DNA from: Nitrospirota bacterium
Lineage (GTDB): Bacteria; Nitrospirota; 9FT-COMBO-42-15; HDB-SIOI813
Direction of reading: 5' to 3'
NCBI GenBank assembly: GCA_020851375.1
Contig: JADZCV010000026.1
Location: 1-59,105, forward strand
Length of the DNA: 59,105 nt
Part shown: positions 1 through 59,105 of the stretch, piece after piece
Layout of the letters: each line of letters begins with the position of its first letter
Position numbering within the stretch: position 1 is the stretch's first letter
Made by a program: the position numbers and the translations under genes
Notes under the pieces: model-generated
What the model saw: the letters and a program-made list of their open reading frames with translations, nothing else
Databases searched by the model: none
What the model was told of the DNA's origin: nothing

Positions 1-54
1 ACAGATCCAGAGACTGTCGTCCTGCCATTAGACGATCCCCCAGTTTTAGTTGTT

Positions 55-205
55 TTCGCTGAAAAATGCGGGGTACCCATTGCGCCGAAGGCAAATGCAA
101 TGGGTCCTGCGGCGTCAGGACTTAAGATTTGAGCTCCAACGTACAACACAGTACGCCTCAGCTCAAATCTTAAGTCCTTCCTTGCACCTGGGCATTTTTG
201 AGCTA
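55..205 (-). repeat. Long hairpin repeat, family H, copy 1
   Basis: Read on the minus strand this copy has the family's conserved left flank (ctcaaaaatgcccaggtgca), then AAGGA, a 15-nt arm, a GTAC-containing tip, the exact reverse complement of the arm, and TCCTGACGCCGCAG. The arm is CTTAAGATTTGAGCT. It differs at several positions from the copies at 58381 and 58635, yet the opposite arm has changed to match. The right flank of this copy carries an extra segment of about 30 nt that is itself an inverted repeat (CCCATTGC/GCAATGGG). Confidence 0.8.
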
Positions 206-350
206 AAACTGTATTGTTGCTGTATGCTCATACTTACCGTCCAGCCATTCTCAGGTTATGACTTTACAGAAAAAATGCTTTTGTGTCAATAGTTGAAAGA
301 CTATCTGTAGATCTACCACAAGCACGGTATAAGAACTTTCCCACAAGGAT

Positions 351-370
351 AGTGGATAACCTGTGGATAA
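351..370 (-). promoter_or_regulatory. Pair of DnaA-box-like nonamers
   Basis: AGTGGATAA (351-359) and TGTGGATAA (362-370) lie head to tail with an 11-bp period. The second is the exact complement of the consensus DnaA box TTATCCACA and the first differs by one base. Two weaker relatives, TTTCCCACA (about 338-346) and TTCTCCACA (about 525-533), lie nearby in AT-rich DNA. Such clusters mark origins or DnaA-regulated promoters. No dnaA, dnaN or parAB gene is within the window, so an origin is only a possibility. Confidence 0.45.
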
Positions 371-404
371 CACGCCTCCTGATGCCATTCAGCCCTCTTG
401 TATG

Positions 405-444
405 TTGACCTGCATGGTCAGTGCACATATTTTAAGCAGGTCAA
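405..444. repeat. Inverted repeat TTGACCTGC...GCAGGTCAA
   Basis: A perfect 9-bp inverted repeat (405-413 and 436-444) encloses 22 nt. The left half also pairs locally as TGACC/GGTCA. It could be an operator or a hairpin. There is no poly-T tract that would make it a terminator. Confidence 0.4.
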
Positions 445-637
445 TTATCCTGTATTATCAAATAGATGCAAGTTTTCAACAAGGAGTGAAATTGAAACAT
501 CCAACATATGGGTGTCTTCATATTTTCTCCACAAGATACTTTCTGAAACGTTCAAATACAGTTATTTATTTTTAATCTGAGGTGTGATAAACTACCCCCA
601 CTTTTTGTATATGCAACCCGGGTAAGGAGTAAAATTT

Positions 638-1006
638 ATGCGGCTGATCACAAGAAGTTTTGACAATGCGCCTGCTGATTCACTTGGTTATTCTGTTTTT
701 GCCATTTCCACAACAAGACCTCAGCGGCACAGGGATGTAACGATCCTTTGGCTTTTTACCCCAACCTTTGATGTACAGATTGAATACAATAAGACAAGGG
801 ATTCTGAAAAACTAAATGAAAGGATGTCGGCCATTCTGAAACAGCGTGCTTCAGCAGTTGAGGAGTGGGTAAAATCCAATGCAAACGCCAGGGTATGCCT
901 GCTCTGTTGGGAGAATGTAAATTCCTGTCACAGGAAACTTGTGGCAGAGGCCATTAGGGATGCAGGTGAAAAGGCAGGTGTGCCTGTATCAATAGATATT
1001 GCCTGA
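638..1006 (+). CDS. DUF488 family protein
   Basis: This encodes 122 residues. The C-terminal half has the DUF488 signature, a hydrophobic LLCWE segment followed by a Cys-His-Arg motif (SCHRKL) near residues 86-100. DUF488 proteins are small, widespread and biochemically uncharacterised; their conserved Cys and His/Arg residues resemble a nucleotide- or metal-binding site. The N-terminal part is divergent. The start is supported by taaggag about 9 nt upstream. A diguanylate cyclase gene begins 12 nt after the stop, so the two are probably cotranscribed, but a functional link is only inferred. Confidence 0.75.
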   Translation: MRLITRSFDNAPADSLGYSVFAISTTRPQRHRDVTILWLFTPTFDVQIEYNKTRDSEKLNERMSAILKQRASAVEEWVKSNANARVCLLCWENVNSCHRKLVAEAIRDAGEKAGVPVSIDIA

Positions 1007-1018
1007 TAAACAGTACGA

Positions 1019-2065
1019 ATGGAAAGCAGAGTCAACAGTAACGAAGATGATTTGCTGGACATAATCCTGAATGTCAATAAATCCCTGTTCTCCACACTCG
1101 AAACCAGAGATTTATTGTTTCTAATCGTTCAGAAAATATCTGAGGTAATCCCTGTCACGCGGTGTTCAATAGTGAATGTTGAGGCGGACAGGAATGTTGG
1201 AAATGTCCTTGCTACATACGAAGATCCATCCCTTGATTCCATAACATTAGACCTTGAAAAATATCCTGAGATTTCGAGGTCTGTAATTGACAATGATATC
1301 GTATATATCGGAGAAGTAGAAACAGATCCTATTCTTGACGGAGTCAGGGAAAAGATCCTCTCTTTAGGCATAAAATCAATCGTTATCATGCCTATACGTT
1401 ATTATGAAGGCGATAGGGGGTCACTTTTCCTGCGGACGTCAAGCAGGGGGAGCCGTTTCAGTGATAATGAGCTTAAACTGTTTCAGATCATAATAGAAGG
1501 TGCATCTGTGGCCCTTAAGAATGCCCATATGTTTAATGTAATGAGACAGGAGAAACTATCCCTTGAAAAAATGGTAATAACAGATGACCTGACACGATTA
1601 TACAATCACAAATATTTTGTAAGGAGACTCGGCGAGGAGTTTAAACGCACAAAAAGATACAGCGGTTCACTCTCCTGTATGATGATTGACCTCGATAATT
1701 TTAAGCGGATTAATGATACTTATGGACATCAGGCAGGTGATAAGGTCTTAAGGGATGTGGCAAAGGTGCTAAAGAAGAGTGTCAGGGAAACTGATGTCAT
1801 TGCAAGGTATGGAGGCGAAGAGTTCGGTGTAATCCTGCCGCATAGTATAAGAGAGGATGCCCTGAGGCTGGCAGAGCGCATCAGGACTTCAGTCAGAAGC
1901 TTTAAATTTGACAGTGTTAAAGAGGGGGAGGTGATAACTGTCAGTATTGGTGTTACAACATACCCGCATCCTGAAATAACCGACAATGACGACCTTGTCC
2001 GAAAGGCTGATAAAGCGTTGTATAAAGCCAAGGAGGGTGGGAAGGATCAGGTTGTCAGTTTGTGA
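1019..2065 (+). CDS. GAF-GGDEF diguanylate cyclase
   Basis: This 348-residue soluble protein has an N-terminal GAF-type sensor domain (about residues 10-170), a short linker, and a GGDEF domain (about 185-345). Diguanylate cyclases make cyclic di-GMP from two GTP. The catalytic loop reads YGGEEF (GGEEF at 265-269), as in active enzymes. An RETD inhibitory-site motif ends five residues before it, suggesting product feedback. DDLTRLYNHKYF and YGHQAGDK are typical of the fold. No transmembrane segment is visible, so the signal is probably cytoplasmic. It lies 12 nt downstream of the DUF488 gene. Confidence 0.92.
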   Translation: MESRVNSNEDDLLDIILNVNKSLFSTLETRDLLFLIVQKISEVIPVTRCSIVNVEADRNVGNVLATYEDPSLDSITLDLEKYPEISRSVIDNDIVYIGEVETDPILDGVREKILSLGIKSIVIMPIRYYEGDRGSLFLRTSSRGSRFSDNELKLFQIIIEGASVALKNAHMFNVMRQEKLSLEKMVITDDLTRLYNHKYFVRRLGEEFKRTKRYSGSLSCMMIDLDNFKRINDTYGHQAGDKVLRDVAKVLKKSVRETDVIARYGGEEFGVILPHSIREDALRLAERIRTSVRSFKFDSVKEGEVITVSIGVTTYPHPEITDNDDLVRKADKALYKAKEGGKDQVVSL

Positions 2066-2074
2066 CACAAATCA

Positions 2075-2233
2075 TTATTTTCCTTCGGCCGCTGCCTCCT
2101 TTTTTGCAGCTTCTTCTCCAGATTTATAGATATCAATTATGCTGATTACTTTGATATTAGCAGTTTCAAGGGCCTTTTTTATCTGAGCCATCTTTGCGTC
2201 TTCCACCTTTACTATATAATTAATTGTTGCCAT
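2075..2233 (-). CDS. Small hypothetical protein, 52 aa
   Basis: A short ORF runs from the ATG at 2233 to a TAA at 2075, with a strong Shine-Dalgarno GGAGG seven nt before the start. The product begins MATINYIVKVEDAKM and ends in a charged, Ala/Glu/Lys-rich tail. The pattern suggests a short beta strand, an amphipathic helix, a second strand (KVISIIDIY) and a helical tail. No family is recognised. It converges with the diguanylate cyclase gene, nine nt after that gene's stop. The SD, clean codon usage and charged tail argue for a real gene. Confidence 0.6.
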   Translation of the reverse strand: MATINYIVKVEDAKMAQIKKALETANIKVISIIDIYKSGEEAAKKEAAAEGK

Positions 2234-2293
2234 TCAATCGCCTCCGTATGGAATAATAATTTATGATGTTGTAGAATGTAGCAATATTAGTAG

Positions 2294-2306
2294 TGGTTGT
2301 CAACCA
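2294..2306. repeat. 13-bp palindrome TGGTTG-T-CAACCA
   Basis: A perfect palindrome lies in the divergent gap between the 52-aa gene (minus) and the PAP2-GT39 gene (plus). Position and symmetry would suit an operator. No regulator can be assigned. Confidence 0.3.
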
Positions 2307-2358
2307 ATAATGGTAATGCGCAGCAGGTATCCGTACCTGAATGAATATTATTAACTGA

Positions 2359-4617
2359 ATGAAAGTTATCATACCTTTAATCTTAGTCTTGCTGTTTTTT
2401 ACTGATAATCGCGCGGCCGGTTTAGCAGAGTTATTTAATAATTCTTTAATGAAAGACTTCATGTCATGGATGAGTTACCTCGGTCTGGGGTGGATTCAGG
2501 TTTTGTTTTGTTTTGTTATTATATTAATTGGTTTGATCATAAAAAGAGATGAAAAGATAATTGATGCAGGGAAAAAGGGCATTTATGCCATTGCTGCATC
2601 AGGCGTGCTGGTTCAGATCATCAAACATATTATTGGCAGGCCCCGTCCAGGGGTGATGAAGGAATTTGGATTTACCCTTGGTCCATCCATTATACCGGGA
2701 TATGATTCTTTTCCATCAGGGCATGCCACCTCGGCTTTCGCATTTGCATACGCCTTGTCCAAATTCTTCCCATGGATGAGATATCTCCTGTACAGTTATG
2801 CCATCCTTGTTTGCGTTTCAAGGATTTATGTAGGCGCCCACTTTCCGTCTGATGTCTTTGCAGGGATTCTGCTTGGCACATGGACAGGGCATGCAGTGGT
2901 TAATAAAGGGATGGGGTATCTCAGGGAAATTGTCAGGAAATATGGTGTGCCAATTGGTATTGCTGCACTTAGCTTTTTCATCTTTTTCTACAATCTTGAC
3001 AACACCGGCCTTTTTGATGTTGATGAGGCAGTCTATGCTGAGGCTTCGAGGGAGATGATAGAGACTGGAGATTTTATAACACCACAATATAATTACACAA
3101 ACCGGTATGACAAGCCGGTCTTCTATTACTGGCTAATGTCAGCGGCGTTCAGGGCCTTCGGTGTTACGGAGTTTGCCGCACGTCTGTGGTCTGCTGTCTT
3201 CGGTGTCCTGCTTACATTAATGTGTTACTATGTAATCCGCCGCATCGGGCATCCTGCCTGGGGTGCTATATCTGCCCTCATATTTGTTACATCTCTTGAG
3301 GTGATTGTGCTTGCACATGCCTCTATTACTGACATGACGCTTACTTTTTTTATTACGTCCTCCCTGTTCTGCTTTTTCCTCGGTTATGCAGGAGTTCGTA
3401 ATGCGGTTAATAAAGCATCACACAGTATAAATTGGTGGTATATTGGTTTTTATGTAAGTCTGGCCTTTGCTGTTCTTACAAAGGGGCCTGTTGGAGTAGT
3501 ACTGCCAGGCGCCATTATATTTATATTTCTTGTTATTAAGGGGGATTTTCTTAAGACATTTAAGAACCTGCACATCGTCTCAGGTATGATCATATTTCTT
3601 GCCGTTGCCCTTCCATGGTATCTGACAGAGATTAGTATTAATGGATGGGAATACATAGATGCCTTTTTCCTGAAACACAATGTCACCAGATTTACAGGTG
3701 TTGTCTCGGGACACAGCGGCCCTGTCTATTATTTCATTCCTGTCATCCTGATTGCCTTTTTTCCCTGGAGCGCCTTTCTGCCGCAGGCGTTATACAAATA
3801 TTTCCCGCGATCAGGGCATAGGGGCAGGAATGAGCCTGCTGTGTCAATCACAATATTCTCTGTGATATGGTTTCTGGTAATTTTCATATTTTTTTCTGTA
3901 TCAAAGACCAAGTTGCCTGGATATATTGGCCCTCTGTCAGCGCCGCTTGCCATTATGATCGGCAGATTGTGGTATGATTATGCTTATCCTGATATTGCCG
4001 GTGTGGAACAGTCAGATAGAAAGGGAATAAGGTTCTCCTTAGTCTGCCTGGTTATACTATCACTGATAATTGCCGCAGGAGCCGTGATATTGCCGGCCTG
4101 CTTATCCGGCTCTGCCATAATGCTGAGGCAGTTTCAGTGGCCCGTAGAACTGGGAAATGGATTCTACTATATAGCTGCGGTTATAATTGCAGGGATGTCT
4201 ATATCTCTCCTTGCACTCTGGCGGGAGAGGAGGGGCGTTGCTATTGGCATATTGACAGGTATGGCTGCGGTTGTATCTTGTATACTATTCTCCTCTGTAA
4301 TCCCACTTGCTGATAAACATCTTCAGTCAACATTAAGGGATTTCTCAAGGATTGCATCTGCCCAAATGGATGCGCATGACAAACTTGTTGTCTTTGGCCT
4401 TAATAAACCAAGCATATTGTTTTATGCTCAGCGTCCTGCTACCATAATGTTGTCGCGTGAGAGGGACAAATTGACTGAAATGATAGAGTCACAGGATAGG
4501 GTTTTCATAATTTCAAAGACATCAGCGATAGAAGATTTATCCGGACATCCTCATCTGTATGTCCAGTATGAGAAGGGTGGATACACCCTTGCAACTAACA
4601 GGCCTGTTAACAGGTGA
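2359..4617 (+). CDS. PAP2 phosphatase-GT39 (ArnT/PMT-like) fusion protein
   Basis: This 752-residue polytopic membrane protein joins two enzymes. Residues about 40-190 form a PAP2-type lipid phosphatase with all three catalytic motifs: K-x6-RP (KHIIGRPRP), PSGH, and SR-x5-H-x3-D (SRIYVGAHFPSD). Residues about 205-750 match the GT39/ArnT family, whose members transfer a sugar from a polyprenyl-phosphate carrier in the outer leaflet of the inner membrane. The first loop keeps the acidic DVDEAVYAEASREM motif and the YDKPVFYYWL segment. The GT2 and flippase-like genes that follow support a lipid-linked sugar pathway. The fusion could recycle the released carrier phosphate on site, which is inference. 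Confidence 0.9.
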   Translation: MKVIIPLILVLLFFTDNRAAGLAELFNNSLMKDFMSWMSYLGLGWIQVLFCFVIILIGLIIKRDEKIIDAGKKGIYAIAASGVLVQIIKHIIGRPRPGVMKEFGFTLGPSIIPGYDSFPSGHATSAFAFAYALSKFFPWMRYLLYSYAILVCVSRIYVGAHFPSDVFAGILLGTWTGHAVVNKGMGYLREIVRKYGVPIGIAALSFFIFFYNLDNTGLFDVDEAVYAEASREMIETGDFITPQYNYTNRYDKPVFYYWLMSAAFRAFGVTEFAARLWSAVFGVLLTLMCYYVIRRIGHPAWGAISALIFVTSLEVIVLAHASITDMTLTFFITSSLFCFFLGYAGVRNAVNKASHSINWWYIGFYVSLAFAVLTKGPVGVVLPGAIIFIFLVIKGDFLKTFKNLHIVSGMIIFLAVALPWYLTEISINGWEYIDAFFLKHNVTRFTGVVSGHSGPVYYFIPVILIAFFPWSAFLPQALYKYFPRSGHRGRNEPAVSITIFSVIWFLVIFIFFSVSKTKLPGYIGPLSAPLAIMIGRLWYDYAYPDIAGVEQSDRKGIRFSLVCLVILSLIIAAGAVILPACLSGSAIMLRQFQWPVELGNGFYYIAAVIIAGMSISLLALWRERRGVAIGILTGMAAVVSCILFSSVIPLADKHLQSTLRDFSRIASAQMDAHDKLVVFGLNKPSILFYAQRPATIMLSRERDKLTEMIESQDRVFIISKTSAIEDLSGHPHLYVQYEKGGYTLATNRPVNR

Positions 4618-4750
4618 GCCGTCATGAGCCGGTGGCTGACAAGGGGTTATGAAAACGTCATTCCCGCGTAAGCGGGAATCCAGACCTATGGCCTGGTTCT
4701 GGATTCCACTTCCGTGGGAATGATGTGTAGACAGGAGCATTTTAAGGTGA
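4615..4750. repeat. Palindromic repeat, family R, copy 1
   Basis: The core (4657-4723) begins GTCATTCCCGCGTAAGCGGG and ends GGGAATGAT, with CCAGACC...TCTGGATTCC pairing inside. It is preceded by GTGAGCCGTCATGAGC, a tag also seen at 10831 and 55026. Other copies are at 54058, 54909 and 55069. This is a MITE/REP-like family with inverted ends and no coding capacity. This copy is shorter than the others. Confidence 0.85.
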
Positions 4751-4832
4751 GAGTCTGTAATGAAGGCAGCGCCGGTACTGATGGCCTGCCTTATGTGGCA
4801 GATACCCGCCATTTCAGGGCGAAGGAGGCAGG

Positions 4833-5819
4833 TTGAAAATACAGGAAGGGAAAGTGGAACTGGTTAAGGATAAACCATATTTATCTGTTGTCATCCCTGT
4901 CTACAACGAGGCAGATAATATCCCGGGATTGAACTCGTCTATTATGGATGTCCTCTTTAAGACAGGACAGATATTTGAGATTATTTATGTGGATGATTGC
5001 AGCACAGATGAGACCTTTTCCATACTCAGGAAGATTTGTGCTCAATATGGATATGTGAGGGCCGTTAGATTAAGGAGGAACTTCGGACAGTCTGCCGCCA
5101 TGTCAGCAGGGTTTGATTTTGCAAGGGGAGAGATAGTAGTTGCCATGGACGGTGATATGCAGAATGACCCGGCAGACATACCTGCATTGCTGACTAAGCT
5201 GAATGAAGGATATGACGTTGTTAATGGGTGGAGAAAGGACAGGAAAGACCGTCTGTTTTCAAGAAGGATCCCGTCTGTGATTGCAAACTGGATAATCGGG
5301 AGGACTACAGGAGTAAGATTGCACGACTATGGTTGTTCACTCAAGGCCTACCGTGCAGAGGTCATCAAGAACGTGCCGCTGTATGGCGGGTTGCACCGTT
5401 TTATACCTGCCCTTGCAAGCATCTATGGGGCAAGGATTACTGAGATGGCTGTAAACCACCACCCAAGGCTTCATGGAAAGAGCAAGTACACCATCTCCCG
5501 TGCATTCCGGGTTCTGATAGACCTCATTGCAGTTATTTTCCTCAAGTTCTTCCTTGAAAGGCCTCTCCATATATTCGGGTGGTCAGGCATCGTATTATTA
5601 CTGAGCGGCACACTGATTGATGGTTACCTGGCTTTTCAAAAGATATTCCATGCTGCCAGTCTGTCCAACAGGCCATTGCTGCTGTTCGGAACCCTGCTTA
5701 TCCTGGCAGGCCTTCAGTTATTCAGTATGGGGATACTTGCAGAGATACAGGTGAGGACATATTATGAATCGCAGGGTAAACCTATTTATAGTGTACGGGA
5801 CAGGATTAATCTCGAATGA
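4833..5819 (+). CDS. Polyprenyl-phosphate glycosyltransferase (GT2, DPM/GtrB-like)
   Basis: The product has 328 residues from a TTG start preceded by GGAGG. The GT2 domain (about residues 17-235) shows the VIPVYNEADNIP nucleotide-sugar site, the DDCSTD motif and the metal-binding DGDMQND. Two hydrophobic C-terminal segments (about 235-258 and 272-295) anchor it in the inner membrane, as in GtrB and ArnC. The family loads a sugar from a nucleotide sugar onto undecaprenyl phosphate on the cytoplasmic side. The upstream GT39 fusion would use this donor and the downstream gene overlaps by 4 nt. The sugar cannot be told from sequence. Confidence 0.9.
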   Translation: MKIQEGKVELVKDKPYLSVVIPVYNEADNIPGLNSSIMDVLFKTGQIFEIIYVDDCSTDETFSILRKICAQYGYVRAVRLRRNFGQSAAMSAGFDFARGEIVVAMDGDMQNDPADIPALLTKLNEGYDVVNGWRKDRKDRLFSRRIPSVIANWIIGRTTGVRLHDYGCSLKAYRAEVIKNVPLYGGLHRFIPALASIYGARITEMAVNHHPRLHGKSKYTISRAFRVLIDLIAVIFLKFFLERPLHIFGWSGIVLLLSGTLIDGYLAFQKIFHAASLSNRPLLLFGTLLILAGLQLFSMGILAEIQVRTYYESQGKPIYSVRDRINLE

Positions 5820-6718
5820 AAAAGGTCATAATTACTTTGCTGAAGGCGGGTGTCAGCATTGCCATCATTGTCTACCTCTTCAGGACTATAGACTTTGCCG
5901 AGGTCTGGCAGCTATTTAAAAATGTGCATGTTGAATATCTTATTTTTGCCCTCTGTCTTTATCTGGCAGGGCAGGTGTTATGTGTCTACCGCTGGAAACT
6001 GGTGGCATCCCTGATGGGATTTCATAACAGTTTCAGAGAGTTCTTTATTTACTATTTTATAGGTATGTTCTTCAACCTGTTTCTGCCGACAGCTATAGGA
6101 GGGGACGTCGGCAAATGTATTTATCTTGCCAGGGGAAACAAAAAGGTCCTTAGGGCAGCCGTATCTGTCCTTGCAGACAGGGGGGCTGGACTTATAGTGA
6201 TGGTAGCAATTGCCGGCGTTTCACTTATGCTGATCAACGGGATTTCACTCCCATCATCCCTGCCTGCAGGCATATTAGTGGGGAATGTTGCTATGGTGGT
6301 AGGGCTTTTCACACCCCTGTTTGCAGGTAAATTGCTCTCAAGGCTTGGAGAGAAGGTCAATCTCCTTTTAACATACTGGAAACAACCGGCGCCGCTGATA
6401 AAAGCAATCGGGATATCTGTAATCTTCCATGCACTGATTATAATAATCCATATCCTGATAGGGATGTCTCTTGACATGTCTATCCCGTGGAAATTCTATC
6501 TTCTGGTAGTACCCCTGGTTGTTTTAGTGAGCATGATTCCTGTCAGTTTAAGCGGCATAGGTTTGAGGGAAGGGGCATATGTCTTTTTTCTCGCATTTGT
6601 AAATGTACCCAGGACAGAGGCTCTTACATTTGCATTTGGATGGTTTACGATATTGATAATCTCAAGCCTTGCCGGCGGCATTGTTTTTGCCATACATTCA
6701 TTTGTCAGTAAAAAGTAG
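5816..6718 (+). CDS. Lysylphosphatidylglycerol synthase TM-region / UPF0104 family protein
   Basis: This 300-residue protein has seven or eight predicted membrane helices and matches the flippase-like half of MprF (AglD/UPF0104). Family features are FFNLFLPTAIGGDVGK around residues 83-98 and SLSGIGLREGAYVFFL near 244-260. It lacks the soluble aminoacyl-transferase domain of MprF, so it does not make lysyl-PG. It starts with an ATGA overlap with the GT2 gene, so the two are translationally coupled. The context suggests it moves or handles the lipid-linked sugar, which is inferred. Confidence 0.85.
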   Translation: MKKVIITLLKAGVSIAIIVYLFRTIDFAEVWQLFKNVHVEYLIFALCLYLAGQVLCVYRWKLVASLMGFHNSFREFFIYYFIGMFFNLFLPTAIGGDVGKCIYLARGNKKVLRAAVSVLADRGAGLIVMVAIAGVSLMLINGISLPSSLPAGILVGNVAMVVGLFTPLFAGKLLSRLGEKVNLLLTYWKQPAPLIKAIGISVIFHALIIIIHILIGMSLDMSIPWKFYLLVVPLVVLVSMIPVSLSGIGLREGAYVFFLAFVNVPRTEALTFAFGWFTILIISSLAGGIVFAIHSFVSKK

Positions 6719-6739
6719 CACCGTCCTTTATAACGGGCA

Positions 6740-8293
6740 TTACGCCCTGCTCCTTACCTGAAGAAGGAGCAGTAAAATTCCGACAGCCGCGTAGCATAAA
6801 GCAAACTCTCCTGCCGCCCCCGGTCCGAACCTGTTTGTGATGCCGGTTGGTGTAAGCGTATAGGCATGTATTATCCCGAAGTAGGATAGTATTGCGGCGC
6901 TGAATGCCCACAGTGATGCCTTCCAGTAGTATCTTTCTATGACATGTACTGACATTGCTGCAAGGATCATGGATGTGAATATGAACCCCTGGCTGAGTGA
7001 AATGGCGCCGGTAATCGGCAAAATTCCCTGAAAAGAGCCACTGGTAACAGTGTTGTAGAGATTGGTGCCTGCTGCCCGCAGGCCTGTGTCAACCATATTC
7101 AGTCCCCACGATGCAAAGGCCGGGAACAGTCCCATGGCGACTGCAAGGGCGTGCTGTTTAGGCGTTTCCTGAAAGGCCTGTGCTGCGATAACAATACCTA
7201 TCCATAACAGGATGCCTATGCCTGCCTCAATAGGTATTATCCTGAGGACGGAATCCATTGTGCCTGTGAGGCATATTGCCACGATGAATATGCCGTTTAA
7301 AATCGAATATCCGGTGCGTGCGCCAAGGGCCTTCCACCCGGGATGCCCGATGTAGATGGTAGTTGGAAAGCAGCTCCCGAGGAATGAAGCAAGGATGCTG
7401 CCGAGGCCGTTGGCAAGGAGTGATGACGATGTGTCATATTTGTCACCGGCTGCCTCAGCGCTCTCGAGGTTCTGTAAAGAGCCGACTACATTAAACAGTC
7501 CCATAGGGATTATGACAGACATGTAGCGCCAGACATATTCACTTGTGATGAGGCTAAATATACTGTCAACCACAGGGATTGGAAGGTGGAGACTCACCTC
7601 TATACCCTTGCTCCAGTCTGGATCAAAGTAACCGCTGATCCCTGATAGTTTGAGGAGCCATGCAACTGCAGTTCCTGTAATGATGGCAAGCAGTCCCCCT
7701 GGTAGTCCTCCCGGCATCCTGACATGAGACATGTAATAGAAGAGTATGATGGCCATTGGGACAAAAGTCAGGGCTGGCTTTGCAAATATCTGGAATGTGA
7801 ATTCCATCGAAATAAAGGTTACTGCAATACCGGCGAGTGTCGATAGCAGGGCGGCCCTTGGCGTAACCTTGCGTATCCAGCCTCCGACCAAAGCGCCTGC
7901 AGTCTCAATAATGCCGCTGAACAGACAGGCAACGAGTCCTATCTTCCAGGTAAAGACCGGGTCTTTGGTCTCGTTATATACGGGCGCCATTATAAAGAAG
8001 ATGTAAGCGAAGAGGCTTACCGTGTTGATCCCGTAGGGGAGTGCGGTCACGTCATCCCTGCCTGTTCTCATAGCGAGTTTACGCGCCTGTATTGAGTAGA
8101 AGATGTTGCCGCTTATGATAGAAATGGCAGCCCCGGGCAGGATATATTTAAATATGATGTCTTCAGGAATTCCGGCTACCCTGTTTGTCAGGGTAACGAT
8201 CAGCATCAACTGGATCAGATTGTCAATGGCAAGACCAAAGAAACCGTCGAGGTCTTTTCTGACAAACCACGGATATGATGGGTGCGAGGCCAT
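6740..8293 (-). CDS. NCS2-family (xanthine/uracil permease-like) transporter
   Basis: This 517-residue integral membrane protein has about 12-14 hydrophobic segments. The start MASHPSYPWFVRKDLDGFFGLAIDNL and the segment GDDVTALPYGINTVSLFA resemble the AzgA-like uncharacterised branch of the NCS2 family, which moves nucleobases or related anions by ion symport. Substrate residues do not allow a specific call. It converges with the flippase-like gene, leaving only about 20 nt between stops. A GCTCCTT/AAGGAGC hairpin near its 3' end could help terminate both transcripts. Confidence 0.8.
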   Translation of the reverse strand: MASHPSYPWFVRKDLDGFFGLAIDNLIQLMLIVTLTNRVAGIPEDIIFKYILPGAAISIISGNIFYSIQARKLAMRTGRDDVTALPYGINTVSLFAYIFFIMAPVYNETKDPVFTWKIGLVACLFSGIIETAGALVGGWIRKVTPRAALLSTLAGIAVTFISMEFTFQIFAKPALTFVPMAIILFYYMSHVRMPGGLPGGLLAIITGTAVAWLLKLSGISGYFDPDWSKGIEVSLHLPIPVVDSIFSLITSEYVWRYMSVIIPMGLFNVVGSLQNLESAEAAGDKYDTSSSLLANGLGSILASFLGSCFPTTIYIGHPGWKALGARTGYSILNGIFIVAICLTGTMDSVLRIIPIEAGIGILLWIGIVIAAQAFQETPKQHALAVAMGLFPAFASWGLNMVDTGLRAAGTNLYNTVTSGSFQGILPITGAISLSQGFIFTSMILAAMSVHVIERYYWKASLWAFSAAILSYFGIIHAYTLTPTGITNRFGPGAAGEFALCYAAVGILLLLLQVRSRA

Positions 8294-8541
8294 GTTCAGG
8301 CGATAGTTATAGCACAGTTGTCATTTTTCTTCCAGACTGTCAATCCTGACATTGAAACCTGTGACGCAAATCTTCATGTCAAAACCAAATATAGAACTAC
8401 TGATGCAGACAAGAGAGTTTCGTGCACTTACCCCAGGTCCGGCGAGGATTGCAGCCATTTTAAAATTTGTGTAGATGGGAAACCAGTTTAGAAGGCTGAA
8501 ATTCTTCAGTATATCGTCGGACATTTGTGTCAATTCCGGAA

Positions 8542-8570
8542 TTGTCCCATCTGCCCAATTTTGCTATAGT
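8542..8570 (+). promoter_or_regulatory. Promoter of lipA, predicted near-leaderless
   Basis: TTGTCC (8542-8547), a 17-nt spacer and TATAGT (8565-8570) form a good sigma70-type promoter. The expected transcription start is around 8577, two nt before the ATG of lipA. No Shine-Dalgarno precedes that ATG. Confidence 0.55.
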
Positions 8571-8578
8571 ATATACAA

Positions 8579-9472
8579 ATGCAACAGCACAAATATCAAA
8601 GAAGGCCTGAATGGCTTAAGACAAGGTTGCCGGTTGGTGACAATTACAACGATATAAAGAGACTGCTCAGGTCATCAGAACTCCATACGGTTTGTGAAGA
8701 GGCAAATTGCCCGAACATAGGTGAGTGTTTCAGTCAGAGGACTGCCACATTTCTCATCCTTGGGAGTGTCTGTACCCGTGGCTGCAGGTTTTGTAATGTA
8801 GATAGCGGGATGCCCCTGCCCCTTGATAGTGAGGAGCCTGAGAGGGTTGCAAGGGCGGCAAAAGAGATGGGGCTTAAGCATATAGTCGTGACCTCTGTTA
8901 CGAGAGACGACGTTCCTGACGGCGGCGCGGCTATGTATGCAATGACAACATCAGCGATCAGAAGGCATAGCCCTGACAGCACAATCGAAGTCCTGATTCC
9001 GGACTTCAAGGGATCTGATGATGCATTATATACCGTCGTTAGGGAAAGGCCGGATGTAATAAACCATAATATTGAGACCGTCCCGCGGCTTTATACGACT
9101 GTCAGACCCGGTGCTGTCTATGAGCGGTCGTTAAGGCTCCTTAAGACCGTAAGCGGGAGCGGTTATAAGATCACTGTTAAGGCCGGTTTAATGGCAGGGC
9201 TGGGGGAGGAATTTCAGGAGATAGTTGAAGCTATGAGAAATATCAGGGATACCGGATGTGAAATACTGACGATAGGTCAGTACCTGAGTCCGACAAGAAA
9301 CCACCTGCCTGTCCTGCGGTATTATCACCCTGATGAGTTTAAAGAGCTAAAGGCCATTGGCCTGGAACTGGGATTCAAATATGTAGAATCAGGGCCGCTG
9401 GTAAGGAGCTCGTATCATGCAGTTAAACAGATGCAGATGAAGGTCTCTCCGGAAGGGCAGAATGGGAGCTGA
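8579..9472 (+). CDS. lipA: Lipoyl synthase (radical SAM)
   Basis: LipA inserts two sulfurs into protein-bound octanoyl groups to make lipoyl cofactors. The 297-residue product has both [4Fe-4S] motifs: the auxiliary C-x4-C-x5-C (Cys39, 44, 50) and the radical-SAM C-x3-C-x2-C (Cys65, 69, 72). The conserved RSSYHA ends the fold near residues 277-282. It lies upstream of the PDH complex genes and lipB, so cofactor synthesis and its target are grouped. No SD precedes the ATG and a promoter sits immediately upstream, so translation may be leaderless. Confidence 0.97.
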   Translation: MQQHKYQRRPEWLKTRLPVGDNYNDIKRLLRSSELHTVCEEANCPNIGECFSQRTATFLILGSVCTRGCRFCNVDSGMPLPLDSEEPERVARAAKEMGLKHIVVTSVTRDDVPDGGAAMYAMTTSAIRRHSPDSTIEVLIPDFKGSDDALYTVVRERPDVINHNIETVPRLYTTVRPGAVYERSLRLLKTVSGSGYKITVKAGLMAGLGEEFQEIVEAMRNIRDTGCEILTIGQYLSPTRNHLPVLRYYHPDEFKELKAIGLELGFKYVESGPLVRSSYHAVKQMQMKVSPEGQNGS

Positions 9473-9502
9473 AGCTCCGGGTATAATGATAAATTGTTCT
9501 AT

Positions 9503-9531
9503 TTGACAACAGGTATTGCAGCTGTTATTCT
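9503..9531 (+). promoter_or_regulatory. Promoter upstream of ferritin-like/PDH genes
   Basis: A perfect -35 TTGACA (9503-9508), a 17-nt spacer and TATTCT (9526-9531) lie 45 nt before the start at 9576. This would drive the ferritin-like gene and probably the pyruvate dehydrogenase genes. Confidence 0.55.
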
Positions 9532-9575
9532 GATATTCAGTTTCAAATCATGCCAGATAAGAGGAGGTTCGATCA

Positions 9576-9821
9576 ATGAACGGTTCCGGTGCCTCTGAAA
9601 GTGTTACCCTGATTGATATAGTCAGGGAGGCAATTCAAAAAGAGATAGATTCATACAACTACTATTATAATGCTGCATCAGTTGCTGTTAAGCCTGCTGC
9701 AAAGAGGATGTTCCTGAAACTCGCTGCCATGGAAGAGGGGCATGCCGCCGAGCTTGGGAAACACCTGTCAGATCTTGAAGCGCAGTTGCATATAGATAAA
9801 GCCATATCATCAAGCTTCTAA
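9576..9821 (+). CDS. Ferritin-like / rubrerythrin-like half-bundle protein
   Basis: This 81-residue helical protein carries one pair of ferritin-type ligands: a helix with KEIDSYNYYYNA (about residues 22-33) and one with MEEGHAAEL (Glu-x2-His, about 51-59). Rubrerythrin-like proteins bind a diiron site in a four-helix bundle; here only two helices are present, so a dimer would be needed to build the site. A strong SD (gaggagg) and a TTGACA promoter precede it. It lies 27 nt before the E1alpha gene. A role in iron handling or peroxide defence beside PDH is inference. Confidence 0.75.
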   Translation: MNGSGASESVTLIDIVREAIQKEIDSYNYYYNAASVAVKPAAKRMFLKLAAMEEGHAAELGKHLSDLEAQLHIDKAISSSF

Positions 9822-9848
9822 TCTCCTTTCCCTTTTCACGGAGGGCAT

Positions 9849-10817
9849 ATGGATATAGAAAAAGCAGACCTGCTCAGATTATACCATTTCCTTAAACTGA
9901 CCCGCCGCTTTGAAGACCGGATAACTGCGCTGTATCGTCAGGGCAGGATACTTGGCGGTGTATGGACCAGTAATGGGATGGAGGCCATATCCGTAGGTTA
10001 TGCCTGTGCCCTGGACAAGGATGATGTCATTGCGCCATATTTCAGGGACATGGGGGCGTATATTGTCAGGGGAATTACCGTTAACAGGATTATGGCGCAA
10101 TATTTTGGGAAAAAGACAGGTGTTACAGGCGGCAGGGAAGGCAACGTGCATGTAGGTGACATCAATCTTGGTGTCCTCGGCTACCCAAGCCATCTGGCGG
10201 ATAATTATCCGGTTGCGGCCGGCGTTGCCCTTTCATTCAAGATCAGGGGAGAGCGGCGTGTTGCAGCAGCATGTACAGGCGACGGCGGCACGAGCAGGGG
10301 GGACTTTCATGAGGCAATGAACATGGCCTCAGTATGGAAGGTGCCTGTTGTATTTGTCTGCAACAACAATCAGTACGCCTATTCCACGCCCTTAAGCCTG
10401 CAGATGGCCATCAATAATGTTGCGGAAAGGGCCCTCGCCTATTCTATACCGGCTGAGACCGTTGATGGCAATGATGTGATTGAGGTCTTTTTGGCAATGA
10501 AACGTGCATGTGAGAGGGCCAGAGAAGGGAATGGACCATCGTTTATCGAATGCAGGACCATGCGAATGCATGGACACTCGGAGCATGATGCAGCTAAATA
10601 CGTCCCGCGGGAGTTGCTTGAGGAATGGAAAAAGAAAGACCCGGTTATACGAATGGAAAATTATCTGTTGTCAAATAATGTGGCATCTCAGAAAGATTTG
10701 TCTGATATTGACGCAGGGATAATGAAGGAGATTGCAGAGGCTGAGGAGTTTGCTGAGAAGAGTCCTTTGCCGGAAGGAGAGGATGCCGTAAAAGGAGTTT
10801 ACGCTACTCCTGTATGA
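9849..10817 (+). CDS. pdhA: Pyruvate (or acetoin/2-oxoacid) dehydrogenase E1, alpha subunit
   Basis: This 322-residue subunit carries the thiamine-diphosphate fold: the GDGGTSRGDFHEAMN segment (about 142-156) begins the GDG-x(n)-NN motif, which ends at CNNNQYAYSTP (about 166-180). The regulatory-type HGHSEHD loop is at about 241-247. With the beta subunit it decarboxylates the 2-oxoacid and acylates E2. GGAGGG precedes the ATG. The size and loop fit PDH or acetoin dehydrogenase; adjacency to lipA and lipB and the absence of acetoin genes favour PDH. No E3 gene is in this cluster. Confidence 0.9.
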   Translation: MDIEKADLLRLYHFLKLTRRFEDRITALYRQGRILGGVWTSNGMEAISVGYACALDKDDVIAPYFRDMGAYIVRGITVNRIMAQYFGKKTGVTGGREGNVHVGDINLGVLGYPSHLADNYPVAAGVALSFKIRGERRVAAACTGDGGTSRGDFHEAMNMASVWKVPVVFVCNNNQYAYSTPLSLQMAINNVAERALAYSIPAETVDGNDVIEVFLAMKRACERAREGNGPSFIECRTMRMHGHSEHDAAKYVPRELLEEWKKKDPVIRMENYLLSNNVASQKDLSDIDAGIMKEIAEAEEFAEKSPLPEGEDAVKGVYATPV

Positions 10818-10828
10818 AGGGGATTTCA

Positions 10829-10980
10829 AGGTGAACCGTCATGAGCCCTTCGACTGTTCGACAAGCTCACAGCTCACAGCTCAGGGCTCACAAAGGCAGA
10901 TGAAAATCCCCCTTGGTCCCCCTTTACAAAGGGGGAAATCAGTTCCCCCCTTTAGTAAAGGGGGGAGAGGGGGGATTTGA
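10829..10980. repeat. Composite palindromic repeat between pdhA and pdhB (family S, copy 1)
   Basis: The left part (10829-10890) has the tag GTGAACCGTCATGAGC and a GAGCCC...GGGCTC inverted repeat. The right part (10899-10980) begins gatgaaaatcccccttgg, pairs internally (CCCCCTTTACAAAGGGGG and a second C-run/G-run pair), and ends gggggatttga. The same right-hand element lies before the apgM-like gene at 47915. It fills the whole pdhA-pdhB gap and ends just before the pdhB ribosome binding site. Confidence 0.85.
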
Positions 10981-10994
10981 ATGGAGATTTTCAG

Positions 10995-11969
10995 ATGAGT
11001 GAAATAACTTACTTACAGGCTATTCATGATGCACTTGATGAAGAGATGTCTGATAACAAAGATGTCTTTCTTATGGGTGAAGACATCGGATACTATGGCG
11101 GTGCATTCAGGGTTACAGAAGGATTATATGATAAATACGGGCGTTGGCGGGTTATAGACACCCCCCTGTCAGAGTCCGGATTTACAGGGGCTGCAATAGG
11201 GGCATCGCTTATGGGAATGAGGCCTGTTATTGAGATGCAGTTTGCTGATTTTATCTCCTGTGCCTTTGACCAGATTGTTACAGTAGCTGCAAAGAATTAC
11301 TTCCGGTGGGGAGGGAAGACCCCGATTGTAGTCAGGTCACCGTTTGGCGGCAATGTGCATGGAGGCGCCTTTCATTCTCAATGCCCTGAAGGGTGGTTCC
11401 TGAATGTTCCCGGCCTTAAGATAGTAGCCCCGTCAAATCCATATGATGCCAAGGGGTTGCTTAAGTCTTCTATCCGTGATGATGACCCTGTCTTATATTT
11501 TGAACACAAATTCCTCTACAGGCGGATAAAGGGAGATGTCCCTGATGAAGACTACACAGTACCCATAGGTAAATCGAGGATAACAAGGGAAGGAAAAGAT
11601 TTAACTGTTATTACCTATTCTGCAATGGTTCATGTTGCGTCAGAGGCTGCTGAGATACTTGAAGGGGAGGGGATAAGCACAGAGATAATAGACCTGCGGA
11701 CACTGATGCCATTGGATAAGGATGGGATTCTTGCTTCTGTAAAAAAGACAAATAAAGTGATTATACTTTATGAGACACCCAGGACAGGCGGGATAGGGGG
11801 AGAAATAGCCGCACTGATCTCTGAAGACGTCTTTGACTATCTTGACGGACCAATTATAAGGATCGGGGCTAAGGATACGCCGGTCCCATACAGCCCGCCG
11901 ATGGAAGAATGCTATTTGCCAAATGTTGATGATGTGGTTGTTGCAGCCAGAAAGTTAATAGCCTATTAA
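10995..11969 (+). CDS. pdhB: Pyruvate (2-oxoacid) dehydrogenase E1, beta subunit
   Basis: The ATG at 10995 (MSEITYLQAIHDAL) is preferred to a TTG at 10977 that lies in the repeat; tggag precedes it at a normal distance. The product of 324 residues is a full-length E1beta: the MGEDIGYYGGAFRVTEGL segment, the catalytic-face SQCPEGWF loop and the C-terminal transketolase fold (AEILEGEGISTEIIDLRTLMPLD). It pairs with the alpha subunit to form the ThDP sites. The E2 gene begins 3 nt after its stop. Confidence 0.92.
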   Translation: MSEITYLQAIHDALDEEMSDNKDVFLMGEDIGYYGGAFRVTEGLYDKYGRWRVIDTPLSESGFTGAAIGASLMGMRPVIEMQFADFISCAFDQIVTVAAKNYFRWGGKTPIVVRSPFGGNVHGGAFHSQCPEGWFLNVPGLKIVAPSNPYDAKGLLKSSIRDDDPVLYFEHKFLYRRIKGDVPDEDYTVPIGKSRITREGKDLTVITYSAMVHVASEAAEILEGEGISTEIIDLRTLMPLDKDGILASVKKTNKVIILYETPRTGGIGGEIAALISEDVFDYLDGPIIRIGAKDTPVPYSPPMEECYLPNVDDVVVAARKLIAY

Positions 11970-11972
11970 ATC

Positions 11973-13229
11973 ATGACTACCAAAGTAATAATGCCGCAGA
12001 TGGGGGAGAGTGTTGCTGAGGGGACTATCCTCAAATGGCTGGTAAATGAAGGGGACAGGATAGAGAAGGACCAGTCCATAGTCGAGATAAGCACAGATAA
12101 GATTGATACTGAAATCCCTTCACCTGTGAGCGGGGTCCTGACAAAGATTCTTCATGCGGTTGATGAAACGGTGCCTGTTGGCAGCATTATTGCTGAAATC
12201 CGTGAGGAGGCCAGAGGGACTGCAGATGAAAAAACAGGTGAGGTTAAGACGCCTGCGATGGAGCCTCCGTCAACAGTTAAGTCAGAGGGAAAGGCCATTC
12301 AGGTTGAAGGTGAGAAACGGTATTCCCCCCTTGTGAAAAAGCTTGCACGGGAATACGGGATAGACCTGCAGAGTGTAAAGGGATCAGGAATAGGCGGGAG
12401 GGTGACAAAGGAGGATTTGGCCGTTTACACCGGGGGCAGGAAAGATAAGATGGTGCCTTTGGCAGCGGAAGGAAAAAGGTCTTTAGAGGACGAGAAGACG
12501 AGGGAAGTGATGGTTCCGCTTACACCTGCCAGACGAATAATAGCCGAACGAATGGTTCAGAGCATAAAGACTTCTCCTCATGTAACAACTACGTTTGAGG
12601 TGGATATGTCGGAAGTTGCAAAGTATCGTGAGACTAACAGGGAGGTTGTTCAGAAGGGGCAGGGTGTGCACCTGACATATCTGCCGTTTATTATCATGGC
12701 AGCAGCGTCAGCCCTCCGGGAAAATCCCCGGCTCAATTCATCATGGTCTGATAATGGCATAGTTATAAAGAAATATATAAATATCGGTATCGCAGTGTCT
12801 CTGGAAGATTCCCTTATTGTACCGGTAATCAGGAATGCTGATACAAAGAATCTTATCGGGCTTGCCAATGAGAGTCAGTCTCTGGCTCAGAAGGCAAGGG
12901 ACAAGAAATTAAAGCCTGAGGACGTACAGGACAGCACATTTGCAATTACTAATTATGGCATCTCCGGGAGTCTGTTTGGCACGCCGATAATCATGCCCCC
13001 GCATGCGGGTATCCTTGGCATTGGGGCCATTGCTAAAAGGCCGGTCATAATTAATGATGCTATTGCAATAAGGCATATGGCATATATAAGCCTTTCATTT
13101 GACCACAGGATAATTGACGGCGCACAGGCTGATAAATTCCTGTCAGGGATAAAGGATTTTCTGGAGGGATGGGGAACTAAAAGTGAAAAGGTGCATGTTA
13201 CTGAAGCCGGGTTTGGTGGAGTATGGTAG
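11973..13229 (+). CDS. pdhC: Dihydrolipoamide acyltransferase (E2) of the 2-oxoacid dehydrogenase complex
   Basis: This 418-residue E2 has an N-terminal lipoyl domain (1-78) with the modified lysine at Lys43 in the STDKIDTE turn, a flexible Pro/Glu/Lys-rich linker, a peripheral-subunit-binding domain (about 110-145, YSPLVKKLAREYGID), and the catalytic trimer domain from about 175. The catalytic DHRIIDG motif is near residues 373-379. E2 moves acyl groups to CoA and forms the core of the complex. There is a single lipoyl domain. Its 3' end overlaps lipB. Confidence 0.93.
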   Translation: MTTKVIMPQMGESVAEGTILKWLVNEGDRIEKDQSIVEISTDKIDTEIPSPVSGVLTKILHAVDETVPVGSIIAEIREEARGTADEKTGEVKTPAMEPPSTVKSEGKAIQVEGEKRYSPLVKKLAREYGIDLQSVKGSGIGGRVTKEDLAVYTGGRKDKMVPLAAEGKRSLEDEKTREVMVPLTPARRIIAERMVQSIKTSPHVTTTFEVDMSEVAKYRETNREVVQKGQGVHLTYLPFIIMAAASALRENPRLNSSWSDNGIVIKKYINIGIAVSLEDSLIVPVIRNADTKNLIGLANESQSLAQKARDKKLKPEDVQDSTFAITNYGISGSLFGTPIIMPPHAGILGIGAIAKRPVIINDAIAIRHMAYISLSFDHRIIDGAQADKFLSGIKDFLEGWGTKSEKVHVTEAGFGGVW

Positions 13230-13887
13230 GGCGTGGTCTCTGCAAAAAAGGCTTTTTGATGAGCGTCTGAACAACAAAATGCCTGATGTACTGATAATAA
13301 TTGAGCACCCTCCGACTTATACATTTGGCCGCCGCAGTATTATGAAACAGCGTGAATTCAGTGAGGATATCAGAGAAGCAGCGTCCTTCGATGTTGACAG
13401 GGGGGGAGGCGCTACATATCACGGTCCGGGACAACTTGTTGCATATCCTATCCTGGGCCTCAGATCATATACCCAGGATTATCACAATTATCTTAGGATG
13501 CTTGAGGAAGTGATAATTTTGACACTTGAGGACTTCGGTATCATGGCTGAGAGAGCCCGGAACTTTACAGGGGTATGGGTAGACGGAAAGAAGATAAGCT
13601 CAATTGGTGTCAGGATCATAAAGGGAATTACAATGCATGGGCTTTCACTAAACATCAATAATGACCTGACCCCTTTTAACAGGATTATACCATGTAATAT
13701 TCATGGAGTTGAGATTACCTCAATGTCTGAAATTGCTGGTACTGAATTAAGTATGCTTGAGGTTGAAGAAAATTTCGTGGATAACTTTTCCAGTGTGTTT
13801 GAAGTTGAAATGGGTGAATTCATGATGTACAATATACCTCCTGAACATCAAATAGGAGGATTCTTCAATGCATTTGGTTTTTCTTGA
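13195..13887 (+). CDS. lipB: Octanoyl-[acyl carrier protein]:protein octanoyltransferase
   Basis: LipB moves octanoate from ACP to the lipoyl-domain lysine, the step before LipA. The family start (short leader, then GLVEYGRAWSLQ) favours ATG 13195, 35 nt inside the E2 gene; a GTG at 13183 is the alternative. The RGGGATYHGPGQLVAYPI active-site loop and the catalytic Cys167 (IPCNIHG) are intact. The long overlap with pdhC suggests coupled translation, matching enzyme supply to its E2 substrate. The protein extends about 20 residues past the usual end. Confidence 0.93.
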   Translation: MLLKPGLVEYGRAWSLQKRLFDERLNNKMPDVLIIIEHPPTYTFGRRSIMKQREFSEDIREAASFDVDRGGGATYHGPGQLVAYPILGLRSYTQDYHNYLRMLEEVIILTLEDFGIMAERARNFTGVWVDGKKISSIGVRIIKGITMHGLSLNINNDLTPFNRIIPCNIHGVEITSMSEIAGTELSMLEVEENFVDNFSSVFEVEMGEFMMYNIPPEHQIGGFFNAFGFS

Positions 13888-14167
13888 AAAAGAGCTCAGT
13901 GACGGCAAGTTTGAGATAACAATCAGACAGGGGAGGGATGAGCTTAAGAGGTTAATCGGCAGGAAGTATACCTTCCCTGAGAAACTGGTCCTTACGAAGC
14001 AGCAGAGGGAGGAGAATAAGGATTGTATGAAAGACATCCTTACCGGCGCCTTCTGCCTGCAGGAGCACGAGGGTATTTCCTTTGTTGTAAAGAATGAGAA
14101 GGGTGATACGATAGAGGATTATTACAAGAGCATTTATGATGATATAGAGGGCGGCGTGAGGATGTAA
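13868..14167 (+). CDS. Hypothetical protein, 99 aa
   Basis: The gene begins inside the last 20 nt of lipB with a strong ribosome binding site (AGGAGG, 7 nt spacing), so it is almost certainly translated. The product is charged, mixed alpha/beta, with two cysteines (DCMKD and FCLQE, about residues 59 and 68) and no membrane segment. No family is recognised. Position at the end of the PDH-lipB operon might suggest a role near lipoylation, but nothing in the sequence shows it. Confidence 0.75.
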   Translation: MHLVFLEKELSDGKFEITIRQGRDELKRLIGRKYTFPEKLVLTKQQREENKDCMKDILTGAFCLQEHEGISFVVKNEKGDTIEDYYKSIYDDIEGGVRM

Positions 14168-14170
14168 CCG

Positions 14171-16483
14171 CTAATGTTTATTCATTATTTCCCTGATAGC
14201 TGTCAGGACATCTTTAATATCATAAGGTTTACTTAAAAATAATATACCGGACTTTTCTATTTCAGATTTGTCTATAGGTTTGTCAATGTACCCGCTGTTA
14301 AGTATAGCTTTGAGGCCGGGATTAATCTTGAGAAGTTCTTTGATCAGATGAAGACCGTTATGGCCTGGCAGTATAAGGTCGCTCATAACTATGTTGAATC
14401 TTCCGTTTTCTTCCTGAAATATTTTAAGGGCCTCCGCTGAATTCTCCGCTTCAAACACCTCATATCCTTCTTTTTCAAGCGCCATCCGTGTTGATATACG
14501 GACGATACTGTCATCTTCGACCAGCAATATCCGCTCGCCGCGAATGCCCCTGCTCTCTTCTGAAAGTTTCTTCTCAGCGCACGGTTCACATGAATCGGCG
14601 ACTGCCGGCAGGTAGACCTCAAAAATAGTCCCTGCCCCTTCCTCGCTCTTTACATTAATCCATCCCTTATGATCATTAATGATGGCATAGACAACAGAAA
14701 GACCAAGCCCGGAACTGAAGCCGCTCTTTTTCGTAGTAAAAAAGGGTTCGAAGATGTGGTCCATATTTTTCCGTGATATGCCGACACCTGTATCCTCAAC
14801 AGAAAGTCTGACAAACTGTCCCTCACGTGAGTAGGGAATACCCTGTCTTTCTGCGTTATCTATAACAATGTTTCCGGTCCTTATTGTGATGGTTCCACCC
14901 CCTGGCATTGCATCCCGTGAGTTGACTATAAGATTCGTAATTACCTGCTCCAGCTTGCCGCTGTCGCCGGAGATACTCCAGAGACCGGAGCCGCATTCTG
15001 TCACAATGTTAATGTCTTCTCCAATTATATGGTTTAACATATCAAACAGGTCATTGATTATTTTGTTCAGGTCAGTATTGACGATCCTTGTAAAGTCCTT
15101 ACGGCTGAAGGTCAGCAGCTGTCTAATGAGATTCATCGCACGGAACGAGGCCGTATTTATATGATCGAATATGTTGCAGGCATAAGGGGCTGATTCTCTT
15201 GTCCCTTTAATGCCGAGTGAGCTGAAATTACTGATGGCTGTCAGTATGTTGCCGAAATCGTGAGCTATGCCGCCTGCAAGTCGTCCTATAGCCTCCATTT
15301 TCTGTGAGTGCAGGAGTTGAGCCTGCAGCCTTTCCCTCGCTTCTTCCGCCTTTATCTGTTCAGTGATATCAGTGATTACTGCTATGAATCCTGTCACGTC
15401 TCCTGCTGAATTACGCTTATAGTTCCAATCAACCTTTACATCTATAATACTTCCGTCCTTGGTACGATTTTTTGTAATGTGCGGGGACGGAACAGGTTGT
15501 TCCTTTATCAAATGTTTCAGCAACTGACGCAGATTTATCCTTTCCTCTTCAGTGCGCAGGAATTCCCCGATGGGTTTTCCCTGCATTTCATCGCGCGTAT
15601 AACCGAGTATCTTGCAGTGTGAGTCATTGCTGAATGTTACATTACCGTCATTATCATTTTCCTGAATTCCGTAGGGTATGGTCTCTACAAGCGTGCGGAA
15701 CCTCTTCTCACTCTGTATTAATGCCGCTTCAGCGCGTCTTCTTTCTGATATGTCATGAAATATCTCAAATTTTGAGATGGTTCCGTCTGCATTCCTGATT
15801 GGCATGTCAAAGAGCTCATATGTCCTTTGTTTATCCTCGAATGTGAATTCCCATTTGACGGACTTTCCTTTAAAGACCTCTTTATTCTTACACCAGGGAC
15901 AGACAGTGTTTCTGCCATAGAAAAAATCATAACACTTTTTACTGATGTCATTGCCAAACTCTCTCTTAATCACAGGGTTAATATATTCAATGTCATGCGT
16001 TTGATTGACTATATAGGCGCCGTCATCCATATTATCGAGAATATTTATCAGCCGGTCTTTTTCATTTTTCAACTCGGTTTCAGCCTTCTTCCGGTCGCTG
16101 ATATCCCTGACCATAACGACCATATAGTCCATATCTGGTCTTTCAACATAACGTATGCTGACCTCAACAGGGAATATGGTCTTATCCCTGCGTTTATGAT
16201 TTCCTTCCATAATCAAAGAACCGGTTTCCCTTACTTTTGTCACGTGATTAATCCATGATTTATGGTTGGGGATATTATCTTCAAAATCAGTTACATGCAT
16301 GGAGAGGAGTTCTTCTCCGGTATAACCAAGATTCTTGCATGCCATGTCATTGACATACAATAACCGGCTGGTCTCTGGGGCTACTACAAAAATAGCATCA
16401 TTTGACAGATTGATAAGCTCCATGCAAAAAAGTAATCTGTCTTCTATCGTCATTGATATGTCTGTGTTGTTGTCTTCCTTCAT
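14171..16483 (-). CDS. PAS-rich hybrid histidine kinase with C-terminal receiver
   Basis: Starting at ATG 16483, which overlaps the ABC-F stop as ATGA, the product has 770 residues. Three PAS domains (about 20-135, 145-250, 260-385) precede a dimerisation helix with the phospho-acceptor His408 in [12 protein letters not shown], a HATPase domain with N, G1 (DTGVGIS) and G2 (GLGLS) boxes, and a receiver with Asp702 in MSDLILPG. No membrane helix is seen, so it senses in the cytoplasm. The second PAS carries a Cys motif ([15 protein letters not shown]), a possible metal or redox site. No partner regulator is adjacent. Confidence 0.93.
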
Positions 16484-18432
16484 GATAGTATTCCTGACAG
16501 TTTTTCCCACTCCCTGGTTAGTTCCTCAATCTTCATCTTTGTGCGGTTGTGGGCTTCCATTGTTTCATAGAACCTGTTTTTGTCGTTGTATAACCCGGGA
16601 TCAGAGAGGGCCAGTGTGAGTTCCTGCAGTTTATTCTCTGCCTCAGTAACTTCTGACTCTATTTGCGATAACCTTTCTTTGAGGTGGTGCATTTCTCTGT
16701 GCTGGCGGTTTCGCTCTTCCGCCTCAGCCCTTTTTTGTTCCTTAGTCTTACGGACCTTAAGAGGAGAGGTGCCGGTCATTGGTGCAGGTTCAGCTTCAGG
16801 GGTGCCGGTTTCTGTAACTGTTGACCCTCTCCCGGAAATCTGAGTCTTATAAAGGTAGTAGTCATAATCGCCGTCGTAAGACGTGATGCTGCCGTTACGG
16901 ACTTCGATAATCCTGTTGGCGACTGCCCGTATGAAGTGCCTGTCGTGGGTGATGAAGCAGATGGTTCCCTTGAAACTCTTCAGCGCCTCTTCCAGTACAT
17001 CCCTTGATGGGATATCGAGGTGATTGGTAGGCTCATCAAGCAGCAGCAGGTTTGCCGGACGGACGAGCATCTTTGCAAGGGCCAGCCGGCTTTTTTCACC
17101 TCCTGAAAGGACAGCGACCTTCTTATCCGCATCATCGCCTGAAAAGAGAAACCTTCCAAGGATCGCCCTTAGGAATGACTGCTCTTCCAGAGGCGCTGCC
17201 AGCAATATTTCCTGAAGGACAGTGTTGTTTGGATTTAATAAATCCAGCTGATGTTGAGCATAATAGGCCATGGTTACATTATGCCCGGGCCTCCTCTCGC
17301 CCTTATCAAACGGGATGGCATCAGCAAGCAGTTTGAGCAGGGTGGATTTTCCGGCCCCGTTTGCTCCGACCAGTGCGACATGTTGCCCCCTGCGAAGTTC
17401 TGCATTAAGTGCCTGGTAGACCTTGTTTCCATCATAGGACTTGTCAATATCAATCAGACGCATAACGGTCTCACCGCTGCGGGGAGGATCGGGAAAAGAG
17501 AAGCGAACCGTCCTCTTTTGCTGCTGTACCTCAACCTTATCCATCTTCTCAAGCATCTTTATACGACTCTGGACCTGGCGTGCCTTTGTGGCCTGAGCCC
17601 TGAAGCGGTCAATGAACTGCTGTGTTTCATCAATCTTTTTTTGCTGGTTCCTTGCCGTTGCATCTATCAGTTGCTGTGCTTCCTCTTTGGCCGTGATGAA
17701 CTGGTCGTAATTTCCTGTATAAGAAATGAGTTGCTGCCTGTCAACCTCTACAACACGTGTGACAATCCTGTTCATGAAATCACGGTCGTGAGAGATGAGG
17801 AGTACTGTGCCAGGGTATGCGCAAAGAAAATCTTCCAGCCACTTTATAGATGGTATGTCAAGATGATTAGTAGGTTCATCAAGAAGCAGTATATCAGGTT
17901 CAGTAAGAAGGAGCCGCGAAAGCAGTACGCGCATACGACGGCCGCCTGATAACTCTTCTACAGGCCGTGAAAGATGTTTTTCCTGAAAACCGAGTCCAAA
18001 TAATATCTCACGTGCCCGTGCCTCATAGGAGTATCCGCCAAGGTGTTCATATTTGGCCTGAAGCTCACCATACCTTTCAAGAAGATTTTCTGCCATTTCC
18101 GGTGAGGCTGTTGCAATCTCTTCCTCAAGAAGCCGGAGATGATGTTCAATGGAAGAGACTTCGGTGCCCCCCCCCAGCACTGTCTCAAGAACGGTCTTTC
18201 CATCATGGGATTCCAGTTCCTGGGCTAAGTACCCAATTACAGCCTTTTTATTGACGATGATGTCACCACTGTCAGGATACACATTTCCGGCTATCATCCC
18301 GAAGAGCGTAGTCTTTCCGACACCGTTAGGACCGACCAGGGCCACACGTTCTTCGAGTCCTATCTGTATAGAGGCTTCCCTGAACAGCACACGGCCGCCA
18401 AAAGACTTTGAAATAAGTTGCAGTGAAATCAT
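16480..18432 (-). CDS. ABC-F family ATPase (Uup/YheS type)
   Basis: The 650-residue soluble protein has two ABC domains with no membrane part: Walker A sequences GPNGVGKTT and GANGAGKST, two LSGG signatures and two [11 protein letters not shown] Walker B/D-loops. An ABC-F linker rich in Gln/Lys/Arg joins them, and the C-terminal 70 residues ([13 protein letters not shown]...) form the coiled coil typical of Uup/YheS. ABC-F proteins bind ribosomes at the E site and relieve stalling or give antibiotic tolerance. Its promoter predicts a transcript starting at the ATG. The histidine kinase gene is translationally coupled to its end. Confidence 0.92.
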
Positions 18433-18438
18433 TAAATC

Positions 18439-18468
18439 AGTATAAAGTTTCTATGGATATGATGTCAA
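18439..18468 (-). promoter_or_regulatory. Promoter of the ABC-F gene, predicted leaderless
   Basis: On the minus strand TTGACA (18468-18463), an 18-nt spacer and TATACT (18444-18439) are followed by GATTTA and the ATG at 18432. The expected transcription start falls on or beside the A of the start codon. No Shine-Dalgarno is present. Confidence 0.6.
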
Positions 18469-18601
18469 TCAATGGATAAAGATTGATGGATTATGAGTTA
18501 TGCATAAGGAGTACGACGTTTGTGGCCGATACATTAATCCAGGTCAGATTCCTGTATCTCATCACAGGATATCCTGCAAACGTTATTGACGATATATCAG
18601 A

Positions 18602-19393
18602 ATGGCATTTTTTAAACGCATAATCTGTATCCCCGCCATTTTAATACTATTCCTGATGCTTAGTATGACGGGAAGTCCGGTTTTGCAGGCGTCAGGGCAG
18701 ACAGGTCCGCCTGACGTACAAGGAATGGTCTTTGTAAAGGGGGGTTGCTTTGATATGGGTGATATATTGAAAGATGGTGATCCGGATGAAAAGCCTGTTC
18801 ACGAGGTATGTGTCAGTGACTTTTATATCGGCATGTATGAGGTAACCCAGAAACAGTGGTTTAAAATGATGAATACATATCCATCGTCATTGGTAAGATG
18901 TGAAGAGTGTCCTGTTGAGAATGTCACTTACCCGGATGTTCAGGAGTTTATTAAGAGACTTAACCGAACAAGTAGTGTAATGGAGTATCGTCTGCCGACA
19001 GAGGCTGAATGGGAGTATGCGGCAAGGGGTGGTGAGGGAAAATATAAGGGATCAGTATTAATAGGTGATAATGATCTGAACAATTATGCATGGTTTAAGA
19101 CAAACTCAGACAACAGACCACACCCTGTCGGGCAGAAAGAGGCAAACAGCCTTGGGCTTTACGATATGTGCGGCAACGTACAGGAATGGGTCAGCGACTA
19201 TTATGAGGCTGATTATTACGGAACCAGTCCCGTGAATAACCCAAAAGGCGCGTCAGTGAGTCAATACCGTGTTGTCCGCGGCGGCTCCTTTCTGAACAGC
19301 TCATGGGGAATCCGTACAACAGTACGGTACCATTTTACCAGGGACGAGCGGGGGCGTGAATTTGGATTCAGGCTTGCAGCAACACAGAAATGA
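18602..19393 (+). CDS. Secreted SUMF1/FGE-fold protein lacking FGE cysteines
   Basis: The 263-residue product begins with a signal peptide (about 1-32) and then matches the formylglycine-generating-enzyme-type fold: MVFVKGGCFDMGD, YEVTQKQW, YRLPTEAEWEYAARGG, CGNVQEWVSDYY, VVRGGSF and the terminal FGFRLA. In true FGEs the segment after GGSF carries two copper-binding cysteines; here it reads LNSSWGIRTTVRY with none, so sulfatase activation is unlikely. Many bacterial relatives are structural or ligand-binding. No sulfatase is nearby. It ends 3 nt from the convergent zwf stop. Confidence 0.85.
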   Translation: MAFFKRIICIPAILILFLMLSMTGSPVLQASGQTGPPDVQGMVFVKGGCFDMGDILKDGDPDEKPVHEVCVSDFYIGMYEVTQKQWFKMMNTYPSSLVRCEECPVENVTYPDVQEFIKRLNRTSSVMEYRLPTEAEWEYAARGGEGKYKGSVLIGDNDLNNYAWFKTNSDNRPHPVGQKEANSLGLYDMCGNVQEWVSDYYEADYYGTSPVNNPKGASVSQYRVVRGGSFLNSSWGIRTTVRYHFTRDERGREFGFRLAATQK

Positions 19394-19396
19394 TTA

Positions 19397-20917
19397 CTAT
19401 TCCCAATGACCCCTGAAATGTGTGGGTAACGGCCAGCCATGTCCCTGTTGAGCAAGCAGACTGTGTGCGGCTTCCGGTCCCCAGGTACCGGCTGCGTAAT
19501 TGGGGAAATTGTCAGGGGGGGTGGTTTTCCACACCTCAATCACAGGCATCAACAACTGCCACGCTGCTTCGACCTGATCGGCACGCATAAATAACGTGGC
19601 ATCGTTTTTCATCACGTCCCAGAGCAATGTCTCATAAGCATCCGGCGACGGTACGTCAAAGTTTTCGTGATAATTGAACTGCATGTCCACTGTCTGTAAC
19701 AACATCTTTGTCCCCGGGTATTTTGCCTGAAAGTATAACACAATGCCTTCTTCGGGCTGAATCGAGATAACAAGCCTGGACGGCTGCCAGTCCAGGGCGG
19801 CCTCGGTTGGAAACGATTGATGCGGCACAGCGTGGAATTGAATGGCGACTTCCGATGCCCTCCTGGAAAGACGTTTGCCTGTACGGAGATAAAACGGCAC
19901 ACCCTGCCAGCGCCAGTTGTCTACGAACAATTTTAGCGATACAAACGTCTCTGTTTGTGAATCAGGCGACACGCCATCTTCTTCCCGGTAACCACACACT
20001 TCTTTGCCGTTGATCCGGCCCCTGCCGTACTGCCCGCGTACCACGCTCTGCTGGACTGCGTCATGAGGAATCGGCCGAACCGCGTGGAGGACATCCACTT
20101 TCTTGTTGCGAATCTCGTCGGCATCGAAGGAGACCATCGGTTCCATCGCCACAAGACAGAGTAGTTGCATTAAATGATTCTGCACTATGTCGCGGAGCGC
20201 ACCCGCCTGATCGTAATAGCCGCCGCGATGTTCGACACCCGCCTCTTCGGCGACTGTGATGGTCACATAGTCCACGTAATGCCGGTTCCAGATCGGTTCG
20301 AACATGGGATTGGCAAAGCGAAACGCCAGAATGTTTTGCACAGTTTCTTTGCCCAGATAGTGGTCTATCCGGAAGATTTGGGATTCATGGAAGCTGTCGT
20401 TGAGCGTGCGGTTCAGTTCCTGTGAGGATTTCATGTCATATCCGATCGGTTTCTCGACTACAAGCCGCGACCATTCCCGGTCCCGGGACAGCCCGGCTTT
20501 ACAGAGATATCCCGGTATTTCGCCAAACAACGACGGCGGTGTGGCCATGTAGAAAATACGGTGTGCTTTGGCATTCCATTCTTTTTCCAGCTTTGCGCAT
20601 TGATCGCTCAGGGCCGAATAGGTCTGAAGTTTTTTAAACTCACCCTGATGGTAGTGGATATGCCTCGAAAACCGGTCCCATTCATTGGCTTTCACATTGC
20701 CCCGGCGTGAGAACCGGTTGACTCCATCATGAAACCGCAGGCGTATTTTGTCCTCGTTCAAATCAACACGGTCCACGGCAATGATAGAAAAAAGAGGGGG
20801 CAGGCGGAGGTCCAAGGAGAGGTCATACAAAGCCGGTATCAGTTTCCGGTAGGCCAGATCGCCTGCTCCGCCAAAGATGACAAACACGGTGGGTTCGGGT
20901 TGTTCATGCGATTTCAT
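19397..20917 (-). CDS. zwf: Glucose-6-phosphate 1-dehydrogenase
   Basis: Zwf oxidises glucose 6-phosphate to 6-phosphogluconolactone and yields NADPH. The start chosen (ATG 20917, MKSHEQPEP) overlaps the gnd stop as ATGA; an ATG at 20938 lies inside gnd. The 506-residue product has the nucleotide site FGGAGDLAYRKLIPAL and the substrate/catalytic motif RIDHYLGKETVQN. It is last in a glgP-gnd-zwf run. Base composition looks higher in G+C than in neighbouring genes, which may point to separate acquisition. Confidence 0.97.
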   Translation of the reverse strand: MKSHEQPEPTVFVIFGGAGDLAYRKLIPALYDLSLDLRLPPLFSIIAVDRVDLNEDKIRLRFHDGVNRFSRRGNVKANEWDRFSRHIHYHQGEFKKLQTYSALSDQCAKLEKEWNAKAHRIFYMATPPSLFGEIPGYLCKAGLSRDREWSRLVVEKPIGYDMKSSQELNRTLNDSFHESQIFRIDHYLGKETVQNILAFRFANPMFEPIWNRHYVDYVTITVAEEAGVEHRGGYYDQAGALRDIVQNHLMQLLCLVAMEPMVSFDADEIRNKKVDVLHAVRPIPHDAVQQSVVRGQYGRGRINGKEVCGYREEDGVSPDSQTETFVSLKLFVDNWRWQGVPFYLRTGKRLSRRASEVAIQFHAVPHQSFPTEAALDWQPSRLVISIQPEEGIVLYFQAKYPGTKMLLQTVDMQFNYHENFDVPSPDAYETLLWDVMKNDATLFMRADQVEAAWQLLMPVIEVWKTTPPDNFPNYAAGTWGPEAAHSLLAQQGHGWPLPTHFRGHWE

Positions 20918-22338
20918 AGATATCCATCCTTCTCCCATTCTGTGTGAAACGTGCCTTTGACGTCAATACGCTCATAAGTATGCGCCCCGAAAAAATCCCG
21001 CTGGGCCTGGATCAAATTCGCCGGAAGCCAGGCGCTGCGATAGCTGTCAAGGTAGGCCAGTGCCGTCATTAAACCGGGTATGGGCACACCCGATTCGGCC
21101 GCTGCGCAAACTACGCTGCGCAACCCCTTCTCGCTGGACATCACGCGGTCCGACAGGTTTTCATCGAGCAACAGATTCGGCAGATCGGGCTGGGTGCTAT
21201 ACGCCGGCCGGATCTCATCCAGCAATGCTGCCCGGATGATGCAGCCGCCCCGCCAGATACGGGCCACCGCTTCGAGATCAAGGTGATACCCGTACTTCTC
21301 TGATGCTACGGATAGCAGTGCCATTCCCTGTGCCCAGGTAATTATCATCCCTGCATAAACAGCCTGGTGCATTTGATCGAGGAACAATTCACGGTCTCCT
21401 TTGATGCCCTGTACCTTCCGCCTCAAAATTGAACCGGCCCTCTTGCGTTGGTTCTCAAGCACTGAAATGTCCCGCATGGCGACGGCCAGGTCAATGGTCG
21501 GGACCGGCACATGCAATTCCATCGCACTTTGCGAGGTCCACATGCCGGTGCCTTTCTGTTTTGCCACATCAACTATTTCATCAATCAGCCGCGCGCCGGT
21601 ATTTTTATCCACCCTGCTGAAGATGTGGCCGGTAATTTCCAGCAGGTAGCTATTGAGTTTCCCTTTGTTCCAGGAGGTATATACATAGTGCAGTTCGTCG
21701 TCGTTCATCCCAAGGCCCCGCTTCATCAGGTCATAAGTTTCAGCGATAAGCTGCATCACAGCGTACTCGATGCCGTTGTGGACCATTTTGACAAAGTGCC
21801 CGGCCGAGCCGGGGCCAAGATAGGTCACGCATGGATCTCCGTTGACCCTGGCAGAGATGGCTTCGAAGACCTGGCTGACCCGCTCGTACGCTTCATGAGG
21901 CCCGCCGGGCATGATGCACGGACCGTGGCGCGCCCCATCCTCGCCGCCGGACACGCCTATGCCAAGGAATTGAATATCTCTCCCGGTCAGCTTGCCGGCC
22001 CGGAGGTTGGTATCCTTGAAGTAAGAGTTGCCGGCGTCAATGATGAGATCACCCTTCTGCAGGTACGGAAACAGATCATTGATGACCGAATCCACAGGAG
22101 CGCCGGCAGGCACGAACATCATCAACGTGCGTGGCCGGTGTAGTAGAGCAATGAACTCACGGATATTCGCTGCGCCGCAGATATCCCGTTCCTTCGATTC
22201 CTGGCGCAGGGCTTCGACCTTGAGCGGATCCTTGTCATAGCCCGCCACCTGGAATCCGTGGTCTGCCATGTTCAGCAACATATTGCGCCCCATCACGCCC
22301 AGGCCAATCAAGCCGATTTCATAGTTTTGAGTTTTCAT
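20914..22338 (-). CDS. gnd: 6-Phosphogluconate dehydrogenase, decarboxylating
   Basis: Gnd converts 6-phosphogluconate to ribulose 5-phosphate, CO2 and NADPH. The 474-residue product has the GLGVMGRN dinucleotide site at the N-terminus, GVSGGEDGARHGPCIMPGG in the middle and the substrate loop KMVHNGIEYAVMQL; the length fits the long, classical family. AGGGGG precedes the ATG. Translation is coupled to zwf. Pgl (lactonase) is not adjacent, so that step is spontaneous or encoded elsewhere. Confidence 0.97.
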   Translation of the reverse strand: MKTQNYEIGLIGLGVMGRNMLLNMADHGFQVAGYDKDPLKVEALRQESKERDICGAANIREFIALLHRPRTLMMFVPAGAPVDSVINDLFPYLQKGDLIIDAGNSYFKDTNLRAGKLTGRDIQFLGIGVSGGEDGARHGPCIMPGGPHEAYERVSQVFEAISARVNGDPCVTYLGPGSAGHFVKMVHNGIEYAVMQLIAETYDLMKRGLGMNDDELHYVYTSWNKGKLNSYLLEITGHIFSRVDKNTGARLIDEIVDVAKQKGTGMWTSQSAMELHVPVPTIDLAVAMRDISVLENQRKRAGSILRRKVQGIKGDRELFLDQMHQAVYAGMIITWAQGMALLSVASEKYGYHLDLEAVARIWRGGCIIRAALLDEIRPAYSTQPDLPNLLLDENLSDRVMSSEKGLRSVVCAAAESGVPIPGLMTALAYLDSYRSAWLPANLIQAQRDFFGAHTYERIDVKGTFHTEWEKDGYL

Positions 22339-22381
22339 GTCAGAGTTCCCCCTGGTGCGGTATTTCTACAAGAACATCCCT

Positions 22382-24076
22382 CTAATGAAAATATGCATTC
22401 AGAACATACTGTTGTATCATCCTGTGAGTATTAAAGAATGAACCATTGATTGCAATGGAGTGGCACATTATATTAATGAACATGTCCCGTTCATTATAGA
22501 ACATAGGAATAATTGCCTGCTCTAATTTGTCATAGAGAGACAAGGCATCCTTTGAACGGTCATCAATACTGCCATCACCGCGTCCGTCTTCTCCAATGGC
22601 CCATCCTGTCACTCCTTCGATGTGTCCCTCAATCCACCATCCGTCCAGGATACTCAGGCTGGGAATCCCGTTAAGGGCAGCCTTCATCCCGCTAGTTCCC
22701 GATGCCTCAAGGGGTGGCTGCGGGGTATTAAGCCACAAGTCAACGCCTGAGGTCATCATCTGCCCGAGCTCGATATCATAATTCTGGAGATAGGCTATCC
22801 TGACACTTTTCTTGAGCGATTCTTTTGCCTGAAAGATATGCTTAATGATTTCCTTTCCCCCCTGGTCTGCCGGATGGGCCTTCCCTGCATAGATGACCTG
22901 AAGGAGACCGGCCTTTGACGAAATCCTTTTAAGCCTTTCGATATCCTGAAAGAGGAGGTCTCCGCGTTTGTATGTTGCGGCACGTCTGGCGAATCCGATT
23001 GTAAACACATCCACATCCATCCCGGCATTAGTCTCGTGGTTTACATACTGTATCAGCGTTCTTTTGGTCTGCATGTGCGCCTCCCACACCTCTGTCCTGG
23101 GAATGTTCAGGGCATATCTGAGGCTGAAATTGTCCTTCCTCCAGCCAGGGATATAATGATCGTAGAGATCCATGAACTCTTTTGATGTCCATGTGGCAGC
23201 GTGTACCCCGTTTGTGATCGCTTCTATCACATAACCGGCAAACATATGGCTTGAGACTTCACCATGCCTTTTGGCTACGCCATTGATATAGTGGCTGAGA
23301 TTAAGGGCCAGAAAGGTCATGTTCAGGAGACCTGCATGGCAGAATATTTCCTTCATGTCATACACCGCCCGTCGTCCCAAAACGCGATTCACAAGATCCA
23401 TCTGGAACTGGTCGAGTCCGGCAGGGACAGGGGTATGGGTGGTAAACACGCATTTTTTCCTTACGGCTTCGATATCATCCTGGAGAAATTCTTTCCTTCC
23501 TGCCTTTTTAGCCTCTTCATCCAGAAGCTCTAATGTGAGAAGTGCCGCATGCCCTTCGTTCATGTGAAATCGTTCAATGTGATCATGTCCGAGGGCCTGC
23601 AGCATCCTGACCCCGCCAATCCCAAGGACCACTTCCTGGCAAAGCCTGTAATGGCTGTCCCCCCCATAAAGAAAGTGGGTGATTGTTCTGTCCCACTCAG
23701 AATTCTCCGGAAGGTCTGTATCCAGGAAATAGACCGGTATCTTAAAACCCCCTATCCCTGTGACTTCATATTTCCAGGAACGAAGCCAGATGGTACGTCC
23801 CTCTATAGTAATAACAGCCCTCTGGGGCATTTCGATCAGAAAGTCCTCAACCGGCCAGTCCACAGGCTCCTCTATCTGCCAGCCACTGAGATCAAGCCTC
23901 TGGTAAAAATACCCCTTCCTGTAGAGCAGGGTGACCCCGGCCATCGGGACTTTCAGATCAGCCGCAGCCCGGATGGTATCACCCGCCAGCACCCCAAGGC
24001 CGCCAGCGTATGTCGGCATTTCACTCTCAAATCCAATTTCCATTGAGAAATAGGCGATTGTCAATTGACTGTTCAT
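22382..24076 (-). CDS. glgP: Alpha-glucan (glycogen) phosphorylase, short form
   Basis: The enzyme releases glucose 1-phosphate from alpha-1,4-glucan. ATG 24076 ([23 protein letters not shown]) is chosen because AGGAG lies 9 nt upstream and the family starts here; an upstream in-frame ATG (24175) has no support. The 564-residue product fits the short GT35 branch. [12 protein letters not shown], the HMNEGHAAL segment and the pyridoxal-phosphate region ([14 protein letters not shown]) are present. It lies 43 nt before gnd, so glucan breakdown feeds the NADPH-forming pathway, given a phosphoglucomutase elsewhere. Confidence 0.93.
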
Positions 24077-24247
24077 CGGTTTTTCTCCTGTGAGGCTATT
24101 CAGGTTAATGCTTAACCCTGCGAAATCATGATGAGTGATGCGAATAAGATTTGAAGATAAATTATGCTGCTTCAAGATTAGCAGAGTTGGGAAGGTAATT
24201 CAATTCCCTGACATCCAACAGTGGTTTATTAATCTCTCCAAACCGTT

Positions 24248-25318
24248 TTATTTTTCAGGCTGTTGTTGAGTAGCGCAATGGATAGCGCCTGCGCCATAGA
24301 CAAACGGCACGGAGTAGACAGGGACTATTTCCCTGTCCGGGAAGACCTCCTGAATTATGGTCAGTGCCTTATCATCTGCCCTGCATCCAAAGACTGGGAC
24401 AATGACGCAGCCATTTCCGATATAGAAATTTGCATAACTGAGAGGAAGGCGTTGTCCTGCAAATGGCCTTTTGGGATAGACAACTGGATCAGGCATGGGC
24501 AACTTTATGATTTCAATCTTTTCGCCCTGAGAGGTCCTGGCCTTTTTCAGGAGTTTGTAGTTGTGCTGCAAGACCTGATAATTACGTTTGTCTTTCGGAT
24601 CAGTCTCAAAGGCACATAGGACTATGTTCTTTCCCACGAACCTTGCAATATCATCTACATGGCCGTCAGTGTCATCGCCTTCAATCCCATCCTTAAGCCA
24701 GATTATAGTATCGGCTCCAAGATACTGTCTCAGATATTCTTCAATCTCCCTTTTTTTCAGGTGAGGATTCCTGTTCTTATTTAACAGGCATTGCCCGGTG
24801 GTTAAGATGGTGCCGGCCCCGTTTGATTCGATTGCCCCGCCCTCCATCACAATATCGGGTTTGAATATCCTGACTCCGGAGAGTCTTGCAATCTGCATCC
24901 CGGCCTTATCGTCAGGTATCAATGCCTTATATTTTCCACCCCAGGCATTGAATCTCCATTTTACAGCGGCTATTTCACTGGTCTGCCTGTTTTTAACAAA
25001 GGTCGGCCCATAATCCCTCACCCAGACATCCATACTTTTTATTTTATGAAAGAAAATGTTTTTTATAGCTGCACCGGATGCCAGCAGCCTGTCTTTAACG
25101 TAATCCTCACGGTCTTCACTATTAATCAGGATAAATACCTTTTCTCCGGACTGAAGGGATATTATTGCTTTTATAAAGACCTCTTCCACAGCATCCAGAG
25201 ATCTTCCGGGGAACGTTACCGGATCCTTTGGCCATGAAAGCCATGTGCCTTCATGCCGCTCCCATTCTGCAGGCATTGTAAATCCAAGTGAGGCTGGTAT
25301 GTTGTTGCGTCTAATCAT
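24248..25318 (-). CDS. aguA: Agmatine deiminase
   Basis: AguA converts agmatine to N-carbamoylputrescine and ammonia. The ATG at 25318 overlaps the aguB stop (ATGA), giving 356 residues. The family signatures MPAEWERHEGTWLSWP (near the N-terminus), MEGGAIESNG, EGDDTDGHVDD and the catalytic Cys348 in GAIHCAT are all present. With aguB it makes the two-step route from agmatine to putrescine. The longer in-frame start at 25381 lies inside aguB and is not needed. Confidence 0.96.
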   Translation of the reverse strand: MIRRNNIPASLGFTMPAEWERHEGTWLSWPKDPVTFPGRSLDAVEEVFIKAIISLQSGEKVFILINSEDREDYVKDRLLASGAAIKNIFFHKIKSMDVWVRDYGPTFVKNRQTSEIAAVKWRFNAWGGKYKALIPDDKAGMQIARLSGVRIFKPDIVMEGGAIESNGAGTILTTGQCLLNKNRNPHLKKREIEEYLRQYLGADTIIWLKDGIEGDDTDGHVDDIARFVGKNIVLCAFETDPKDKRNYQVLQHNYKLLKKARTSQGEKIEIIKLPMPDPVVYPKRPFAGQRLPLSYANFYIGNGCVIVPVFGCRADDKALTIIQEVFPDREIVPVYSVPFVYGAGAIHCATQQQPEK

Positions 25319-26175
25319 TTTCTGTTGCTCTCCATCAGTTTCTTGTAACTCTCCGGCCGTCTGTTGTAGAAGAAGCGCCATCCTTCCCGCACTTGTCTTG
25401 ATAAGTGCAGGTCAATCTCAGCAATAATAATCTTCTCCTTATCCCCGCCTTCGGCGATGATTTTCCCAAACTGATCCGACACAAACGAGCCACCGAAGAA
25501 ATTCATGTTTGCCTCTTTTCCGACTCTGTTCACTGCTGCCACAACCAAGCTGTTGGCCACTGCATGTCCCCTCTGGACGACAGTCCACGCCTCCTGCCAG
25601 TTGCCTTCGTCCTGAGTATTTCCTTCAGGGACGCCGATAGCTGTCGGGTAGAAGATCATGTCCGCACCCATAAGGGCATTGATCCTCGCTGCTTCAGGGA
25701 ACCACTGGTCATAGCAGATCAAAACGCCGATGGTCCCGTATTTTGTCTGGAAAACCTGGAATCCGTCCCTGCTTTCTTCAAAGTAATCTTTTTCATAGAA
25801 GAATGGGTCATGCGGGATGTGCATCTTCCTGTATTTCCCAATCATCTCCCCGGTCTCATCAAAGACAACTGCGGTGTTGTAGAATCTGCCTTCCGCCTCC
25901 TCATAAATTGACCCGCCGATGAGGACAACATTATTTTCCCTTGCGGCCTTTGACAGGGCCTCCGTTGTCTTTCCCGGGATCGTTTCAGCAAGGCCGGAGG
26001 CGTCTCTCTTTTCTTCCCTCGGGAAATAGGGGGTCGTAAAAAGTTCCGGCAGACAGACAATCTGAGTGCCTCTTTCTGATGCCTCCTGAATCATCCTGAC
26101 CGCCTTCCTGCAATTAATGTCAGGGTCAGAAGACATCGCCATCTGGATCAGGCCGAGTACAATATGATCTTTCAT
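25315..26175 (-). CDS. aguB: N-carbamoylputrescine amidase
   Basis: This nitrilase-superfamily enzyme hydrolyses N-carbamoylputrescine to putrescine, CO2 and ammonia. From ATG 26175 (MKDHIVLGLIQMAM) the product has 286 residues. The catalytic triad is visible: Glu44 (CLPELF), Lys in YRKMHIP and Cys154 (LICYDQWFPE). A TTG at 26211 would add 12 unlikely residues. No clear SD precedes either start. It is the first gene of the aguBA pair. Confidence 0.95.
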   Translation of the reverse strand: MKDHIVLGLIQMAMSSDPDINCRKAVRMIQEASERGTQIVCLPELFTTPYFPREEKRDASGLAETIPGKTTEALSKAARENNVVLIGGSIYEEAEGRFYNTAVVFDETGEMIGKYRKMHIPHDPFFYEKDYFEESRDGFQVFQTKYGTIGVLICYDQWFPEAARINALMGADMIFYPTAIGVPEGNTQDEGNWQEAWTVVQRGHAVANSLVVAAVNRVGKEANMNFFGGSFVSDQFGKIIAEGGDKEKIIIAEIDLHLSRQVREGWRFFYNRRPESYKKLMESNRK

Positions 26176-26420
26176 GTGAAGGATTATAAACTCAGGAACG
26201 GGCTTTTTCAATGGGATATTTAGTTAAGATTAATAAAAAGATGACACTATGGTGACTGTCCGGAATAATGGACTTATTCATGTCTGCTGACCCTGATCAT
26301 CCTGTTAATACCTGATTAATACAATTCTGACAAAGAAAAGATGCAATAGAAATGACTGCAAAAAAAGATCATTGTCGTACTTTTGTTGTCTCCATGAAGG
26401 AAATGAAGGCGATGAAATAG

Positions 26421-27596
26421 TCAGAGAGAGTTGATATGACACTTTGGGGTCGGGTCGTGACGTATAAGGGGTAAGACAGACACAGACAACATGGCTGCTG
26501 ATGCCAGGGCAACCATGAGGGAGATGCCTGTCCATGACAGGATCAGGTGTGTCGCATCATTTGAGTAGACGGGTAATATCATAAGGAACCGGTTCAGCCA
26601 TATCCCGATGCAAATCAATAATGAAACAATCAGTAATGCAATGGCTGAGGTCCGTATCCTTTTTTGAATCAGGAGTATAAAAGGGATGATAAAGGTAATC
26701 ATCAGCATCAATATGAATGTCCCGCCGTAGGTCCCGCTCATTTGTCTCAGCAAAGGTCCGGTCAGACGCGGTATATCTCCATACCAGATGACGATATACT
26801 GAGACCAGAGCATGTATGTCCAGAGGAGTGTAAATCCAAGGAGGAGTTTACCCATGTGGTCTGAACAGTTTATCCATCCTGCATGTATCTCATGATGTAA
26901 TAAATGATGTGACCTGTAATTGCATTCTTCCGGTGGCTTGGAATGGCGTCCGGCCATGGATATTAAGTGAACGATAAAGATAAGCGCTGTACCGGCAAAG
27001 ATCCCGCCGGTCCAGTAATAGGGAGGGAAGATAGTGCTTTCCCACTCAGGGATGATCGTCATGCCGAGGTCCCATGCCAAGATGGTATTGTGTATGACAT
27101 ATAAGAGAATTACTGCGAAGGTGAGTATGTTCAATCTCTTCTCCATATTGCCTTTTGTTGTAATATTATTTTCCTTTAAGGCACAGGCATAATAGTAGTA
27201 ATAACTTACTCCGTAGAACATACCCATAGTTAAGATATTTCTCCAGAAGTTGGATGGCGGTACTGACACTTTGGAATAGATATGAAATATCCCTCCTGCA
27301 TAAAGGATCACGAACATAATCAGACAGAGTGGTGCTGTTGACAGGGTGATCATCTCACCTGTCTTTGCAAAAGAGCAGTCCCATCGTGCCCGTACAACAC
27401 GCATTATTGCGGAGAAGATAACGCCGGACTGCGTCATACTGCTGATAAAGAGGAAGTTTACTGAAAACAGGGCCCATAAGGTCTCCGGAGAGTCCCCTTT
27501 GAATGCAGCATAGGCAAAGGATATGATGCCGTTTAATGACAGAACAATCCATATCAGGGACAGTATGATATTTGTTTTAGGTTTGTGCCGTATCAC
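26421..27596 (-). CDS. actF: Alternative complex III subunit ActF (NrfD-like membrane subunit)
   Basis: ActF is the second NrfD-type membrane subunit of alternative complex III, a quinol:electron-carrier oxidoreductase. The 391-residue product has about ten hydrophobic segments and begins MIRHKPKTNIILSLIW. Its likeness to ActC is weak but its place after actE is diagnostic; the start is 4 nt past the actE stop. It lacks heme or cluster motifs, as expected. It is the last gene of the operon and 200 nt of unassigned sequence follow it. Confidence 0.85.
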   Translation of the reverse strand: MIRHKPKTNIILSLIWIVLSLNGIISFAYAAFKGDSPETLWALFSVNFLFISSMTQSGVIFSAIMRVVRARWDCSFAKTGEMITLSTAPLCLIMFVILYAGGIFHIYSKVSVPPSNFWRNILTMGMFYGVSYYYYYACALKENNITTKGNMEKRLNILTFAVILLYVIHNTILAWDLGMTIIPEWESTIFPPYYWTGGIFAGTALIFIVHLISMAGRHSKPPEECNYRSHHLLHHEIHAGWINCSDHMGKLLLGFTLLWTYMLWSQYIVIWYGDIPRLTGPLLRQMSGTYGGTFILMLMITFIIPFILLIQKRIRTSAIALLIVSLLICIGIWLNRFLMILPVYSNDATHLILSWTGISLMVALASAAMLSVSVLPLIRHDPTPKCHINSL

Positions 27597-27600
27597 GTTA

Positions 27601-28098
27601 TTATTCAGATAATCTGCCCTTGATATAATTTATTATATGCCAGCGGTCTGCCGGCGGTATAGCGTCTCCATATCGCGGCATGACAGCGAGGCCACCATAA
27701 CGGATGGTGAAGTAAATGTCACCATCCGGTTTCATCTGAACATAACTGCCGGATAAATCCGTCGGCGGAACAAACTTCTTTCCCACGATGCCGTCGCCTT
27801 TCCCTGTCTTGCCATGACAAACAATACAATAGATGTTGTACATGGCCTGTCCTCTTGCAATGGATGCGTCGTCTGGTTTCACAGGATTGATAATATTTGC
27901 TGCACCGCTCCTGTTTTTAATTTCTTTTTCCATGCCCTTGCTGTTTACCGTACCTGGCGGAACCGGCAGGGGAGCGGTCTCCTGCGGTTTGATTGATGGT
28001 TGATTGAACATGTCTTTTGACCATGGCAGGGCCTGGGATGAAACAGGTGCAATGATGATGAATATCAGTAAAAACAGCCGGATCAGGAAATCATTCAT
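27601..28098 (-). CDS. actE: Alternative complex III subunit ActE (monoheme cytochrome c)
   Basis: The 165-residue product has an N-terminal signal peptide or anchor (about 1-23), a Pro-rich spacer, and a single cytochrome c domain with the heme site CIVCHGKTGKGDG (about residues 92-104) and a probable Met ligand in MPRYGDAIP. In ACIII, ActE is a periplasmic heme subunit that passes electrons outward. It overlaps actD by 4 nt (ATGA). Confidence 0.9.
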   Translation of the reverse strand: MNDFLIRLFLLIFIIIAPVSSQALPWSKDMFNQPSIKPQETAPLPVPPGTVNSKGMEKEIKNRSGAANIINPVKPDDASIARGQAMYNIYCIVCHGKTGKGDGIVGKKFVPPTDLSGSYVQMKPDGDIYFTIRYGGLAVMPRYGDAIPPADRWHIINYIKGRLSE

Positions 28099-28598
28099 GG
28101 AATTTTAATAACCTCTTCTGCCCCGCTGGCTGTGAGGATTGATTCAATAGGCGTTAACATTTCTTCTTTAACTTTGACCACGATCCCAAACCTGTCCTCA
28201 CCGATACGGTCATGGTATGGCCGCTTCCTGAATGCCGGAAGCTTCGTTAGAATAAGAAACCCTCCGAATGTTGCAACGATTCCTGCAAGTATTAATGTCT
28301 CAAAAGATATGATCAGGGTGGGTGGTCCGTTTAAAATAGGTCTGCCTGCGCGGGGCAGCGGATAGGAAACCGATGTCCATATTGTAAACAAAATACCTGC
28401 AATGACTCCGGCGACGCTGCCGAAAAATGTAAAAAACTTCAGGAGGTCCTTATTGCTGACCGTCATCCGGTCTGTTTCTCCGGTTAATGGTACAGGAGAC
28501 AGAAGGGATACTTCTCTGACGCCATGTTCCCTGATTTTTGCAGCCGCAGAGAGGAGTTGATCCGGCCTGACATATACTCCCAACACCGTTTGATTCAC
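28095..28598 (-). CDS. actD: Alternative complex III subunit ActD (DUF3341)
   Basis: The 167-residue product has an N-terminal soluble part (DQLLSAAAKIREHG), two central membrane helices (about 48-70 and 95-118) and a soluble tail, the arrangement of DUF3341/ActD. ActD contacts the ActB-ActC interface in known ACIII structures and carries no cofactor. Its start lies directly at the actC stop. Confidence 0.88.
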   Translation of the reverse strand: MNQTVLGVYVRPDQLLSAAAKIREHGVREVSLLSPVPLTGETDRMTVSNKDLLKFFTFFGSVAGVIAGILFTIWTSVSYPLPRAGRPILNGPPTLIISFETLILAGIVATFGGFLILTKLPAFRKRPYHDRIGEDRFGIVVKVKEEMLTPIESILTASGAEEVIKIP

Positions 28599-29924
28599 TT
28601 ATCTCTCCTTATCCGGTAACAGACCTCTTTCCTCTTTAACCTCTGTAATGGAGATGACAGGGAATATCTTCATGAATACCATGAACATAAGGATAAAAAG
28701 AAAAAAAGACCCTGCTGTAATCGCAATTTCCACCCACCCGGGATGATAGTCATGCCATGCATAGGGCAGAAACTTTCGCGGAAGGGCTGTGCCGAATATC
28801 AGAAACCTCTCAAGCCACATACCGGTCAGTATGAATATGGAAATGATACACTGACAGGTGGTGGATAACCTGATCTTTCTAATGAAGAGAGACAGCGGCA
28901 GGACCGTATTGGAAAAAATCATCAGGGCAGTCAGGGCTGAAAGGCGGGGATTGAACAGTTTGTACCGCAAATGTTCCAACTCAAATGTTGAATGAGATGT
29001 GAACCCCATGGTGATATCCAGAATGGTCTGGTAGCTCCACAAGAGGGAAAGTACAAGGAGCATGATGCCGATCCTGTCATAATGCGTCTCTGTGATATAC
29101 TTTCCCAGATTTTGTACCCGACTGATGACGGAGATGAGAAGTACAACGCCTGCAAAACCGGAATAGAGCGCCCCGGTTACAAAGTATGGGGCAAATATCG
29201 TTTTATGAAATCCAGGCACGATGCCGAGGGCAAAGTCCCAGGACACGACGCTGTGGACAGATACCACAAGCGGCATTATAAGGACTGAGAAGAGCATATA
29301 TGCCTTATCACGGATATACCACTCACGGTCAGTTCCCCTCCATCCAAGGGACAGGGTTTCATACACGCTCTTCCTCCATCCGCTTACCCGGTGTCTCATG
29401 GCCGCGATATCAGGGATTAATCCGAAGTAGAGGAATAACAGGCTGCTCAGAAAGTAAGTCCCTACAGCAAATACATCAAACGTCAGAGGTGATATGAAGT
29501 TGGTCCAGATGGTCCTCTGATTTGGATATGGCAGCACCCAGTAAAAATTCCATACCCGTCCCAGATGTACCATAATAAAGGTTACTGCTATTATCAGTGC
29601 AAATAATGTCATTGTCTCGGCGCTGCGCTGTATGCTCCTCCTCCATGGGGTATGCGCTATATAAAGCATGGCAGATATGAGTGTCCCGGCATGAGCGACA
29701 CCGACCCAGAATACAAAGTTGACGAGATAGACACCCCAGTACGACGGGTTATTCAGGCCTGTAACGCCCTGTCCTGTCTTAATCTGATAAATCCACGGGA
29801 GAAAAAATAACAGGATGGTGAGGATCAACACGATGGCAAGGACGGCATAGTAGCGTGGGCCTGTACGTGTAATAACATTGACTACATCATCGTTTATTTC
29901 TTTAAATGTTGTATTGCCTGCCAT
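28599..29924 (-). CDS. actC: Alternative complex III subunit ActC (NrfD-like, quinol site)
   Basis: This 441-residue NrfD-family subunit has about ten membrane helices and a leading amphipathic segment. Helix features of the family are WGVYLVNFVFWVGVAHAGTLISAMLYI and the IMVHLGRVW segment. In ACIII, ActC forms the quinol-oxidising site next to the [3Fe-4S] cluster of ActB. It starts 14 nt after actB2. Confidence 0.93.
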   Translation of the reverse strand: MAGNTTFKEINDDVVNVITRTGPRYYAVLAIVLILTILLFFLPWIYQIKTGQGVTGLNNPSYWGVYLVNFVFWVGVAHAGTLISAMLYIAHTPWRRSIQRSAETMTLFALIIAVTFIMVHLGRVWNFYWVLPYPNQRTIWTNFISPLTFDVFAVGTYFLSSLLFLYFGLIPDIAAMRHRVSGWRKSVYETLSLGWRGTDREWYIRDKAYMLFSVLIMPLVVSVHSVVSWDFALGIVPGFHKTIFAPYFVTGALYSGFAGVVLLISVISRVQNLGKYITETHYDRIGIMLLVLSLLWSYQTILDITMGFTSHSTFELEHLRYKLFNPRLSALTALMIFSNTVLPLSLFIRKIRLSTTCQCIISIFILTGMWLERFLIFGTALPRKFLPYAWHDYHPGWVEIAITAGSFFLFILMFMVFMKIFPVISITEVKEERGLLPDKER

Positions 29925-29938
29925 TTGCCAGTCTCAGC

Positions 29939-30697
29939 CTATTTCATAACACGTTTCAAATAAATCACAGATGGGTCTGTATTAAGGTCTTCAAAAAGTC
30001 TGTATCGCCTCTCATTCTTTGCAAGTATAGAAACCATACTTCCATGATCATTAAGGTCGCCAAATGTCATTGCCCCTGTAGGGCAGGTCTGTACACATGC
30101 AGGCTGTATCTCTCCATCTTTTACAGCCCTTCCCTCATCCTTTGCATGGTCTTTGGCAGCGCGTATCCGCTGGATGCAGAAAGTGCATTTTTCCATAACA
30201 CCCTTTTCCCTGACAGTGACATCCGGGTTTAGCTGTTGCTCAAGAGGTGCATCCCATTTGTAGCTGAACCAGTTGAAGTGGCGTACGTCATAGGGACAAT
30301 ACGTCGCACACGTATATGTGCCGATGCACCGGTTATATACCTGGACATTAAGACCGTCCTGATTGTGATACGTTGCATATGTGGGGCAGCCGGCCTCGCA
30401 CCGGGCCCTTCCGCACTGCTGGCACAATATGGGTATGAACTTTACCTTTACATCCGGATACTCACCCTCCACATACCGTTCGATACGTATCCAGTTAAAT
30501 GCGCGGTTTTTCGAACATTCATCTTCACCAACCACAGGGAGGTTGTTTTCTGCATGGCATGCGATGACACACGCCTCACAACCATCGCACTTATCAAGGT
30601 CAATAACGATGGTCCACTTGTAGTCATATTTTCCGTAGTAGCCTGGTTCACGGTAGACCCTGAATCGTGCAAAGAGTCTGTCGAGAAGTCTGCTCAA
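29939..30697 (-). CDS. actB2: Alternative complex III ferredoxin-like subunit (ActB C-terminal half as separate gene)
   Basis: This 252-residue subunit resembles PsrB/NrfC. Cluster motifs in order: CDGCEACVIACH, CQQCGRARCEAGCP, CIGTYTCATYCP and a split set CTFCIQRI...CVQTCP. In the third motif the usual second cysteine is a threonine, which is how the [3Fe-4S] site of ACIII arises, so it is consistent with three [4Fe-4S] plus one [3Fe-4S]. In most ACIII this part is fused to the B1 domain; here it is a separate gene overlapping actB1 by 4 nt. Confidence 0.92.
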   Translation of the reverse strand: MSRLLDRLFARFRVYREPGYYGKYDYKWTIVIDLDKCDGCEACVIACHAENNLPVVGEDECSKNRAFNWIRIERYVEGEYPDVKVKFIPILCQQCGRARCEAGCPTYATYHNQDGLNVQVYNRCIGTYTCATYCPYDVRHFNWFSYKWDAPLEQQLNPDVTVREKGVMEKCTFCIQRIRAAKDHAKDEGRAVKDGEIQPACVQTCPTGAMTFGDLNDHGSMVSILAKNERRYRLFEDLNTDPSVIYLKRVMK

Positions 30698-32949
30698 TAT
30701 TGTCTCCTTCCACTCAGGATTCCATTCCCTTCCGGCGGTATCGTCTGTACGATCTTTCTGTCGAACTCCTTTGTAATCCCTTCCATCTTTACAAGGGTAC
30801 CTTTCAGATTGCCCTTTGTAATCCTGACCCGCGTTGAATTCAGGGGAATAGTGCCGGTCTCTTTTCTGAAAGTTCCCGGCAAAAGGTCAAGGGGATTGGC
30901 CCCCCGCCTGCTTGCATATCTCCCATAGGTCCTGTGCCCCTGGCCTATGGGTATGCTTATGGTATCAGGTCTGATACCAGGATAGAGATAGGCAGGGGCC
31001 TGCAACTTTCCATAGGGTGATTCCACAAGGACTATATCACCCTCTTTGATCCCCATTTTACCGGCTGTCTCCGGATTGATCTCAACCCATGTCCCCCATA
31101 CTACAGATGTCATGGGGTCAGGCATCTCCTGAAGCCATGGCAGGTTTGCATGCCTTCCGTCGAGATAGCCTGAATGGGCATATAGGATCAGATAATATGG
31201 AAATTCCCTTTCATCCCCGTGGAACATAGAAGGGGAGGAGGATACGTGGTTCATTACATTGTCTGCTCTGAGATGTAGGGGTTTTGGTTTTCCCTGCCCC
31301 CACCATCCCCCCTCTGTCAATACCCTGTTCCAGAAGTCTTCAAAGGCAGGTTCTCTGAAACTTCTCTGCCCCTGTTTTTCATATATCCCTTTCCATGAGT
31401 ACATCAGAAAATCCCTGAAATTATTCCATGGCATTCTATCCTGCAGTCCATTCCCCAACATCTTCGCGATAGAGAGGAAGATATCTCCGGCGTTATTGGT
31501 AGCATATAAAGGGGATACAGCCGGCTGCATGATCGTTGCGGTATGAAGGCCTGCTGCAGGTTCGGTAAAATCATCCCCCCAGTCTTCAAGGCAGGTATGT
31601 GTGGGGAGGATAAGGTCAGCATTTGCCGTTGTTTCATCCATAAAAGATGACATGCTTACAATGAATGGGATATGGTCAAGTGCCTCACGGACTTTAGTGT
31701 CAGCGGGTAGAGTAAAGGCCGGGTTTGTGTTATAGACGATCGCTGTATCTACATTCCCTGCCAGTGCATCCTGAATGAATGTATCTATATCCTTAACAGG
31801 TTGTAGCCTCTTGATGGGTGATTCAGTGTTTGGAATGATTCCGCCTGTTTTTTCTATGTTATCAGCCAGGTGATTAAGGATGTTAATGGCGACTATATGA
31901 TTTACGCCATCCGTATAGGATGCTATATTTTCTCCTCCGATAGCAAGGCTGGGCCTTGTTACTGCAAATTCCTTTGCAAGTGTCCGGATCCTTTCGCTGC
32001 CTGTATTCGCCAGTCCGGATATTTTCTCAGGCTTAAATGGGCTTAATATGTTTTTCCACCCGTTGATGTCTCCACCTTTGTAGAGACCTGTTTCAAGGAT
32101 TGTATAGGCCATCCCAAGGGCAAGGATACCTTCTGTCCCTGGTCTGACCGGGACCCACTCATCTGCGTTTGCTCCTGATATGGAGAGGCGGGGCTCGATC
32201 TGTATGACGCGGCCCCTTACAGGAGGCCTCCCCTGTCTCATCCTTCCGTAACCAAGGCTGTGATTGACAGGTGAAATCCAGGTGTTCAGGAAGTCAGCCC
32301 CAAAGGACAAGAGGAGGTTTGTATTCCCGATATCATAATAGGGTAGCGTATTCATCCCCATACTGATTTTATTGGCAAGTATAAGTTCCTTGTGCTGGAA
32401 GAGGTCGTACTGCATATAATTCGATGAGCCGAAATGGGTCATGAACATCTCAAACAGACGATTCATATGACCCCTGGAAGCAGAAGATAGAAGATATAGC
32501 CTTTCTGTTTTATTTGCCCTTTTCATCATAGCGAGTCTTTCAGAAAGCAGTGATAATGATCTTTCCCATGTGATTTCCTGAAATTCTTCATTCCCCCTCT
32601 TGCCTTTTCTGATTAGAGGTGTTTGTATCCTGTCGGGATTGTAGAGCGCCTGCAGCCCTGCCTGTCCCCTTACACAAAGGCGTCCCTGGTTAACAGGGTG
32701 ATGTGGGTTTCCTTCTATCTTTTTTGCCCGGCCTTCCATTACCCTGACCATGATGCCGCAGCCTGAGTTACATTGGGTGCAGAGGCTTGAGTACCAGTCG
32801 GCAACACCGGGGATGATGTCTTCAGGAGGCACGACGTACGGGATGAGGTGTGCAGCAGGGTTTTTTGTTGACTCTCCCAGCATAAAACCAAGGCCTGTCC
32901 CGATTCCACCAAGGCCAACTATCTTTAGAAAATCGCGTCTCTTAAGCAC
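30694..32949 (-). CDS. actB1: Alternative complex III molybdopterin-oxidoreductase-like subunit (ActB N-terminal half)
   Basis: The 751-residue product has a twin-arginine signal (RRDFLK at 4-9) and the full fold of the CISM catalytic family: N-terminal cluster domain, central domains (DEWVPVRPGTEGILALGMAY) and a C-terminal beta-barrel (PYLSI- and QGHRTYGRY-like segments). In characterised ACIII this domain holds no molybdenum. Here a complete C-x2-C-x3-C-x27-C motif (CTQCNSGC...C) for an FS0 [4Fe-4S] cluster is kept, but no Cys or Sec stands at the usual metal-ligand position. The role is therefore structural or, less likely, catalytic. Confidence 0.88.
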   Translation of the reverse strand: MLKRRDFLKIVGLGGIGTGLGFMLGESTKNPAAHLIPYVVPPEDIIPGVADWYSSLCTQCNSGCGIMVRVMEGRAKKIEGNPHHPVNQGRLCVRGQAGLQALYNPDRIQTPLIRKGKRGNEEFQEITWERSLSLLSERLAMMKRANKTERLYLLSSASRGHMNRLFEMFMTHFGSSNYMQYDLFQHKELILANKISMGMNTLPYYDIGNTNLLLSFGADFLNTWISPVNHSLGYGRMRQGRPPVRGRVIQIEPRLSISGANADEWVPVRPGTEGILALGMAYTILETGLYKGGDINGWKNILSPFKPEKISGLANTGSERIRTLAKEFAVTRPSLAIGGENIASYTDGVNHIVAINILNHLADNIEKTGGIIPNTESPIKRLQPVKDIDTFIQDALAGNVDTAIVYNTNPAFTLPADTKVREALDHIPFIVSMSSFMDETTANADLILPTHTCLEDWGDDFTEPAAGLHTATIMQPAVSPLYATNNAGDIFLSIAKMLGNGLQDRMPWNNFRDFLMYSWKGIYEKQGQRSFREPAFEDFWNRVLTEGGWWGQGKPKPLHLRADNVMNHVSSSPSMFHGDEREFPYYLILYAHSGYLDGRHANLPWLQEMPDPMTSVVWGTWVEINPETAGKMGIKEGDIVLVESPYGKLQAPAYLYPGIRPDTISIPIGQGHRTYGRYASRRGANPLDLLPGTFRKETGTIPLNSTRVRITKGNLKGTLVKMEGITKEFDRKIVQTIPPEGNGILSGRRQY

Positions 32950-32966
32950 TTCATTCCCCCTGAACG

Positions 32967-33473
32967 CTATTTATGACAGGTCCAGCAGTCCCTTCCGTTC
33001 TTTACATTATATGATGTATGGCAGCCTATACACCACCCCATCTTGAGAGAGGATACGCGCGTGACAACATCCATCTCAGGGATATTGCCGTGGCATAAAT
33101 TACACTGTACCCCTCCCCTGATATGTCTCTTATGTGGAAAGGTGACGAAATCAGGCAGATTGTGTACCTTGATCCACGGTATCGGTTCCTGGCGCTCCCA
33201 GTAGCCGTTTAACTTCACGACCTCAGGTGCCTCCCTCTTGATGATTTTGTGGCATCCGATACATTTTTGAACACTGGGGACACCTGCGACTGCGGACCTT
33301 TCTGCATAAATATGACAATCGAGACATGGGATACCGTTATCACCGGCATGAATCCTGTGACTGAATGCTATTGGTTGAGCAGGGTGGTTATCTGAGAACC
33401 AGACCGTGTTTATCATGTAACCGGATATAAAAGTTGTGACAAAGATAAAGGCGAACAGAAGTAACTTCCACAT
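32967..33473 (-). CDS. actA: Alternative complex III subunit ActA (pentaheme cytochrome c)
   Basis: The 168-residue product has an N-terminal membrane anchor or signal (about 1-25) and five CxxCH heme sites: CLDCH, CIGCH, CNLCH, CIGCH and CWTCH, the number typical of ActA. It sits on the periplasmic side and relays electrons from ActB to ActE or a soluble carrier. First gene of the act operon. The ATG lacks a good SD; a TATAAC-like -10 lies about 25 nt upstream. Confidence 0.93.
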   Translation of the reverse strand: MWKLLLFAFIFVTTFISGYMINTVWFSDNHPAQPIAFSHRIHAGDNGIPCLDCHIYAERSAVAGVPSVQKCIGCHKIIKREAPEVVKLNGYWERQEPIPWIKVHNLPDFVTFPHKRHIRGGVQCNLCHGNIPEMDVVTRVSSLKMGWCIGCHTSYNVKNGRDCWTCHK

Positions 33474-33634
33474 AGCAGCGAGAAGAATGTTGTTATACCG
33501 CTATAAATCGAATAAGCAAAGAATGATATTCAGATACGGGATGACTTATTATTACTAATGATGTCTATGCAGTTCGAATTCAGCATATTACGTGAAGCAG
33601 TCAAAGTCAAGCTAATAACCTTCAGGCCGTCATT

Positions 33635-33739
33635 GGTTTCGAAGGCACGATTGATTATTTCAAGGATACGGTATTTAACTATCCTACCCTTAGTGATGCC
33701 TGCAAGGATGCGGCACTGAATGGCCTGAACAGGTTGTGA
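33635..33739 (+). pseudogene. C-terminal remnant of soluble pyridine nucleotide transhydrogenase (sthA-like)
   Basis: In the gap between actA and typA one frame reads [20 protein letters not shown] and continues to AALNGLNRL and a TGA at 33737. This closely follows the last 35 residues of SthA-type NAD(P) transhydrogenases (pattern TIxYFxxTxFNYPTxxxAxxxAAxNGLNRL). No start or upstream domain is present: an in-frame stop lies about 33 nt before it. It is a relic of a deleted flavoprotein gene on the plus strand, ending 8 nt from the typA stop. Confidence 0.75.
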
Positions 33740-33746
33740 TATCAGA

Positions 33747-35558
33747 TCAGATTTGTTCCTTCCACACCTTCGGTCTCTTGTTAGCCTCTAATATCTTTTT
33801 TCTGAGCCGGATTGAGAGAGGGGTTACTTCCACAAGCTCGTCTTCTTTAATGAACTCTAATGCCTGCTCAAGGTTTAATATCTTGGGCGGTATGAGCTGG
33901 ATGTTGTCGTCAGCGCTTGAGGCGCGCATGTTTGTCTGTTTCTTTTCCCTGACGGCGTTTACGTCAAGGTCATTGTCCCTTGAGTTCTCTCCGATGATCA
34001 TCCCTTCATAAACATGTGTGTTTTCACTGATGAATATGGACCCCCTTGGCTGGAGGTGAAAGAGTGCATAGATGGTGGAGGTTCCCTGTCTGTCTGAAAC
34101 GAGTGCCCCTGTTTGTCTGTTTGACATAGGACCATGCCACGCCTCGTATCCATCGAAGAGGTGATTTAATAGTCCTGTGCCTTTCGTGTCTGACAGGAAC
34201 TGGGACCTGAAGCCTATCAGCCCCCTTGATGGTATCCTGTACTCAAGTCTTACTCTGCCGTGGCCGTTGTTCTGCATCTTCTGCATCTTGCCCTTTCTCA
34301 TCCCTATCTGCTGTGTCACGACACCGGTAAACTCCTCCGGCACATCAATCACAAGTTGTTCCATAGGCTCCTGAAGGACTCCGTCTATCTCCTTTGTAAT
34401 TGTCTCTGGCATGGATACAGAGAGCTCATATCCTTCACGTCTCATCATCTCGATCAGAATGGAAAGCTGCAATTCACCGCGCCCCATGACCCTGAAGGAG
34501 TCCGTGTTGTCAAACTCTACCCGGATCGCCACATTGTAGAGAAGTTCCTTCTCAAGCCTCTCCCTCAGATTCCTTGAGGTGACTAACTTGCCTTCCCGTC
34601 CTGAAAAGGGGGATGTGTTAACTGCAAAGACCATGGAGATGGTCGGTTCATCCACGATGATCCTCGGCAGGGGTGCTGGCTTCTCCGCATCCGTGATCGT
34701 ATCGCCGATATTTATTCCCTCTATCCCGGCGAGCGCTACAATATCACCTGCCGACGCCTCTTTTGCATCCATCCGCTCAAGTCCCTGGAATGTATACATG
34801 GAGGTGATCTTTGTCTTGAGGGCGTTTCCTTTCACGTCTATTACTGCTACCTGGTTGCCGGTGTTTATTGTCCCTGAAAAGACCCTTCCTATGGCAAGCC
34901 TTCCCACATAATCATTATAGTCAATGTTCGTGACGAGTATCTGTAATACCCCGTTTGGATCGCCCTTAGGAGGTGGTATCGTCTTTAGGATAAGATCAAA
35001 CAGCGGTTTAAGGTCTTTTGAATCATCATCAAGACTCATCTTTGCGATACCGGCCTTTGCAATGGTGTAGACTATGGGAAAATCAAGCTGATCTTCTGTT
35101 GCATCAAGATCAATAAAGAGATCATATACCTCGTTTAAGACCTCCTGAATCCTTGCATCGGACCTGTCAATCTTGTTTATCACAAGAAGCGGGAGGAGTT
35201 TCAGCTCAAGCGCCTTTTTGAGAACAAACCGTGTCTGAGGAAGAGGCCCCTCTGATGCATCAACAAGGAGAAGCACTCCGTCAACCATCTTGAGTGTCCT
35301 CTCAACTTCTCCCCCGAAATCAGCATGGCCGGGCGTGTCTACTATATTTATCTTGACGCCTTCATACTCAACAGCAGTATTCTTTGCCATGATGGTGATA
35401 CCGCGTTCGCGCTCAAGGTCAATATTGTCCATGACCCTTTCCTGCACCCTTTCATTGGAACGAAAGATGCCTGCCTGTCTCAGCATCCCGTCAACAAGGG
35501 TTGTCTTGCCATGGTCAACGTGGGCTATGATTGCTATGTTTCTTATATTTTCCTGCAT
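33747..35558 (-). CDS. typA: Ribosome-associated GTPase TypA/BipA
   Basis: This 603-residue translational GTPase has the G1 motif AHVDHGKTT, switch [14 protein letters not shown]4 NKID and the domain V/C-terminal block ([20 protein letters not shown]) that distinguishes TypA from EF-G and LepA. TypA assists ribosome assembly and stress translation, notably in the cold. A strong SD (AGGAGG) lies 6 nt before the ATG. It is monocistronic by position. Confidence 0.97.
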
Positions 35559-35763
35559 AATATCCTCCTGGTAAACTTTATATTATAACCAGATCCGGTT
35601 AAATAAAGCAAATTTCAGCAAAATGGGGTTGATGAACGACAATTTATAATAAAAAAATATCGAAATATATTTGAAATAAAACTTCCTTTTTGCTCAGGAT
35701 AGGTTTATAGTAAATAATGAGTATAGTCATCCCTTGGATACATGCCATATTTACGGGGTTGAT

Positions 35764-38700
35764 ATGAAAAAGCTCCCTTCCTTAATTTCTGTTCTGATTA
35801 GTTTTATCATTGGTCTGGCTGCTATACAGACAAAGGCAGAACCACGAATCCCTGCCACTACCGTCCATTCAGAAGAACTGCCCAGGAGTAAAAACGATAT
35901 ATCCAAACTGGCGTCTAATCCAGGCGCATATTCAATGGTCTTTGTTGAGAACAAGGGACAGGTTGATTATTACGTCAAGTATTATACAAACAGAGACAAT
36001 CAGACACTATGGTTTACAGAGGACGGTATTGTATTTGACCTCTTCCGTATTAACAAAGAAGAAAATCGGGAGCGGCTGGTCATTCGGCAAAAACTGATTG
36101 GGGCAAATAAAGACATTAAGGTGGATGTCAGGGCGCCTCAGCCTGGTATCTATAACTTCCTGACCGGCAATGACCCTGCCAAATGGCAGACACGGGTAAA
36201 GAGTTATGGTGAGATAGTTTATAAGGAGGTCTATCCAGGGATTGACCTGAAATTGTATGGAAAAGGCCACGCTCTTGAACAGGAGTTCGTTGTAAGGCCA
36301 GGAGGCCATCCTGAAGAAATCCGGGTGGCATATGAAGGGATCGAGGAGATTCAGGTGGCCGGAGACGGAGCCCTCCGCATACGGACCGCCTTTGGCGAGA
36401 TGACAGAGAGCCCGCCCCATATCTATCAGGAAATTGAAGGAGAGCGGGTTGAGGTGACAGGTCGGTTTAAGCTTACGGGCAAATCCGCTTATACCTTTGA
36501 AGTCGGGCCTCATAATACGCAATATGCCCTTGTCATTGACCCAACCCTGGATTATTCCACCTACCTTGGAGGAACAGGCACTTATTCAGTCAGTGATCTT
36601 GCAGTGGGTATTGATGGAAGCGTAACGGTGACTGGAGTTACGAATGCCCTTGATTTTCCGGTGACCGGAGATGCCTTCCAGCCCTCCTATGCCGGCGGCA
36701 GTTTGGACGCCTTTGTAACAAGGCTCAGTCCGGACGGCTCTACGCTCATCTTTTCCACTTATCTGGGAGGGAGCTCTGTGGATGAAGGGCAAGGTGTTGC
36801 TGTGGATGGGGCCGGCAATGTGTATGTAACCGGACGGACTGATTCGTCGAACTTCCCCACAATGAACCCTATCCAGCTCGATCCCTCCAGTCTTCTGCGT
36901 GGAGATCCGACTGACACGGATGCCTATGTCACTAAACTGAATTCCGATGGAACGGACCTCGTCTATTCCACGTATCTTGGGGGACGCAGTGGCACTGAAA
37001 TTGGATATGGGATTGCGGTTGATAGCGCCAATAATGCCTATGTAACAGGATATACCAGCTCAATCAACTTCCCGACGCGGAACCCGTATCAGGCGGCCAG
37101 GTCAGGCACACTTTACTGGGATGCCTTTGTCACAAAGATTAATGCCGGTGGAACGGACTTCGTTTATTCGACATATCTGGGCGGTAATGGTGATGATATC
37201 GCTTTCAGTATCGCCGTTGACCCGGAGGGTCATGCCTATGTAACCGGAAGGACAGTTTCCATTGCCGTTTCGCCGGACTTTCCTACTCAGGCTGCTTTTC
37301 AGCCGGCAAGGCTCAGTTTCAGGGATGCCTTTGTCACAAAATTAGATGTCAGTGGTTCGGCCCTTGTTTATTCTACGTTCTTAGGTGGTAACCTGGATGA
37401 TATCACAAGCGATATTTCAGTTGATTCATCTGGCAATGCCTATGTGACAGGAAACACGGCATCTACAAACTTTCCCTCTGTGAACCCTGTTCAGCCGGGC
37501 AACCCGCCTGACACCGATGCCTTTGTCACTAAATTTAACGCTGCAGGGGCAGTGGCCTATTCTTCCTATTTAGGTGGGAGCAGCTATGACAGCGGCAGTG
37601 GTATTTTTGCGGATTCAGTTGGTAATGCCTATGTTACAGGTAGCACAAGTTCAACAAATTTTCCGACATCAAATGTAATTCCGGGCACAGGTCCGGACGC
37701 AGGCATCTCGGATGCCTTTATCACAAAGATCAACGCAGCCGGCACGGCCTTTGTATATTCATCTTATTTAGGAGGAACCAACAGCGAAACAGGTAAACGA
37801 ATTGCCCTGGACTGCACCGGCAGGTCCGCTTATCTGACCGGGACAACCTATTCCAGTGATTTTCCTGTGACTCCAGGAGCCTATAACACGAGCTTTGATT
37901 CCACTTATGAAATCTTTGTATCCAGGATTACTGATGAGACCATATCCCTGAACGTGACAGACCTGTCTGTTACAAAGACAGACTCTCCTGACCCTGTTGA
38001 GGAAGGTCAGCCATTGACCTATACAGTTCATGTCTCAAATCTATGCGTTAATACTGCTACCGGTGTGACTCTCACAGATACGCTCTCTGCAGGGGTAACG
38101 TTCCTATCTGCAGACTCAGATCGGGGAAGTTGTCAGGAGGTAAATCATGTCGTCAGTTGCAACCTGGGGGTCATGTCCTCGCAGGATAACGCCACGATTA
38201 CCATTGTCGTTGTACCTTTAGTGTCAGGCCTGATAGAGAATACCGTCACCATAACGGCTAATGAGCCGGAGGCCAACTATGATAACAATGTTGCAGTTGC
38301 AGAGACAACAGTCCCCTCTCCAAATTATACCCTGACAATAACAATGGAGGGGACAGGAGGCGGCACGGTCGCCAGTCTGGAACCGCCGGGAGGGATTATC
38401 TGCGGAAATGACTGCACAGAGACATACCCTGACGGCACTTCTGTAACATTGCAGGCAATTCCGGGTGACGGCGGTAATACGGGAATAGAATTTGAATTTG
38501 CAGGATGGGGAGGAGACCCGGATTGCTCTGACGGCGTAGTTACTATGAACAGCGACAAGACCTGCACGGCTATATTCAACATCACGACCTATAGCATTAC
38601 CATTGCCAGGGCAGGCGGCGGTAATGGGACAGTTATGATTGATGCGCTTCATGACGCTGACTATATCTGTGGTCCGGATTGTTCAGTTATCTATAACTCC

Positions 38701-41700
38701 GGTACGGAGATTACCCTGGATGCACTGGCTGACCAGGACTCTGAATTTATTGCGTGGGGAGGGGATGCGGACTGCCTGGACGGATCTGTCATTGTGGATG
38801 CGGACATCACATGCACTGCAATATTTAACCTTCAAACGCATTTTCTTATCGTGGACAAGGTTGGCAATGGAAGCGGGACAGTGGTCAGCGCCAATGTCGC
38901 CGGGATTGATTGCGGACCAGATTGCTCGGAACTCTATCCGGCAGGGACGTCCATCACGCTTGAACCCACACCCGATCCCTGGAATGAGTTTTCAAACTGG
39001 GGAGGAGACCCGGACTGCGCGGATGGCACTGTTACCATAGGCAATGAAGACACGGTCTGCTTCGCAGTGTTTACCATTCAAACCTACACGCTGACACTGA
39101 ACAAGTACGGCTCAGGGAGTGGGATTATCCAGACAAATGAGCCGGGAGGGATCAACTGCGGACTGAATTGTTCGTCAGCGGATAAGACATACAATGGCGG
39201 CGCTGAAGTAACTCTGATTGCCGGTACAAATCTTCCCTGGATATTTACTGGCTGGGACGGCGACCCGGACTGCGAAGACGGGGTCGCCCTGATGGACACG
39301 GACAAGACCTGCACAGCGACATTTATAGATATCGGGGATCTTCAATTCAACGCGTTTCTCATGTTAAAAAGTCAGTCAGAGAAGCCGGTTCAGATCCGTT
39401 TTGAGAGAGGCATCCCACGGTTTATAGATATGCGCGTGCCAATCCCTGCGGCGTTGCAGGATAATCCTGTGGCAGCGGCGCTTGATTTCTTTATCCGCTA
39501 TAAAAATCTATTGACCGATACCACTCCGCGGGAACACCCACTGAAACAGTATTATCTAAGACGGATTGTGACAAATTCGTTGACAGCAACAGGCGGCGGA
39601 AATCCGGATCCTTCCGACAGAGGACAACACCTCTTTTTTGGACAGCACATTGATGGAATCCCGGTATATGCCGCTTCCCTCGCCCTTCATATGAAAAACG
39701 GGAAGATCACCGGCTATAACGGCAATTACCTGGCAGAGCTGCCAGAGCTACCCCCTGCGTCCATTACACTTCTTACCGCCAATGAGATTGCCCTTGCAAA
39801 TGTGCCGGGGAGCGATCTGAAGGTGACGGGCGTCACAAGGCTGATATACTACAACCGCGGTCTTACTGCGATAGGCGGGGGACAACCAGACCCCTCCGAT
39901 AAAACTCATCTCGCCTGGCGGGTAATGGTAAGAGGTCTGGGTAATTCAGATGGCATGGGCACTTCATGGATGTATATTATAGATGCTTATGATGGGGCGG
40001 TCCTCAAGGTATTGGATCTGTCTACGGAACATAACGCGCCTCCGAAAGACTTTGAAATCTATACGGCCAGGCGCAGCACCTCTGACTGGTGCTGGAACTG
40101 GCCTGATGACAGCAGCATTGATCAATGGTTCAGTGAAGAAGGTCCGACAGAGCGGTATCCCGGAGGTGACGCCGACGGCGACAATGCCTTTACATTCAGC
40201 CATCAGGTCTACGACTTCTTTCACGACACCTTCGGCCGCCACTCCTACGATAATGACGGGGAAGAAGTAGAGGACATGATCCATGTTGGCCGGGACTGGC
40301 GCAATGCGAGGCACGATCCTTTCTGCGACCATTTCATATTCGGAGACGGCTATACTACGCTTGACGTCATGGCCCATGAATTCACACATGGCATTGATGA
40401 GAATAAAGATGGAGATGGACTCCTTTATGAAAATCAGTCGGGTGCACTTGATGAGAGTTATGCAGACTTCTTCGGTGCGATGGCCGATGGCAACTGGAAG
40501 ATTGGTGAGGATATCCGTGTGAGAGGAGAAGACGGGGATGCAGGCGGGGATGCGGGTGATGGTGAGCCGGAGAGCGGCAGCCAGTGCGGAAACAACGACG
40601 ATGATGACGATGACGGAGAAATTGATGAAGGATGTCCCGAGACAGGGGCTCAATGTGGAAATCTTGAGGACGATGACGGGGATACATTTATTGATGAGGG
40701 TTGCCCTGGAAGCTGTCAGGACGGCATAGATAACGGTGGCGGTGGTGCATTGGACAGCGACGATACAAATTGCCTGTTGCGCGACATGTCTGATCCGGCA
40801 CGAAAAGACGACCCTGACCATATGAATAACTATGTAGATACCAATGACGACAACGGCGGGGTGCATACGAACAGCAGCATCATGAACAAGGCGGCTTATC
40901 TGATTACCGAAGGGGGAACCCATTCCGGCATTGATGTCTCCGGCCTCGGGAGGGGAAAGACAAGGCCGCTCTATTATGATGTCCTGGTCTACCGCCTGCA
41001 CGAAAATGCAGATTTTACGGATGCGAGGGAGCAGACTATTGCCCAGGCATGGGAATACGTAGATGAAAATCGGCAGTATGGTCTTGACTATCGCTATGGT
41101 TTCACTGCAGAAGATATCTGCAGTATCGTCAATGGTTTTGCCGCGGTCGGTATTGGTTCGGCTGACCGGGATTGCGATTTTACGCTGGATGATGTGGATG
41201 ATCAGGATGACGACGGAGATGGAGTGCCTGATGCGGACGACAACTGCCACAACCACCCGAATCCAGGCCAGAGAAATATTGATGGAGACATGTTCGGCGA
41301 TGCCTGTGATACAGACAGGGATGATGACGGATGGAATAACGATGTTGACAACTGCCCGGACCTGGCCAATCCGGACCAGTCAGATACTCATCTGGTGGGT
41401 GACGGCATCGGGGATGTGTGTGATGACCGGGAAAGTTGCAGCGATGGAACTTCAGGTGATGGAAAACCATGGGCAGAGGATAACTGTCCCAACTTTTGCA
41501 ACCGGGACCAGTTGGATACTGACAACGACGATATTGGCGACGTTTGTGACAGTAATGATGATAATGATTCAAGATACGACTGGGATGATAACTGTCCTGC
41601 TGTTGCCAACAGTGATCAGACTGACGCTGACTCCGATGGCGTGGGGGATGCGTGCGACAACTGCCCTGACATTGCAAACAGCGATCAGTCGGATATTGAC

Positions 41701-44112
41701 GGGGACAATGACGGCGATGCATGCGATGATGACGATGATGATGACGGCGTTCCGGATGCGGATGATGTCTGTCCAGTTGACTTTGATCCGGAGCAGTTTG
41801 TCTTCAACGGCCTCGGATTAAACTGCTATCCGGACCTGGAGAATATCCTGACAGGACCGGATGGTTTTCAGGGACTCATAGCCTTCAGTGACCCGGCTCT
41901 GGCTGTAAGAATCCCATTGTTTCCCTGCGTGGGAGATATCTGTCCTGACTGGCTCCCTGAGAATTATCAGACAGATGTCCACATAAAACTCTCTCACGAG
42001 ATGCCTGTAAGAATTGTTGATGACCGCGGGTTTGTTGTCCGTAAGGGGGTTACCGGCACTTTGCCGGGGGATGCCAGCGGAACGCAATGGGTGGAGAAGT
42101 CTCTCAAGTTTCATCCGGCGGCGGATTCCTTCTTCAGACCTCCGGCCGGACTGGAGACAGCAGGACTGAGTCAGGTCAGCGGGGAAATCCCGTTTGCACT
42201 GACTTTGGGTCCTCCTTCATTCCAGGGGAAGCGTTATTTCCTTGAGATACTCCCTGCTGGCGTTGCCACACCAGGACAGACGTATCCCTTTGAAATCAGC
42301 GTACAGAGCAGGCTGATTAATCCGGCTGACCAGGACGATGACGGCTATATCGCAGAAGACGACTGTGATGATGAGAACCCGGCGATACACCCGGCCGCAC
42401 CCGAGATATGCGATGGGGCGGATAACGACTGTGATGGAAGTATAGATGAAGATCTTTCCCTGGATGATGGAAATGCGTGCACTGAAGACCGGTGTGACCC
42501 AGGCATAGGTGTATATCATGTGCTGATTAATCCTGATGATGGTAATGCCTGTACAGAGGATCGTTGCATCCCCGAGCTGGGTGTTTTCCATGAGATCATT
42601 AATCCTGATGATAGGAACGTGTGTACTGATGACCGGTGTGATCCAGGCATAGGTATCTATCATTTGCTTATTGATCCTGATGATGGAAACGCGTGCACAG
42701 AGGATCGTTGCATTCCGGAACTTGGTGTGTTCCATGCACTCATTGATCCTGATGATGGTAATGCCTGCACAGAAGACAGGTGTGATCCCGGACTTGGAAT
42801 TTTCCATGCGCTGATTGACCCGGATGATGGGAACGCCTGTACAGAAGATATATGTGATCCTGTCAACGGTGTTCAGCATATACCACTGAATCCTGTCGAG
42901 GTCTGCGATGGTCTGGACAATAATTGCGATGGACAGATTGATGAAGGGGTGACGGAAACCTGGTACCGGGATGCGGACAACGACGGATACTCCAACGGGT
43001 TCAGGACAGAAAGCTGTGATCAGCCTGAAGGATTCCGAAAGGTATGGGAGCTGACGGATGTCTCGGGTGATTGCGATGACACCAATGCGGCAATCAATCC
43101 ATCCGAGGCAGAAGTCTGCGGAAACGGTGCAGATGACGACTGCGATGGTGTCACCGATCCATTGGACAGTGACTGTATTCATGTATTAACTCTCCCGGGA
43201 CAAAATGTTGTGGTTACACCAGTAGACCCCTCTACCTGGACAACCCCTGTTACCATTCAATTCAGCGATGTGACAGGGAGCGGCATTACCGGGGTTACTA
43301 CCAGCGGAACAGGGCAGGCGCCCCCTCCCGGATTCATGCCGGGTGCTCCGCCGCTCTACTATGAGATTTCAACAACTGCTGCTTATCAGAATGAGATTGA
43401 GATATGTATCAATTATAGCGGGATTAGTTTTGTCGCTGAATCTGCCATTAAAATGTTTCATTACGAAAATGGGAATTGGGCAGATGCGACCACATCACTC
43501 GATATTCTGAATAATATTATTTGCGGAAATGTATCATCTCTTTCACCCTTCGCGATCTTTGAACCAGACTGCCTGGATACAGACGGCGATGGTCATACAG
43601 ACTGCGTTGACAATTGTCCGCGTATTGCTAATCCGGATCAGAGGGATACTGATAGTGATGGGAGAGGGGATGTCTGCGATCATACTCCCCTTGGAGTCTG
43701 TTTGGGCAGACCTGTGACACTCCGTGGGACAGATGGCAATGACATCCTCACAGGTACACCAGGTCCGGATGTGATAGATGGCCTTAATGGAGATGATTTG
43801 ATTAATGGCCTTGGCGGTAGTGATGTTATCTGTGGAGGCAATGGTGCAGACATCCTTAATGGTAATGCCGGTATTGATTACCTGGACGGCGAAGATGGAC
43901 CCGACACCCTGAACGGCGGAGATGGCAGCGACTGGTTGTCCGGCGGCGCTGGAGACGACAAGCTATACGGAAATAACGGATATGATATATTGTCAGGAAA
44001 CGCCGGCGATGATTTACTGGATGGCGGCGCCAATCTTGATATTTGTATCGGGGGGGCTGATGTCTCTGCTGATAAGGGAAAAAATTGCGAAATTTCGATC
44101 GGCATACCCTAA
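35764..44112 (+). CDS. Giant secreted mosaic protein with SBBP propeller, M4 metalloprotease and RTX repeats
   Basis: From ATG 35764 (MKKLPSLISVLIS, a signal peptide) the product has 2,782 residues; ATG 35734 would add ten. Order: SBBP-associated N-domain (about 45-260), SBBP beta-propeller repeats (260-722, repeated YSTYLGG and DAFVTK), DUF11 (734-853), four Cys-bearing beta repeats (854-1192), FTP/PepSY-like propeptide (1193-1420), M4 thermolysin-type protease (about 1430-1800) with HEFTH at 1538-1542, Glu1564 and His1701, thrombospondin-3 calcium repeats (1800-2013), an unknown domain, MopE-type repeats around six 24-residue units (2234-2377), another beta domain, and twelve RTX nonapeptides (2655-2765). 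The zinc ligands are intact, so proteolysis is likely. Many Asp and Cys residues suggest heavy calcium binding. Confidence 0.9.
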   Translation: MKKLPSLISVLISFIIGLAAIQTKAEPRIPATTVHSEELPRSKNDISKLASNPGAYSMVFVENKGQVDYYVKYYTNRDNQTLWFTEDGIVFDLFRINKEENRERLVIRQKLIGANKDIKVDVRAPQPGIYNFLTGNDPAKWQTRVKSYGEIVYKEVYPGIDLKLYGKGHALEQEFVVRPGGHPEEIRVAYEGIEEIQVAGDGALRIRTAFGEMTESPPHIYQEIEGERVEVTGRFKLTGKSAYTFEVGPHNTQYALVIDPTLDYSTYLGGTGTYSVSDLAVGIDGSVTVTGVTNALDFPVTGDAFQPSYAGGSLDAFVTRLSPDGSTLIFSTYLGGSSVDEGQGVAVDGAGNVYVTGRTDSSNFPTMNPIQLDPSSLLRGDPTDTDAYVTKLNSDGTDLVYSTYLGGRSGTEIGYGIAVDSANNAYVTGYTSSINFPTRNPYQAARSGTLYWDAFVTKINAGGTDFVYSTYLGGNGDDIAFSIAVDPEGHAYVTGRTVSIAVSPDFPTQAAFQPARLSFRDAFVTKLDVSGSALVYSTFLGGNLDDITSDISVDSSGNAYVTGNTASTNFPSVNPVQPGNPPDTDAFVTKFNAAGAVAYSSYLGGSSYDSGSGIFADSVGNAYVTGSTSSTNFPTSNVIPGTGPDAGISDAFITKINAAGTAFVYSSYLGGTNSETGKRIALDCTGRSAYLTGTTYSSDFPVTPGAYNTSFDSTYEIFVSRITDETISLNVTDLSVTKTDSPDPVEEGQPLTYTVHVSNLCVNTATGVTLTDTLSAGVTFLSADSDRGSCQEVNHVVSCNLGVMSSQDNATITIVVVPLVSGLIENTVTITANEPEANYDNNVAVAETTVPSPNYTLTITMEGTGGGTVASLEPPGGIICGNDCTETYPDGTSVTLQAIPGDGGNTGIEFEFAGWGGDPDCSDGVVTMNSDKTCTAIFNITTYSITIARAGGGNGTVMIDALHDADYICGPDCSVIYNSGTEITLDALADQDSEFIAWGGDADCLDGSVIVDADITCTAIFNLQTHFLIVDKVGNGSGTVVSANVAGIDCGPDCSELYPAGTSITLEPTPDPWNEFSNWGGDPDCADGTVTIGNEDTVCFAVFTIQTYTLTLNKYGSGSGIIQTNEPGGINCGLNCSSADKTYNGGAEVTLIAGTNLPWIFTGWDGDPDCEDGVALMDTDKTCTATFIDIGDLQFNAFLMLKSQSEKPVQIRFERGIPRFIDMRVPIPAALQDNPVAAALDFFIRYKNLLTDTTPREHPLKQYYLRRIVTNSLTATGGGNPDPSDRGQHLFFGQHIDGIPVYAASLALHMKNGKITGYNGNYLAELPELPPASITLLTANEIALANVPGSDLKVTGVTRLIYYNRGLTAIGGGQPDPSDKTHLAWRVMVRGLGNSDGMGTSWMYIIDAYDGAVLKVLDLSTEHNAPPKDFEIYTARRSTSDWCWNWPDDSSIDQWFSEEGPTERYPGGDADGDNAFTFSHQVYDFFHDTFGRHSYDNDGEEVEDMIHVGRDWRNARHDPFCDHFIFGDGYTTLDVMAHEFTHGIDENKDGDGLLYENQSGALDESYADFFGAMADGNWKIGEDIRVRGEDGDAGGDAGDGEPESGSQCGNNDDDDDDGEIDEGCPETGAQCGNLEDDDGDTFIDEGCPGSCQDGIDNGGGGALDSDDTNCLLRDMSDPARKDDPDHMNNYVDTNDDNGGVHTNSSIMNKAAYLITEGGTHSGIDVSGLGRGKTRPLYYDVLVYRLHENADFTDAREQTIAQAWEYVDENRQYGLDYRYGFTAEDICSIVNGFAAVGIGSADRDCDFTLDDVDDQDDDGDGVPDADDNCHNHPNPGQRNIDGDMFGDACDTDRDDDGWNNDVDNCPDLANPDQSDTHLVGDGIGDVCDDRESCSDGTSGDGKPWAEDNCPNFCNRDQLDTDNDDIGDVCDSNDDNDSRYDWDDNCPAVANSDQTDADSDGVGDACDNCPDIANSDQSDIDGDNDGDACDDDDDDDGVPDADDVCPVDFDPEQFVFNGLGLNCYPDLENILTGPDGFQGLIAFSDPALAVRIPLFPCVGDICPDWLPENYQTDVHIKLSHEMPVRIVDDRGFVVRKGVTGTLPGDASGTQWVEKSLKFHPAADSFFRPPAGLETAGLSQVSGEIPFALTLGPPSFQGKRYFLEILPAGVATPGQTYPFEISVQSRLINPADQDDDGYIAEDDCDDENPAIHPAAPEICDGADNDCDGSIDEDLSLDDGNACTEDRCDPGIGVYHVLINPDDGNACTEDRCIPELGVFHEIINPDDRNVCTDDRCDPGIGIYHLLIDPDDGNACTEDRCIPELGVFHALIDPDDGNACTEDRCDPGLGIFHALIDPDDGNACTEDICDPVNGVQHIPLNPVEVCDGLDNNCDGQIDEGVTETWYRDADNDGYSNGFRTESCDQPEGFRKVWELTDVSGDCDDTNAAINPSEAEVCGNGADDDCDGVTDPLDSDCIHVLTLPGQNVVVTPVDPSTWTTPVTIQFSDVTGSGITGVTTSGTGQAPPPGFMPGAPPLYYEISTTAAYQNEIEICINYSGISFVAESAIKMFHYENGNWADATTSLDILNNIICGNVSSLSPFAIFEPDCLDTDGDGHTDCVDNCPRIANPDQRDTDSDGRGDVCDHTPLGVCLGRPVTLRGTDGNDILTGTPGPDVIDGLNGDDLINGLGGSDVICGGNGADILNGNAGIDYLDGEDGPDTLNGGDGSDWLSGGAGDDKLYGNNGYDILSGNAGDDLLDGGANLDICIGGADVSADKGKNCEISIGIP
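42463..42894 (+). repeat. Six tandem 72-bp units with a 144-bp higher-order period
   Basis: Six in-frame units of 72 bp each encode 24 residues of the type DDGNACTEDRC-x5-G-x2-H-x5-P. Units 1 and 3 share CDPGIG, units 2 and 4 share CIPELG, and units 5 and 6 are variants, so a two-unit block was duplicated. Units start at 42463, 42535, 42607, 42679, 42751 and 42823. Confidence 0.9.
43726..44058 (+). repeat. RTX calcium-binding nonapeptide block
   Basis: Twelve consecutive GGxGxDxLx-type nonapeptides (for example GTDGNDILT, GLNGDDLIN, GGAGDDKLY) form the C-terminal parallel beta-roll of the giant protein. Such blocks fold on calcium outside the cell and often go with type I export, yet the protein also has an N-terminal signal peptide. 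No ABC exporter lies nearby. Confidence 0.85.
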
Positions 44113-44128
44113 GAGGGCGATTTTATTT

Positions 44129-44299
44129 ATGGATTTTTGTGATCTGGAATGCAAATATGCAAGATTTCCTGAATCTGAATCAGTAGATGGTTCTGGGAGC
44201 TGCAGGACATTTGTTGCCCTTTATTGTAAGTTAAAAAAGAGATTAGTTTACAAGAATCAATCCTGCCGGGACAAGAAATATCCTGAAAAGAAGGTTTGA
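44129..44299 (+). CDS. Small cysteine-rich protein, 56 aa
   Basis: The gene begins at ATG 44129, 17 nt after the giant gene's stop, with gaggg somewhat far upstream. The product (MDFCDLECKYARFPE...) has five cysteines (C-x3-C, then SCRTF, LYCKLKK and SCRDKK) in a pattern that suggests a small zinc or disulfide knot. The motif DGSGSCRTFVALYC looks like a conserved family I cannot name with certainty. An in-frame extension runs back into the giant gene and is not used. A downstream partner of the protease is possible but unproven. Confidence 0.65.
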   Translation: MDFCDLECKYARFPESESVDGSGSCRTFVALYCKLKKRLVYKNQSCRDKKYPEKKV

Positions 44300-44357
44300 C
44301 AATCCGTCGAAATATCTTTAATATTTAATAATTTAAGGAGGGTACAGGGACAATTAT

Positions 44358-45530
44358 ATGCGAGAATTTACAAGAATACAGAGACTGCCGCCGTATGTGT
44401 TCAGCATCGTCACTTCGATGAAAATTGATGCCCGCCGGAGGGGTGAAGACATTATAGACCTTGGTATGGGAAACCCTGACCTTGCAAGTCCGGAGCATGT
44501 AGTGAATAAACTGTGTGAGGCAGCGAGAAACCCAAAGAACCACAGGTATTCTGCATCCAAGGGTATCACCAAACTCAGGACTGCCATGGTTGACTGGTAT
44601 AAACGCCGCTATAATGTTGATCTGGACCCTGAGAACGAGGTTGTTGTAACGATTGGCGCCAAAGAAGGAATATCTCACCTTGCCCTTGCCACAATAAATC
44701 CAGGTGATGTTGTAATGGCTCCAAGTCCTACATATCCGATTCATCCTTACAGCGTGATAATCGTAGGCGGTGAGGTCAAGAGCATTCCCCTGAGGGACGA
44801 TTCGGACTTTTTTGAAGACATGTGCAGCGCATATAAACAGATGTGGCCGCGTCCTAAAATGCTTATCATCTCCTTTCCGCACAATCCTACCACTGCTGTA
44901 GTTGACCTGGGCTTCTTTAAACGTGTCGCAGACTTTGCAACAGAAAACGATATTATGGTTGTTCACGACATATCTTATGCAGACATAGTGTTTGACGGAT
45001 ATACCGCCCCAAGTTTCCTTCAGGTTCCAGGCGCTAAAGATATAGGGGTTGAATTCTTTTCAGTGTCAAAAAGCTATAACATGCCGGGGTGGCGTATAGG
45101 TTTTTGCGTTGGGAACAGGGAAATGGTCGGAGCCCTTACAAAGATTAAGAGTTATCTCGATTATGGTGTTTTTCAACCCATACAGATTGCCGGAATAATT
45201 GCTCTTAATGGCCCGCAGGATTGTGTGCAGGAGACGGTCAATACATACAGAAAGCGCCGGGATGCGCTTGTAGATGGTCTTGCAAGGGTTGGATGGGATA
45301 TTAAGAAACCTTTGGGCACTATGTTTGTCTGGGCAAGGATACCTGAGCAATTCAGGCATCTTGGTTCTCTCGAATTTTCCAAGCTGCTATTAACGGATGC
45401 AAAGGTTGCTGTCTCCCCCGGCATTGGTTTTGGTGAGTACGGCGATGATTATGTAAGATTTGCCCTCGTTGAGAATGAGCGGCGTATAAAACAGGCTGTA
45501 CAGGGGATTAAGAAGGTTTTGTGCAAATAA
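44358..45530 (+). CDS. Class I aminotransferase (AlaC-like)
   Basis: The 390-residue fold-type I PLP enzyme has the DLGMGNPDL start of the fold, the substrate loop FPHNPTTAV, and the PLP lysine in [15 protein letters not shown]. It is nearest AlaC-type alanine/aspartate transaminases and related methionine- or DAP-pathway enzymes; substrate is not settled by sequence. It leads the aspartate-family operon, so transamination of aspartate or alanine fits. The ATG is 16 nt from AAGGAGG, an unusually long gap; a weaker AGGGA lies at about 8 nt. Confidence 0.88.
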
Positions 45531-46840
45531 TGAAGGATAAGATCGGCATAGGTCTCATAGGTCTCGGCACAGTCGGCTCCGGTGTGGCGGACATCCTGCA
45601 CAGGAACGGGGAATTGATAAAACGCCGGTTGGGTGTGCCTGTTGAAATTGTGAAGATCCTTCGCAGGAACCCTGATAAACCATTACCGTCAGGTTTATCA
45701 GGACAAATGGTGACCTCAGATATAAAGGATATTGTGGATAATCCGTCGGTTGACATAGTAGTTGAGGTAATGGGAGGTCAGGAACCAGCCAGGAGTTATA
45801 TATTAGCTGCTATAAAAAATGGTAAACATGTGGTAACGGCTAACAAGGCCCTTCTTGCCATGAGCGGAGAAGAGATATTTCATGCAGCCTCTTCCGTGAA
45901 TATTGACCTCTACTTTGAAGGAAGTGTCTGCGGCGGCATCCCGATTATCAAGGCCATACGGGAAGGTTTGGCTGCCAACCGGATTGAGAAGATTTACGGG
46001 ATAGTAAACGGTACCTCAAACTATATAATGACTAAAATGACGAATGATGGCCGGGAGTTTGGAGACGTCCTGCGGGAGGCGCAGACTCTCGGGTATGCAG
46101 AGGCTGATCCTGTGTTTGATGTGGATGGAATAGATGCTGCGCACAAGCTTGCTATCCTTGTGACTATTGCCTTTGGCACTCCTGTAAGTTTTAAGGAGAT
46201 ATATACGGAAGGAATCTCCGGCATATTACCTGTGGACATAAGCTACGCAAAGGAATTTAATTACAGGATCAAGCTCCTTGCAATCGCAAAGATGAAGGAT
46301 GACAGCATAGAGGTCAGGGTGCATCCGACCCTGATTCCCTGGAATCATCTGATAGCAACGGTTGATGATGCATTCAACGCGGTTTATTTAACAGGAGATT
46401 CAGTTGGGCCTACGCTTTTCTACGGCAGGGGGGCAGGGGATTTACCTACAGGCAGCGCTGTAGTGGCTGACATAATAGATGTTTCGAGAAATATCCTGAA
46501 CGGCGGGTGCGGGAAGATCCCTCCGGCCTCTTTTAAGGAAGGCATGAGGGCGCCTCTGAAGATATTAAACATATCTGAAATTACTTCAATGTACTACTTC
46601 AGGTTTACTGTGGTTGACAAACCCGGGGTATTGTCAACTATATCCGGGATACTTGGGGAGCATAATATCAGCATTGAATCTGTCATACAGAAGGGCCGGA
46701 AGGAAGGATGTAATGTCCCGCTGGTAATGATGACGCACATGGCGCGCGAGCGGGATGTGCGAAACGCCCTTGCGAAGATTGACCGGTTATCGTATGTGCC
46801 GGAGAAGACTGTCATGTTAAGGGTTGAAGAGGGCAACTAA
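45530..46840 (+). CDS. hom: Homoserine dehydrogenase with ACT domain
   Basis: Hom reduces aspartate semialdehyde to homoserine. ATG 45530 overlaps the aminotransferase stop (TAATG), giving 436 residues. The NAD(P) site GLGTVGSG, the substrate region GTSNYIMTKM and EGSVCGGIPII are typical, and a C-terminal ACT domain (from about 350, FRFTVVDKPGVLSTISGIL) gives likely threonine feedback. GTG at 45521 is a less likely start. It is monofunctional; the aspartate kinase is a separate gene downstream. Confidence 0.96.
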   Translation: MKDKIGIGLIGLGTVGSGVADILHRNGELIKRRLGVPVEIVKILRRNPDKPLPSGLSGQMVTSDIKDIVDNPSVDIVVEVMGGQEPARSYILAAIKNGKHVVTANKALLAMSGEEIFHAASSVNIDLYFEGSVCGGIPIIKAIREGLAANRIEKIYGIVNGTSNYIMTKMTNDGREFGDVLREAQTLGYAEADPVFDVDGIDAAHKLAILVTIAFGTPVSFKEIYTEGISGILPVDISYAKEFNYRIKLLAIAKMKDDSIEVRVHPTLIPWNHLIATVDDAFNAVYLTGDSVGPTLFYGRGAGDLPTGSAVVADIIDVSRNILNGGCGKIPPASFKEGMRAPLKILNISEITSMYYFRFTVVDKPGVLSTISGILGEHNISIESVIQKGRKEGCNVPLVMMTHMARERDVRNALAKIDRLSYVPEKTVMLRVEEGN

Positions 46841-46853
46841 TGAGGAGACGTTA

Positions 46854-47909
46854 ATGCATTGGAAAGGCATAATTGAACAGTACAGGGAATACCTGTCAGT
46901 TTCTGACAATACACCGGTTATTACACTTAATGAAGGTAATACGCCGCTAATTGCCTGCAAGAACCTTACAAAGGCTATCAATCCGGACATTTCCATATTC
47001 TTAAAGTTCGAAGGGGCCAACCCAACAGGATCATTCAAAGACCGGGGTATGACTATGGCCATATCAAAGGCCGTTGAAGACGGGGCACGTGCAGTCATCT
47101 GTGCATCTACAGGCAATACCTCTGCTTCAGCAGCGGCCTATGGCGCAAGGGCTGGTATAAAGGTTTTTGTCCTTATTCCTGAGGGCAAGATTGCCATGGG
47201 GAAGCTGGCACAGGCAATGATCCACCAGGCCTGCGTCATCCAGGTAGACGGTAACTTTGATGAGGCGCTCTCCATTGTCAAGGGGGTGGCAGAGGAATAT
47301 CCTGTTACCATAGTAAATTCAATAAATCCCTACAGGCTGGAAGGGCAGAAGACAGCGGCCTTTGAGGTATGTGATCAGCTCGATGGTTATCCTGACTATC
47401 ACTTTCTTCCGGTTGGGAATGCAGGGAATATCAGTGCATACTGGATGGGTTATAAGGAATTTAGCAAGATTGGTAAAATCAATGGTCTGCCGAGGATGAT
47501 GGGTTTTCAGGCAGCTGGTTCTGCACCGATTGTCCTGGGACATGTAGTTGAACATCCAAAGACTATAGCAACAGCGATAAGGATCGGGAATCCTGCAAGC
47601 TGGAAGATGGCGGTAAATGCTGCATCTGAATCCAAAGGTGCGATTGACATGGTGACAGATGAGGAGATACTTGAGGCATACAACATGCTGGCATCTCTTG
47701 AAGGGGTTTTCTGTGAGGCAGCATCAGCGGCTTCAATAGCCGGTGTAATAAAGAAGAATAAGGCAGGTGTTTTTTCCGGAGGGGAAAGGGTTGTATGCAC
47801 CCTTACCGGACATGGTCTCAAAGACACTGAGATGGCAATCAATAGGTCAGCGGCTCCCGTTACAGTTAAAGCGGATAAGGGAGAGGTGTTGAAGGTATTA
47901 GGCTATTAA
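46854..47909 (+). CDS. thrC: Threonine synthase
   Basis: ThrC turns O-phosphohomoserine into threonine. ATG 46854 (MHWKGIIEQYREYL) has the SD GAGGAG; an upstream TTG is not needed. The 351-residue product has the PLP lysine motif GSFKDRGMT near residue 60, and ASTGNTSASAAAYGARAG. It begins 13 nt after hom. The product requires phosphohomoserine, yet no thrB is present; the next gene is the candidate kinase. Confidence 0.96.
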   Translation: MHWKGIIEQYREYLSVSDNTPVITLNEGNTPLIACKNLTKAINPDISIFLKFEGANPTGSFKDRGMTMAISKAVEDGARAVICASTGNTSASAAAYGARAGIKVFVLIPEGKIAMGKLAQAMIHQACVIQVDGNFDEALSIVKGVAEEYPVTIVNSINPYRLEGQKTAAFEVCDQLDGYPDYHFLPVGNAGNISAYWMGYKEFSKIGKINGLPRMMGFQAAGSAPIVLGHVVEHPKTIATAIRIGNPASWKMAVNAASESKGAIDMVTDEEILEAYNMLASLEGVFCEAASAASIAGVIKKNKAGVFSGGERVVCTLTGHGLKDTEMAINRSAAPVTVKADKGEVLKVLGY

Positions 47910-47914
47910 AAGAG

Positions 47915-48025
47915 GATGAAAATCCCCCTTAGTCCCCCTTTACAAAGGGGGGAAGTATTTCCTCTCTGCATAAAAGGGGGAAATCAGCTCCCCCCTTTAG
48001 AAAAGGGGGGATAGGGGGGATTTGA
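47915..48025. repeat. Palindromic repeat, family S, copy 2
   Basis: This is the same element as at 10899-10980: gatgaaaatcccccttagtc, then pairs of C-runs and G-runs, ending gggggatttga. It has one extra internal C/G-run module. It fills most of the gap between thrC and the apgM-like gene, and the ATG used by the next gene follows 14 nt after its end. Confidence 0.85.
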
Positions 48026-48039
48026 ACGGAGATCATAAG

Positions 48040-49275
48040 ATGAAATACATAGTTCTCGTAGGTGATGGCATGGGTGACTATCCTGTGCCGGATATTGGCA
48101 ACAGGACGCCGCTGCAGGCTGCGAACAAGCCCAATATGGACAGGCTTGCAAAAAATGGCGTGTTAGGACTGGTCAAACTTGCGCCGGATGGATTTTATCC
48201 AGGGAGTGACGTGACTCAATTAAGCCTTCTTGGATATGATCCGGCCATCTATTATACCGGCCGCTCACCACTTGAGGCTGCAAGCATAGGTGTATCGCTG
48301 GGAGAGGATGATGTGGCTTACAGATGCAATCTCGTAACGCTTACGCGAGATGGGCAATATATATCCACGAATGTTGCGGCTGATGCAGTTATGGATGACT
48401 ACAGCGGCGGGCATGTTGGGACTGATGAAGCCAGAGAGCTCATCTTAAGCCTGGACAAGGAGCTTGGCAGTGAGGTCCTCCGTTTTTACCCAGGTATAAG
48501 TTACCGTCACCTTATGGTGTGGAAGGGTGGAGAGACAGATGTAAGGTGTACGCCGCCGCATGATTTTACAGGAAAGCCCCTTTCAGGCCGCCTTCCTGCA
48601 GGTCAGGGGGTGGAAGTGCTGACTGACATTATGGAAAGGGCGCTCCACATCCTGTCATCGCACCCAACAAACAAGAAAAGGCTTGACAGGGGCGATAAGC
48701 CGGCTAATGGTATATGGCTTTGGGGTCAGGGCAAGGCGCCGAAATTAAAGACATTCCACGAAAAATACGGCCTTAGCGGTTCAATGATAGCGGCTGTTGA
48801 TCTTATGAGGGGAATAGGGAAGTATGCCGGTTTTGACATCATTGATGTACCAGGGGCTACAGGCTATATAGATACTAATTACAGGGGTAAGGCAGAATAT
48901 GCATTGAAGGAACTTGAGTCTAAGGATGTTGTATATATTCATGTGGAGGCTCCTGATGAGGCCGGACACAACGGTGATATATCCGGCAAGGTTAAGGCTA
49001 TCGAGGAGTTGGATAATAAGGTCATTGGCACAGTCCTGAATGGCATGAAGGATAAAGGGCCTTTCAGGTTCCTGATACTTTGCGATCACTGGACGCCGGT
49101 CAGCACCAGGACGCATACACCTGAGCCTGTCCCGTTTATCCTCTATGACAACGGTGAGGGCAGCAAGTCAGGCCGGTGTTATGATGAAGCAAATGCAGAG
49201 GCCAGCGGTCTGTTTGTAGAGGATGGGACTAAACTGATTGATATGCTGGTAAGAGTGTCACCTTCAACAGGATAA
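48040..49275 (+). CDS. ApgM-like phosphotransferase, candidate homoserine kinase
   Basis: The 411-residue alkaline-phosphatase-fold protein ([17 protein letters not shown]) is a member of the archaeal-type, cofactor-independent phosphoglycerate mutase family. Metal and serine site: GDGMGD at the start, [13 protein letters not shown], and [13 protein letters not shown] followed by DHWTP. Relatives found in threonine operons without thrB have been proposed as homoserine kinases, and this gene lies between thrC and lysC. A phosphoglycerate mutase role is the alternative. Start ATG 48040 has CGGAG upstream; TTG 48022 lies in the repeat. Confidence 0.85.
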
Positions 49276-49279
49276 CAAT

Positions 49280-50506
49280 ATGCTGATAGTCCAGAAATAT
49301 GGCGGTACATCTGTAGGCAATGTCGAACGTATAAAGAACGTTGCAGCCAGAGTGGCAAAGACCCATGCGGAAGGTCACGATGTCGTGGTGGTTGTGTCTG
49401 CGATGAGCGGGGAGACAGACAGGCTTGTTTTACTTGCACATGAGATTACAAATTCACCTGTGGAAAGGGAGATGGACCTGCTGCTTTCATCCGGGGAGCG
49501 TGTAACAATCGCACTGCTTGCAATAACATTAAACAGCATGGGTCATGCAGCCAGGGCATTTACAGGAAGGCAGGTCGGTATTATTACGGACAGTACTCAT
49601 ACCAGGGCGAGGATTGAGCATGTCGGAGCTGAAAGGGTCCGTGAGGCGCTTAATAGTGGTATAATACCTGTAGTGGCCGGTTTTCAGGGGATAAGCGGGA
49701 ATTCAGATGTAACCACGCTTGGCCGGGGAGGGTCTGATCTTACTGCTGTGGCCATTGCAGCGGCGCTAAAGGCAGACCTTTGTGACATTTATACCGATGT
49801 TGATGGCGTTTATACGGCTGATCCTAATGTTGTCATGGAAGCAAGGCGGCTTGACAAGATCTCATATGAAGAGATGCTGGAGCTTGCGAGCCTTGGCGCA
49901 AAGGTGTTGCAAAACAGGTCTGTGGAATATGCGGCTAAATACGGGGTTAAGGTGCGCGTCTTGTCTTCATTTAAGGATGGCAATGGCACACTGCTGGCAG
50001 AGGAGGATGAAGATATGGAGAAGGTCGTTGTCTCCGGTGTTACATGTGACAGGAATCAGGTCAAGGTTACAATTGTTGGAGTACCTGACAAGCCAGGTAT
50101 TGCGGGAAAGATATTCGGGACTGTCTCTGATGCCAGCATTGTGGTAGATATGATAATCCAGAATGTAAGTCAGGAGTCGCTGACAGATATATCCTTTACT
50201 GTTCCCCGTGCAGACATAACAAAGACTAAAGAGATTATGACCGGCATTGTAAAGGATATCGGAGCCAAAGAACTTGCTGTCAAAGAAGACATTGCAAAGG
50301 TCTCTATTGTGGGAGTGGGCATGAGATCACATTCCGGTGTTGCAGCCAAAATGTTCAGTACGCTGGCTGCAGAAGGTATAAATATTATGATGATCAGTAC
50401 GTCTGAGATTAAGATTTCCTGTGTTATTGATTCAAAATATGCAGAGCTTGCTGTAAGGTCCTTACACAGGGAGTTTGAGCTGGAGAAAAAGATTCACACT
50501 ATGTGA
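49280..50506 (+). CDS. lysC: Aspartate kinase
   Basis: LysC phosphorylates aspartate as first step of the threonine, methionine and lysine routes. The 408-residue product has the kinase start [15 protein letters not shown], the segment [16 protein letters not shown] and [12 protein letters not shown]. Two ACT domains follow (from about 260), the usual allosteric sites. It lies 4 nt after the apgM-like gene and 12 nt before cimA. Confidence 0.97.
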
Positions 50507-50518
50507 GGATATTTTAAA

Positions 50519-52096
50519 GTGAGAGATGTTGAAATATATGATACAACTCTGCGTGATGGCGCTCAGGCTGAAGATGTTTCGTTCACCCTTGAAGATAAAA
50601 TAAGGATCACTGAGCAGCTCGACAGCCTTGGGATACATTTCATTGAAGGGGGGTTTCCCGGGGCAAATCCCAAGGATACAAGGTTTTTTCAGGAGGTAAA
50701 GTCACTCAGACTGAAGAAGTCCAGGATTGTTGCCTTCGGAAGCACTCGCAAGGTTTCGAACAAAGCAAAGGGCGATCCAAATATCGAGGCGCTTCTTGAT
50801 GCAGACACAAGCCATGTTACCATAGTCGGCAAGAGCTGGGATTTTCACGCTACCGAGGCCCTTGGTGTTACATTAAAGCAGAACCTCGATATGATTGCAG
50901 ACTCCGTATCATACCTGAAGTCAAAGGGTAAAACGGTCTTTTTCGATGCAGAGCACTATTTTGATGGTTTCAAATCAAATCCTGAATATGCGATACAAAC
51001 ACTCAGGACATCTCTGCAGGCCGGCGCCGATTGCCTTGTATTGTGTGATACTAATGGCGGCACACTGCCCGGCGACATAGGCAGGATAATAAAGAAGACC
51101 CGCAGTGAATGCAAGGCTGCTATGGGCATTCATTGCCACAATGATTCTGACCTTGCAGTGGCCAATTCAATTATCGCAGCAGAAGCAGGCATAAGACAAA
51201 TACAGGGGACCATCAACGGACTTGGAGAGCGATGCGGAAATGCAAACCTGTGCTCTATAATACCCAACCTGAGGCTGAAACTCGGTATAGATTGCCTGTC
51301 TTTGGAACAGTTAAAACATCTGCGCCGCGTATCACATTTTGTCAGCGAAATAGCGAATATTACACCGGACAGGCATCAGCCCTATGTTGGAGATAGTGCA
51401 TTTACGCATAAGGGCGGTCTGCACGTTCACGCAGTCAGGAAGAAGGCGATGACATACGAACATGTAAATCCTGATGCTGTAGGCAATGTCAGAAGGACTC
51501 TTGTATCTGATTATTCAGGCATCAGCACAATCGTACAAAAGGCCGGTGATTATGGCATAGCAATAAAACAGGATGACCGTCCAAAGCTAAATGAGGTCTT
51601 AAAGGTCTTGAAAGAGATGGAAGAGCAGGGATATCAGTTTGAGGGTGCAGAGGGATCGTTTGAATTACTGATGAAGAAGGCGCTCAATCTGCACACGAGA
51701 TTTTACAATCTGATAGGTTTCAGGATTATTGTTGAGAAAAGGCGTGAGGATGAAGCGCCGATTTCCGAAGCGACAATTATGCTGAATGTTGACGGTGAGA
51801 CGGAACATACGGCGGCAGTGGGAAATGGTCCGGTCAATGCACTTGACAATGCACTCAGAAAGGCGCTTGAAAAATTTTACCCATCCCTTCGGGATGTTTC
51901 CCTGTTGGATTATAAGGTGAGGGTGCTGACAGGAATGAAGGGGACTGCGTCGAGGGTCCGCGTTCTTATCGAGTCAGGTGATAAAGATAAAAAATGGGGA
52001 ACAGTAGGAGTATCAGAGAATATCATAGAGGCAAGCTGGCAGGCCCTGGCTGACAGTATAGAGTTCAAACTGCTCAAGGATAGTGAGAGGTCATAG
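50519..52096 (+). CDS. cimA: (R)-citramalate synthase
   Basis: CimA condenses pyruvate and acetyl-CoA to citramalate, the threonine-independent entry to isoleucine. The 525-residue product starts at GTG 50519 with the DRE-TIM motif DTTLRDGAQAE, and has HCHNDSDLAVANS and the C-terminal LeuA-type allosteric domain (from about 395). The length and GAQAEDVSF start fit CimA rather than 2-isopropylmalate synthase, although a homocitrate or isopropylmalate relative cannot be fully excluded. It follows lysC by 12 nt. Confidence 0.9.
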   Translation: MRDVEIYDTTLRDGAQAEDVSFTLEDKIRITEQLDSLGIHFIEGGFPGANPKDTRFFQEVKSLRLKKSRIVAFGSTRKVSNKAKGDPNIEALLDADTSHVTIVGKSWDFHATEALGVTLKQNLDMIADSVSYLKSKGKTVFFDAEHYFDGFKSNPEYAIQTLRTSLQAGADCLVLCDTNGGTLPGDIGRIIKKTRSECKAAMGIHCHNDSDLAVANSIIAAEAGIRQIQGTINGLGERCGNANLCSIIPNLRLKLGIDCLSLEQLKHLRRVSHFVSEIANITPDRHQPYVGDSAFTHKGGLHVHAVRKKAMTYEHVNPDAVGNVRRTLVSDYSGISTIVQKAGDYGIAIKQDDRPKLNEVLKVLKEMEEQGYQFEGAEGSFELLMKKALNLHTRFYNLIGFRIIVEKRREDEAPISEATIMLNVDGETEHTAAVGNGPVNALDNALRKALEKFYPSLRDVSLLDYKVRVLTGMKGTASRVRVLIESGDKDKKWGTVGVSENIIEASWQALADSIEFKLLKDSERS

Positions 52097-52522
52097 ATGG
52101 ACAACAGCATGATTGAAGAAGGTATTGTTGTATCGGTCTCAGATGGCATGGCAAAGGTGCGTGCTGTCCGCGGGAGTTCCTGCGGGGGATGTGCGTCCCG
52201 GTCCATGTGTCATTCCTCTGAGACCACTGATGTCATCATAGAAGCAAAAAATGAGGCAGGCGCCCATGTTGGTGAAAGAGTCGAAGTTGCAGTCGGGCCA
52301 AAGACCTTCTTAAAGGCGTCCTTTATAACTTATATGCTTCCCCTGATTACTTTTTTCATAGGCGCCATTGCCGGTAAATATATCGGCGGTAGTGATGTCT
52401 GGGCAGCGCTCGCAGGTATGTTTACGATGCTGTTATGTTTTATTGGTGTATGGCAATACAATAAGACACTGCAGCGGGGGAGCAAGTACCACCCTGTAAT
52501 AAAGACGGTCTTATCTTCTTGA
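52097..52522 (+). CDS. RseC/MucC-like membrane protein
   Basis: The 141-residue protein starts directly at the cimA stop. It has the RseC layout: N-terminal domain (EEGIVVSVSDGMAKVRA) with a Cys cluster C-x2-C-x5-C (SCGGCASRSMC, about residues 30-38), then two membrane helices (about 75-95 and 100-120). RseC relatives act in SoxR reduction or membrane redox and sigma-E control. The Cys site may bind a cluster. Its place behind amino-acid genes is probably incidental. Confidence 0.85.
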   Translation: MDNSMIEEGIVVSVSDGMAKVRAVRGSSCGGCASRSMCHSSETTDVIIEAKNEAGAHVGERVEVAVGPKTFLKASFITYMLPLITFFIGAIAGKYIGGSDVWAALAGMFTMLLCFIGVWQYNKTLQRGSKYHPVIKTVLSS

Positions 52523-52574
52523 CAGTGAGAACTGTTTATAATAATATTTTCAAGACGTTAAGGGAGGGTCTGAT

Positions 52575-52874
52575 GTGAAAAAAGTTGACATAGCCAATGA
52601 ACTTTATGAGAAGATCGGGATTTCAAAAAAAGAGGCGTTGAATATCGTAGAACTTGTATTAAATACCCTCAAGGAAGGTCTTAAAAACGGTGAGACAGTA
52701 AAAATTGCAGGCTTTGGAAATTTTGTTGTCAGGAGCAAGAGAGAGCGCAAGGGGCGAAACCCAAAAACCGGCGAGGAGATTGGTATAAAGCCGAGAAGGG
52801 TAGTTACATTCCGGCCCAGTCACATCTTCAAACAATATATCAGTGAGGCAGGGGACAAAAGAGCTGATAAGTGA
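52575..52874 (+). CDS. ihfA: HU/IHF-family DNA-binding protein
   Basis: This 99-residue protein has the HU/IHF fold with the DNA-bending arm GFGNFVVRSKRERKGRNPKTGEE and the Pro-containing tip RNPKTG. The KPRRVVTFRPSHIFKQYI tail resembles IHF alpha. It starts at GTG 52575 (GGGAGGG upstream). It overlaps the MerR gene (GTGA). The order ihfA-merR-tRNA-surE is seen in other deep-branching proteobacteria-like groups. Confidence 0.93.
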   Translation: MKKVDIANELYEKIGISKKEALNIVELVLNTLKEGLKNGETVKIAGFGNFVVRSKRERKGRNPKTGEEIGIKPRRVVTFRPSHIFKQYISEAGDKRADK

Positions 52875-53185
52875 AATTGTTTTACAAAATAAGTGAGGCC
52901 AGCAGGATAACCGGCCTTGAGGCATATGTTTTACGTTTTTGGGAGACAGAATTCCCTGAGATTGCCCCGAGAAAAAGCAAGGGTGGGCAGAGGGTTTACG
53001 AACAGAAAGATATTGAAAGGATTCTTAGAATAAAGAAGATGCTTTATGAGGAAGGTCTTACGATTGCAGGCGCAAGAAAGAGGCTTGAGGAACTAAAAGG
53101 TAAAGCTGTACCTGCCGCCCCCCCTGTAAATGTAATTGACAGGGCAATAGATGAGTTGGAGGGGGTGCTTAATATACTCAAATAA
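52871..53185 (+). CDS. MerR-family transcriptional regulator
   Basis: The 104-residue product has the MerR winged helix: KISEASRITGLEAYVLRFWE (about 5-24), then wing residues RKSKGGQRVYEQKDIERILRI, and a helix LTIAGARKRLEELKG. It lacks a long sensor domain, like the short MerR proteins that follow ihfA. GTG 52871 overlaps the ihfA stop. Target unknown. It ends 6 nt before the tRNA-Pro. Confidence 0.88.
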   Translation: MKLFYKISEASRITGLEAYVLRFWETEFPEIAPRKSKGGQRVYEQKDIERILRIKKMLYEEGLTIAGARKRLEELKGKAVPAAPPVNVIDRAIDELEGVLNILK

Positions 53186-53191
53186 AGAAAT

Positions 53192-53268
53192 CGGGGCGTG
53201 GCGTAGCCTGGTAGCGCACTCCCTTGGGGTGGGAGTGGTCGGCCGTTCAAATCGGCTCGCCCCGACCA
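53192..53268 (+). tRNA. tRNA-Pro (GGG anticodon)
   Basis: A complete 77-nt cloverleaf with encoded CCA: acceptor CGGGGCG/CGCCCCG, discriminator A, anticodon stem CTCCC/GGGAG around TTGGGGT, T-arm ggccgTTCAAATcggct. It lies 6 nt after the MerR gene and only 4 nt before surE. Confidence 0.97.
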
Positions 53269-53272
53269 TATC

Positions 53273-54046
53273 ATGCTTATCTTAGTCTCCAATGATGATG
53301 GTGTTCAATCACCCGGTATTCGTATTTTAGCCGATGCACTCAGATGTATGGGGGATGTCTACATTATTGCACCTGACAGGGAGCGGTCTGCAGCAGGTCA
53401 TGCACTGACACTCCACAAACCGTTGAGGCTCGATAATCTTGGCAATAATATATATGCCGTTAATGGCACCCCAACGGATTGTATAAACCTTGGTGTAAAT
53501 GGCATTCTTCACAGAAAACCGGATCTGGTGGTCTCAGGTATCAACAGGGGAGGAAACCTCGGTGATGATGTTACTTACTCAGGCACTGTTTCAGCTGCAT
53601 TTGAGGGAACGCTTCTTGGAATTCCCTCTTTTGCAGTCTCGCAGGTAGCTGACAGCGACTACAAATTTGAGACCGCTGCAGGATTTGCCCTTCAACTGGC
53701 ACAGATGATCAAGGAACGGTCGCTCCCACCGGGAGTCCTCCTGAACGTGAATGTTCCAAATGTTGATGCAGGCAGCATCAGGGGTATCAAGATCACCCGT
53801 CAGGGTAAGAGGATATATGATGAAAATGCTATTGTCGAGAAGGTTGACCCGCGCGGCAGGAAATATTACTGGATCGGGGGGAGCAGACTATCCTGGGAGG
53901 ATACAGATGACAGTGATTTCTCGGCAATTGAGCAGAATATGATTTCTATTACTCCATTGCGGCTCGATCTGACTGAGTATAATGCCATAAAGGAACTCCG
54001 CCACTGGGAATCTGTACTTGATGAAAGAATGAAGGAAAAGGCATAG
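53273..54046 (+). CDS. surE: 5'/3'-nucleotidase SurE
   Basis: SurE is a survival-protein phosphatase on nucleoside monophosphates. The 257-residue product begins MLILVSNDDGVQSPGI with the metal-binding DD (residues 8-9), and has SGINRGGNLGDDVTYSGTVSAA and NVNVPN. The ATG is 4 nt after the CCA of tRNA-Pro and no SD is possible between them, so translation after tRNA processing would use a nearly leaderless mRNA. pcm follows, as in many bacteria. Confidence 0.96.
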   Translation: MLILVSNDDGVQSPGIRILADALRCMGDVYIIAPDRERSAAGHALTLHKPLRLDNLGNNIYAVNGTPTDCINLGVNGILHRKPDLVVSGINRGGNLGDDVTYSGTVSAAFEGTLLGIPSFAVSQVADSDYKFETAAGFALQLAQMIKERSLPPGVLLNVNVPNVDAGSIRGIKITRQGKRIYDENAIVEKVDPRGRKYYWIGGSRLSWEDTDDSDFSAIEQNMISITPLRLDLTEYNAIKELRHWESVLDERMKEKA

Positions 54047-54057
54047 AATCAGGGATG

Positions 54058-54185
54058 AAATGTCATGAGCCGGGAGCGGGAATCCAGACCGATGGCTTGA
54101 TTCTGGATTCCCGCTCCCGGCTTAAATCCTGCGGGGACATGTTCCGTGGGAATGACGGGTACCTGGGGGCATTTTCAAGTGAACC
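54058..54185. repeat. Palindromic repeat, family R, copy 2
   Basis: It contains GTCATGAGCC, a CCGGGAGCGGGAATCC / GGATTCCCGCTCCCGG pair (54070-54120), TAAATCCTGCGGGGAC and the terminal GTGGGAATGAC (54147-54156). Its left end differs from the GTCATTCCCGCG of other copies. It fills the surE-pcm gap and ends 10 nt before the pcm start. Confidence 0.85.
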
Positions 54186-54194
54186 TATATTACA

Positions 54195-54839
54195 ATGACT
54201 GATTTTGAAGAACAGCGCAACGCCATGGTGGATGAGCAGATTATACCGCGGGGCATAAAGGACGGACGCGTATTATCTGCCATGAGGAGAGTCCCGCGGC
54301 ACATCTTCGCAGGGAAAGAGCTTGAATGGAGGGCATACGGGGATAATGCCCTTCCGATTGGCGAAGGCCAGACGATATCGCAGCCCTATATGGTTGCGGT
54401 TATGACTGAGGCCCTGGAGTTAAAGGGGGATGAGAAGGTGCTGGAGATAGGGACAGGCTCAGGTTACCAGGCTGCTGTGCTTGCTCAACTGGCCCGGTCT
54501 GTTTATACAATGGAAAGGATTGTGTCTCTTTCAGTACGGGCTGAGACACTAATGAATGATCTCGGGTATTTCAATGTCATTTTCAGGGTATCGAACGGCA
54601 CATTAGGCTGGAAAGAGGAGGCGCCGTTTGATGGCATCATAGTAACAGCCGGCGCTCCGGAGATCCCGGAAACCCTCATTGAACAACTTTCAGACGGGGG
54701 CCGGCTCGTCATTCCTGTAGGAGACCGGTATTCACAGATGTTAACAAAGGTAGTTAAGACGGCTAAAGGTATAGTTACCTCACATCTACTTTCATGTGTG
54801 TTTGTGCCGCTGATAGGTGATTACGGGTGGGATTTATAG
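54195..54839 (+). CDS. pcm: Protein-L-isoaspartate O-methyltransferase
   Basis: Pcm methylates isoaspartyl residues to begin their repair. The 214-residue product has VPRHIFAG, GEGQTISQPYMVAVMTEAL and the SAM motif VLEIGTGSGYQAAVL (about 80-94), then IIVTAGAPEIP. The start ATG 54195 has no good SD; the repeat upstream ends in gggggcattttcaagtga. Usual partner of surE. Confidence 0.95.
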   Translation: MTDFEEQRNAMVDEQIIPRGIKDGRVLSAMRRVPRHIFAGKELEWRAYGDNALPIGEGQTISQPYMVAVMTEALELKGDEKVLEIGTGSGYQAAVLAQLARSVYTMERIVSLSVRAETLMNDLGYFNVIFRVSNGTLGWKEEAPFDGIIVTAGAPEIPETLIEQLSDGGRLVIPVGDRYSQMLTKVVKTAKGIVTSHLLSCVFVPLIGDYGWDL

Positions 54840-55185
54840 TGAAGTCCAAATCCGTTAATTTACGGAATTAAGTATGGATGTCCCCGAAATTTTGAGTGTC
54901 CCGAAAATGTCATTCCCGCGTAAGCGGGAATCCAGACCGAGGCCTGATTCTGGATTCCCACTCCCTGCTTAAATCCTGCGGGGACAGGTTCCGTGGGAAT
55001 GACGGGTACTTAGGGGTGTTTTCGAGTGAACCGTCATGAGCATCAGGCTCACCAAGGTTAATGAAAACGTTATTCCCGCGTAAGCGGGAATCCAGACCGA
55101 GGCCTGGTTCTGGATTCCCACTCCCCGCTTAAATCCTGCGGGGACAGGTTCCGTGGGAATGACACGTAGATAGGGGCGTTTTCAG
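54840..55185. repeat. Two tandem family R repeats between pcm and cysS
   Basis: No gene is seen in this 346-nt gap. Copy 3 (54909-55003) and copy 4 (55069-55163) run GTCATTCCCGCGTAAGCGGG ... GTGGGAATGAC, nearly identical to each other, with CTGCGGGGACAGGTTCCGTG inside. The linker has GTGAACCGTCATGAGC. Sequence after copy 4 (taggggcgttttcag) runs straight into the GTG start of cysS and probably supplies its ribosome binding site. Confidence 0.9.
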
Positions 55186-56676
55186 GTGAGGATATATAAC
55201 ACATTAACAGGCAAGAAAGAGATATTTGAGCCATTAGTCCCAGGCCACGTTGGCATGTATGTCTGTGGTGTGACTGTCTATGACGTCTGCCACATCGGGC
55301 ATGCGCGGAGCGCCCTCGTCTTTGACGTCATAAGGAGGTATCTCGAATATAAGGGATTCAGGGTCTCATTCGTAAAAAACTTTACAGACATAGATGATAA
55401 GATCATCGCAAGGGCCCATAGGGATGGGCTTGACTGGAGACTTGTTGCAGAGAAATATATTAATGAATATTACAGGGACATGGAGTTGCTTGGTGTCAGG
55501 AAGGCGGATATAGAACCAAAGGCAACTGAACATATTAATGAGATGCAGAAGATGATTGGGTCGTTAATGGAAAGTGGATATGCCTACACAGTTGACGGCG
55601 ACGTATATTACAGGGTAAACAGATTCAACGATTACGGAAAGCTCTCAGGACGTGATACAGAGGAGATGCTGGCCGGCGCCCGCGTTGAGGTGGATGAAAG
55701 GAAAGAAGACCCGCTTGATTTTGCACTCTGGAAGTCTTCTAAGGAAGGTGAGCCTGTATGGAACAGCCCCTGGGGGGGAGGGAGGCCGGGGTGGCATATT
55801 GAATGCTCTGCCATGTCAATGAAATACCTTGGACAGACATTCGATATCCATGGCGGCGGCAAGGATCTGATATTCCCGCATCACGAGAATGAGATCGCAC
55901 AAAGCGAGGCAACCACAGGAAAGCCATTCGCCAGATACTGGATCCATAACGGCTTTGTCAATGTAAATCAGGAGAAGATGTCAAAGTCTCTGGGGAATTT
56001 CTTTACCATCAGAGAGGTGTTTGACAAATATCCGTATCCAAAAGAGATCACTGCTGAGGTGTTAAGATATTTCCTTATCGCAAACCATTACAGGAGTCCG
56101 GTTGATTTTTCAGATTATGGCATGGATATTTCACACGCAGCGCTTGACGGGTTCTATGCAATGCTTCAGAAGGTCGAAGAGGCAGGTAATGGCGATGTGA
56201 CAATGGCATTGCCGGACGAGGGTATCAGGTCTGCTATAGAAGTATGTAAGAAAGAGTTCACAGAGGCCATGGATGATGATTTTAATACGGCTGCTGCTAT
56301 AGCAAGTCTGCAGATGTTAAGGAAAGAGGTAAATACAAAAATTGAACATGGGATTTCACGGAATATTTCAAGTGAGATAAGAGGTCTGTTCAGGACATTT
56401 GGCGGAGTCCTTGGTCTGTTTTTTATTGACCCATTTAAGTGGAAATTTATTAAAGTTGAAATTAAACCAAAGGCAGGGCATTTGATCTCTGAAGAGACTA
56501 TCCCCCGGATTAGTGTTTCTCTGTCAGATGCAGAGATTGAAAAACTGATAAAAGACAGAGAGGATGCGAGAAGGGGAAAAGACTGGAAAAGGTCAGATGA
56601 GATAAGAAAACAGTTGTCAGATGCAGGAATAGTCCTGGAAGACAGACCGGATGGCACTACAAGGGTAAAACGTTGA
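55186..56676 (+). CDS. cysS: Cysteinyl-tRNA synthetase
   Basis: CysRS charges tRNA-Cys. The 496-residue product begins at GTG 55186 (MRIYNTLTGKKEIFEPL). It has the HIGH signature (CHIGHARSALVFD), the zinc Cys in MYVCGVTVYD, WHIECSAMS, FPHHENEIAQSEA and the KMSKS loop. Length is normal. The start codon lies at the end of the tail of a family R repeat, whose TAGGGG may act as SD. The next gene overlaps its stop by 4 nt. Confidence 0.97.
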   Translation: MRIYNTLTGKKEIFEPLVPGHVGMYVCGVTVYDVCHIGHARSALVFDVIRRYLEYKGFRVSFVKNFTDIDDKIIARAHRDGLDWRLVAEKYINEYYRDMELLGVRKADIEPKATEHINEMQKMIGSLMESGYAYTVDGDVYYRVNRFNDYGKLSGRDTEEMLAGARVEVDERKEDPLDFALWKSSKEGEPVWNSPWGGGRPGWHIECSAMSMKYLGQTFDIHGGGKDLIFPHHENEIAQSEATTGKPFARYWIHNGFVNVNQEKMSKSLGNFFTIREVFDKYPYPKEITAEVLRYFLIANHYRSPVDFSDYGMDISHAALDGFYAMLQKVEEAGNGDVTMALPDEGIRSAIEVCKKEFTEAMDDDFNTAAAIASLQMLRKEVNTKIEHGISRNISSEIRGLFRTFGGVLGLFFIDPFKWKFIKVEIKPKAGHLISEETIPRISVSLSDAEIEKLIKDREDARRGKDWKRSDEIRKQLSDAGIVLEDRPDGTTRVKR

Positions 56677-57422
56677 GCAGGGACAAAGATGCGTTATTTG
56701 GGATCAACACACTCCTTGAGGCGCTTAGGTCCGGCACAAGGGATTTTGACAAGGTATATATTGCAAGAGGACTGCATGGCAAGGCTATAGATGAACTAAT
56801 CAGGTTGTGCAAGACAAAGAACATTGTCATCCATTATGAGGGCAGGGATGCAATTGACAGGCTGTCAGGTACGACAAAAAATCAGGGCGTATTTGGCGTG
56901 GCTGCTGCCAAAGAATACTCAACTGTTGAAGATATCCTGGAATTATCACAGAAGAGGAATGAAAAGCCTTTCATCCTGATTCTTGACGGGGTCGAGGACC
57001 CCAGGAACCTCGGGGCCATAATAAGGACTGCAGAAGGGGCCGGCGTGCACGGCATTATCATACCCAAACACCGGGCGACCGGTCTTACTGATATAGTAGC
57101 ACGGACATCGGCCGGCGCCATAGAATACATACCCATAGCAAAGGTGACCAATATAACTCAGACGATTGAGCGTCTAAAAGAGCAGGGTATATGGGTTTAT
57201 GGCCTCGATATGACCGGGGAAAAGATGTATTACGATATGTCATATTCCACCCCGCTGGCCATTGTGATTGGCGGAGAGGGTAAGGGAATAAGGGAGCTGG
57301 TCCGCAAGGCATGTGATGAGGTAGTAAGGATTCCGCTTTTCGGTCAAGTAAGCTCATTAAATGTATCTGTTGCTGCCGGAGTAATCCTGTTTGAGATAGC
57401 GGCACAAAGAATGAAAGCCTAA
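56673..57422 (+). CDS. rlmB: 23S rRNA (guanosine-2'-O-)-methyltransferase RlmB-like (SpoU/TrmH)
   Basis: This 249-residue SPOUT enzyme has the N-terminal substrate-binding domain (LFGINTLLEALRSG) and SpoU motifs: ILDGVEDPRNLGAIIRTAEGAGVHGII, GGEGKGI and SLNVSVAAGVILFEI at the C-terminus. RlmB methylates G2251 of 23S rRNA. The TTG start (TTGA overlap with the cysS stop) indicates coupling; cysS-rlmB is a common pair. TrmH specificity is the alternative. Confidence 0.93.
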   Translation: MSRDKDALFGINTLLEALRSGTRDFDKVYIARGLHGKAIDELIRLCKTKNIVIHYEGRDAIDRLSGTTKNQGVFGVAAAKEYSTVEDILELSQKRNEKPFILILDGVEDPRNLGAIIRTAEGAGVHGIIIPKHRATGLTDIVARTSAGAIEYIPIAKVTNITQTIERLKEQGIWVYGLDMTGEKMYYDMSYSTPLAIVIGGEGKGIRELVRKACDEVVRIPLFGQVSSLNVSVAAGVILFEIAAQRMKA

Positions 57423-57477
57423 ATAACCCAACGTATGTGCTAACAGCAACATACTCTGAGTACCCATAGAATGCATA

Positions 57478-57506
57478 TTGACAATAATACGGCTAACTTA
57501 TAGGAT
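57478..57506 (+). promoter_or_regulatory. Possible promoter of the broken hicA locus
   Basis: TTGACA (57478-57483), 17 nt, then TAGGAT (57501-57506). The -35 is perfect and the -10 matches in four of six positions. It lies 36 nt before the hicA remnant. Confidence 0.35.
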
Positions 57507-57541
57507 AGTCCTCAACGAAAACGAACCGTTTGAGGTGGCGG

Positions 57542-57673
57542 TTGGCTAAACTCCGTGTTCTTTCCGGCAAAGAAGTATGTGCTATTCTTGCCAAACACGG
57601 TTTCCTTGAGGTGCGCAGACGAGGCAGCCACATCATAATGCAGAAGAAATTGCCTCAGGGGACGACAACAGTA
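57542..57673 (+). pseudogene. Truncated hicA-like toxin gene
   Basis: The frame from TTG 57542 (MAKLRVLSGKEVCAILAKHG) follows the HicA/YcfA family: GKEVCAILAKHGFLEVRRRG, then SHIIMQKKLPQGTTTV, with the catalytic His in GSHIIM. After GTTTV the family normally continues with P-x-P-NHxEL, but here the sequence switches to unrelated DNA near 57674, so about the last third is lost. The bases just upstream end in EPFEVAVG-stop, possibly a partner's tail. Confidence 0.75.
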
Positions 57674-57783
57674 TCAAATTTCCCCCTTAAGAGGGTTGCA
57701 AGTCTTGCGGCCTCGAGCAGGACATCTTTCTGCAGGTTCCTTAGCTTCTTATCTCTCTCCTGTAAGATCGCAATTAATGACAT
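57674..57783 (-). pseudogene. Truncated MNT-type nucleotidyltransferase gene
   Basis: On the minus strand an ATG at 57783 opens MSLIAILQERDKKLRNLQKD, then VLLEAARLATLLRGKFD before the match is lost at the hicA junction; the frame stops at 57655. The start resembles the N-terminal helix of MNT/MntA-type nucleotidyltransferase antitoxins, before the GSxxxG site that is missing here. The two fragments face each other and break at the same point. Confidence 0.5.
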
Positions 57784-57886
57784 TGTACAAGTCCCTGGAT
57801 TTTGTGATATTAATGATAGAAGGATTTATCTGAGGTGTCAAATATTGACTCAAATATGCCTGCCATTTGCTTTAAACAATTCACAC

Positions 57887-57914
57887 TTGACTTAATATTT
57901 TATTCTTATATAAT
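57887..57914 (+). promoter_or_regulatory. Promoter of the tRNA-tuf operon
   Basis: TTGACT (57887-57892), a 16-nt AT-rich spacer and the perfect -10 TATAAT (57909-57914). The first tRNA begins at 57927, about 6 nt after the predicted transcription start. Confidence 0.75.
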
Positions 57915-57926
57915 ATGTAGGTTTTC

Positions 57927-58002
57927 GCTGGCGTAGCTCAGTCGGTAGAGCAGCTGATTTGTAATCAGCCGGTCGGGGGTTCAAATCCCTTCGCCAGCTC
58001 CA
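57927..58002 (+). tRNA. tRNA-Thr (TGT anticodon)
   Basis: A 76-nt cloverleaf with acceptor GCTGGCG/CGCCAGC, discriminator T, encoded CCA, anticodon stem CTGAT/ATCAG with TGT in the loop. First gene of the tRNA-tuf cluster. Confidence 0.97.
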
Positions 58003-58022
58003 TTGGCATATGGAATGTGTGG

Positions 58023-58108
58023 GGGGAGGTACCCAAGCGGCCAAAGGGAACAGACTGTAAATCTGTCGCTGTATAGCTTCGGAGGTTCGAACCCTCCCCT
58101 CCCCACCA
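58023..58108 (+). tRNA. tRNA-Tyr (GTA anticodon)
   Basis: An 86-nt class II tRNA with acceptor GGGGAGG/CCTCCCC, discriminator A, encoded CCA, long variable arm (tcgctgtatagcttcgg) and anticodon GTA in loop CTGTAAA. Confidence 0.97.
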
Positions 58109-58250
58109 GGGTCGTCCTGCGGACGACCACTTATAGCTTATAGCCTATGGCTTATAGCTGTAAGGTAACATTTTTATAAGTAAGCTGTTATAAGCAATAG
58201 GCTAACAGATAGTTTACAGGACAGAGCATAGCAATGAAGGGTAAAAGAGA

Positions 58251-58345
58251 TTTTTCTCAAAAATGCCCAGATGCGGCGTGTTAGGTAAGCAAACAAGGAT
58301 GTAAGAAATGGCTTTAGACAAGGCGGACGACGAGGAAAGCCGGAG
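58251..58345 (+). repeat. Degenerate family H copy
   Basis: It starts with the family left flank tttttctcaaaaatgcccag but then loses the arm-and-tip structure; gatgcggcgt and caaggatgtaag fragments remain. It lies directly before the intact copy. Confidence 0.6.
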
Positions 58346-58380
58346 GATTTAAGTTAGTAGGAGGTGAATCTAAGGTCGAG

Positions 58381-58504
58381 ATTTTTCTCAAAAATGTCCA
58401 TATGCAAGGAAGGATGTAAGATTTAAGGCGAGGCGTACTGTGTAGTATGTTGAGGCTTAAATCTTACATCCTGACGCCGCAGATGGGCGTTTTTCAGGAA
58501 AATC
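58381..58504 (+). repeat. Long hairpin repeat, family H, copy 2
   Basis: Arms TGTAAGATTTAAGGC and GGCTTAAATCTTACA (one mismatch) enclose a GAGGCGTACTG...GTATGTTGA tip. The outer flanks (tttttctcaaaaatgtcca and tgggcgtttttcaggaaaa) pair too, giving one hairpin of about 120 nt. It ends 2 nt before the 5' end of tRNA-Gly. Confidence 0.88.
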
Positions 58505-58506
58505 TC

Positions 58507-58581
58507 GCGGGAGTAGCTCAGCGGTAGAGTTCCAGCCTTCCAAGCTGGCTGTCGCGGGTTCGAATCCCGTCTCCCGCTCCA
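58507..58581 (+). tRNA. tRNA-Gly (TCC anticodon)
   Basis: A 75-nt cloverleaf with acceptor GCGGGAG/CTCCCGC, discriminator T, encoded CCA, anticodon TCC in loop CTTCCAA. Confidence 0.97.
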
Positions 58582-58582
58582 G

Positions 58583-58599
58583 GGTCGTCCATGGACGAC
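58583..58599 (+). repeat. GTCGTCC/GGACGAC hairpin after tRNA-Gly
   Basis: A perfect 7-bp arm palindrome (gtcgtccatggacgac) starts 2-4 nt after the tRNA-Gly CCA. The same hairpin, with loop tgc, follows tRNA-Tyr (58112-58128), and a degraded one lies near position 15. It may mark transcript processing or belong to family H. Confidence 0.6.
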
Positions 58600-58634
58600 A
58601 GTGAAGAGAGTTTGCAGGGCAGCACAAGGAACAA

Positions 58635-58760
58635 GGTTTTTTCTCAAAAATGCCCAGGTGCAAGGAAGGACATTAAATTTGAGGTGAGGCGTACTAGTTG
58701 GTACGTTGAACCTCAAATTTAATGTCCTGACGCCGCAGATGGGCGTTTTTCAGAAAAAAC
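58635..58760 (+). repeat. Long hairpin repeat, family H, copy 3
   Basis: Arms CATTAAATTTGAGGT and ACCTCAAATTTAATG are perfectly complementary around GAGGCGTAC...GTACGTTGA. The outer flanks tttttctcaaaaatgccca and tgggcgtttttcagaaaaa also pair. It ends 1 nt before tRNA-Thr(GGT). Confidence 0.9.
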
Positions 58761-58761
58761 C

Positions 58762-58838
58762 GCCCTTGTAGCTCAGTCGGTTAGAGCACCTCCTTGGTAA
58801 GGAGGAGGTCACCGGTTCGATTCCGGTCAAGGGCTCCA
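58762..58838 (+). tRNA. tRNA-Thr (GGT anticodon)
   Basis: A 77-nt cloverleaf with acceptor GCCCTTG/CAAGGGC, discriminator T, encoded CCA, anticodon stem CTCCT/AGGAG with GGT in the loop. Last tRNA before tuf. Confidence 0.97.
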
Positions 58839-58844
58839 AATAGG

Positions 58845-58944
58845 AAGCAATGAGTTAGAAAAAGCAATGAGCAATGAGTGTAAAGCAAAGCCGGGTAGTG
58901 GTTTTGCTCATTGCTCATTGCTCATTGCTTTGAACTCATTGCTT
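58845..58944 (+). repeat. Repeat hairpin in the tRNA-Thr to tuf leader
   Basis: Repeated AAGCAATGAG units on the left (58845-58887) are complementary to CTCATTGCTT units on the right (58909-58944), with an outer perfect 10-bp pair (58845-58854 with 58935-58944). The hairpin fills the leader between the last tRNA and tuf. Slipped pairing is possible because the units are tandem. Confidence 0.75.
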
Positions 58945-58978
58945 GCTGACAGGATGCTTAAATAAAGGAGGCTGCAAG

Positions 58979-59105
58979 ATGTCAAAGGCTAAGTTTGAGA
59001 GGAAGAAGCCGCACATAAACGTAGGTACTATAGGTCATGTAGATCATGGTAAGACTACACTGACGGCAGCGATAACGATGTTATTGCACAAGCGTGGACT
59101 GGCAG
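58979..59105 (+). CDS. tuf: Elongation factor Tu (5' part only)
   Basis: The first 42 residues ([20 protein letters not shown]...) contain the G1 motif GHVDHGKTT and TLTAAIT. AAAGGAGG lies 8 nt before the ATG. The gene is cut by the window end. EF-Tu carries aminoacyl-tRNA to the ribosome; the tRNA-Thr-Tyr-Gly-Thr-tuf order is a well known arrangement. Confidence 0.97.

Follow-up and report, generated by a model that had tools for sequence, protein, structure and literature searches.

The window, that is, the whole 59,105-nucleotide stretch of a draft Nitrospirota genome analyzed here, carries three copies of a long hairpin element, all of them at the 5′ end of a tRNA gene (tRNA-Gln, tRNA-Gly, and tRNA-Thr), an association absent from the initial annotation. 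That annotation, made from the sequence alone, had described three hairpins whose 15-bp arms differ between copies with compensating changes. The hairpins are present, their arm sequences match those given, and their limits could be refined to the ones listed here. As had been claimed, four arm positions distinguish copy 1 from copy 3, each of them compensated, and the arms of copy 2 hold a single mismatch.

1-42, minus strand: 5′ part of a tRNA-Gln gene that runs off the contig, separated by 9 nt from copy 1
52-208, minus strand: copy 1, long form, enlarged by a nested 38-base hairpin module; its right end faces the tRNA-Gln start
107-186, minus strand: central part of copy 1 (arms, internal loops, and tip; cmsearch R1, 78.7 bits)
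58380-58504, plus strand: copy 2, short form (covariance model match)
58415-58429, plus strand: left variable arm of copy 2, TGTAAGATTTAAGGC
58454-58468, plus strand: right variable arm of copy 2, GGCTTAAATCTTACA, paired with the left arm except at one position
58507-58581, plus strand: tRNA-Gly(tcc), immediately 3′ of copy 2 (ARAGORN and Rfam)
58636-58760, plus strand: copy 3, short form, outer stem adjoining tRNA-Thr (covariance model match)
58671-58685, plus strand: left variable arm of copy 3, CATTAAATTTGAGGT
58710-58724, plus strand: right variable arm of copy 3, ACCTCAAATTTAATG, fully complementary to the left arm
58762-58838, plus strand: tRNA-Thr(ggt), immediately 3′ of copy 3 (ARAGORN and Rfam)

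The tRNA-Gln fragment was read against intact orthologues beside tRNA-Gln(ctg) at two other loci (L059 and L070). The two short copies scored 136 and 125 bits with a covariance model that counts both among its members, and in both the predicted hairpin reaches the first base of the tRNA; the outer stem of copy 2 can be extended to 58378-58506, where it meets tRNA-Gly with zero unpaired bases between them. The genome of the window (G000, a 2.5 Mb draft) holds ~24 copies of the element, and its other copies match with E-values down to 5e-36. Elsewhere in the window, a truncated element remnant and a stretch resembling a related family lie between tRNA-Tyr and copy 2 (58250-58275 and 58320-58360), AGCAATGAG-like units stand inverted and in tandem between tRNA-Thr and the start of a tuf-like gene (58850-58950), and an adjacent pair of DnaA-box-like sequences, GTGGATAAC and TGTGGATAAC, is found at 330-375.

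The element is ~125 bp long and measures up to ~185 bp between its outer-stem ends when it carries nested hairpin modules. As derived from 94 short copies and 23 tRNA-linked copies, its plus strand forms a single long hairpin closed by an 8-bp outer stem of variable sequence. Inward of this stem come a conserved TCAAAA/TTTTCA segment, an A/T-rich mid stem around CCCA/TGGG that is flanked by AAAAA and TTTTT tracts, and then TGC/GCA. An asymmetric and essentially invariant internal loop, TGCAAGGAAGG opposite CCTGACGCCGCA, lies between AAGGAAGG and CCTGACGCC; past the variable arms, GAGG faces TTGA in another internal loop, followed by a CGTAC/GTACG (GTAC) tip with a variable loop. The border is sharp, as pairing reaches 92-95% over the 8 outer positions and then, at the three positions beyond the outer stem, falls to 76, 39, and 20%. 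The terminal positions read GTTGACGC/GCGTCAAC, with a weak TA outside.

A ~38-base hairpin module (CGACCCATTGC...GCAATGGGTACCCCG, or the shorter ACACCCGCAAGCGGGTACCCG) was seen nested at mirrored positions on the right, the left, or both sides of several copies (among them L128, L130, L136, L117, L121, and window 52-208). The module also turns up in, or close to, repeats of a related family. This second repeat (TGCAAGGCGCRCAAATCCTGAGGAATGAGGCGTACT...) has ~20 copies in one genome (G008) and occurs at L014:108-253, at L117:393-536, in the left flank of L065, and at L226-L234.

We collected 140 copies from 12 genomes, most of them from one uncultured Nitrospirota family, and nine further genomes of the family to which the window belongs gave 4-21 matches each. 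A covariance model built from 53 copies detected the wider superfamily in 74 of the 198 Nitrospirota genomes sampled, which are drafts and in some cases incomplete. The 74 genomes span many families, among them f9, where a genome often has ~10 or more copies. Most of the matching public records are metagenome assemblies labelled "Nitrospirae bacterium". Copies in records labelled Deltaproteobacteria and Ignavibacteriae may reflect transfer or mis-binning.

At Rfam's curated cut-offs only tRNA and tmRNA matches passed and no family was returned for the element, and a literature search, with most subscription journals outside its scope, found no paper on the element family. The statement of the initial annotation that no known family is recognised therefore stands for Rfam but is too broad for the general kind: the superfamily is new in itself, and palindromic miniature elements as such are already known. 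The transposase search that it had proposed returned a single Y1 gene in the genome of the window, and cmsearch over that locus (L138) found no element, which argues against membership in the REP/RAYT system. The ~125-bp element also lacks the GTAG or CGTC tag of REPs, and fixed direct repeats at the ends, expected of a MITE with a TA or fixed-length target duplication, were not found. Mobilization by a reverse transcriptase was rejected, RVT_1 being missing from six of nine copy-carrying genomes, several of which are incomplete. The consensus of integron attC sites has RYYYAAC at the 5′ end and GTTRRRY at the 3′ end; the ends of the element consensus are reversed (5′ GTT..., 3′ ...AAC), and an attC site was rejected as well.

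Closest in kind are YPAL and the GTAG-REPs. YPAL/RU-2, a ~168-bp palindromic sequence of Yersinia, has no terminal TA, is reported to have target duplications that vary in length (3-26 bp), and is co-expressed with the upstream gene (PMC2229807); compared by description rather than by sequence, it is palindromic like the element, but neither a niche at tRNA 5′ ends nor arm covariation is mentioned in that review. GTAG- and CGTC-tagged REPs are 20-40 bp long and mobilized by RAYT (Y1) proteins, and their termini often supply a TAG stop to flanking open reading frames (ORFs) (PMC3733652); the GTAG-REPs share with the element both the palindrome and the stop-supplying termini. ERIC and NEMIS/Correia sequences, of 100-200 bp, form a long hairpin once transcribed and influence adjacent transcripts (PMC2229807), but they have TA termini and a target duplication, whereas the element has no duplication of fixed length. 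The multicopy palindromes of Geobacter metallireducens (PMC2700814) are intergenic families common to several genomes like the element, a likeness that is one of description only.

The element occupies two niches. Wherever a tRNA gene follows within 100 nt, its strand is that of the element (34 of 34 copies), and in nearly all of these copies the gene begins at most 17 nt from the right end of the element; four copies adjoin tmRNA starts, and Rfam confirmed three of these. The lack of inverted copies among the tRNA-linked loci suggests that orientation is selected there. As read from the sequence, tRNA-Pro loci of several genomes carry TTGACA-N17-TATGAT upstream of the element, with a similar arrangement at tRNA-Val, and from these sigma-70-like promoters the tRNA-linked elements are probably transcribed leaders. 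Clear as these promoters are, a -10 box at constant spacing from the left side of the element is not general. RNase P RNA was found in the genome of the window.

The same tRNA loci are occupied across genera, with stem differences compensated and loops unchanged. The copies at tRNA-Leu(tag) in three genomes (G000, G002, and G005) have a common unusual outer stem, which points to orthology. However, not all copies at the same locus are proven orthologues, since two pairs (L090/L102 and L035/L073), each at one tRNA locus, have unrelated left flanks; for the same reason, L035/L073 was ruled out as a case of fast outer-stem change in place.

The second niche is the gene end, where the right end of the element sits at the stop codon of an opposite-strand gene. 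Among 81 distinct non-tRNA copies, an ORF ended at the right end in 54 and at the left end in 8, as against 1 of 311 control points (simple open-frame calls of at least 100 codons, ending -6 to +10 from the element end). The right-end rule was also seen in 16 of 20 loci from other Nitrospirota families, judged from their printed offsets. Usually the element itself provides the stop codon (T|AG or AGT TGA), and the C-termini of ribosome recycling factor and RplX are unchanged compared with element-free relatives. Copies were also found between convergent genes, and one lies directly 3′ of rplX, within a ribosomal-protein operon. The stop codon of ribosome recycling factor is occupied differently in the three genomes compared: by the element in G001, by another palindrome of ~69 bases (AGTTAATTAGGGACAGCG...) in G000 (L205), and by an internally deleted element remnant in G002.

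No offset at the element ends showed the clear enrichment of identity expected from a target duplication of fixed length. Only L108, L088, L066, and L083 had direct repeats (7-14 bp) close to the two ends; for the 11-bp repeat at L108, comparison with a near-empty site indicates that the ribosome-binding region of the next gene was duplicated. A search of flanks in G008 yielded one usable near-empty site (L223) among eight loci. A sequence similar to AGTTAACT is present at rplX in element-free relatives, but we rejected it as a target or scar, as the motif is not enriched.

The covariation analysis suggested by the initial annotation was run on 23 tRNA-linked copies, in which 98.4% of the 1127 pair cells are paired and 27 of the 49 pairs show two-sided changes. 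We counted 154 double-change cells, compared with 39 after shuffling and 21-35 with a slid partner, and pairing at slid positions drops to 31-43%, against 98% in the true register. On each of the five covariation measures, the observed value lay above all 500 shuffles and every slid control; the shuffle ignores relatedness and the sliding control preserves it, and the gap is large under both. RNAalifold returned nearly the same structure for this set. Across genera, unpaired loops are nearly invariant while the stems vary. Covariation above background combined with conserved loops, the pattern looked for in a functional structured RNA, is thus present, though templating of one arm on the other can inflate a covariation test of this kind.

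The two strands are not equivalent. With orientation assigned by profile score, the stem columns of all copies contain 109 G.T against 17 A.C combinations on the plus strand, and the bias is alike in tRNA-linked copies (43 versus 6) and in the remaining ones (89 versus 19). The RNA fold of the plus strand is the more stable in 108 of 116 copies (33 of 34 tRNA-linked, 75 of 82 others), by a mean of ~9 kcal/mol. As the plus strand of gene-end copies is antisense to the adjoining gene and the bias is unchanged there, it was probably set in a founding or mobile form rather than by local transcription.

Arm matching differs between genera. In the genus of the window (G000-G002) further copies have complementary arms nearly everywhere, in agreement with the initial annotation. 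In most copies from other genera of the family, the middle of the arms is an unpaired internal loop, ACAAGGA versus TCCGCAGT, TCCGAAGT, or TCCGATGT, in which changes of the right arm go uncompensated. A minority there is fully matched, in both directions. In L076, L130, and L034 the left arm is the exact complement of the copy's own right arm, as it is but for one difference in L046/L069, and in L054, L129, and L136 the right arm is the exact complement of ACAAGGA. Several bases and a one-base length difference are fixed together in these matched arms, and no partial state was seen among the arms compared in related genera. The right-arm rewrites, all in one genome, are possibly a single event, and some of the arms counted as rewritten may instead descend from older lineages that were already matched. 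Beside an HU-like gene (an identification based on the C-terminus alone), G001 and G000 have one and the same element, recognized by a shared unusual mid stem, in opposite orientations between collinear flanks.

Template switching has been proposed to create and maintain RNA hairpins and stems (PMC8794818), and between inverted repeats it is reported to homogenize the arms and to invert the spacer (PMC8604942). Whole-arm rewrites that lack partial states and an inversion in place are what hairpin template-switching predicts. The hairpins of PMC8794818 resemble ours in that several bases change compensatorily in one step through hairpin-templated replication; they come from reconstructed histories of RNA genes, whereas here the record is a dispersed, many-copy repeat family.

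The reading that we consider probable is that of a palindromic miniature superfamily in which the plus-strand fold is selected and the arms are homogenized by hairpin templating. In the pre-tRNA leader, selection would act on the hairpin as RNA; in a mobile form, it would act on the hairpin as either RNA or single-stranded DNA. The hairpin would double as a site of replication template switching, at which a change in one arm is copied to the other in one step. Selection on structure is suggested by the invariant loops, the sharp 8-bp outer stem, the excess of G.T over A.C, the stability of the plus-strand fold, persistence in place, and the fixed orientation at tRNA genes. Templating is suggested by the two-way whole-arm rewrites with repair of a 1-nt length difference, the scarcity of G.U in the arms and outer stem, and the inversion in place; one-step copying would explain how the arms can be perfectly paired yet hypervariable with few wobble intermediates. 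In the mid stem G.U pairs are frequent, and templating would therefore be uneven along the hairpin. The initial annotation had offered selection and templating as alternatives; the data are better fitted by the two jointly than by either alone.

Strong covariation, invariant loops, common wobble pairs in the mid stem, plus-strand stability, and the fixed orientation at tRNA genes would also be accounted for by a structured RNA only, a tRNA leader or small RNA in which point mutations are fixed in pairs by selection and templating is unnecessary. We regard this as unlikely, because wobble intermediates are nearly absent from the arms and outer stem of the tRNA-linked set despite abundant two-sided changes, several of the changes are non-wobble swaps (UA to GC, AU to UA), whole arms including a 1-nt length difference were rewritten with partial states unseen, and the plus-strand bias is equal in copies antisense to the neighboring gene.

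Rather doubtful in our view is a mobile RNA arising from the pre-tRNA leader, in which transcription starting at the tRNA promoter and then an RNase P cut would free a hairpin with a precise right end, and copies would be placed right-end-first at stop codons by machinery sensing RNA or translation boundaries. We see a slim chance that the element is a bidirectional transcription terminator spread to gene ends by selection, with the CCCA..TGGG stem between its AAAAA and TTTTT tracts. A GC-containing stem between A- and T-tracts, at stop codons and between convergent genes, looks the part, but a terminator would have to be read through at the several loci with a promoter upstream and a tRNA downstream, the rplX copy lies inside an operon, and the T-tract is gone while the stem is retained at L198 (tRNA-Phe) and in the tRNA-Thr copy of L031. 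Passive MITE- or REP-like repeats with an unselected structure and arms matched through recent duplication, a possibility raised in the initial annotation, would suit the multicopy state, the near-empty site with its 11-bp direct repeat, and stop-codon-providing termini like those reported for GTAG-REPs (PMC3733652), but are very improbable given that the arms differ among most copies in the genus of the window, changes at the same tRNA site are compensated, loops are invariant across genera, and pairing collapses when the register is slid.

With many diverged copies per genome, some mismatched, some matched, and one inverted, the superfamily is a natural record of stem repair, and with close strains it allows a direct test of whether compensatory changes originate by paired selection or by template switching. 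It also suggests that a mutational mechanism can inflate covariation statistics, which are usually taken to prove that an RNA is functional. A superfamily placed with base precision at tRNA starts and gene ends, and without an Rfam entry, merits a name.
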